35,371 nt of DNA from Rhodobacteraceae bacterium HLUCCA12 (GTDB lineage: Bacteria > Pseudomonadota > Alphaproteobacteria > Rhodobacterales > Rhodobacteraceae). This document shows positions 1 to 35,371 of this stretch, in pieces. Where the stretch lies: positions 1 through 35,371 of the forward strand of contig LJSV01000026.1 in assembly GCA_001314715.1 (NCBI GenBank). The letters run 5' to 3'. The notes below the pieces were generated by a model that made no database searches, was not told the origin of the DNA, and was given only the letters and a program-made list of their open reading frames with translations. Every line of letters starts with the position of its first letter. Within the stretch, counting starts at the first letter, position 1. A program made the translations under genes and the position numbers.

Positions 1-174
1 CAGAAGCTCGGCGCGCAGGGTCTCCTCGGCGGCGCGGTCGGCACGGGTGACGAAATCGCCCGGCCCCTTGGACGAGACCTGCAACTGCTCGACCTCGCGG
101 AAGTCCTTGACCAGACCCCGCCCGACCTTGCGCGCGGCCTTGATCATCAGGTTGAGATTGGCGCTGCCCTGCAT
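1..174 (-). CDS. suhB: Inositol monophosphatase family protein, N-terminal part (partial)
   Basis: Only the first 58 codons are in the window; the gene runs off the left edge. The visible start has the typical opening of the SuhB/IMPase family: 'MQGSANLNLMIKAARK', then the lysine-containing loop 'SSKGPGDFVTRAD' that precedes the first metal-site helix, then 'RAAEETLRAEL'. Family members dephosphorylate inositol monophosphates in the cytoplasm using magnesium, and SuhB in proteobacteria also takes part in rRNA transcription complexes. The metal-binding motifs lie beyond the window, so activity cannot be judged. The gene is divergent from the GNAT gene across about 136 bases that would hold both promoters. 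Confidence 0.82.
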   Translation of the reverse strand, partial: MQGSANLNLMIKAARKVGRGLVKDFREVEQLQVSSKGPGDFVTRADRAAEETLRAELL

Positions 175-310
175 GGCCCGGCCCCTTGTGTCACATCGGC
201 CCGCCCCTATACGAGGGATGACAGGCAATGGAAAGGGGGCCGGACCCCTTTGACGCGGGGCACAGGCGCGGGCAAGCTGGCGCGACACTAACGAAAGCGG
301 AGGCAGGGGC

Positions 311-748
311 ATGGACATACGCAAACCCGTCGCGGGCGACCGGGCGCAGTGGGAGGCCCTTTACCAGGGGTATGCTGATTTCTACGGTGTTGCGCAGACC
401 GAGGCGATGCGCACGCGCGTCTGGGGCTGGATCCATGATCCGGCGCATGAGGTCGAAGCGCTGGTCGCCGAGGCCGATGGCCGACTGGTGGGGCTTGCGC
501 ATTTCCGCCCGTTCGCGCGCCCGCTGGCGGCAGCGACAGGCGGGTTTCTGGACGATCTCTTCGTCGCGCCCGACGCGCGCGGTTCGGGTGCTGCGCGCGC
601 GTTGATTGATGCCGTAACCGACGAGGGCCGTGCCCGCGGGTGGTCGGTGATCCGCTGGATCACGGCCGAGGACAACGCCCGCGCCCGCGCGCTTTACGAC
701 AAGATGGCGCTTGCCACGAACTGGGTGACCTATGACCTGAAGCCCTGA
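311..748 (+). CDS. GNAT family N-acetyltransferase
   Basis: A 145-residue single-domain protein of the GCN5-related N-acetyltransferase superfamily. The acetyl-CoA pyrophosphate-binding segment is at about residues 85-99 ('VAPDARGSGAARALI', matching the V-x-P-x-x-R-G-x-G pattern). The C-terminal 'ENNxxARxLY'-like region is at about 119-130 ('AEDNARARALYDK'). The ATG is preceded by GGAGG about 8 bases upstream, which supports this start. The acceptor cannot be deduced from sequence; amines, amino acids and protein N-termini are all possible. It converges with hisE with only four bases between the stop codons, and the two stops sit in one palindrome (CTGAGCGCTCAG, 745-756). Confidence 0.88.
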   Translation: MDIRKPVAGDRAQWEALYQGYADFYGVAQTEAMRTRVWGWIHDPAHEVEALVAEADGRLVGLAHFRPFARPLAAATGGFLDDLFVAPDARGSGAARALIDAVTDEGRARGWSVIRWITAEDNARARALYDKMALATNWVTYDLKP

Positions 749-752
749 GCGC

Positions 753-1070
753 TCAGCCGCCGGGGCGCGCGGCCTTTTCATCCAGACCGGACCGACCCTC
801 GCGCCGGGTCAGTTCCGCCTCGATATCGGCCAGCGTGACACCCTGGGCCGCGCACATCACCAGCAGGTGATACAGCACGTCTGCCGCCTCGGCGGTCAGG
901 CGGGCGCGATCGCCGCGCACGGCCTCGATCACGGCTTCGACCGCCTCTTCGCCGAACTTCTCGGCGCATTTCTCGGGGCCGCGTGCCAGCAGTTTCGCGG
1001 TCCAGCTGCTGTCGGGGTCGGCGCCCTTGCGCGCGGCGATGGTCGCCGCCAGGCGTTCCAGCGCGCTCAT
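753..1070 (-). CDS. hisE: Phosphoribosyl-ATP pyrophosphatase (histidine biosynthesis)
   Basis: A 105-residue all-alpha NTP pyrophosphohydrolase of the MazG-like superfamily that hydrolyses phosphoribosyl-ATP to phosphoribosyl-AMP and pyrophosphate, the second step of histidine synthesis. The family core '[14 protein letters not shown]' at about residues 38-51 and '[12 protein letters not shown]' at about 62-73 provides the acidic magnesium ligands (E41, E42, E45 and D65 region). Length fits stand-alone HisE. The start was placed at 1070 because the upstream part of the open frame lies inside hisF and because this ATG overlaps the hisF stop by four bases (ATGA), a normal coupling arrangement. 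It is the last gene of a hisF-hisE unit. Confidence 0.96.
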
Positions 1071-1828
1071 GCCGGGCGCACCGCGATACCGGCCGCGGCC
1101 ATATGGGCCTTGGCCTGGGCGATGGTGAAATCGCCGAAATGAAAGATCGACGCGGCCAGAACCGCCGAGGCCCCGCCGATGGTCACCCCCTCGACCAGGT
1201 GGTCCAGCGTTCCGACCCCGCCCGAGGCGATGACCGGGATCGGGACCGCATCGACGATGGCGCGCGTCAGCGGCAGGTTGAAGCCCGCGCGCGTGCCGTC
1301 GCGGTCCATCGATGTCAGAAGGATCTCGCCCGCGCCCTTGTCCGCCACCCTGCGCGCAAAGTCCACGGCGTCGATTCCGGTCGGCCTGCGCCCGCCGTGG
1401 GTGAAGATTTCCCACCGGTCCGGCGCGACGGTCTTGGCGTCGATCGCCACGACGATGCACTGGCTGCCGAAACGGTCGGCGGCGCGCGCGACCACATCGG
1501 GATCGGCCACGGCGGCAGAGTTGAAGCTGACCTTGTCGGCGCCCGCCAGCAAGAGCGCGCGCACGTCCTCGGCGCTGCGCACGCCGCCGCCGACGGTCAG
1601 CGGCATGAAGCATTGCTCGGCCGTGCGGGTGACGAGGTCGAACATTGTGCCACGGTTTTCATGCGTGGCGTGAATGTCCAGAAAGCACAGCTCGTCCGCC
1701 CCGGCCGCGTCATAGGCCTTGGCGGCCTCGACCGGGTCGCCGGCATCGACCAGATCGACGAAATTCACGCCCTTGACCACGCGGCCATCGGCCACGTCAA
1801 GGCAGGGGATGATGCGGGTCTTCAGCAT
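1067..1828 (-). CDS. hisF: Imidazole glycerol phosphate synthase, cyclase subunit
   Basis: A 253-residue (beta/alpha)8 barrel that, with the glutaminase HisH, converts PRFAR and ammonia to imidazole glycerol phosphate and AICAR. The catalytic aspartates are visible: D11 in '[15 protein letters not shown]' and D130 in 'VVAIDAK'. The two phosphate-binding loops are 'VGGGVRS' near residue 80 and the C-terminal 'ASGGVG' segment. Length is that of the family. It is coupled to hisE by a four-base overlap. The divergent lipoprotein gene immediately upstream shows that hisF is not preceded here by hisH or hisA, so in this genome hisFE forms a separate unit or starts its own transcript. Confidence 0.97.
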
Positions 1829-1871
1829 GGGCTGCGTTTACACCGCGTGTGGACGCCGATACAAGGCAAAG

Positions 1872-2279
1872 ATGCGATATGCGTGGGCCCTCATGGTGTT
1901 GGTTCTTCTGGCCTCGTGCGGTGCTCCGCCGGGCGGTGGCGAGCATGCCGCCGATGGCCGCGACGGGCTGCATGCGCGCATTGCCCGCGAATGCCGGCTG
2001 CTGGAGCGCGCGCACGAGGCCATCGCGGCGCAAGGGGCAGAGGCGGCCGACGACATCCTGCTGGGCTGTCCGGGGCATGAGGATCTGATTTCGTCCATGA
2101 GCCTTTCGGACATGTCGGCGGCGACCCGGCGGGCCAATGCCGCCGTGCTGCCCGATGGGCTGCGCGACCGTGGCGCGCGTGCCGAAACCGTGTTCCGCCG
2201 GATGATCACGCGCGGCGTTCCCGTCGCCGTGGCCGAAGCGCTTGTGACGACGCCCGAGTTCGCAGCCGCCCTTCGCTAG
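1872..2279 (+). CDS. Small predicted lipoprotein of unknown function
   Basis: A 135-residue protein. It begins with a short lipoprotein signal peptide: a positively charged start, a hydrophobic run (residues 4-13), and a lipobox 'LASC' with the acylated cysteine at residue 16. The next residue is glycine, which suggests export to the outer membrane rather than retention. The mature part is alpha-helical and charged, with two further cysteines near residues 41 and 65. No known domain was recognised. The open frame extends upstream, but the signal peptide and the purine-rich 'AAGGCAAAG' before 1872 fix the start. It is divergent from hisF, with about 43 bases between the start codons, and convergent with arginase. 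Confidence 0.75.
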   Translation: MRYAWALMVLVLLASCGAPPGGGEHAADGRDGLHARIARECRLLERAHEAIAAQGAEAADDILLGCPGHEDLISSMSLSDMSAATRRANAAVLPDGLRDRGARAETVFRRMITRGVPVAVAEALVTTPEFAAALR

Positions 2280-2290
2280 CCTGGGCCGCG

Positions 2291-2305
2291 ACCGGCGGCG
2301 CCGGT
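2291..2305. terminator. Short GC-rich hairpin between convergent genes
   Basis: ACCGGC-GGC-GCCGGT forms a perfect 6-bp stem with a 3-base loop, followed by TTTC on the plus strand. It lies between the lipoprotein stop (2277-2279) and the arginase stop (2308-2310). It is probably a weak terminator for the lipoprotein gene; the U-tract is short. Confidence 0.45.
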
Positions 2306-2307
2306 TT

Positions 2308-3255
2308 CTAGCCCTGTCCGCGATAGCTGCGGGTCGGACGATCGAAGACCTTGCGCCCCATCAGCGAGGCCAGAAGATCGACCATCAGATGCGCCGTGCG
2401 GCCGCGTTCGTCCAGAAACGGGTTCAGTTCGACCAGGTCGATCGACGTGACCAGGCCGCTGTCGTGAAGCATCTCCATCACCAGATGCGCCTCGCGGAAG
2501 GTGGCGCCGCCCGGCACCGTGGTTCCGACAGCCGGGGCGATCGCGGGATCCAGAAAATCCACGTCGAGCGAGACATGCAGCAATCCCCCGGCCGCCGCGA
2601 CCCGGTCGAGAAAGGCGCGCAAGGGCGCGCTGACGCCGTGTTCGTCGATGGTGCGCATGTCGTGCAGGGCGATGTCATGGGCCAGCAGGGCCGCATGTTC
2701 CGCCGGATCGACCGAGCGAAGGCCGAACAGGCAGATGTCGTTTGCCGCCACCGGGGCGGGAAACGGCGGAAACGGCGCAAACGGCCGCCCGGTGGCATAG
2801 GCGATCGGGGTTCCGTGCAGGTTGCCGCTTTCGGTGGTTTCGGGGGTGTGGAAATCGCTGTGGGCATCGAGCCAAAGAACGAAGAGCGGGCGCCCGGCCT
2901 TTGCCGCATGGGCCGCCATTCCCGCCAGCGAACCCAGGGAAAGGCTGTGATCGCCACCCAGAAAGATCGGCAATCCGCCCTCGGTGATGGCGTTTTGCCC
3001 GGCCTCGGCCAGCGCCTGCGTCCAGCCAAGGGTTTCGCCCAGCGAATGGACCGCGGGGTTGGGGCACTGCGGCACCGGCTGCACCGGGGCCGGCGCGAAA
3101 TCGCCTTGGTCGCTGACACCGTGGCCCAGGCTTTGCAGCATAGCCGCGATCCCGGCCACGCGATAGGCGGCGGGGCCCATCAGGCAGCCCGGACGGCGCT
3201 GGCCGGAATCGACGGGCGCCCCGATCAGGACGCAGTGGCGGCTGGCATGTGACAT
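2308..3255 (-). CDS. rocF: Arginase (ureohydrolase family)
   Basis: A 315-residue ureohydrolase that hydrolyses arginine to ornithine and urea with a binuclear manganese centre. All six metal ligands of the family are present: H103 in 'GGDHS', D130, H132 and D134 in 'DAHSDFH', and D231 and D233 in 'SLDVDFLDP'. E276 in 'VELNP' matches the conserved glutamate. The 'TTVPGG' turn after the last metal motif favours arginase over agmatinase. The longer open frame begins at 3321, but the ATG at 3255 is preceded by AAGGGAA at the right distance and starts exactly at the conserved 'IGAPVDSG' strand. It appears monocistronic, downstream of paaZ on the same strand, with no ornithine cyclodeaminase gene adjacent. 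Confidence 0.93.
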   Translation of the reverse strand: MSHASRHCVLIGAPVDSGQRRPGCLMGPAAYRVAGIAAMLQSLGHGVSDQGDFAPAPVQPVPQCPNPAVHSLGETLGWTQALAEAGQNAITEGGLPIFLGGDHSLSLGSLAGMAAHAAKAGRPLFVLWLDAHSDFHTPETTESGNLHGTPIAYATGRPFAPFPPFPAPVAANDICLFGLRSVDPAEHAALLAHDIALHDMRTIDEHGVSAPLRAFLDRVAAAGGLLHVSLDVDFLDPAIAPAVGTTVPGGATFREAHLVMEMLHDSGLVTSIDLVELNPFLDERGRTAHLMVDLLASLMGRKVFDRPTRSYRGQG

Positions 3256-3339
3256 GGCGTTCCCTTTTGGCTGCCCTTGCCGCGATCCTGCCCGAACCCG
3301 GCATGCGCTGCCAAGGGGCAACGCGCCCGGCCGGTCCCG

Positions 3340-5403
3340 TCAGCCCGGGGCCGCGTCATCCGGCCATTCGCGGGCCACCATCGTCAGCACGTCATATTGG
3401 GCGACCGTCTCGCCGTTCTGGTTGGTGACGCGGCAATCCCAGCGAACCTCGCCATAGTCGCTGCCTTCGCGCGGGCTGATCTCCTTGCAGGTCAGCCGCA
3501 CGCCCAGGGTATCGCCGGGGTTGACCGGGGTCAGAAAGCGCAGGTTGTCGACCCCGTAGTTGGCCAGAACCGGCCCCGGATCGGGTTGCACGAAAAGCCC
3601 TGCGGCGAAGGACACGATCAGGTAGCCATGCGCCACGCGGCCATCGAAGAACGGATTCGCGCGCGCGGCGTCCTCGTCCATATGGGCATAGAACGTGTCG
3701 CCGGTGAACTGCGCGAAATGCTCGATATCCTCCAGCGTTACGGTGCGCGTGTCGGTCACCAGCTGATCGCCCACGCGCAGTTCGGCCAGCGACTTGCGGA
3801 ACGGGTGACGATCGGCGCGGGTGGTCGCGCCCTCGATCCAGCGCCCCGTCACCGCCGACAGAAGCTGCGGCGTGCCCTGCACAGCAGTGCGTTGCATGAA
3901 ATGCGTGACACCCCGGATGCCGCCCAGCTCTTCGCCGCCACCGGCGCGGCCGGGCCCGCCATGCACCAGCATGTAAAGCGGCGAGCCATGGCCGGTCGAG
4001 CTTTTCGCGCTGGCGCGGTTGCCGATCAGGATGCGCCCGTGGAACGGGGCCATGCCCAGCACCGCGTCCTCGGCCACGGCCGGGTTGTCGGTGAATACCG
4101 ATGCCACCAGCGAGCCCTTTCCAAGCTGGGTCAGGGCCACGGCCTGTTCGATGTCGTCATAGGGCATCAGCGTGCTGACCGGGCCGAAGGCTTCGACATC
4201 ATGCGCCCTGTGCGCCGCCTCGGGCCGGTCGCAATACAGCACGACCGGGTTCATGAACGCCCCGCGGTCGGGGTCGCCCGATGCGACCGTGACCGCATCG
4301 GGGTCGCCGATGACGATCTCGCCATCGGCTGCCAGATCGCGGATGCGCGCGCGCACTTCGTCGCGCTGGGCCTGACTGGCCAGGGCACCCACGCGCACCT
4401 GCGGATCGTCCGGCAGCCCCACAGGCAGGGTGGCCAGCCGGTCGGCCAGCGCCTGTTGCACCGCCCCCACATGCGCGCGCGGCACAAAGGCGCGGCGGAT
4501 GGCGGTGCATTTCTGCCCGGCCTTGACCGTCATTTCCTGCGCCACTTCGCGGATGAACAGGTCGAATTCGGGTGTGCCCGGTCCCGCCTCGGGGCCGAGG
4601 ATGCAGGCGTTCAGGCTGTCGGCTTCCATGGTGAAACGGGTTGAATTGGCCACGATGGCGGGATGGGTGCGCAATTTGCGCCCCGTTGCCGCCGACCCGG
4701 TGAAGGTCACGACATCCTGACCCGTCACATGATCCAGCATGTCGCCCACGCCGCCGCACACCAGTTGCAGCGCGCCCGGCGGAAGGATGTCGGCGTCGAT
4801 GATGTGGCGCACCATCAATTCGGTCAGATAGGCCGTCTGGCTGGCGGGTTTGACGATCGCGGGCATCCCGGCGATCAGGGTGGGCGCCAGCTTTTCCAAC
4901 ATGCCCCAGCAGGGAAAATTGAAGGCATTGATATGCACCGCGACGCCGGTCAGCGGCGTCAGGATATGCTGGGCGCCGAAGCTGCCATCCTTCGACAGGG
5001 GTTCCACCGCGCCCTCGGTCAGAACGCGGGTGTTCGGCAATTCGCGGCGCGCCTTGGACGCATAACCCAAAAGCGTGCCGATCCCCCCTTCGATATCGAC
5101 CCAGCCATCTTTTGGCGTCGCGCCGGTGGCCAGCGAGAGGGCATGAAACGCATCCTTGTGCGCCATCAGGTGCTGGCCCAGCGCTTTCAGCATCAGCGCG
5201 CGTTCGTGAAAGGTCATCGCCCTGAGCGCGAAGCCGGCGGCGCGGCCAAAGGCCAGCGCCTCCTGCATGTCGAGTCCGCTGGCGTCGATGGTTGCAACCA
5301 CATCGCCCGTGGCCGCGTTCAAAAGCTCCGCGCCGTCACGACTGCCCGCTTTCCATGTGCCGCAGATATAGCTTTTCAGGCGGATCGGGGTCTCGGCGGT
5401 CAT
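3340..5403 (-). CDS. paaZ: Bifunctional oxepin-CoA hydrolase / semialdehyde dehydrogenase
   Basis: A 687-residue fusion that opens the oxepin-CoA ring and oxidises the resulting aldehyde to 3-oxo-5,6-dehydrosuberyl-CoA in phenylacetate degradation. Residues 1 to about 520 are an aldehyde dehydrogenase with catalytic C299 in 'AGQKCTAIRR' and general base E260 in 'TMEADSLN'. Residues about 535-687 are a MaoC-type (R)-hydratase domain with D569 and H574 in 'TGDTFYAHMDEDAA', the same D-x4-H spacing as E. coli PaaZ D561/H566. Both domains therefore look complete. An in-frame ATG lies two codons upstream at 5409, but the GAGG ribosome site sits only two bases before it and 8 bases before 5403, so 5403 is preferred. 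It is the last paa gene in the visible operon. Confidence 0.95.
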   Translation of the reverse strand: MTAETPIRLKSYICGTWKAGSRDGAELLNAATGDVVATIDASGLDMQEALAFGRAAGFALRAMTFHERALMLKALGQHLMAHKDAFHALSLATGATPKDGWVDIEGGIGTLLGYASKARRELPNTRVLTEGAVEPLSKDGSFGAQHILTPLTGVAVHINAFNFPCWGMLEKLAPTLIAGMPAIVKPASQTAYLTELMVRHIIDADILPPGALQLVCGGVGDMLDHVTGQDVVTFTGSAATGRKLRTHPAIVANSTRFTMEADSLNACILGPEAGPGTPEFDLFIREVAQEMTVKAGQKCTAIRRAFVPRAHVGAVQQALADRLATLPVGLPDDPQVRVGALASQAQRDEVRARIRDLAADGEIVIGDPDAVTVASGDPDRGAFMNPVVLYCDRPEAAHRAHDVEAFGPVSTLMPYDDIEQAVALTQLGKGSLVASVFTDNPAVAEDAVLGMAPFHGRILIGNRASAKSSTGHGSPLYMLVHGGPGRAGGGEELGGIRGVTHFMQRTAVQGTPQLLSAVTGRWIEGATTRADRHPFRKSLAELRVGDQLVTDTRTVTLEDIEHFAQFTGDTFYAHMDEDAARANPFFDGRVAHGYLIVSFAAGLFVQPDPGPVLANYGVDNLRFLTPVNPGDTLGVRLTCKEISPREGSDYGEVRWDCRVTNQNGETVAQYDVLTMVAREWPDDAAPG

Positions 5404-5413
5404 TGGCATGTCC

Positions 5414-6166
5414 TCAGGTCAGATTGAAGTCGCGCAGCAGCGCGTCGGTCACGGCGGTCCAGTCCGCCAAAAGCGCCTCGTTCGGCCGGTGACGCAGGCC
5501 AAAGCGGCGCAAGATTTCGAACCGGGCAGAGCCCGCCGGGCCGAAGCCGGTTGCCACGCGCGGGCGCCAGTAGTCGATCGACGCCTGCGCGCTGGCGCGC
5601 CCCGCCTCGGTCATCGCGATCCTGGCCAGCCCCTCGCGCCCCAGTTCGGCATGGCGCCCCTCGCGCGGCGCGATGGCGCGAAAAACCTCGGCCAGCGGCT
5701 GATACGAGACGCGGGCATATTCCTCGATCTGGATCACGGCGGCCGCGCCTTGCAGCACGTTCATGGCCACCGCGTCGATCCAGCCGTCCAGCGGGTAATG
5801 AAACACCGACAGGCGCATGTCGCCGCCCTGCCGACGCGCACCGATATCGGCCTCGCGCGGCAGACGCGCGGCCCAGGGGTGGACGTCCTCGTAGCGCGCG
5901 GTATCGACGCCGAAATCGGCCATGACCGCCAGCACGCGCTCGGCGTGATCGGCCTTTTCCATGACGATCCGTGCCGCCGCGATCCGGCTCTTGATGCCCG
6001 GTGCGTCATTGATCGTATCCGCAAATCCCGCCGATGCGGCAAGTTCGCTGTCCACGAAACTGGCCATCAGCCGCAACAACTCGCCGCGGTAGCGGGGCGG
6101 GACATTGGCCGGTGATGACAGCTTGCCGCCATGCGCCAGGTATTCCTCGATCGTCATGTCGTTCAT
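5414..6166 (-). CDS. Extra PaaA/PaaC-family (ferritin-like) protein in the paa operon
   Basis: A 250-residue helical protein resembling the PaaA/PaaC ferritin-like family, distinct from the true paaA and paaC copies upstream. Visible carboxylate-histidine pairs are E169-G-R-H172 ('APREGRHAELG'), a good E-x-x-H, and a degenerate first-half site with K71-A-D-H74 where the glutamate is expected. E41 and E148/E149 are other possible ligands. A half-degenerate metal site suggests a structural or accessory partner, or an altered oxygenase, but this is inference. It sits 9 bases downstream of paaE and about 10 bases upstream of paaZ; its TGA forms part of the paaZ ribosome site, so expression with the operon is near certain. 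No specific name is given. Confidence 0.78.
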   Translation of the reverse strand: MNDMTIEEYLAHGGKLSSPANVPPRYRGELLRLMASFVDSELAASAGFADTINDAPGIKSRIAAARIVMEKADHAERVLAVMADFGVDTARYEDVHPWAARLPREADIGARRQGGDMRLSVFHYPLDGWIDAVAMNVLQGAAAVIQIEEYARVSYQPLAEVFRAIAPREGRHAELGREGLARIAMTEAGRASAQASIDYWRPRVATGFGPAGSARFEILRRFGLRHRPNEALLADWTAVTDALLRDFNLT

Positions 6167-6175
6167 GGCCGGGCC

Positions 6176-7249
6176 TCACTGGTCATAGCTGACGACCACG
6201 CGGTCGCTGAGCGGGTAGCACTGGCACGTCAGCACATAGCCCTGCTGCACTTCGTAATCCTCCAGCGCGTGATTGGTGCGCATGTCAACGTCCCCCTCCA
6301 GCACCTTGGCGCGGCAGGTCGAACAGACCCCGGCCTTGCAGGCAAAGGGGGCATCAAGGTCGTTGGCCAGCGCCGCCTCCAGCAGGCTCTCGCCGGTCTT
6401 GGGAATGCGAAAGCTGCGCGTCGCGCCATCCAGTGTCACCGTGGCCTCGCACGCGTCGCTGGCATCGGCCCCGCGTGCGACCACCTTTTGCGGCGCGCGT
6501 CCCGGCTGGCTGGATGTGAACAATTCGAACTTGATCTGGCTGTCGTCCAGGCCATGATCCCGCAACCCGGCGGCGATGGTCAGCATCATCGGCTCGGGCC
6601 CGCAGATGAAGGCCAGATCGACCGAGGCCGGATCGACCCAATGCGTGAACAGCCCGGCGATCTTGTCAGCATCGATCCGCCCGGTGAACAGGTCGATTTC
6701 CTGCGCCTCGGTCTCCAGCACATGCAGCACCGACAAGCGGCCCAGGTAGATGTTCTTGAGATCCTCGATCTCTTCGCGGAACATGATCGAGCTGATCTGG
6801 CGATTGGCATAGACCAGCGTGAAGCGCGATTTCGGCTCGGCCTGCAACACCGTCTTCAGGATCGACAGCACCGGCGTGATGCCCGATCCGCCGGCGAATC
6901 CCAGGTAATGGCGCGCCGCCTCGGGGTCGAGCGGGGCATGAAAATTGCCCATCGGCGGCATCGCCTCAAGCACGGTGCCCGGTGCCAGGTCCTCGTTGGC
7001 CCAGGTGCTGAAGGCGCCGCCCTCGACCCGCTTGATCCCGACTTTCAAAAGGCCCTCGTCGCGACCGGCGCAGATCGAATACGACCGGCGCAATTCGGTG
7101 CCGTCAAACGCGCGCCGGAATGTCAGGTACTGGCCCTGCGTGAAGGCAAAGCGCGGCGCATCCTCGGGGCGGGCGCGCAGCGTGACAACCACCGCATCGC
7201 GGGTGTCCTTTTGCACATCGATCACGTCGAGCGGCAGGAAACGGGCCAT
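6176..7249 (-). CDS. paaE: 1,2-phenylacetyl-CoA epoxidase reductase subunit
   Basis: A 357-residue electron-transfer subunit that passes electrons from NADPH through FAD and a [2Fe-2S] cluster to the diiron oxygenase subunit PaaA. The order is that of the family: an N-terminal FAD-binding barrel with 'RRSYSIC' near residue 57, an NAD(P)-binding domain with 'GGSGITPVLSIL' near 117, and a C-terminal plant-type ferredoxin with 'CKAGVCSTCRAKV' plus a distal cysteine in 'VLTCQCYP'. The open frame reaches 7297, but that stretch overlaps paaD. The ATG at 7249 has GAGG six bases away and gives the usual start 'MARFLPLDV'. It lies seven bases after paaD. Confidence 0.96.
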   Translation of the reverse strand: MARFLPLDVIDVQKDTRDAVVVTLRARPEDAPRFAFTQGQYLTFRRAFDGTELRRSYSICAGRDEGLLKVGIKRVEGGAFSTWANEDLAPGTVLEAMPPMGNFHAPLDPEAARHYLGFAGGSGITPVLSILKTVLQAEPKSRFTLVYANRQISSIMFREEIEDLKNIYLGRLSVLHVLETEAQEIDLFTGRIDADKIAGLFTHWVDPASVDLAFICGPEPMMLTIAAGLRDHGLDDSQIKFELFTSSQPGRAPQKVVARGADASDACEATVTLDGATRSFRIPKTGESLLEAALANDLDAPFACKAGVCSTCRAKVLEGDVDMRTNHALEDYEVQQGYVLTCQCYPLSDRVVVSYDQ

Positions 7250-7256
7250 GGGTGCC

Positions 7257-7766
7257 TCAGATGCATTTGAAATAGTCGAAGGGTTCCAGGCAGTCACGGC
7301 ACCGATAGGCCGCCTTGCACGGGGTCGATCCGAACTGGCTGACGCATTCGGTCCGCGCCGATCCGCAGCGCGGGCAGGGCACCTCGGGCGCCGCGCCGGT
7401 CAGGCGGCGCACCCGTCCGGCCACCGCCCCCTCGGCTGCAGTGCCGTCGATCGGCGGGGCGATGCCATAGCTGCGCAGCTTTTCCTTGGCCTCGGTGGCG
7501 ATCCAGTCGGTGGTCCAGGGCGGCGACAGCTGCCGTTTCAACACCAGCCGTTCGATGCCGTTCTCGCGCAGCTTGCGCTCGATTTCCAGGTTGATGACGC
7601 TGGTCGCCGGGCAGCCCGAATAGGTCGGCGTGACCGTGACCACAAGCGTGTCGTCCTGCCAGTCCACATCGCGGATGATCCCCAGGTCGGTCAGGCTGAT
7701 CACCGGGATTTCGGGGTCAGGGATCTCGGACAGCCAGCGCCAGATCTGTTCGGTTTCGGCCTGCAT
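7257..7766 (-). CDS. paaD: Phenylacetyl-CoA epoxidase maturation protein
   Basis: A 169-residue protein needed for maturation of the epoxidase, probably in iron or Fe-S supply. The N-terminal MIP18/DUF59 domain (about residues 5-85) shows 'IPDPEIPVISLTDLGII' and 'PTYSGCPATSVI', with the conserved cysteine in the second motif. The C-terminal part is a zinc-ribbon-like segment with 'CPRCGS' and 'CRDCLEPF', ending 'FDYFKCI' as in other PaaD proteins. It starts 4 bases after the paaC stop and precedes paaE, the usual operon order. Confidence 0.95.
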   Translation of the reverse strand: MQAETEQIWRWLSEIPDPEIPVISLTDLGIIRDVDWQDDTLVVTVTPTYSGCPATSVINLEIERKLRENGIERLVLKRQLSPPWTTDWIATEAKEKLRSYGIAPPIDGTAAEGAVAGRVRRLTGAAPEVPCPRCGSARTECVSQFGSTPCKAAYRCRDCLEPFDYFKCI

Positions 7767-7770
7767 GGGC

Positions 7771-8616
7771 TTACCATGCCGCCCCGGGATAGGCCCGTTG
7801 CAGCCATTGCATCGTGCTCAGAAGATGGCCCAGATCCTCGGTATGGCGGCCTTGGCGGCCGCCGGTCTGGGCGAAATCGTCCTGGGGGGCGTGCAGCGTG
7901 GCCTCGTCCAGCACGGCGCGCACCGTGGCCTCCCAGTCCGGGCGCAGGGCTTCGGGCCGGGGCATCAGCCCGGCCTCGGCCAGCCGCGCATCGATCTCGT
8001 CGCCGATGAAGGCCTCGCCGGTATAGGGCCACAGCCGCTCCAGCGCGTCCTGCATGCGCGCATGGCTTTCCTCGGTCCCGTTGCCCAGCCGGATCACCAG
8101 ATCGGCCGAACGCTCCAGATGATAGGCGACCTCCTTGCCGGCCTTGGCGGCGATCTCGGCGATACGGGGATCGGTGCTCTCTTCCAGCGCCTTCAGCACC
8201 GGCTGGTGCCAGGCGTCGAACAGGAACTGGCGCATCAGCGTATGCCCGAAATCGCGGTTGGGGCGTTCGACCAGCAGCAGGTTGCGAAAATCCCAGGCAT
8301 CGCGCAAAAAGGCCAGGTCATCGGCGCTGCGCCTGCGCCCCTGGACCGTGCCGGCCAGCCCCAGCCACAATTGCGTCTGGCCGATCAGGTCCAGTGCGAC
8401 ATTGGCCAGCGCGATATCCTCCTCCAGAACGGGGGCATGGCCGCACCATTCGCTGACCCGGTGGCCCAGGATCAGGGCATTGTCACCCAGCCGGAGCAAC
8501 CCCGTGAACAGATCGTGCTCCGGGGTTCCAGCGGCCAGCGGTATCGCCTCGCCCTTGCCGGCGGCCTTTGCCAGCGCGGCGGCGTCGGGGGTCATCATGT
8601 CGGGCAGGGACGGCAT
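7771..8616 (-). CDS. paaC: 1,2-phenylacetyl-CoA epoxidase subunit PaaC
   Basis: A 281-residue ferritin-like subunit that forms the structural AC core with PaaA. Family marks are 'LRLGDNALILGHRVSEWCGHAPVLEEDIALANVALDLIG' (about residues 37-75), the 'QTQLWLGLAG' helix, and 'AGKEVAYHLERSADLVIRLG' near the middle. In E. coli PaaC is not the catalytic diiron subunit. The ATG at 8616 overlaps the paaB stop as TGATG, indicating translational coupling; a GTG one codon further upstream is possible but unneeded. Confidence 0.95.
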   Translation of the reverse strand: MPSLPDMMTPDAAALAKAAGKGEAIPLAAGTPEHDLFTGLLRLGDNALILGHRVSEWCGHAPVLEEDIALANVALDLIGQTQLWLGLAGTVQGRRRSADDLAFLRDAWDFRNLLLVERPNRDFGHTLMRQFLFDAWHQPVLKALEESTDPRIAEIAAKAGKEVAYHLERSADLVIRLGNGTEESHARMQDALERLWPYTGEAFIGDEIDARLAEAGLMPRPEALRPDWEATVRAVLDEATLHAPQDDFAQTGGRQGRHTEDLGHLLSTMQWLQRAYPGAAW

Positions 8617-8900
8617 CACATATGCCCCACGTCGTCTGGAATGTCGTAAAAGGTCGGGTGCCGATAGACCTTGTCATTCGACGGCTCGAACAGCGGCCCC
8701 TTCTCGGACGGGCTCGAGGCCGAGATATCGGCCGATCGCACGACCCAGATCGAGACCCCCTCGTTGCGCCGCGTGTAGACGTCGCGCGCATGGCGGATCG
8801 CCAGTTCGGCATCGGGCGCGTGCAGGCTTCCGACATGACGATGATTGAGGCCATGCTGGCCCCGGATGAACACTTCCCAAAGCGGCCATTCACTGGACAT
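8616..8900 (-). CDS. paaB: 1,2-phenylacetyl-CoA epoxidase subunit PaaB
   Basis: A 94-residue subunit that bridges the PaaAC oxygenase heterodimers. The conserved start 'WPLWEVFIRGQHGLNHRHVG', the 'AIRHARDVYTRRNEGVSIWVV' helix-strand unit, and the 'SSPSEKGPLFEPSNDK' tail are typical. The open frame continues upstream to 8984, but that extension is the translation of a dispersed intergenic repeat (8909-8970), not protein. The ATG at 8900 with AAGGGAAC upstream gives the family length. It is separated from paaA by about 80 bases, the only large gap inside the paaA-paaZ unit. Confidence 0.96.
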   Translation of the reverse strand: MSSEWPLWEVFIRGQHGLNHRHVGSLHAPDAELAIRHARDVYTRRNEGVSIWVVRSADISASSPSEKGPLFEPSNDKVYRHPTFYDIPDDVGHM

Positions 8901-8908
8901 GCGGGTTC

Positions 8909-8970
8909 CCTTCATCTTGCCGAAAATACGCTGGGGGGTGAGCGCGCAGCGCGAGGGGGCAACGCCCCCC
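8909..8970. repeat. Dispersed Rhodobacterales-type intergenic repeat, copy 1 (inside paa operon)
   Basis: The sequence begins 'CCTTCATCTTGCCGAAAATA' and ends in the hairpin GGGGGC-AAC-GCCCCC, with a second GC-rich inverted segment (GCGCGCAGCGCG) in between. A near-identical copy with the same order of elements lies at 16905-16968, over about 62 bases. It sits between paaA and paaB, so its hairpins would be transcribed inside the operon mRNA. In the reverse frame it reads 'ALTPQRIFGKMKG', a spurious N-terminal extension of paaB. Confidence 0.85.
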
Positions 8971-8980
8971 TGACCCGGTT

Positions 8981-9985
8981 TCACTCGGCCGCGACCTTGC
9001 TGGCCGCACGCCGTGCCTGTGCCTTCGTCGCGTGGGCCGAAAGCCCGTCGCGGAACCAGCGCCCGTCGTCCCAGGCCTGCTGACGGGCTTCGATCCGGTC
9101 GCGGTTGCAGGGACCGTTGCCCTTGAGCACGGCAAAGAACTCGGACCAGTCGGGCTGGCTGAAGTCGTATCCGCCCTTGTCCTCGTTCCAGGACAGGTCG
9201 GGGTCGGGGATCGACAAGCCCAGGTATTCGGCCTGCGGCACGGTCTGGTCGACGAATTTCTGCCGCAACTCGTCGTTGGTATTGATCTTGATCTTCCAGG
9301 CCATCGACTGCGCGGAATGGACCGAGTCCTTGTCCGACGGGCCGAACATCATCAGCGAGGGATACCAGAACCGGTCCAGCGCGTCCTGCGCCATGCGTTT
9401 TTGTTCGGGCGTGCCCTGCGCCATCTTCATCATGATGTCGTAGCCCTGGCGCTGGTGAAACGACTCTTCCTTGCAGATGCGGATCATGGCGCGCGAATAG
9501 GGGCCATAACTGGTGCGCTGCAACGGCACCTGGTTCATGATCGCGGCACCATCGACCAGCCAGCCGACCGCGCCGATATCGGCCCAGGTCAGCGTTGGAT
9601 AGTTGAAGATCGAGGAATACTTCATCTTGCCCGACAGCAGCGCCTCGGTCAGTTCATCGCGGCTGACGCCCAGCGTCTCGGCGGCGCAGTAAAGATACAG
9701 GCCATGCCCGGCCTCGTCCTGCACCTTGGCCAGCAGGATCGCCTTGCGCTCCAGCGTGGGGGCGCGGGTGATCCAGTTGCCTTCGGGCAGTTGTCCGACG
9801 ATCTCGGAATGCGCGTGCTGGCCGATCTGACGGATCAGCGTCTGGCGATAGGCATCGGGCATCCATTCCTTGGGCTCGATCTTTTCGCCAGCGTCGATGC
9901 GCGCCTGAAAGCGGCGCTCTTCGGGCGTCATCTCTGCGTCTGGCTTGATGCCCTTGCCGTCGGTCTTGACCATCTGTGCATACAT
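8981..9985 (-). CDS. paaA: 1,2-phenylacetyl-CoA epoxidase catalytic subunit PaaA
   Basis: A 334-residue ferritin-like diiron oxygenase subunit that epoxidises phenylacetyl-CoA. The metal ligands expected from the family are visible: E61, E91 and H94 in '[13 protein letters not shown]', and E174 and H177 in '[13 protein letters not shown]'. Other family marks are '[17 protein letters not shown]' and '[18 protein letters not shown]'. The open frame extends to 10105, but the ATG at 9985 has a strong GAGGAGG site and the usual start '[12 protein letters not shown]', while the extension contains the predicted promoter. It is the first gene of the paaA-paaZ unit. Confidence 0.97.
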
Positions 9986-10083
9986 GCGGATGCCTCCTCG
10001 GACCGGGTGGATTGCCGGCATCGTCTGGGCCGGAGCGACAGTATAACCGGGCAACGGCTCTCTCCCAAGCGGGCCGTTGGCAT

Positions 10084-10112
10084 GGTATACGCAGTGTGAT
10101 GTCACATTTCAA
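10084..10112 (-). promoter_or_regulatory. Predicted paaA promoter with palindromic operator in the spacer
   Basis: On the minus strand TTGAAA (10107-10112) and TATACC (10084-10089) are separated by exactly 17 bases, a good sigma-70-type promoter. The spacer contains the inverted repeat TGTGA-TG-TCACA (10095-10106). Two more TGTGA half-sites lie upstream at 10121 and 10132, 11 bases apart. Transcription would start near 10077, giving an untranslated leader of about 90 bases before paaA. A repressor bound in the spacer would block polymerase; PaaX, encoded next door, is the obvious candidate, although the motif differs from the E. coli PaaX site. Confidence 0.6.
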
Positions 10113-10190
10113 CGAATTGTTGTGAGAATTATGTGACGCATTGTGGCCTGCGCGTCCATTGCCGCGAAGGCGCGGCTTTCACTGGGTTTT

Positions 10191-11069
10191 TCACTGTCCG
10201 AGGATCTCGCCCAACAGGGCAAGGCGGGTGTCCGTTGTTGCGTTGGTTGCGGGCAATGCCCCGGCCATGTTCTCAAACGCCGATCCGACATGCGAATCGG
10301 TCCCCGGTGACAGGCGCAGGTAGGCCTCGGCGAATACCCGGCGCGCGGCGTGGCCGGGCCAGCGTGCCGGCAGCGCTGCCGCGGGCAGGCGCGGATCGCG
10401 CAGCAGCGTCTGGCGGTAGCAATGCACCAGCAACAGCCGCAGCGTCAGCGCGGTGTCGCCCCGCGGCGGTTCGGCGGCGGCGAGGTTTGCGAACCGGGCG
10501 ACGAAATCGTCATAGGCGCGCGCATGCTGCGCCAGATCCCAGGCCCCGGCGGCAAACTGGGGCAGCGCCGCCGATCCGCCCTCGGGCGTAGCGGCAAAGA
10601 CCAGCGCCCCATCGGGGACCGGGGCACGGTCGGGGCCGACGGCAAGGTTCGGTTTCAACCGCGCGAAACCGGCGCGTTCGAGCTGTGCCATGGCACCGTC
10701 ATCCAGCGCGTCCGGCAAATAGACGAAGTGCCAGCCGGGCGTGCGGTCGGGTCCGTAGATCGCGCGTGCGGCATCGTCGAATTCGGTGCGCGCTGCATCG
10801 GTCAGGCGATAGAAACTGCGCCGCCCGTCGCGCCGCCCCTCCAGGCGGCCGGCCGAGACCAGGCGCGACACCGCCGTGCGCACCAGGGTTTCACTGATCC
10901 CCACGGCGGCACAGGTGTCGATGATGTTGCCGATCCAGACCTCGCCGCCGCGCGGGGCAACCACATCGCCGTAAAGCGTGACGATGAAACCGCCCGCGCG
11001 CAGCGGCAGATCGTCCAGCACGTGCGCCAGGCTTGTCGCCGCCTCGATGCGTTCGGCCCCTTCTGTCAC
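10191..11069 (-). CDS. paaX: PaaX family transcriptional repressor
   Basis: A 292-residue regulator of phenylacetate degradation. In studied bacteria PaaX represses paa promoters and is released by phenylacetyl-CoA. The N-terminal winged helix (about residues 25-95) holds the signature 'GISETLVRTAVSRLVSAGRLE' followed by 'RRDGRRSFYRLTD'. The C-terminal PaaX domain ends with 'CYRQTLLRDPRLPAAALPARWPG'. The start is a GTG at 11069, preceded by AGGGGG at about six bases; no ATG exists near it. It lies about 205 bases upstream of paaA on the same strand, the gap holding the predicted paaA promoter. Confidence 0.93.
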   Translation of the reverse strand: MTEGAERIEAATSLAHVLDDLPLRAGGFIVTLYGDVVAPRGGEVWIGNIIDTCAAVGISETLVRTAVSRLVSAGRLEGRRDGRRSFYRLTDAARTEFDDAARAIYGPDRTPGWHFVYLPDALDDGAMAQLERAGFARLKPNLAVGPDRAPVPDGALVFAATPEGGSAALPQFAAGAWDLAQHARAYDDFVARFANLAAAEPPRGDTALTLRLLLVHCYRQTLLRDPRLPAAALPARWPGHAARRVFAEAYLRLSPGTDSHVGSAFENMAGALPATNATTDTRLALLGEILGQ

Positions 11070-11132
11070 GCCACCCCCTGCAAGCCCTTGTCAGACCGGC
11101 ATCTTGCCACAGAATGGCGCGGGGGAAACCCC

Positions 11133-11321
11133 TTAGCGGCGCGCAACCTCCAGGGCCTCGTCGATCACTTGCGGATCGCCGATATGGTTGAGAAGAACCA
11201 GGATCAGCCGCGCGTTGAGCGCGTCGCTCTCGTCCTTGCTCAGCCCCTCATGGGCAGCGATGAGGCGGGCATAGACATCGTCGGGGTCGGGCAGATTGCG
11301 GGTCGTGACCAGTTTGGCCAT
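11133..11321 (-). CDS. DUF2783 domain-containing small protein
   Basis: A 62-residue helical protein that matches the DUF2783 family as I know it from alphaproteobacteria: 'NLPDPDDVYARLIAAHEGLS' followed by 'ALNARLILVLLNHIGD' and a final 'ALEVAR'. Function is unknown; the family is habitually encoded next to a flavin monooxygenase, as here. The ATG at 11321 has a strong GGGAGG site. That site and the start region overlap the end of the monooxygenase gene, leaving two bases between stop and start, so the two are almost certainly co-translated. A small accessory subunit or regulator of the monooxygenase is a reasonable guess only. Confidence 0.88.
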   Translation of the reverse strand: MAKLVTTRNLPDPDDVYARLIAAHEGLSKDESDALNARLILVLLNHIGDPQVIDEALEVARR

Positions 11322-11323
11322 GT

Positions 11324-12964
11324 TCAGACCTCCCTTCCGATCGCACGGGCGATGGCCGCGGCGACCGCGTTTTCGTCCCATTGGGGCCAGCGGGCGGCGA
11401 CGTGCTGATCGGGGCGGATCAGATAGACGGCACTTGCGGCTTTGCCCAGATACCGTTCGCGCAACAGGGCGTTCTTGCCGATATTGAGGTGCAGCACGCG
11501 GCAATCGATCCCATGTGCTGCGAATTGCGCCGGCGCATCGGTATCCAGCGCCAGGATCTGAAAGCGCGCCCCGGTGGCATCGCCCAGCCGGTTCAGCAGA
11601 TAGCCGCCATCGACCGGCGCATCGGGGCAGGGGCTGCCGGGGCGGGTGTGCGCCGGTCCGCCGGGCAGCGCATCGGGCGTATTGAGCGGCGATCCATCAT
11701 AGGTGCAGGGCACCGACAGCCGCCCCGAGTTGACGAAGGGCCGGGCAAAATCGTGGTTTTGCGCCAGGTGCAGCACGGCATCGCGGAACACCCGGCTGAT
11801 GTCGGATTTCGGCGAGATGAAATCGGTCGAGCGGGTGGAATTGAGAATGTTCTCGTTCGCGCCGTGAATGCGCTCGGTGTCATAGCTGTCCAGCAGGCGC
11901 GGTCCGGCCTTTTCGTCCAGGATCAGCGCCAGTTTCCAGGCCAGGTTGTCGGCATCCTGCAACCCGCTGTTGGCCCCGCGCGCACCGAAGGGTGACACCT
12001 GATGCGCGGAATCGCCGGCAAAGATCACCCGGCCGTCATGGAAACGCGTCATGCGCCGGCACTGGAACGTGTAGATCGACGACCAGACCAGATCGAAGGC
12101 GACATCCTCGCCGATCATTCGCGCGACGCGCCGGCGCACATTCGCCTCTTTCAGTTCTTCCTCGCGATCGACATCCCAGCCGATCTGAAAATCGATCCGC
12201 CACACGTCATCGGGCTGCTTGTGCAAGAGCTGCGATGCCCCGGACCCCGAGGGCGGATCGAACCAGAACCAGCGTTCGGTCGGAAAGTCGGCCTTCATGC
12301 GCACATCGGCGATCAGGAAGCTGTCCTTGAAAACCGCACCTTCGAACCCCAGGCCCAGCATTCCCCGCACCGGTGAGCCCGCCCCGTCGCAGGCAACCAG
12401 CCAGTCGGCCTCGACCGTGTAGGGGCCATCGGGCGTCATCACCGTCAGCGCGACATGATCGCCCCTGTCCTCGACCGCATCCACCCGGTTGCGACCCCGG
12501 ATCTCGACCGGCAGTCCCTGCGGCTGCAAGGCGCGGATATGGTCGAGAACGGCCTTCTCGAAATAGGGCTGTTGCAGGTTGATGAAGGCGGGGTATTTGT
12601 GCCCTTCCTCGGGCAGCAGGTTGAACTCGAAGATCTTTTGGTCGCGGTGAAAGACCTTTCCCAGGTTCCAGACCACACCCTTTTGCACCACCGGGTCACC
12701 GCAGCCCAACCGATCCAGGATCTCCAGCGGGCGCTTGGCAAAGCAGATGGCGCGCGAACCCATGCCGATGCCCTCGTGATCATCCAGCACCAGAACCCGC
12801 ACGCCCTTGAGACCAAGATCCAGCGCCAGGGTCATGCCGACGGGGCCGCCGCCGACAATGACCACCAGGTGGCGGACCGGGGCGGGGCGGTCCTGATCGG
12901 GCACGCGCGCGTAAGGATACGCACGATAGGCCAGCGTGTAACGATCACTCAACGGGGCGTTCAT
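11324..12964 (-). CDS. FAD-dependent aromatic monooxygenase (class A flavoprotein hydroxylase)
   Basis: A 546-residue enzyme of the MhpA/PHBH-type flavoprotein hydroxylase family, which hydroxylates phenolic substrates with NAD(P)H and oxygen. The dinucleotide fold 'VVIVGGGPVGMTLALDL' is at residues 34-50, the 'DG' motif 'ACDGAGSPVRGMLG' in the middle, and the second FAD motif 'FAGDSAHQVSPFGARGANSG' follows. The C-terminal thioredoxin-like domain of the large members is also present. Length is close to 3-(3-hydroxyphenyl)propionate hydroxylase, but the substrate cannot be read from sequence. It is clustered with an MBL-fold gene, DUF2783 and a divergent MarR gene, a layout typical of a small inducible aromatic pathway. 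Confidence 0.88.
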   Translation of the reverse strand: MNAPLSDRYTLAYRAYPYARVPDQDRPAPVRHLVVIVGGGPVGMTLALDLGLKGVRVLVLDDHEGIGMGSRAICFAKRPLEILDRLGCGDPVVQKGVVWNLGKVFHRDQKIFEFNLLPEEGHKYPAFINLQQPYFEKAVLDHIRALQPQGLPVEIRGRNRVDAVEDRGDHVALTVMTPDGPYTVEADWLVACDGAGSPVRGMLGLGFEGAVFKDSFLIADVRMKADFPTERWFWFDPPSGSGASQLLHKQPDDVWRIDFQIGWDVDREEELKEANVRRRVARMIGEDVAFDLVWSSIYTFQCRRMTRFHDGRVIFAGDSAHQVSPFGARGANSGLQDADNLAWKLALILDEKAGPRLLDSYDTERIHGANENILNSTRSTDFISPKSDISRVFRDAVLHLAQNHDFARPFVNSGRLSVPCTYDGSPLNTPDALPGGPAHTRPGSPCPDAPVDGGYLLNRLGDATGARFQILALDTDAPAQFAAHGIDCRVLHLNIGKNALLRERYLGKAASAVYLIRPDQHVAARWPQWDENAVAAAIARAIGREV

Positions 12965-12985
12965 GGCCTGCGCCTCCCGGTTCGA

Positions 12986-13936
12986 TCATCCTTGAAGATC
13001 GGCCCACATCTGCTGGTCGCGTTCGGCCGTCCAGATGCGCGGGGTGTCGATGCCGCGCGCCTCATCCCAGGCACGGGCGACGTTGAAGGGCAGGCAATGC
13101 TCGTAGATCGCGTAATCGACGAACTTGGGGTCGCATTCGGCGCGCACCGCGTCCCAGGCGTCTTTCAGGCTGCCGCCACGACCGGCGACGCGCTTGACCG
13201 GGCGATAGGTCGAATCCAGAAAATCCCAGGTATTGCCGATCGCCCGTTCCACCATGTCGTCACCCATCAGCGCATCGCCACGCCCCGGCGCGATGGCCTT
13301 GGGTTCGAACGCGGCAATGGCTTCCAGCGTGTCGCCCCAGTCCTCGAAATGACCGTCACCGCAATAGCAGGCGGAATGATACTCGACGATATCGCCGGTA
13401 AACATCACTTCGCTGTCCGGCACCCAGACGACGGCATCGCCCGCCGTATGCGCCCGGCCCAGATGCATGATGTCCACGCGCCGGTTGCCTAGGTAAACGG
13501 TCATGCGGTCGTTGAAGGTGGTGGTCGGCCAGGTCAGGCCGGGAATTTCGTCATGCCCCTGGAACAGGCGCGGAAAACGGCCGAACTCGCTGTCCCAATC
13601 CTCCTGCCCGCGCTCGACCACCATGGCGCGCGCGGCGTCCGACATGATGATCTCCCGCGCACCATAGGCGCTGGCGCCCAGAACGCGGACCGCGTGATAA
13701 TGCGTCAGAACCAGATGGCTGATCGGCTTGTCAGTGACCGAGCGCACGCAGTCCACCACCTTGCGCGCCAGCCGCGGCGTGGCCTGCGCCTCGATCACCA
13801 TGACCGAGTCGTCGCCGATGATCACCCCGGAATTCGGATCGCCCTCGGCCGTGAAGGCATAGAGGCCGTCGCCGATCTCGGTGAAGGAAATGGCCTTTTC
13901 GTCCATGTCGTTCTGCGAGGCAAAACCCTTTGTCAT
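12986..13936 (-). CDS. MBL-fold metallo-hydrolase with reduced metal motif
   Basis: A 316-residue metallo-beta-lactamase-fold protein. The usual H-x-H-x-D-H motif appears as H79-Y-H81-A-V-R ('LTHYHAVRVLGASAY'), so both second-site ligands are replaced. H163 in 'GRAHTAGD' and D182 in 'FTGDIVEYH' are retained, so a single metal or altered chemistry is predicted. Family members hydrolyse thioesters, lactones and many other substrates; none can be named here. The open frame starts at 13990, but the ATG at 13936 has GGGAG at a proper distance and is preferred. It is the first gene of the MBL-monooxygenase-DUF2783 unit and is divergent from the MarR regulator. Confidence 0.83.
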   Translation of the reverse strand: MTKGFASQNDMDEKAISFTEIGDGLYAFTAEGDPNSGVIIGDDSVMVIEAQATPRLARKVVDCVRSVTDKPISHLVLTHYHAVRVLGASAYGAREIIMSDAARAMVVERGQEDWDSEFGRFPRLFQGHDEIPGLTWPTTTFNDRMTVYLGNRRVDIMHLGRAHTAGDAVVWVPDSEVMFTGDIVEYHSACYCGDGHFEDWGDTLEAIAAFEPKAIAPGRGDALMGDDMVERAIGNTWDFLDSTYRPVKRVAGRGGSLKDAWDAVRAECDPKFVDYAIYEHCLPFNVARAWDEARGIDTPRIWTAERDQQMWADLQG

Positions 13937-14007
13937 CGCGCTCTCCCGTTCCTGCGGCACGGATGCCGCTTTGCTGTCTTTGCGAATCATCTTTGCGCAG
14001 CGTAATA

Positions 14008-14028
14008 GTTGAAAATGTAACCATCAAC
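14008..14028. promoter_or_regulatory. Inverted repeat in the MBL/MarR divergent region
   Basis: GTTGA-11 bases-TCAAC lies 17 bases before the marR ATG and about 70 bases before the MBL start, in the only AT-rich part of the neighbourhood. MarR proteins often bind such palindromes between themselves and the genes they control. The arms are only five bases, so this is tentative. Confidence 0.4.
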
Positions 14029-14044
14029 GCAAGCAATCAAGCCT

Positions 14045-14479
14045 ATGTTTCTCAAGGGTTATCTTCCATATCGGCTGAACTTCCTGGCCGAGATGACGTC
14101 CGAACGAACGCGGCCGATCTATCGCAAGCGCCATGAACTCACCCGGCCCGAATGGCGGGTTCTGGTCAACCTGGCGGACCGATCTCCGCAGACGGCAAGC
14201 GCGCTCTGTGCCCGCGTCCCGGCCCACAAGACCAAGGTCAGCCGCGCGCTGGTGGCGCTGGAGCGGCGCGGCTGGGTGCGCCGAGAGACCGATCCGGCGG
14301 ACCGGCGCGTCAGCCATACCGGCCTGACGCCAAAGGGGCGGCGCGCCTTCAATCGCATCCGCCCGGAAATGGAGGCCGCGACCGAAGCGATGCTGGCGCC
14401 CCTGACGCAAGATGAACGCCGCAAGGTTGACGAGGGCCTCGCAATCCTGGAACGTCTTTTTGCGGACCAGCAATGCTGA
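14045..14479 (+). CDS. MarR family transcriptional regulator
   Basis: A 144-residue winged-helix protein. The DNA-binding part has 'LTRPEWRVLVNLADRSPQTASALCARVPAHKTKVSRALVALERRG' (recognition helix about residues 58-75) followed by the wing 'VRRETDPADRRVSHTGLTPKGRRAF'. The D-x-R-x3-x-x-LT wing pattern is diagnostic for MarR. Members usually repress a divergent operon and respond to phenolic ligands; here the target would be the MBL-monooxygenase-DUF2783 unit. No clear ribosome site precedes the ATG at 14045, and an internal ATG at 14093 is possible but would remove the first dimerisation helix. Confidence 0.9.
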   Translation: MFLKGYLPYRLNFLAEMTSERTRPIYRKRHELTRPEWRVLVNLADRSPQTASALCARVPAHKTKVSRALVALERRGWVRRETDPADRRVSHTGLTPKGRRAFNRIRPEMEAATEAMLAPLTQDERRKVDEGLAILERLFADQQC

Positions 14480-14537
14480 CGTTTGCCGGGCGCAAGCTCA
14501 TGGCGTCTTGCGGCGTCAATAAGAGCCAAAGGATGCC

Positions 14538-14837
14538 ATGCCCATGAACCTGAGCCCGACATCGCTGCTTTATGCACCCGTCGGCCCGCCAGAAAAGCTC
14601 CGCGCGGATCTGCGAATGTTCACCGATCCCGCGCAATACGATCAGGATGATCCGCAGGTGCAGTCGGTCGTTGACGCCTTGCGGGCAAAGCTGAACGGTC
14701 AGGCGGACGCTGCTGACGATGGAGAGATCGATGCAAAGACGCTTGGGCATATGCGCGCGCTTTGCACCGACGAGGAAGAAGTGCAGGAACTGATCCGCGA
14801 CATGCGCCGCAAGCGCCGTTTTCGCGCTGGGCGCTGA
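14538..14837 (+). CDS. Hypothetical protein, 99 residues
   Basis: A small, charged, mostly helical protein that I do not recognise. It starts at an ATG with AAAGG just upstream; a second in-frame ATG follows two codons later. The middle is acidic ('DPAQYDQDDPQV', 'DAADDGEIDAKTL') and the C-terminus strongly basic ('RDMRRKRRFRAGR'). There is no signal peptide or membrane segment and a single cysteine. Codon positions are GC-biased like the neighbours, which supports real coding. It follows the marR gene by 58 bases on the same strand and may share its transcript. Confidence 0.62.
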   Translation: MPMNLSPTSLLYAPVGPPEKLRADLRMFTDPAQYDQDDPQVQSVVDALRAKLNGQADAADDGEIDAKTLGHMRALCTDEEEVQELIRDMRRKRRFRAGR

Positions 14838-14898
14838 CTATGATCTGCCAGCCGTGGCAGGCGTGACCTTCTGAACCCGACGGCGCCGCCGCCGGGTG

Positions 14899-14923
14899 GA
14901 TCGGGGGCCGGCAGCCCCCGATC
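14899..14923. terminator. Bidirectional hairpin terminator between convergent genes
   Basis: GATCGGGGGC-CGGCA-GCCCCCGATC is a perfect 10-bp stem with a 5-base loop, placed between the hypothetical gene (ends 14837) and the aminotransferase gene (ends 14933). A second, slightly imperfect GC-rich hairpin (ACCCGACGGC ... GCCGCCGGGT) lies just before it. There is no T-run, so termination strength is uncertain, but position and symmetry suit both strands. Confidence 0.6.
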
Positions 14924-14932
14924 GGGTATCAA

Positions 14933-16234
14933 TCAGGCGGCAGAGGCGGTTTTCTGAACCGCCGCCTCGACCGAGGCGTCGATGATATCCAGCGCCTCGT
15001 CCAACTGATCCATCGGGATGGTCAGGGGCGGCAGCAGGCGGATCACGTTGAACCGCGTGCCGCAGGACAACAGGATCAGCCCGCGCGCCTCGGCCTCGGC
15101 GACGACAGCGGCGGTCAGCTCGGCATCCGGCGCGCGGCTGTCGCGATCCTTGACCAGTTCGAACGCGTTCATCGCGCCCAGGCCCCGGACATTGCCGATG
15201 CATTCCATGCCCTGACGCTCGGCCAGGGCGTTCAGGCGCGCGCGGATCTTCTCACCGATCTCGTCGGCGCGCGCGCACAGGTTCTCATCCTTGATGACAT
15301 CCAGCACGGCGTGGCTGGCGGCCACGGCGATCGGATTGCCGCCATAGGTGCCGCCCACGCCGCCGGCATGCGGCGCATCCACGATCTCGGCCTTGCCCGT
15401 CACCGCCGACAGCGGGAAGCCGCCCGCCAGGCCCTTGGCCATGGTGATGACATCGGGCACCACGCCCGAATGCTCGAACCCGTACATCTTGCCGGTGCGC
15501 GCCATGCCGGCTTGCACCTCGTCGGCGATCAGCACGATGCCGTACTGGTCGCAGATCTCGCGCAGGCGCTTCAGAAAGCCTGCCGGCGCGATGTTGAACC
15601 CGCCCTCGCCCTGAACCGGTTCGACGATCATCGCCGCGATCCGCTCGGGGTCAACGGTCGAGGCCAGCATCCCCTCCAGCGTGCGCAGCGCCTCGTCCTC
15701 TGAAATGCCGTGATAGGCATTGGGGAAGGGCGCATGCACCACCTCGGCCGGCATCGCGCCGAAATTCTTCTTGTATGGGTTGACCTTGCCGGTCAGCGCC
15801 ATGCCCATCAGCGTCCGGCCATGGAACGCGCCGGTAAAGGCGATGACGCCCGAACGCCCGGTATGCGCGCGCGCCATCTTGATCGCGTTCTCGACCGCTT
15901 CCGCGCCCGACGAGACCAGCATGGTCTTCTTGGCAAAATCACCCGGCGTGATCGCGTTCAGCCGTTCGGCCAGCGCGATATAGCTTTCATAGGGGGCGAC
16001 GTGAAAGCAGGTATGCGTGAACGCCTGCGCCTGTTCGGCCACGGCGGCCATCACCTTGGGGTGGCGATGGCCAGTGTTGTTCACCGCGATCCCGACCGCG
16101 AAATCGATATAGCGCTTGCCTTCGGCGTCCCACAGTTCGGCGTTCTCGGCGCGCACGGCATAGATGTTGCGCGTGGCGACCCCGCGCGACACGGCGGCGG
16201 CCTTGCGGGTCTGAAGATCGGAGGTTGCGGTCAT
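14933..16234 (-). CDS. gabT: 4-aminobutyrate aminotransferase (PLP, class III)
   Basis: A 433-residue fold-type I PLP enzyme that transfers the amino group of 4-aminobutyrate to 2-oxoglutarate. Visible marks are 'VSSGAEAVENAIKMARAHTGR' (cofactor phosphate loop), 'AFHGRTLMGMALTGKVNPYK', 'IVEPVQGEGGF', 'LIADEVQAGMARTGKMYGFE' with the PLP-pyridine aspartate, and the Schiff-base lysine in 'ITMAKGLAGGFPL'. The ATG at 16234 has GAGGAG six bases upstream; the longer frame to 16291 runs through the shared control region. Related omega-aminotransferases cannot be fully excluded. The divergent XRE-cupin gene is probably its regulator. No succinate-semialdehyde dehydrogenase gene is adjacent. Confidence 0.88.
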   Translation of the reverse strand: MTATSDLQTRKAAAVSRGVATRNIYAVRAENAELWDAEGKRYIDFAVGIAVNNTGHRHPKVMAAVAEQAQAFTHTCFHVAPYESYIALAERLNAITPGDFAKKTMLVSSGAEAVENAIKMARAHTGRSGVIAFTGAFHGRTLMGMALTGKVNPYKKNFGAMPAEVVHAPFPNAYHGISEDEALRTLEGMLASTVDPERIAAMIVEPVQGEGGFNIAPAGFLKRLREICDQYGIVLIADEVQAGMARTGKMYGFEHSGVVPDVITMAKGLAGGFPLSAVTGKAEIVDAPHAGGVGGTYGGNPIAVAASHAVLDVIKDENLCARADEIGEKIRARLNALAERQGMECIGNVRGLGAMNAFELVKDRDSRAPDAELTAAVVAEAEARGLILLSCGTRFNVIRLLPPLTIPMDQLDEALDIIDASVEAAVQKTASAA

Positions 16235-16273
16235 TGTCAGCTCCTCAATAAACCTGCTTTGCTTTCTATCCAC

Positions 16274-16289
16274 GCTCAATATTATGAGC
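16274..16289. promoter_or_regulatory. Palindromic operator candidate between gabT and the XRE-cupin gene
   Basis: GCTCA-ATATTA-TGAGC, a perfect 5-bp inverted repeat around an AT-rich core, lies 17 bases before the regulator ATG and about 40 bases before the gabT start. It is the only obvious palindrome in the divergent region and would suit a dimeric XRE-family protein. Confidence 0.5.
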
Positions 16290-16305
16290 AAGCGATTCGT
16301 GAGGC

Positions 16306-16896
16306 ATGAGTATCGACATGGACGGATTCGACGTCGGCACCCGGCTGCGGGTCATGCGCATGGCGGCAGGCTTGTCTCAACGGGGGCTGGCAGATATGTC
16401 GGGCGTTCCGCACGGCCAGATCTCGATGATCGAGACCAATCGCTCCAGCCCATCGGTGGCGAGCTTGCGCAAGATACTGGGCGGGTTGGGCGTCACGCTG
16501 GCGGAATTCTTCGAACCCGACCGCCCCGCGACCGAGGCTGTTTTCTTTGGCCCGGACGATTTGCGCGATCTGACCTCGCTCCTGCCGGGGGCGGCGCCGG
16601 GGCGGTCCGGGCGCATCCGGCTGATGCAGGTGGGCAATGCCCGCGCCCACAACCTGCAGATCCTGCACGAACGCTACGAGCCGGGCGCCGATACCGGCAA
16701 GACCATGCTCGACCATCCGGGTTCCGAAGGAGGCGTGGTGATCGCCGGAGAAATCGAACTGACCGTGGGGGCGCAGACCCGGCTTTTGCGTGCAGGCGAT
16801 GCCTATCTCTTCAATTCGACCGTCCCGCACCGGTTTCGCAACATCGGCACCGCCAATGCCGTCGTGGTTTCGGCCTGCACGCCGCCCTATCTGTAA
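16306..16896 (+). CDS. XRE-family regulator with C-terminal cupin domain
   Basis: A 196-residue regulator of the PuuR type. Residues about 10-65 form an HTH_3 domain ('RLRVMRMAAGLSQRGLADMS' and 'GQISMIETNRSSPSVASLRKI'). Residues about 115-192 form a small cupin barrel ('LDHPGSEGGVVIAGEIELTVG', 'LRAGDAYLFNSTVPHRFRN'). Proteins with this architecture commonly control polyamine, GABA or amino-acid catabolism, with the ligand bound in the cupin. The divergent gabT gene fits that role. The ribosome site GAGG is very close to the first ATG; the ATG at 16318 is an alternative start. Confidence 0.9.
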   Translation: MSIDMDGFDVGTRLRVMRMAAGLSQRGLADMSGVPHGQISMIETNRSSPSVASLRKILGGLGVTLAEFFEPDRPATEAVFFGPDDLRDLTSLLPGAAPGRSGRIRLMQVGNARAHNLQILHERYEPGADTGKTMLDHPGSEGGVVIAGEIELTVGAQTRLLRAGDAYLFNSTVPHRFRNIGTANAVVVSACTPPYL

Positions 16897-16904
16897 AACG
16901 CCGC

Positions 16905-16968
16905 CCTTCATCTTGCCCGAAATACGCCGGGGGGTGAGCGCGCAAGCGCGAGGGGGGCAGCGCCCCCC
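16905..16968. repeat. Dispersed Rhodobacterales-type intergenic repeat, copy 2
   Basis: Nearly the same sequence as 8909-8970: 'CCTTCATCTTGCCCGAAATA', then the GCGCGCAAGCGCG segment, then a G6-C-AGC-type hairpin (GGGGGGC ... GCCCCCC). This copy lies between the convergent XRE-cupin and malonyl-CoA synthetase genes, a position where it could act as a terminator. Confidence 0.85.
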
Positions 16969-16975
16969 TTCTCGG

Positions 16976-18490
16976 TCAACGTGCGAACCAGTCCCTGAAC
17001 CGGTCGCGTAGCACGGTCTTTTGCACCTTGCCCATCGTGTTGCGCGGCAATTTGGGGATAACGACCAGCGCGCGCGGCAGCTTGAACCGGGCCATGTGCC
17101 CAGACAGCTTGCGCAGGATGCCATCGGGGTCGGGGTTCTGGCCGGGCGCGGGAACGATCACGCCCAGAACCGCCTCGCCCAGGTCGGGATGCGGCACGCC
17201 GATCACCGCGCTTTCCTGCACGCCCTCGGCCTCGTCCAGCGCCAGTTCGACCTCTTTGGGATAGATGTTGTATCCGCCCGCGATGATCAGATCCTTCTGG
17301 CGACCGACGATATGCACATAGCCATCGGCGTCGATCTTCCCCAGATCGCCGGTGATGAAGAACCCGTTCGCGCGCAACTCGGCGGCGGTTTTTTCCGGCA
17401 TCTGCCAGTAGCCGGCAAAGACATTCTCGCCGCGCACCTCGATCATGCCGATCTCGCCCGGCGCCACGGCCGCGCCGGTCTCAACGTCGGTAATGGCCAG
17501 TTCGACCCCCGGCAGCGCAGGGCCGACAGTGCCCGCGCGGCGTTCGCCGTCATAGGGGTTCGAGGTGTTCATATTGGTTTCCGTCATGCCATAGCGCTCC
17601 AGGATCCGGTGCCCGGTGCGCGCCTCGAACGCGGCGTGCGTTTCAGCCAGCAAAGGGGCCGAGCCCGAGATGAAAAGTCGCATATGTGATACCAGATCCC
17701 GTCCAAAGCGGGGATCGTCCAGCAATCTTGTATAGAAAGTGGGAACACCCATCAGGCTTGTCGCCTGTGGCAGATGCCTGATCATGGTGTCGATGTCGGG
17801 TTTCGCCAGCAAGATCATCGACCCATGGGCCAGAAGCAGCGTATTCGTCGCCACGAACAGTCCGTGGGTATGAAAGATCGGCAGGGCATGCAGCAGAACG
17901 TCATCGGAGGTGAAGCGCCATTCCCTGACCAGAACCTCGGCATTCGACAGCAGGTTGCGCTGGGTCAACATCGCGCCTTTCGACCGTCCGGTCGTGCCCG
18001 AGGTATAGAGCAGCGCGGCCAGATCGTCCTGACGGCGCGCGGCCGGCTCGGCTATCGGCGTGGCTTGGCCAAGCGCCTCGGCGAAACTGCCTGAGCCATC
18101 GGCGCTCAGCGTCATCAGCCGCGTGCTGCAGCGCGCGGCCACCGGCGCCAGCGCATCCGCCCGCGCGCTGTCGGCCAGCATCAGCGCCGCGCCGGCGTCA
18201 GCCAGGAAATATGCAACCTCTTCGGGCGTGTAGGCAGTGTTCAGCGGCAGGAAGACCACGCCTGCCATCACCGCCCCGCCATAAAGCGCCAGGGCATGCG
18301 GGCTTTTCTCGACCTGCACAGCCAGACGGTCACCCGGCTGCAGCCCCATCGCCCGCAGGGTGCCGGCCGTGCGGGCACAGAGCGCGTGAAACGCATCGCC
18401 GCTGATCGTGCCGCCATCGGGAAGGTGCAACCAAGGGGTCTGCCGCCCTCGCAGCGGGGCGAACAATGCGTCGTAAAGCGGGTTGGGCAT
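16976..18490 (-). CDS. matB: Malonyl-CoA synthetase (acyl-adenylate enzyme)
   Basis: A 504-residue member of the acyl-CoA synthetase (ANL) superfamily that activates malonate with ATP and CoA. Core motifs are A3 'LLYTSGTTGRSKGAMLTQRN' (about residues 155-174), A5 'ERYGMTETNMNTSNPYDGER' (about 294-313), which is the form I associate with MatB, A7 'FITGDLGKIDADGYVHIVGR', A8 'KDLIIAGGYNIYPKEVE', and catalytic lysine in 'LPRNTMGKVQK' near the C-terminus. The ATG at 18490 is preceded by AGGAG. No malonyl-CoA decarboxylase or malonate transporter gene is adjacent; the LLM oxidoreductase gene lies upstream on the same strand. Confidence 0.88.
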   Translation of the reverse strand: MPNPLYDALFAPLRGRQTPWLHLPDGGTISGDAFHALCARTAGTLRAMGLQPGDRLAVQVEKSPHALALYGGAVMAGVVFLPLNTAYTPEEVAYFLADAGAALMLADSARADALAPVAARCSTRLMTLSADGSGSFAEALGQATPIAEPAARRQDDLAALLYTSGTTGRSKGAMLTQRNLLSNAEVLVREWRFTSDDVLLHALPIFHTHGLFVATNTLLLAHGSMILLAKPDIDTMIRHLPQATSLMGVPTFYTRLLDDPRFGRDLVSHMRLFISGSAPLLAETHAAFEARTGHRILERYGMTETNMNTSNPYDGERRAGTVGPALPGVELAITDVETGAAVAPGEIGMIEVRGENVFAGYWQMPEKTAAELRANGFFITGDLGKIDADGYVHIVGRQKDLIIAGGYNIYPKEVELALDEAEGVQESAVIGVPHPDLGEAVLGVIVPAPGQNPDPDGILRKLSGHMARFKLPRALVVIPKLPRNTMGKVQKTVLRDRFRDWFAR

Positions 18491-18492
18491 GG

Positions 18493-18536
18493 CGGGGCTC
18501 CTGTTTCGCGCAGGGATAGCGCGCAGGAAAGCCCCG
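18493..18536 (-). other. Interrupted hairpin upstream of matB
   Basis: CGGGGCT (18493-18499) pairs with AGCCCCG (18530-18536), with an inner GCGC/GCGC pairing. It fills most of the 65-base gap between the LLM gene end and matB and overlaps the matB ribosome site. It could end LLM transcripts or influence matB translation; neither is shown. Confidence 0.35.
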
Positions 18537-18555
18537 GTCCAGCCCGAGCGCCGGA

Positions 18556-19599
18556 TCAGGCGGCGGCCGAACGGTTCAGCATGTCGCGCACCATCGGAAT
18601 GACCTTGTCACCATAGAGCCTGATGCATTCCAGCAACTGATCGTGGGGCAGGGGGCCGGTCGAATACTTCAGATCGAACCGCTGAATGCCCAGCCCCTTG
18701 ACCGTGCGCACGATCTTGCGGGCCACGGTTTCGGGTGATCCGACATACAGCGCGCCATGCGCCACTTCGGCCAGGAACTTGTCCTTGGTCAGCGGCGGCC
18801 AGCCGCGTTCACGCCCGATGCGGCCGAACATGGCCAGATAGTGCGGCCAGAGCGCCTCGCGCGCGGCCTCGTCCGTTTCGGCGACGAAACCGGGCGAGTG
18901 CACACCGATCGGGTGCGCCTGCTGGCCGGTCTGGTCGATGGCGCGGTGATAGAGATCGACATAGGGTTTGAAGCGCAAGGGATCGCCACCGATGATCGCC
19001 AGCATCAGGCGCAGATCGTGGCGGACTACGCGCACCACCGATTCCGGGCTGCCGCCGACCCCGAGCCAGGTCGTCAGGCCGTTCGCGCCCAGGCGCGGGT
19101 AAACCGCCGCGTTCTTCAGCGGCGCACGGGTCTGCCCCTGCCATGTGACCTTTTTTTCGCGCAGCAGGCGCGCGAACAGGTCCAGCCGCTCTTCGAACAG
19201 GCGGTCGTAATCGTGCAGGTCATGGCCAAACAGCGGATAGCTTTCGGTGAACGACCCGCGCCCAAGGATCGCCTCGGCCCGGCCATCCGACACCGCGTTC
19301 AGCGTCGAGAATCGCTGGAACACACGCACCGGATCGTCGGTGGACAGGATCGTGACGGCGGTGCCCAGGCGAATGCGGCGGGTGCGTCCGGCGATGGCTG
19401 CCAGCACGATCTCGGGCGCGGAAATGGCGAAATCGTCGCGGTGGTGTTCACCGAGGCCGATGAAGTCGATGCCAAGCTCGTCGGCAAGAACCGCCTCTTC
19501 GACCACGTCACGCAGGACCTGATCCATGGGTTTGGGTTTGCCGTCGGCGCCGTGGGTGACGTCGCCGAATGTATCAAGGCCAAGGGAAATCTGGGTCAT
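18556..19599 (-). CDS. LLM class flavin-dependent oxidoreductase
   Basis: A 347-residue bacterial luciferase-like TIM-barrel protein. Family features are 'LADELGIDFIGLGEHHRDDFAISAPEIVLAAIA' with the flavin-site histidines (about residues 37-70), 'RIRLGTAVTILSTDDPVRV', 'DGRAEAILGRGSFTESYPLFG', and the C-terminal 'GSPETVARKI' helix that precedes 'RFDLKYSTGPLPHDQLLECI'. Members oxidise diverse substrates using FMNH2 supplied by a separate reductase. No specific substrate can be given. The ribosome site is weak. It may be co-transcribed with matB, 65 bases downstream. Confidence 0.88.
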   Translation of the reverse strand: MTQISLGLDTFGDVTHGADGKPKPMDQVLRDVVEEAVLADELGIDFIGLGEHHRDDFAISAPEIVLAAIAGRTRRIRLGTAVTILSTDDPVRVFQRFSTLNAVSDGRAEAILGRGSFTESYPLFGHDLHDYDRLFEERLDLFARLLREKKVTWQGQTRAPLKNAAVYPRLGANGLTTWLGVGGSPESVVRVVRHDLRLMLAIIGGDPLRFKPYVDLYHRAIDQTGQQAHPIGVHSPGFVAETDEAAREALWPHYLAMFGRIGRERGWPPLTKDKFLAEVAHGALYVGSPETVARKIVRTVKGLGIQRFDLKYSTGPLPHDQLLECIRLYGDKVIPMVRDMLNRSAAA

Positions 19600-19716
19600 G
19601 CCGGGCTCGCAAGTTTAAGCGTTGAATTGGACACGAAGTTAGGTTGCGCGCGGCGACAGGTAAAGGCTGCCCGCCGCACGGAGTCTGTGCGGGGATGCGC
19701 AGCCTGCGTTCAGCCG

Positions 19717-20133
19717 TCAGCGTGCCTTGGCCCCCCGCGCCCCGGGCGCGGGCGCGGCGAGATCGTTCAGGATCGGGCAATCGGGCCGGTTGTCGCCCGC
19801 GCAGGCGTCAACCAGTTCGCCCAGCGTTGCCCTGAGCGCGCGCAGCTCGGCGATCTTGGCGTCAATGCGCGCAAGATGGACCTGCGCCAGTTTCTTCACA
19901 TCCTCGCTGGCGCGGCTTTCGTCCTCGTAAAGGCCCAGCAGCGCGCGACACTCCTCGATCGTGAAGCCCAGCGCGCGGGCCCGTGCCAGAAACGCCAGCT
20001 TGTGAATGTCCTCGGGTGCAAAGGCGCGATAGCCGTTGTCGTCCCGCCGTGGCTTGATCAGCTCGATCTCCTCGTAATAGCGGATCGTTTTTGCCGGCAG
20101 TCCGGCGGCTTCGGCGGCTTGACCGATATTCAT
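19717..20133 (-). CDS. cueR: Cu(I)-responsive MerR-family regulator
   Basis: A 138-residue copper sensor of the CueR/HmrR type. The winged-helix starts at 'MNIGQAAEAAGLPAKTIRYYEEI'; the long dimer helix follows. The metal loop carries C111 and C119 in 'CAGDNRPDCPIL', the same C-x7-C spacing as CueR C112/C120, which is diagnostic for Cu(I)/Ag(I)/Au(I). The start at 20133 fits the family and has GAGGAG, which overlaps the copA stop; an ATG at 20145 overlapping that stop is the alternative. Being cotranscribed behind copA, its own target, gives a feedback loop. Confidence 0.95.
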   Translation of the reverse strand: MNIGQAAEAAGLPAKTIRYYEEIELIKPRRDDNGYRAFAPEDIHKLAFLARARALGFTIEECRALLGLYEDESRASEDVKKLAQVHLARIDAKIAELRALRATLGELVDACAGDNRPDCPILNDLAAPAPGARGAKAR

Positions 20134-20141
20134 GGCGCTCC

Positions 20142-22643
<2,502 letters not shown>

Positions 22644-22682
22644 GATCAGGCTCCGGCAGTGGAAAAATCGCGGTCACGACTG

Positions 22683-22713
22683 GATATGAGGCTTCCAGCG
22701 GCTGGAAGGTCAA
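22683..22713 (-). promoter_or_regulatory. CueR-type promoter of copA-cueR
   Basis: On the minus strand -35 TTGACC (22708-22713) and -10 CATATC (22683-22688) are separated by 19 bases, the stretched spacing typical of MerR-activated promoters. The spacer holds the dyad CTTCCAGC-G-GCTGGAAG (22692-22708), a close match to known CueR/HmrR operators (CCTTCC...GGAAGG). This supports copper-induced, CueR-dependent expression of copA and cueR. Confidence 0.88.
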
Positions 22714-22733
22714 CCCCCTCGCCACGATTTTTC

Positions 22734-22759
22734 TGCCCGCACATCTACCGGTGCGGGCA
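22734..22759 (-). terminator. Hairpin downstream of the formate dehydrogenase operon
   Basis: TGCCCGCAC-8 bases-GTGCGGGCA gives a 9-bp perfect stem about 33 bases after the fdsA stop. It is followed on the minus strand by an A-run rather than a T-run, so it is not a classical intrinsic terminator. It may protect the 3' end or insulate the copA promoter. Confidence 0.45.
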
Positions 22760-22791
22760 ACCCTTGTGTCCGGTCCCGCGATCTCGTGCCC

Positions 22792-25563
22792 TTATTCCGC
22801 CTCGGCGTTCTCGCGCGCCTTCTCGACCCGCACGGCTGCGAACTTGAATTCGGGGATCTTGCCATAGGGGTCAAGTGCCGGGTTGGTCAGGATGTTCGCC
22901 GCGGCCTCGACAAAGGCGAAGGGCAGGAACACCATGTTTTCGCTGACCGAACGATCGGCGCGGGCCAGCAACTCGATCGTGCCGCGCCGCGTGCTCAGAC
23001 GCACACGCCCGCCCGGCGCGACCCCAAGGTGTCGCAAGGTGGCCGGGTGCAGCGAACAATTCGCCTCGGGCTCGACGGCATCGAGGACGCGCGAACGCCG
23101 CGTCATCGAACCGGTGTGCCAGTGTTCCAACTGGCGCCCGGTGGTCAGGACCATCGGATAGTCGGCATCGGGCAATTCGTCGGGCGCGATGATGCGGGCG
23201 GGGGTAAAGCGTGCGCGGCCCGAAGGGCGCGGAAAGCCATCGCCAAAGACAATCGCCTGCCCCGGATCGTCGGGCGCAAGCGAGGGATAGGTCACCGCGC
23301 CTTCGCGCTCCAGCCGGTCCCAGGTGATGTTGGACAGCGATTTCATGGTCAGCGCCATTTCGGCAAAGACTTCGCGCGGGTGCTGATAGGTCCAGTTCAG
23401 CCCCAGCCGCTTGGCCAGTTCCGCCGTGACCGCCCAGTCGGCGCGCGCCTGTCCGGGCGGCGGCAGCGCCGCACGGCCCAGTTGCACCTGACGGTTGGTG
23501 TTCGTCACCGTCCCGGTCTTTTCATAGAACGCGGCGGCGGGCAGGATCACATCGGCATAGTTCGCGGTTTCGGTCAGAAAGATGTCTTGCACCACCAGAT
23601 GTTCCAGCGCCGCCAGCGCCTCGCGCGCATGGGTGACATCTGGGTCGGACATGGCCGGGTTTTCGCCCAGAATATACATGCCCTTGATCTGGCCGTCATG
23701 CACGGCATCCAGGATCTCGGTCACGGTCAGGCCCTTTTCGCCCGAAAATTCGGTATTGTCCCACAAACTGACGAAGCGTTCGCGGATCCGGTCGTCGGAC
23801 ACGTTCTGGTAATCGGGCAGGAACATCGGGATCAGCCCGGCATCCGAGGCCCCCTGCACGTTGTTCTGCCCCCTGAGCGGGTGCAACCCGGTGCCGGGCC
23901 GCCCGACATGGCCGCACATCAGGGCCAGCGAGATCAGGCAGCGCGAGTTGTCGGTGCCGTGGATATGCTGCGACACGCCCATGCCCCAGAAGATCATCCC
24001 GGCGCGCGACGTGGCGAAGTCGTGCGCCACCGCGCGCAGCGTCTCGGCGGGGATGCCGCAAACCGGTTCCATCGCCTCGGGCGAGAAATCGGCCAGATGC
24101 GATGTCATCGCCTCCCAGTTCTCGGTCATGGCCTGGATATACTGCCGGTCGGCCAGCCCTTCGGTCACGATCACATGCATGATCGCGTTGAGCATGGCGA
24201 CATCCGCGCCCGGCTTGAACTGCAACATATGCGTCGCGTGGCGCTTGAGGGCCTGGCCGCGCGGGTCCATCACGATCAGCTTGCCGCCGCGCTTGGCGAA
24301 TTGCTTGAAATAGGTTGCGGCAACGGGGTGGTTCTCGACCGGGTTGGCGCCGATGACGATGGCGCAATCGGCATTTGCGATCTCGTTGAAGGTGGCCGTC
24401 ACCGCGCCCGAACCCACATTCTCCATCAGCGCCGCCACCGATGAGGCGTGGCACAGGCGCGTGCAGTGATCGACATTGTTGTGGCCGAATCCCTGGCGGA
24501 TCAGCTTCTGGAACAGATAAGCCTCTTCGTTCGAGCATTTGGCCGATCCAAAGCCCGCGACGGCAGCGCCGCCATGGGTCTCGGCCAGCCGTTTCAGCCC
24601 GCCCGCGGCGGCGTCCAGCGCCTCGTCCCAGCTGGCCTCGCGGAAATGGGTCAGCGGGTTTTCGGGGTCCACGTCGAGCCCCTTGGGGGCGTCGTCGCGC
24701 CGGATCAGCGGCACGGTCAGCCGGTGCGGGTGGTGGATGTAGTCAAAGCCGAACCGGCCCTTGACGCACAACCGCGCCTCGTTCGCGGGGCCGTTGATGC
24801 CCTCGACATGGGTGATCCGCCCGTCCCGGACCTTGAGCGAGACCTGACAGCCCACGCCGCAGAACGGGCAGATCGAACGGGTTTCGTGCTCATGCGCGGC
24901 ACTGTCGCCCTGTTGCGCGTCGTCCAGCACGGTTGCCGGCATCAGCGCGCCGGTGGGGCAGGCCTGCACGCATTCGCCGCAGGCGACACAGGTGCTGTCG
25001 CCCATCGGGTCGTCGAAATCGAACACCGGCCAGGCGTCATGGCCGCGCCCGGCCATGCCGATCACGTCGTTGACCTGCACCTCGCGGCAGGCGCGCACGC
25101 ACAGCCCGCACTGGATACAGGCATCCAGGTTGACGCGCATGGCCACATGGCTGTCGTCCGGGACCGGGATGCGCCCGGCCTCCAGCGTCGGAAAGCGGTT
25201 GTCGTGAACGCCCTGTGCCTCGGCCATGGCCCACAGATGGCTGGAGCGGTCATGCGCCGCCGCCCGTTCGGGCTGGTCGGCCAGCAACAGCTCCATTACC
25301 AGAGCGCGCGATTTCCTGGCGCGTTCGGTCGCGGTATGCACCACCATCCCCTCGGCCGGTTCGCGGATGCATGATGCCGCCAGAACACGCTCGCCCTCGA
25401 TCTCGACCATGCAGGCGCGGCAGTTGCCGTCGGGGCGATAGCCGGCCGCGGGTTTGTGGCACAGATGCGGAATGACCAGTCCACGGCCGTTGGCGACCTC
25501 CCAGATGGTCTGGCCGGGTTCGGCGGTGACGTCGCGGCCATCGAGTGTGAATGTGACGCTCAT
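22792..25563 (-). CDS. fdsA: NAD-dependent formate dehydrogenase, catalytic (Mo/W) alpha subunit
   Basis: A 923-residue soluble formate dehydrogenase subunit that oxidises formate to CO2 at a bis-MGD molybdenum or tungsten site. The N-terminal [2Fe-2S] domain has C35, C48, C51 and C65. Two ferredoxin-like clusters follow in 'DACIQCGLCVRACREVQ' and 'STCVACGECVQACPTG', then the FdhF-type cluster in 'ICPFCGVGC' (from C232). The active-site pair is C371-H372 in 'DHCTRLCHASS', matching C378/H379 of the C. necator enzyme, so it is a cysteine, not selenocysteine, enzyme. The C-terminal molybdopterin-binding domain is present. It overlaps the cupin gene by four bases (ATGA). Mo versus W cannot be decided from sequence. 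Confidence 0.93.
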   Translation of the reverse strand: MSVTFTLDGRDVTAEPGQTIWEVANGRGLVIPHLCHKPAAGYRPDGNCRACMVEIEGERVLAASCIREPAEGMVVHTATERARKSRALVMELLLADQPERAAAHDRSSHLWAMAEAQGVHDNRFPTLEAGRIPVPDDSHVAMRVNLDACIQCGLCVRACREVQVNDVIGMAGRGHDAWPVFDFDDPMGDSTCVACGECVQACPTGALMPATVLDDAQQGDSAAHEHETRSICPFCGVGCQVSLKVRDGRITHVEGINGPANEARLCVKGRFGFDYIHHPHRLTVPLIRRDDAPKGLDVDPENPLTHFREASWDEALDAAAGGLKRLAETHGGAAVAGFGSAKCSNEEAYLFQKLIRQGFGHNNVDHCTRLCHASSVAALMENVGSGAVTATFNEIANADCAIVIGANPVENHPVAATYFKQFAKRGGKLIVMDPRGQALKRHATHMLQFKPGADVAMLNAIMHVIVTEGLADRQYIQAMTENWEAMTSHLADFSPEAMEPVCGIPAETLRAVAHDFATSRAGMIFWGMGVSQHIHGTDNSRCLISLALMCGHVGRPGTGLHPLRGQNNVQGASDAGLIPMFLPDYQNVSDDRIRERFVSLWDNTEFSGEKGLTVTEILDAVHDGQIKGMYILGENPAMSDPDVTHAREALAALEHLVVQDIFLTETANYADVILPAAAFYEKTGTVTNTNRQVQLGRAALPPPGQARADWAVTAELAKRLGLNWTYQHPREVFAEMALTMKSLSNITWDRLEREGAVTYPSLAPDDPGQAIVFGDGFPRPSGRARFTPARIIAPDELPDADYPMVLTTGRQLEHWHTGSMTRRSRVLDAVEPEANCSLHPATLRHLGVAPGGRVRLSTRRGTIELLARADRSVSENMVFLPFAFVEAAANILTNPALDPYGKIPEFKFAAVRVEKARENAEAE

Positions 25564-25844
25564 GTCTTGATCTCGATTTCCATGAAGCTCAGCGGTGCGT
25601 CAGCGCCATTGATCACGTTGTGCGACACCCCTGCCGGGCGCGAATAGGGTACGCCCATCTGCAACGCGGTCTCGCTGATCGTTCCGGTGTCGTCGGCGAT
25701 GCGCAGCAGCCCGTCGGTCAGCGGGACGATCACATAGGGCAGGGCGTGGACATGGTGGCCGGTCTCGTCGCCGGGACCGAAATCGAAACGCGTTACCAGA
25801 ACGCGTGCGTCGTCGATCAGTCGGGTTGCCTTTGCCTGTGCCAT
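25560..25844 (-). CDS. Small cupin protein inside the formate dehydrogenase operon
   Basis: A 94-residue single-domain cupin. The first motif is 'FGPGDETGHHVHALPYVIVPL' (residues about 22-42), with the G-x4-H-x-H pattern; the second is 'GVPYSRPAGVSHNVING' (about 64-80). Likely metal ligands are H30, H31 or H33 and H75. It resembles small 'beta-alanine degradation BauB-like' cupins, but no function is assigned. The start at 25844 overlaps the stop of the upstream subunit gene as TGATG, and its own stop overlaps the fdsA start as ATGA, so all three are translated together. This position suggests a role tied to the enzyme, its cofactor or its substrate. Confidence 0.85.
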   Translation of the reverse strand: MAQAKATRLIDDARVLVTRFDFGPGDETGHHVHALPYVIVPLTDGLLRIADDTGTISETALQMGVPYSRPAGVSHNVINGADAPLSFMEIEIKT

Positions 25845-27553
25845 CAGATCTCCTCGGGGAAATGTTGCATCACCAGCCGGATCGGGTTCGGCGCGGCCTG
25901 ACCCAGCCCGCAGATCGAGGCATCGGCCATGACGGTGCACAATTCATCCAGCAGGTCGCGGTTCCAATGCGGCGCCTGCATCAGCTTGACCGCCTTTTCG
26001 CAGCCTGCCCGGCAGGGGGTGCACTGGCCGCAGCTTTCATCCTCGAAAAAGCGCAGCATGTTCAGCGCCGCGTCGCGCGCGGAGTCGTGATCCGAAAGAA
26101 CCACCACCGCGGCCGAGCCGATGAAACTGCCATGCGGTTGCAACGTGTCGAAATCCAGCGGCACGTCGGACAGGCTGGCCGGCAGCAGCCCCGAGGACGG
26201 CCCGCCCGGCTGATAGGCCTTGAACCTGTGCCCTTTGGCCATGCCGCCGGCGGCGTCGATGATGTCGGTGATGGTCGATCCGGCAGGCAACAGGTAGACA
26301 CCGGGCTGCGCCACCCGGCCACTGACCGAATAGCTGCGCAAGCCCTTGCGCCCGTTCTTTTCAACCGAATTCAGGATCTGCGGCCCTTCGCGGCAGATGC
26401 GCGCGATCCAGTGCAGCGTTTCGACATTGTGCACCAGCGTCGGCTGGCCGAACAGGCCGACCTGCGCAACATAGGGGGGACGATGGCGCGGAAGGCCGCG
26501 CTTGCCCTCGATCGATTCCAGCATCGCGCTTTCTTCGCCGCAGATATAGGCCCCGGCCCCGCGCCGCAGTTCAATGTATCCGGGCGCGGCGATCCCCGCG
26601 GCCTCAAGCGCGGCGATCTCGCGGCGCAGGATTTCCAGCACCGCCGGGTATTCGTCGCGCATGTAGAGATAGCAGCGCTCGGCCTCGACCGCCCAGGCCG
26701 CGATCAGCATCCCCTCCAGCATCAGATGCGGCGTGCGCTCCAGGTAGTAGCGATCCTTGAAGGTTCCCGGCTCGCCCTCGTCACCATTCACCGCCAGGTA
26801 GCGCGGCCCCGGATTGGCGCGCACGAACCCCCATTTCTTGCCCGAGGGGAAGCCCGCACCACCCAGCCCGCGCAGACCGGCCTCCAGCAGCGTCTGCTGC
26901 ACCGCTTCCCAGTTGCCACCGGCGCGCAGGGCGTCCAGCCGGGCATAACCACCCGTGGCGCGATACGCCTCCAGCCCTTCGTAATCGGGGATCACGGGAT
27001 GAAAATCGCCGGTTGCGATGATTTCGGCGATGGCCTCGGGCGTGGCGTGATCGACGTGGCGGTGGCCCAGTTCGACCACCGGGGCGGTGTCGCACCGGCC
27101 CATGCAGGGCGCGCGCAACACGCGCACCCGCGCCGGGTCATGGCCAGCCTCAAGGGCCTTCAGCAAGGCTTCGGCCCCCGCAATCTCGCACGCCAGCGAG
27201 TCGCAGACGCGGATCGTCAGGTCGGGTGGCGGGGTGTCACCCTCGCGGATCGGATCGAAATGGGCGTAAAAGGTCGCGACCTCCCAGACCTCGGCCATCG
27301 ACAGGCGCATCTCATGCGCCAGTGCACGCAGATGCGGGGCGGACAGGTGGCCATGGGCATCCTGGATCAGGTGCAGGAACTCGATCAAGAGATCGCGCCG
27401 GCGGGGCCGGTCGCCCAGAAGCGAACAGATTTCGGCATGGGCGTCATCGTCAAGCTGCCGGCCCTTGGGCGTGGCCCGGCCCTTGCCGCGGCCCGATTTC
27501 CAGACGCCGCGCTGTGGCTCTGCCCCGGGGTCGGCCTTGTCCAGCGGTGCCAT
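25844..27553 (-). CDS. fdsB: Formate dehydrogenase beta subunit, fused NuoE-NuoF type (FdsG-FdsB)
   Basis: A 569-residue fusion that carries electrons from the catalytic subunit to NAD+. Residues about 25-165 are thioredoxin-like NuoE/FdsG with [2Fe-2S] cysteines in 'VCDSLACEIAG' and 'APCMGRCDTAP'. The rest is NuoF/FdsB with the NADH loop 'GLGGAGFPSGKKWGF', the FMN-site 'NGDEGEPGTFKDR', 'GAGAYICGEESAMLESIEG', and the [4Fe-4S] cysteines in 'ESCGQCTPCRAGC' and 'SICGL'. The arrangement matches the fused beta subunit of Methylobacterium FDH1. The ATG at 27553 has AAAGGA six bases upstream; a GTG at 27577 is an in-frame alternative. It is the first gene of the operon. A separate FdsD gene was not found. 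Confidence 0.94.
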   Translation of the reverse strand: MAPLDKADPGAEPQRGVWKSGRGKGRATPKGRQLDDDAHAEICSLLGDRPRRRDLLIEFLHLIQDAHGHLSAPHLRALAHEMRLSMAEVWEVATFYAHFDPIREGDTPPPDLTIRVCDSLACEIAGAEALLKALEAGHDPARVRVLRAPCMGRCDTAPVVELGHRHVDHATPEAIAEIIATGDFHPVIPDYEGLEAYRATGGYARLDALRAGGNWEAVQQTLLEAGLRGLGGAGFPSGKKWGFVRANPGPRYLAVNGDEGEPGTFKDRYYLERTPHLMLEGMLIAAWAVEAERCYLYMRDEYPAVLEILRREIAALEAAGIAAPGYIELRRGAGAYICGEESAMLESIEGKRGLPRHRPPYVAQVGLFGQPTLVHNVETLHWIARICREGPQILNSVEKNGRKGLRSYSVSGRVAQPGVYLLPAGSTITDIIDAAGGMAKGHRFKAYQPGGPSSGLLPASLSDVPLDFDTLQPHGSFIGSAAVVVLSDHDSARDAALNMLRFFEDESCGQCTPCRAGCEKAVKLMQAPHWNRDLLDELCTVMADASICGLGQAAPNPIRLVMQHFPEEI

Positions 27554-27591
27554 GCCTGTTCCTTTCGGTTCTGCCACGCGGTTCTGCGGGC

Positions 27592-27620
27592 GTCATGGCC
27601 AGCGAACCCCGGCAAGTCAA
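27592..27620 (-). promoter_or_regulatory. Predicted promoter of the formate dehydrogenase operon
   Basis: On the minus strand TTGACT (27615-27620) and CATGAC (27592-27597) are 17 bases apart. The -35 is good, the -10 poor (three of six), as expected for an activator-dependent promoter. The start would fall near 27584, about 31 bases before the first ATG. Confidence 0.45.
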
Positions 27621-27637
27621 TATCGCCGAACCGTCTA

Positions 27638-27658
27638 TTGATAGGGATTTCCTATCAA
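27638..27658 (-). promoter_or_regulatory. LysR-type recognition site upstream of the formate dehydrogenase promoter
   Basis: TTGATAGG-GATTT-CCTATCAA is a perfect 8-bp inverted repeat containing ATAG-N7-CTAT, the T-N11-A form bound by LysR-type regulators. An extra CTAT lies at 27635. The centre (27648) is about 64 bases upstream of the predicted start, the classic LysR position. No LysR gene is in the window, so the regulator would be encoded elsewhere. Confidence 0.65.
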
Positions 27659-27727
27659 AAGGGCGGCTTGGACTGAGTGCCATGACCGGGCGCAACAGGA
27701 TCGGCGAAAGGCGTCGCAATCCAGCCG

Positions 27728-28246
27728 TCAAGCGACCTTTTCGCCATGCGCCACCTGGGCGCGGCACCAGTCGATCACCGCATCGGCTTGCGGCGGCAGG
27801 GGCGTGCCCATCCCCTCGCTGAAGGTTTCGAAACCGTCCAGGTTGACCTTGTTCACCGCGGTCAGAACCGGAACGCCGGTCGCCAGCGCGTGGCCGATCA
27901 CCGGGCGGAAGCCGCGGCCCTCCAGCTCGGCCTTGCCGAACTTGTTGATCAGCAGAAGCTTCGGTCCCTGCTCAAGTGCGCGTTCGACCAGGCCCACGGC
28001 CTCTTCCAGGCCCTGCGGGTCCAGCCGGCAACCGCGCGACATTGGGCCAAGGCTTTGCGAGATGCGCACCCGCGCGGCCATCGCCAGAACCTGAAGGTCC
28101 ATATCGCAGCGGGTCGCGGGCCCGGTGTCGGAATTGATCTGCACGACACCGGCCAGCGGCCAGCCCTCGGCGCCCAGGCGGGCCGCAACCTCGGCCATGA
28201 GCCGGTCAACCGCCCCGCGTTCCGCGCCGATCACATATCCCAGCAT
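27728..28246 (-). CDS. DUF2478 domain-containing protein
   Basis: A 172-residue protein of the DUF2478 family, which has a P-loop-NTPase-like fold and is usually encoded among molybdenum-related genes. The phosphate-binding loop is degenerate here ('MLGYVIGAERGAVDRLMAEV' has no GKT/S). The later strand and loop 'KLLLINKFGKAELEGRGFRP' is the most conserved part of the family. Residues 'CDMDLQVLA' and 'SRGCRLD' contain the two conserved cysteines. The longer frame to 28405 runs into the fdhD region; the ATG at 28246 with the hydrophobic 'LGYVIG' strand is the natural start. It is divergent from fdhD and follows the formate dehydrogenase promoter region, suggesting a part in cofactor handling. 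Confidence 0.82.
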   Translation of the reverse strand: MLGYVIGAERGAVDRLMAEVAARLGAEGWPLAGVVQINSDTGPATRCDMDLQVLAMAARVRISQSLGPMSRGCRLDPQGLEEAVGLVERALEQGPKLLLINKFGKAELEGRGFRPVIGHALATGVPVLTAVNKVNLDGFETFSEGMGTPLPPQADAVIDWCRAQVAHGEKVA

Positions 28247-28284
28247 CGCCCTGCGCGCCCCCGTCTTGCAACCGCGGCCAGCCC

Positions 28285-28313
28285 TTGTCTGGCCCATCGG
28301 CCTGATACATAGT
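28285..28313 (+). promoter_or_regulatory. Predicted fdhD-moeA operon promoter
   Basis: TTGTCT (28285-28290) and CATAGT (28308-28313) are separated by 17 bases. A small inverted repeat GTCCC-AC-GGGAC (28312-28323) covers the end of the -10 region. The fdhD ATG follows at 28338. Confidence 0.5.
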
Positions 28314-28337
28314 CCCACGGGACCAGAAAGACAGTTC

Positions 28338-29210
28338 ATGATCAAGCCCCTTCCGCTTCTTCCCGACCCGGCCGCGCCGCGCCTGACCCGGCGCATCAGT
28401 GGCACCGATCACACCGGTGCCGCGCTCGATATCAGCGTGGTCGAGGAACGCCCCTTGACGATCTTTCTGAACGCGCAGGAGATCGTCACCGCCATGACCA
28501 TCGGGGATTACCCCGAATACCTGGCGCTGGGGTTTCTGCGTAATCAGGGGATGCTGCGCGCCGATGACGTGGTGACGGGCGTCGATTATGACGACGAGAT
28601 CGAAACCGTCGTCGTGCGGACCCGGCGCGCGACCTCGTATGAGGAAAAGGTGAAAAAGAAGACCCGCACCTCGGGCTGTGCGGTGGGCACGGTCTTTGGC
28701 GACATGATGGAGGGGCTGGAGGGGCTGACGCTGCCGCCGGCAGAGCTGCGCACAAGCTGGCTTTACGCGCTGGCCAAGGCCGTCAACACCACCCCCTCGC
28801 TTTACCTGGAGGCCGGGGCGATCCATGGCACGGTGCTGTGCCGGCGCGACCAGATGCTGGTCTACATGGAGGATGTCGGCCGCCACAACGCGGTCGACAA
28901 GATCGCGGGCTGGATGTTTCGCCATGACGAAGGCGGGGCCGACAAGATCCTGTACACGACGGGCCGGCTGACCTCGGAAATGGTGATCAAGACCGCGCAG
29001 ATGGGCATTCCGGTGCTGGCTTCGCGCTCGGGCTTCACCGCATGGGGCGTCGAGATCGCGCGCCAGACGGGATTGACATTGATCGGGCGGATGCGCGGGC
29101 AACGTTTTGTCTGCCTGTCGGGCGAGGATCGGCTGATCCGCGATGCCGACCTTGCGCAGATTGGCGAGGAAAGCGCGCGCCACCGACGCAAGGCCGCGCA
29201 GGATGACTGA
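28338..29210 (+). CDS. fdhD: Formate dehydrogenase accessory sulfurtransferase
   Basis: A 290-residue FdhD/FdsC family protein that supplies sulfur to the bis-MGD cofactor before it is inserted into formate dehydrogenase. Family marks are 'VVEERPLTIFLNAQEIVTAM' (about residues 34-53), 'YPEYLALGFLRNQGML', 'MEDVGRHNAVDKIAGWM', 'YTTGRLTSEMVIKTAQMGIPVLASRSG' and 'GLTLIGRMRGQRF'. The usual C-x-x-C loop reads 'TSGCAVG': C114 is kept but the second cysteine is glycine. The N-terminal extension of the open frame is not needed; the ATG at 28338 fits the family. It overlaps the next gene by eight bases. It serves the divergent formate dehydrogenase genes. Confidence 0.95.
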   Translation: MIKPLPLLPDPAAPRLTRRISGTDHTGAALDISVVEERPLTIFLNAQEIVTAMTIGDYPEYLALGFLRNQGMLRADDVVTGVDYDDEIETVVVRTRRATSYEEKVKKKTRTSGCAVGTVFGDMMEGLEGLTLPPAELRTSWLYALAKAVNTTPSLYLEAGAIHGTVLCRRDQMLVYMEDVGRHNAVDKIAGWMFRHDEGGADKILYTTGRLTSEMVIKTAQMGIPVLASRSGFTAWGVEIARQTGLTLIGRMRGQRFVCLSGEDRLIRDADLAQIGEESARHRRKAAQDD

Positions 29211-29628
29211 GACGGTCGCGCCCGCACGCATCGCGCAGGCCCTGGAGGCCGCGCGCGCGTTGATCGCGGTGCATGGCGCCGAGGGGCGACACCACATCGC
29301 GGCGGCGGTGCTGAGCGATGACGGGGCGATGCACCTGGGCATCAGCCTGGAATCGACGGTTCGCTGGGCGTCGATCTGCGCCGAACCGGGCGCGGTGTCG
29401 CGCGCCATGATCGACGCGCCGGGCGCTGCCATCATCGCCACGATCGCGGTCAATCGCGACGGCGCGATCGTGCCGCCGTGTTCGCGCTGCCGCGAGTTGC
29501 TGGCCGATTTCGCCCCACATGCGCAGATCGCGCTGCCCGACCCGGCGGGATGGCGGCTGGTGGCACTGGCGTCGCTCATGCCCTATCCATACAAGGGGTT
29601 GCTGCGGTTCGATGGAGATCAGGCATGA
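29203..29628 (+). CDS. Cytidine-deaminase-like zinc protein in the cofactor operon
   Basis: A 141-residue protein with the cytidine deaminase fold. The zinc and catalytic residues are C59-A60-E61 in 'WASICAEPGAVSRAM' and C93/C96 in 'PPCSRCRELLADF', the standard C-A-E plus P-C-x-x-C set of homotetrameric cytidine deaminases and blasticidin-S deaminases. The substrate is not known; pyrimidine nucleosides are possible. It starts eight bases inside the end of fdhD and overlaps mobA by four bases (ATGA), so it is translated within a formate dehydrogenase/molybdenum cofactor operon. Whether it works on the cytosine form of the cofactor, on guanine nucleotides or on something unrelated is open. Confidence 0.85.
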   Translation: MTETVAPARIAQALEAARALIAVHGAEGRHHIAAAVLSDDGAMHLGISLESTVRWASICAEPGAVSRAMIDAPGAAIIATIAVNRDGAIVPPCSRCRELLADFAPHAQIALPDPAGWRLVALASLMPYPYKGLLRFDGDQA

Positions 29629-30236
29629 GCGCGGTTCTGGGCGTGATCCTTGCCGGCGGGCAAGCGACGCGGATGGGCGGTGGCGACAAGGGATTGCGCG
29701 TGGTCGCCCATGCCCGGCTCATGGATCATGTGATCGACCGGCTGGCGCCACAGGTCGCGGCGCTGGCGATCAACGCCAACGGCGACCCGGCGCGGCTGGC
29801 CGAGTTTGGCCTGCCGATCCTGCCCGACACCGTGCCCGACCATCCCGGCCCGCTGGCCGGGGTGCTGGCCGGGCTGGATTGGGCGGCGGGGCAGGGCGCG
29901 CGCGCGATCGTGACGGCGGCGGCGGATACGCCGTTCTTTCCGCGCGATCTGGTGGCGCGTTTGCAGGCGGCCGCGGGCCCCTCGGGCCTGGCGCTTGCCG
30001 CCAGCCCCGATGCCGAAGGCACGATCCGCCGTCACCCGACCTTTGGCCTGTGGCCTGTGGACCTGCGCGCGGATCTGCGCGCGGCCCTGGCGCAGGGGCT
30101 TCGCAAGATCGTGCTCTGGACCGATCGCCATGGCGCCGGGCAGGCAGTGTTTCCATCGGATCCGTTCGATCCGTTTTTCAACGTCAACACCCCCGAGGAC
30201 ATTTTGCGCGCCCAGGAACTGGCGGGGCGGGTATGA
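29625..30236 (+). CDS. mobA: Molybdenum cofactor guanylyltransferase
   Basis: A 203-residue nucleotidyltransferase that links GMP from GTP to molybdopterin to form MGD, the cofactor needed by formate dehydrogenase. The nucleotide loop 'LAGGQATRMGGGDKGL' is at residues 9-24, matching the MobA signature L-A-G-G-x-x-x-R-M-G-G-x-D-K. The 'PDHPGPLAGVLAGLDWA' segment and the metal aspartate in 'AAADTPFFP' follow. The end 'FFNVNTPEDILRAQ' is conserved. The ATG at 29625 overlaps the previous stop. It overlaps mobB by four bases. Confidence 0.96.
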   Translation: MSAVLGVILAGGQATRMGGGDKGLRVVAHARLMDHVIDRLAPQVAALAINANGDPARLAEFGLPILPDTVPDHPGPLAGVLAGLDWAAGQGARAIVTAAADTPFFPRDLVARLQAAAGPSGLALAASPDAEGTIRRHPTFGLWPVDLRADLRAALAQGLRKIVLWTDRHGAGQAVFPSDPFDPFFNVNTPEDILRAQELAGRV

Positions 30237-30748
30237 AGGTCTATGGCGTCACCGGCTGGAAAAACACCGGCAAGACCGGCCTGATGGAGCGGCTGGTCAC
30301 AGAGATCACGGCGCGCGGCCTGTCGGTTTCGACGATCAAGCATGCCCACCACGACACCGAGATCGACCATCCGGGGCGCGACAGCCATCGCCACCGCCAG
30401 GCCGGTGCGCGCGAGGTGCTGGTTTCTTCCCCCGTGCGCTGGGCCTTGATGCACGAATTGCGCGGCGCGAATGAGCCCTCTCTGGACGATCTGCTGGCGC
30501 GGCTTTCGCCCGTCGATCTGGTTCTGATCGAGGGCTACAAGCGCGCGCCCCATCCCAAGATCGAGGCCCACCGCGTTGAAACCGGCCGCGACTTGCTTGC
30601 CGTACACAGCCCGAGCGTGCGCGCGCTCGCCAGCAATGCGGATCCGGGCGATCCGGTGCTGGCCGGTCTGACGGTGCCGGTTCTGGCGCTTGACGATACC
30701 TGCGCGATCGCCGATTTCCTCCTTCGCGACCTGGGGTTTGCATCATGA
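30233..30748 (+). CDS. mobB: Molybdopterin-guanine dinucleotide biosynthesis adapter protein
   Basis: A 171-residue P-loop GTP-binding protein that assists MobA. The Walker A motif is 'GWKNTGKT' at residues 8-15. 'STIKHAHHDTEIDHPGRDSHRHRQAGA' is the conserved histidine-rich switch of MobB, and 'LVLIEGYKRAPHPKIE' carries the Walker-B-like strand. Length and order fit stand-alone MobB. Four-base overlaps with mobA upstream and with the moeA fusion downstream indicate strict co-translation. Confidence 0.95.
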   Translation: MKVYGVTGWKNTGKTGLMERLVTEITARGLSVSTIKHAHHDTEIDHPGRDSHRHRQAGAREVLVSSPVRWALMHELRGANEPSLDDLLARLSPVDLVLIEGYKRAPHPKIEAHRVETGRDLLAVHSPSVRALASNADPGDPVLAGLTVPVLALDDTCAIADFLLRDLGFAS

Positions 30749-32895
30749 GATTTGATCGTATCGCCATTCTGGACTGGTCTGCAGCCTCAAGTCCCAAACG
30801 CGGCAAGGATTCGATATGGCTTGGCCTTGCCGGACCGGATGGCGTGCGCGCCGAAAACCTGCCCACGCGGTCCGCCGCCGAGGACCGGCTGCGGACCCTG
30901 ATTCAGGCGGCACTTGATGCGGGCGAACGGCTGCTGATCGGCGCCGATTTTGCCTTTGGCTATCCCGCGGGATTTGCCGCGCATCTGACCGGCCGGGCCC
31001 AGTCGCTGGCGGTCTGGGAGTGGCTGGCGGGGGCGATCGCGGACGACGCGCAGAACCGATCGAACCGGCTGGCCGTCGCCGCAGGGATCAATCGGCGTTT
31101 TCCGGGGGCGGGGCCGTTCTGGTTCAACCCGACCCGGCTGGATCTGCCTGACCTGCCGCGTCGCGCAAGTGCGTGCCAGGGTCACGGCGATCTGGCCGAA
31201 TTCCGTGCGACCGACCGCGCCGCGCGTGGCGCACAATCGGTCTGGAAGCTGGGCGGGGCCGGTGCGGTAGGCAGTCAGACCCTGACCGGCTTGCCGGTCC
31301 TGTGGCGGCTGCGCGGCGGCTTTGCCGGGCAGGTGGCCGTCTGGCCGTTCGAGCCGGTGGAAACGTCCCCCGTCGTGCTGGCCGAGGTCTTCCCATCCGT
31401 CCTTTCCGCGCAGGTCGAAAGCGTCATGAGCGCGCAGCCGATGGTGCGGGATGAAGCGCAGGTGAGGCTTCTGGCGGAAACGCTCTGGCACGTGCAGGCG
31501 ACGGATGCGGGGCTGGCCGCGCTGTTTGCCATGCCGCGCGACGCCAAAGTGCATGAAGAAGGGTGGATTCTGGGTGCCGGCCACGAGGCCACATTGAAAA
31601 CCGCCGCGCAACAGGTGGCCCAACCCGCCGGCCTGACCCCGCCGCGCCTGCGCGATGATTGTTTCGCCATGCCGCAAGGGGTGGAATGGGTGCCGGTGGA
31701 TGAGGCATTGGGGCGCCTGCGCGCGGCTCTGGTGCCGCTGACCGGGGTCGAGACCGTGGCGCTTGCGCAGGCCGGTGGCCGGGTGCTGGCATCGGATGCC
31801 ACGGCCCGCCGCGCCAACCCGCCTCAGGCGAACGCGGCCGTCGATGGCTATGGCTTTGCCCATGCCGCGCTGGACGGGCCCGGCCCCTATACCCTGCCGC
31901 TGGTCGCCGGGCGGGCGGCGGCGGGGCAGCCCCTGGCCGATGCGGTGCCGCCGGGGCAGGCGGTGCGCATCCTGACCGGCGCGATCCTGCCGCAGGGCGT
32001 GGATACCGTCGTGCTGGACGAGGATTGCGCCACTGACGGTCATCGCGTGGCCTTTGACGGGCCGGTCAGGCCGCGCGCCAATACCCGCCGCGCGGGCGAG
32101 GATGTGGCGGCAGGCGCCATGGCCCTGGCGCCGGGCCGGGTGCTTGGTGCGCCCGATCTGGCGCTCATGTCGGCGCTTGGCATCGGGCAGGCGACGGTCT
32201 TTCGCAGGTTGCGCGTTGGCGTCTTGTCCACCGGCGACGAGATCGTCGCCAACCCGGCCGCCCCGGCCGCGCCGCACCAGGTTTTCGACGCCAACCGCCC
32301 CATGCTTATGGACATCGCGCGCCGCTGGGGGTTCGTGCCGGTCGATCTGGGCCATGCGCCCGACGACCCCGCGCGCATCGCCGCGGCGCTGGATCGCGGC
32401 GCGCGCGAGGCCGATGTGATCCTGACCTCCGGCGGGGCCTCGGCCGGGGATGAGGACCATGTTTCGCGCCTGCTGCGAGACCGCGGCACCTTGTCAAGCT
32501 GGCGCATCGCCCTCAAGCCCGGACGACCGCTGGCATTGGCCTTGTGGAATGGTGTGCCGGTGCTGGGGCTTCCTGGAAACCCGGTTGCGGCCTTTGTCTG
32601 CACACTGATCTTCGGTCGTCCGACCCTGTCGCGGATGGCCGGCAGCGGATGGCGGCAACCGCAAGGCTTTGATGTGCCCGCGGCCTTTTCCAAGACCAAG
32701 AAGCCGGGCCGGCGCGAATACCTGCGCGCACGGATCAATGCCCATGGCGCGGCCGAGGTGTTCGCCTCGGAAGGGTCGGGCCGGATCAGCGGGTTGAGCT
32801 GGGCCGACGGGCTGGTGGAACTGCCCGACGATGCGGCGCAGATTGAGCCGGGAACGCCCGTACGCTATCTGCCGTTCGCAAGCTTCGGCTTGTGA
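30745..32895 (+). CDS. moeA: Fusion: uncharacterised N-terminal domain + MoeA molybdenum insertase
   Basis: A 716-residue protein made of two parts. Residues about 295-716 are a complete MoeA that inserts molybdate into adenylylated molybdopterin: 'AAVDGYGF' (365-371), 'VRILTGAILPQGVDTVV' (407-423), 'RPRANTRRAGEDV' (442-454), 'STGDEI' (495-500), 'TSGGASAGDEDHV' (561-573) and 'KPGRPLALA...GLPGNPVAAF' (591-617). Residues 1 to about 290 are a separate domain not found in ordinary MoeA. It has acidic residues D10 ('AILDWSAASS'), D68 ('LIGADFAFGYP'), E214 ('VVLAEVFPS') and 'EEGWILGAG' near 271-279, spaced like an RNase H-fold (DUF429-like) protein; that assignment is tentative. It overlaps mobB by four bases. 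No frameshift is seen, so the fusion is real. Confidence 0.92.
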   Translation: MRFDRIAILDWSAASSPKRGKDSIWLGLAGPDGVRAENLPTRSAAEDRLRTLIQAALDAGERLLIGADFAFGYPAGFAAHLTGRAQSLAVWEWLAGAIADDAQNRSNRLAVAAGINRRFPGAGPFWFNPTRLDLPDLPRRASACQGHGDLAEFRATDRAARGAQSVWKLGGAGAVGSQTLTGLPVLWRLRGGFAGQVAVWPFEPVETSPVVLAEVFPSVLSAQVESVMSAQPMVRDEAQVRLLAETLWHVQATDAGLAALFAMPRDAKVHEEGWILGAGHEATLKTAAQQVAQPAGLTPPRLRDDCFAMPQGVEWVPVDEALGRLRAALVPLTGVETVALAQAGGRVLASDATARRANPPQANAAVDGYGFAHAALDGPGPYTLPLVAGRAAAGQPLADAVPPGQAVRILTGAILPQGVDTVVLDEDCATDGHRVAFDGPVRPRANTRRAGEDVAAGAMALAPGRVLGAPDLALMSALGIGQATVFRRLRVGVLSTGDEIVANPAAPAAPHQVFDANRPMLMDIARRWGFVPVDLGHAPDDPARIAAALDRGAREADVILTSGGASAGDEDHVSRLLRDRGTLSSWRIALKPGRPLALALWNGVPVLGLPGNPVAAFVCTLIFGRPTLSRMAGSGWRQPQGFDVPAAFSKTKKPGRREYLRARINAHGAAEVFASEGSGRISGLSWADGLVELPDDAAQIEPGTPVRYLPFASFGL

Positions 32896-32896
32896 C

Positions 32897-33124
32897 TCAG
32901 CTCCGGCGGATCAGCCAGGCGGTCGCCTCGCCCTCGGGGGTGTTGCCCAGCAGGGCATGCCCGGATTCGGCGCAGAAATGGGGCACATCCACCGCCGCGG
33001 CCGGATCGGTTGCCAGCAGCCGCAAGACCTGCCCCGGCTGCATACCCATCAGCCGCTTTCGCGCCTTGAGCACCGGAAGCGGACACAACAGGCCGCGCGC
33101 ATCGATTTCCTGATCCCAGTCCAT
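32897..33124 (-). CDS. tusA: TusA/SirA family sulfur-carrier protein
   Basis: A 75-residue protein with the family signature 'DARGLLCPLPVLKARKRL' (the sulfur-carrying cysteine is C14 in CPLPV) and 'GQVLRLLATDPAAAVDVPHFCAESGH', with a second cysteine at 51. TusA proteins relay persulfide sulfur from cysteine desulfurase to tRNA modification and, in E. coli, influence molybdenum cofactor synthesis. Its position next to moeA and in the same island as fdhD suggests a cofactor role, but it is on the opposite strand, with a one-base gap between stops. It is one of several TusA-like groups, so exact orthology to tusA is not certain. Confidence 0.87.
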   Translation of the reverse strand: MDWDQEIDARGLLCPLPVLKARKRLMGMQPGQVLRLLATDPAAAVDVPHFCAESGHALLGNTPEGEATAWLIRRS

Positions 33125-33159
33125 GGCGCTGATCTAACCCCGGTTGCGCAGCCTGTCCA

Positions 33160-33375
33160 TCACCACCGTTCGTCGGGCACCCGCGACAGAAACCCCGGCG
33201 GGCGTCGCGCGACCCAGGCGATGAACCGCGCGATCCGGGGATGGCTGCGCAGGGCGGCGATGGTGTTGTCGTCGCGCGCCAGGTCCGCCTCGCGCAGGGT
33301 CGCGTGGTTTTCCTTGTGGCAGATGCGGTGCCGCAACACCACCGGCCCGCCCTTGCCGCCTTTCAGCCTGGGCAC
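33160..33375 (-). pseudogene. Probable 5'-degraded HNH endonuclease
   Basis: The frame encodes the C-terminal part of a small HNH nuclease of the type 'HLVPRLKGGKGGPVV ... RICHKENHATL ... HPRIARFIAWVARRPPGF'. The N and second H of the motif ('ICHKENHATL') are present. The first part reads 'CEDCHLVP' where family members have two histidines, and the upstream C-x-x-C zinc pair is not found. The frame stays open to beyond 33500 without an ATG, so the only usable start is a GTG at 33375 that omits half of the active site. The likely reading is a decayed gene; a short functional protein started at GTG or a frameshift upstream cannot be excluded. Confidence 0.55.
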
Positions 33376-33518
33376 CAGGTGGCAATCCTCGCACGCGATG
33401 CCGCCACGGCCAGAGCCACGAAGGGTTGTCTCGAATGGTTGCGGGCGCGCCGCCTCCTGCAGCGCGCCCGCCGGTCGGCCCGCCCCCTCCTCTGGTCGGC
33501 GGGCCGGTATCAGGCGGC

Positions 33519-35371
<1,853 letters not shown>

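Follow-up and report, generated by a model that had tools for sequence, protein, structure and literature searches.

A domain with a predicted RNase H-like fold, fused to a tungsten-type MoeA and recurring beside molybdenum-cofactor and vitamin B12 genes

What does a domain to which no function has been assigned do when it is joined to a molybdenum/tungsten insertase? The question is raised by the last gene of a formate dehydrogenase (FDH) maturation operon in Rhodobacteraceae bacterium HLUCCA12, found in a 35,371-nucleotide stretch of DNA (contig LJSV01000026.1; hereafter the window). Here, a single open frame at 30745-32895, unbroken over 716 codons, encodes an N-terminal domain, called X in this text, and a complete MoeA. 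X-MoeA is the terminal gene after fdhD, a cytidine-deaminase-like gene, mobA and mobB, and the locus is made up as follows (window positions).

22792..25563, minus strand: FDH1 alpha subunit, among solved chains nearest to 7vw6_A, a tungsten-containing FDH alpha (1382.5 bits vs 605 for 6tg9_A)
25844..27577, minus strand: FDH1 beta subunit, M. extorquens tungsten FDH beta type (7e5z_B 698.7 bits vs 241.9 for 6tg9_B)
27728..28405, minus strand: DUF2478 gene, divergent from fdhD (Pfam 1.9e-53)
28125..29210, plus strand: fdhD open frame, FDH sulfurtransferase (Pfam FdhD-NarQ 2.2e-73); its real start is probably near 28335
29143..29628, plus strand: cytidine-deaminase-like gene between fdhD and mobA, under Pfam and NCBIfam cut-offs (best NCBIfam 1.2e-16); present in 3 of 120 related loci
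29625..30236, plus strand: mobA, molybdenum cofactor guanylyltransferase (TIGR02665, 197.7 bits, over cut-off)
30233..30748, plus strand: mobB (Pfam MobB 8e-48), its stop overlapped by the ATG of X-MoeA
30745..31620, plus strand: domain X (residues 1 to about 292), predicted RNase H-like, without a Pfam family, conserved across many alphaproteobacteria
30772..30774, plus strand: D10, acidic and invariant, closing strand 1 (167/167; DSSP of the model)
30946..30948, plus strand: D68, invariant acidic residue directly after strand 4 (167/167)
31384..31386, plus strand: E214, acidic and invariant, closing the last core strand (167/167)
31450..31452, plus strand: D236, invariant acidic residue at the start of helix 235-251 (166/166 ungapped)
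31558..31560, plus strand: E272 of the EEGW motif, invariant (164/164 ungapped)
31621..31689, plus strand: linker to MoeA, ending in a 'LRDDCFAMPQGV.W.PVDEA' type MoeA start
31690..32892, plus strand: complete MoeA, residues 316-716, molybdenum/tungsten insertase (Pfam and E. coli MoeA match)
32524..32526, plus strand: R594, aligned to E. coli MoeA K282 and equivalent to Arg291 of MoeA1 (KPGR) (PMC13197769, available text)
32587..32589, plus strand: A615, aligned to E. coli MoeA S303 and equivalent to Ala312 of MoeA1 (PMC13197769, available text)

The same fusion is carried by a Pararhodobacter contig (L005), in which X is 74% and MoeA 84% identical to the window, and by 64 of 118 X loci of other family genomes; a frame or assembly accident is therefore rejected, and the uninterrupted frame reported in a preliminary description of this DNA stands. 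That description had placed MoeA at about residues 295-716. A full MoeA is present, but MoeA proper begins near residue 305-316: Pfam finds MoeA_N (316-479, 3.6e-35), MoCF_biosynth (492-629, 6.6e-27) and MoeA_C (644-711, 3.1e-14) in order, each above its cut-off, and E. coli MoeA matches this half at 4.7e-64. The stretch connecting residue 278, where the EEGWILG motif ends, with residue 317, where MoeA_N starts, is 22-53 residues long across the 64 fusions. Both halves look constrained by purifying selection: in a single pair, window vs L005, with dS close to 1, pN/pS is 0.28 (X) and 0.21 (MoeA).

The MoeA half is tungsten-type by its pocket residues. R594 and A615 replace the canonical Lys and Ser of the oxyanion pocket, as do R and A, likewise 21 residues apart, in MoeA1 of Methylorubrum extorquens, described as a tungsten insertase in the available text of PMC13197769. 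The two MoeA paralogues of the window's own genome carry K/S and K/A. This R/A signature is found in 63/64 X-MoeA proteins (the remaining one has T/gap), 10/10 separate MoeA near X, 28/29 MoeA from X-less operons (the remaining one has a gap) and 0/22 paralogues. Furthermore, the M. extorquens partners MobB, MobA and FdhD are operon neighbours in the window, and FDH1 is of the same type (PMC13197769). The available text of that source does not describe an N-terminal X domain for MoeA1, and the window protein is tungsten-type by sequence; we infer that the window organism uses tungsten. MoeA with an N-terminal fusion partner is also represented by NCBIfam PRK14491, but the partner there is MobB. 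Such direct MobB-MoeA fusions account for 11 of the 29 MoeA proteins that the family encodes in operons lacking X.

Little is recorded about X. Pfam gave no match for residues 1-315 of X-MoeA at E<=1, and no solved structure was related to X by sequence at E<=10. The sole named model is NCBIfam PRK14495 / NF011066, 'MobB/unknown domain fusion', whose C-terminal part (model positions 167-450) matches X residues 3-287 at 8.6e-65, placing X with the unknown-domain half, and whose N-terminal part matches the window's MobB at 6.8e-56. However, the model has X fused to MobB and the window has X fused to MoeA; the match scores 219.5 of 596 bits, far below the curated whole-fusion cut-off, and the model assigns X no function. 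An ordinary MoeA extension or Mob domain was rejected given the missing Pfam match and local profile-profile probabilities of 0.2% for MobB and 0.1-1.2% for MoeA (1.2%, and 0.1-0.2% in a later run), which also serve as controls below.

The acidic residues singled out in the preliminary description, D10, D68 and E214, proved identical in 167/167 aligned X sequences, window included, in an alignment that excludes L013, L014, L029 and short or weak rows. In the same alignment, D236 is identical in 166/166 ungapped sequences and E272 in 164/164, and all context classes have these five carboxylates, W11, R154 and G176 at 100%. With D10, D68, E214, D236 and E272 invariant, X looks like an enzyme.

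An RNase H-like fold for X is supported by prediction. The AlphaFold2 model (pLDDT 94.3, pTM 0.93) has, by DSSP, the RNase H-type order b1-b2-b3-aA-b4...b5, with D10 at the end of b1, D68 directly after b4 and E214 at the end of the final strand. Conserved acidic residues on the first and fourth strands, typical of RNase H-like proteins, are thus represented by D10 and D68. The main elements come in the same order in a second model, built with a cobalamin-context relative as lead sequence. The first model is confident and its topology fits, but the structural neighbours are weak: for the first model, the 50 Foldseek matches listed comprise RNase H-like nucleases, integrases, reverse transcriptases and two sugar kinases, with a best E of 0.031 and probabilities <=0.54 among those listed, multi-domain matches being counted whichever part aligned. 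The second model fared weaker still (best E 0.10; two glycosidases among the matches listed). A viral structure library likewise gave weak matches (best E 0.042), many to Pol fragments, RNase H and terminases and some to unrelated or unnamed proteins, and was set aside.

DUF429 (PF04250), named in the preliminary description as an example of this fold, was rejected as the family of X, while the RNase H-type order of elements agrees with the model. Pfam found no DUF429 match at E<=1 in the X-MoeA protein or its own genome, and no solved relative of DUF429 by sequence was found for structural comparison. Local profile-profile comparison gave 1.3% probability over 14 columns, 4.6% over 44 columns with a larger alignment, 7.4-7.5% over 44 columns for X with a sister group and 0.2% for the sister group alone. 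In global mode the value was 0.04%, and the MoeA control scored 18.9% across 6 columns of the linker, which we attribute to an end artefact. In the larger-alignment comparisons, similarity is confined to the stretch around 'DFAFGYP / DMPIGLP'. As modelled, X resembles DUF429 and the RNase H-like superfamily (PMC3985635, available text) in its RNase H-type succession of elements, in the carboxylates that close strand 1 and follow strand 4 and in a 'DxPxGxP'-like motif. It differs in lacking a significant sequence or profile match, in a long insertion and in the D236 and E272 motifs, which are its own.

X occurs in some two hundred related genomes, often adjoining molybdenum-cofactor or vitamin B12 genes. 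Within the family it was detected in 176/295 genomes, fused to MoeA, MobB or CbiC or stand-alone, in a survey that scored up to the best eight candidates per genome (up to the best four for FDH1), a missing match being no proof of absence. A total of 120 loci were fetched, chosen non-randomly by going down the ranked list of matches from the 176 X-positive genomes, for the most part in order and passing over some, and L119 and L205 were dropped because they had no X under the BLAST cut-off. The 118 remaining loci comprise 64 with X-MoeA, 4 with MobB-X, 11 with 'CbiX X-CbiC CbiG' and 39 with X as its own gene; ten separate MoeA lie near X. Wherever mobB, X and moeA were all detected at a classified locus, X sits between mobB and moeA. 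In cobalamin operons it adjoins or is fused to CbiC, between CbiX and CbiC. Locus flanks were 6-9 kb and some contigs were shorter, so neighbours can be missed.

Beyond these, 35 wider loci were inspected (20 of 38 genomes with a match plus 15 of 25 loci), 18 of them without any query gene nearby. Three of the 35 have X downstream of an RsuA-type rRNA pseudouridine synthase gene. A distant relative (26.6% identity) occurs in Azospirillum sp. B510, where it overlaps a DNA polymerase III alpha gene at that gene's 3' end.

Both of these neighbourhoods would suit a true RNA or DNA nuclease of the RNase H-like superfamily, whose link to cofactor operons would be regulatory or incidental (e.g. operon mRNA processing or general nucleic-acid repair). 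The predicted fold points the same way, as does a NAR 2014 survey, which predicts that the similar DUF429 proteins act as nucleases (PMC3985635, available text). Nevertheless, we regard a nuclease as unlikely. A general nuclease hardly explains in-frame fusions to MoeA, MobB and CbiC, neither the window nor any of five related loci had an Rfam match at the gathering threshold, and the near-invariant non-acidic residues W11, R154, G176, Q178 and P201 would be more in keeping with a specific pocket. The same Rfam result over these six sources led to the rejection of riboswitch control as a link between the X contexts.

Judged from the trees, the fusion state of X is labile. On the X tree the context label must change 34 times, and on the MoeA tree the fusion state 26 times, and a single origin of the fusion was rejected accordingly; many branches are unsupported, so the claim is restricted to lability. 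Frequent flipping, even on a weakly resolved tree, might be expected if X were a mere tether or scaffold joining MobB and MoeA (or CbiX and CbiC), as might its position at the MobB-MoeA junction, the direct MobB-MoeA fusions of X-less operons and the MoeA1-MobB interaction seen by two-hybrid assay in M. extorquens (PMC13197769, available text). However, five acidic residues invariant in every context class, purifying selection in the one pair and the separate X gene in 39/118 loci make a mere scaffold decidedly improbable.

The preliminary description had also reasoned that the covalent link implies a role at or near the MoeA insertion step. In a wider form, X would regulate, deliver or gate metal at an insertion step common to its neighbours (MoeA, placing Mo/W into the pterin; CbiX, a cobaltochelatase), which fits X-MoeA in 64/118 family loci and X between CbiX and CbiC in 11/118. 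The distribution of X speaks against both forms. FDH1 presence was judged by eye throughout (E<1e-150 taken as present, including about ten genomes at 1e-169 to 1e-209). Among 30 X-less, FDH1-positive genomes, taken in list order and thus non-random, 28 keep an operon-type MoeA without X (G247 had no MoeA match and G269 a paralogue-like one only). At 20/118 family loci, X lies with MobA/MobB and no MoeA; in all 20 of these genomes FDH1 and this MoeA type went undetected, the best MoeA match being <=40% identical. X-less operons keep MoeA and X accompanies MobA/MobB without it, so X looks like an optional module that tracks MobA/MobB rather than metal insertion. Orthologous MoeA without X thus exists, and FDH1 presence suggests that it functions equally, yet the acidic residues of X are conserved.

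Occurrence in cobalamin operons, beside or fused to CbiC, further counters a role at the MoeA step. Moreover, a carboxylate site fits divalent cations and not molybdate or tungstate, which counts against handling of the inserted metal, and we consider a role at metal insertion improbable. X as a tungsten-specific factor was rejected, since R/A MoeA is found in operons lacking X, and X in genomes lacking R/A MoeA.

Tentatively, and with a little less than even confidence, we read the fusion as a tungsten-type MoeA joined to an optional accessory domain, a predicted metal-dependent hydrolase of late cofactor assembly. The MoeA half would be the tungsten-type insertase of fdhD-mobA-mobB-moeA, the operon that matures FDH and adjoins a tungsten-type FDH1. 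X would be an RNase H-like domain whose carboxylates D10, D68, E214, D236 and E272 most likely bind divalent metal ions, and it would most likely hydrolyse a phosphate ester or phosphoanhydride. Its place would be nearer the MobA/MobB end (nucleotide attachment and hand-off) than the insertion of metal. There it would probably serve in housekeeping or quality control, hydrolysing a nucleotide or a phosphorylated intermediate, and in many genomes it is tethered to a neighbour, MobB, MoeA or CbiC. In cofactor pathways, several fused domains that had no known function turned out to be hydrolases, pyrophosphatases or phosphatases, and the same table also holds one kinase and one adenylyl transferase (PMC4921024, available text). 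A nucleotide substrate common to all X contexts is not obvious, because the CbiX-CbiC steps involve no nucleotide. Also at odds with this reading, 18 of the 35 wider loci have no query gene nearby, the Foldseek scores are weak, profile comparison gives no support for kinship with DUF429, X was not detected in 63/180 FDH1-positive genomes, and FDH1 was not detected in 7/64 X-MoeA genomes.

More broadly, X could define an enzyme family that has gone unrecognised, a reading that is possible but on the doubtful side. The family would perform the same kind of reaction in two metal-cofactor pathways that are unrelated to each other, molybdo-/tungstopterin and corrin, fused to a pathway enzyme in each. 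This reaction would either repair or clear away an intermediate that is damaged or carries the wrong metal, or be a hydrolytic step so far without an assigned enzyme.

According to the available text of PMC13197769, the late steps of Mo/W cofactor assembly and the role of MobB are still open. As a strictly conserved, enzyme-like domain joined in frame to enzymes of both the Mo/W and the vitamin B12 pathway, X is a candidate missing or repair function and may point to an overlooked helper of metal-cofactor assembly. X-MoeA may also be relevant to producing tungsten formate dehydrogenases for CO2 reduction. The question is testable because named strains carry X: it is fused, with FDH genes downstream, in Salipiger sp. 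CCB-MM3 and is a separate gene (TM1040_RS04220) in Ruegeria sp. TM1040. In the public annotation of these Salipiger and Ruegeria strains, X appears as part of 'Glp' or as a 'hypothetical protein'.

X, the N-terminal domain (residues 1 to about 292) of the window's fusion protein, is an unnamed module found widely in metal-cofactor operons and is here joined to a tungsten-type MoeA. The preliminary description had reported a MoeA with an extra N-terminal domain, and this is confirmed: the gene is a single unbroken frame of 716 residues, with the Pfam domains MoeA_N, MoCF_biosynth and MoeA_C at residues 316-711 and no Pfam match at E<=1 before MoeA_N. It is the last gene in the order fdhD, cytidine-deaminase-like gene, mobA, mobB, X-moeA, its ATG overlapping the mobB stop, and the opposite strand carries DUF2478, the beta subunit of a formate dehydrogenase (FDH), a small cupin gene and the FDH alpha subunit. 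The same genome holds two further MoeA copies, both without X, and no second X was found in it.

22792-27577, reverse strand: FDH alpha and beta subunit genes, tungsten FDH1 type
25560-25844, reverse strand: cupin gene, 94 residues, between FDH beta and FDH alpha
27728-28405, reverse strand: DUF2478 gene, transcribed divergently from the fdhD operon
29143-29628, forward strand: cytidine-deaminase-like gene, between fdhD and mobA
30745-32895, forward strand: X-moeA fusion gene

The cytidine-deaminase-like gene is present at 3 of 120 related loci; in Ruegeria sp. TM1040 a 'hypothetical protein' gene occupies the same position. DUF2478 also adjoins MobA-X in several Pseudotabrizicola and other loci.

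Across the Rhodobacteraceae, X was matched in 176 of the 295 genomes surveyed. Among 120 X loci fetched, mostly by rank, 118 could be classified: 64 hold an X-MoeA fusion, 4 a MobB-X fusion and 11 an X-CbiC fusion (always in the order CbiX, X-CbiC, CbiG), while X is a separate gene in 39. Near these separate genes, MoeA occurs as its own gene in 8 cases, and MobA and/or MobB without MoeA in 20; one adjoins Cbi genes, and 10 have no Mob, MoeA or Cbi query gene nearby. One of these 10 is the locus of G459; this genome belongs to the same genus as the window, and no FDH1 turned up in it. A GTDB genome scan gave 25 loci with X. In a set of 35 loci covering the wider class as well as other phyla, X lies near cobalamin genes (12), after an RsuA-type gene (3), near MobA (1), without any query gene (18) or with a stray luciferase-type match alone (1). 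Cobalamin query genes (CbiX, CbiC, CbiG, CobL (CbiE/CbiT), CobA, CobQ and a CobB/CobQ-type amidotransferase) were assigned by family models. In three alphaproteobacterial MAG loci (L015, L023, L027), an S4/RsuA-type pseudouridine synthase gene precedes X; stand-alone X also occurs in MAG contigs assigned to Acidobacteria, Actinobacteria and Planctomycetes (L022, L026, L028), for which misbinning is possible.

The FDH alpha subunit scores 1382.5 bits against the tungsten-containing FDH 7vw6_A and 605 bits against 6tg9_A; the beta subunit, a NuoE-NuoF type fusion, scores 698.7 bits against 7e5z_B and 241.9 bits against 6tg9_B. We take the 7vw6 and 7e5z chains to be the M. extorquens enzyme and the 6tg9 chains that of R. 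capsulatus. Aligned with E. coli MoeA, the window MoeA has R594 opposite K282 and A615 opposite S303. According to passages of PMC13197769, M. extorquens FDH carries tungsten and requires MoeA1, MobB and FdhD, and the authors attribute a preference for tungstate to two residues of the MoeA1 pocket, Arg291 and Ala312; the 21-residue spacing of this pair is the same in the window MoeA. Since its FDH is closest to tungsten FDH and R594/A615 match the MoeA1 pocket, the window organism may be inferred to use tungsten. All 22 MoeA paralogues examined have K at the first pocket position (18 K/S and 2 K/A pairs in other genomes; K/S and K/A in the window's own genome). The window's FDH genes diverge from fdhD; at 11 of 118 related loci they instead lie behind X-MoeA (or X, MoeA), beta before alpha, all on one strand. 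The cupin gene was not found in 11 related FDH1 loci (tblastn, E<=1e-3).

A role for X at the MoeA insertion step, as proposed earlier, is opposed by two comparisons. Of 30 FDH1-positive genomes without detected X, 28 have an operon MoeA lacking X (29 loci, one genome having two), with R/A in 28 of the 29 copies; the remaining one, gapped there, is probably a copy cut by the contig end. Conversely, FDH1 was found in none of the 20 genomes in which X accompanies MobA/MobB without MoeA, and their top MoeA match is at most 40% identical to the window's; FDH1 is present in 64 of the 72 genomes with X fused to MoeA or close to it. X is therefore not tied to the insertase: FDH1 goes with the tungsten-type MoeA, X can accompany MobA/MobB without them, and the fusion unites the two. 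Over the 295 genomes, X and FDH1 are weakly associated (both in 117, X alone in 59, FDH1 alone in 63, neither in 56). In 11 of the 29 X-less copies, from the same family, MobB is fused directly to MoeA (L130-L136, L138, L139, L143, L157).

Support was gained for an enzyme-like domain. The acidic residues first pointed out, D10, D68 and E214, are invariant in 167 X sequences, as are D236 (166/166 ungapped) and E272 (164/164); W11, R154, G176 and P201 round to 100%, and N116, W126, Q178 and G277 reach 99%. Because the five carboxylates are kept at 100% in every context class, including MoeA-fused X, X is probably a functional enzyme with a site of the carboxylate, metal type.

An AlphaFold2 model of X (25 sequences; pLDDT 94.3, pTM 0.93) predicts strands 5-10, 24-30 and 33-39, helix 42-58, strand 63-67 and a long insert, then helix 175-192, strands 197-199 and 210-214 and further helices, the order that an RNase H-like fold would show. 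The 50 PDB neighbours listed are RNase H, integrase, RuvC or reverse-transcriptase entries, bar two sugar kinases, whose core is related; the matches are weak (best E 0.031, highest probability 0.54 among those listed). A second model, headed by a relative from a cobalamin context (pLDDT 92.7), has the main elements in the same order; its neighbours are weaker (best E 0.10), reverse transcriptases for the most part, besides RNase H, YqgF, terminase, integrase, kinases, a phosphatase and two glycosidases. An RNase H-like fold is thus likely, not proven.

The more specific DUF429 label was not borne out. The Pfam search did not place X in DUF429, and sequence comparison at E<=1 turned up no solved structure related to DUF429 itself. 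Profile comparison gave 1.3% probability over 14 columns (nine DUF429 sequences), 4.6% over 44 columns (167 X against 32 DUF429 sequences, local mode) and 7.4-7.5% when a sister group was included (sister group alone, 0.2%); local-mode controls gave 0.1-1.2%, and in global mode DUF429 reached 0.04% and a MoeA control 18.9% over six linker columns. Membership is not supported by these values; kinship is possible, the common stretch lying around the strand-4 motif (DFAFGYP vs DMPIGLP).

The carboxylate site and predicted fold suggest that X would carry out metal-dependent hydrolysis of a phosphate bond. Phosphate compounds near the MobA/MobB steps include GTP, MPT-AMP and MGD. The place of X in cobalamin operons is beside CbiX and CbiC, steps without a nucleotide; repair of a different compound or a role in metal handling are possible alternatives. 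Cleavage of nucleic acid is another, a reading kept in play by an Azospirillum sp. B510 plasmid locus (L342, 2477-6879) where a distant X relative and the end of a gene for DNA polymerase III alpha overlap. Passages of PMC4921024 describe fused unknown domains in vitamin pathways as often, not always, hydrolases with repair or overflow roles.

Among the papers listed by searches of an open-access library, none describes X, X-MoeA or X-CbiC in its title or the abstract shown, and none names NCBIfam PRK14495 ('MobB/unknown domain fusion protein'), the sole named model matching X. PMC5395568 contains moeA, mobB and DUF429; a 2025 study of MoeA evolution covers MogA-MoeA fusions, X is absent from the 12 of its 21 fusion-related passages that were covered, and MobB appears nowhere in it (PMC11733289). 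In public plasmid records, the fused protein is annotated 'gephyrin-like molybdotransferase Glp' and separate X 'hypothetical protein'.
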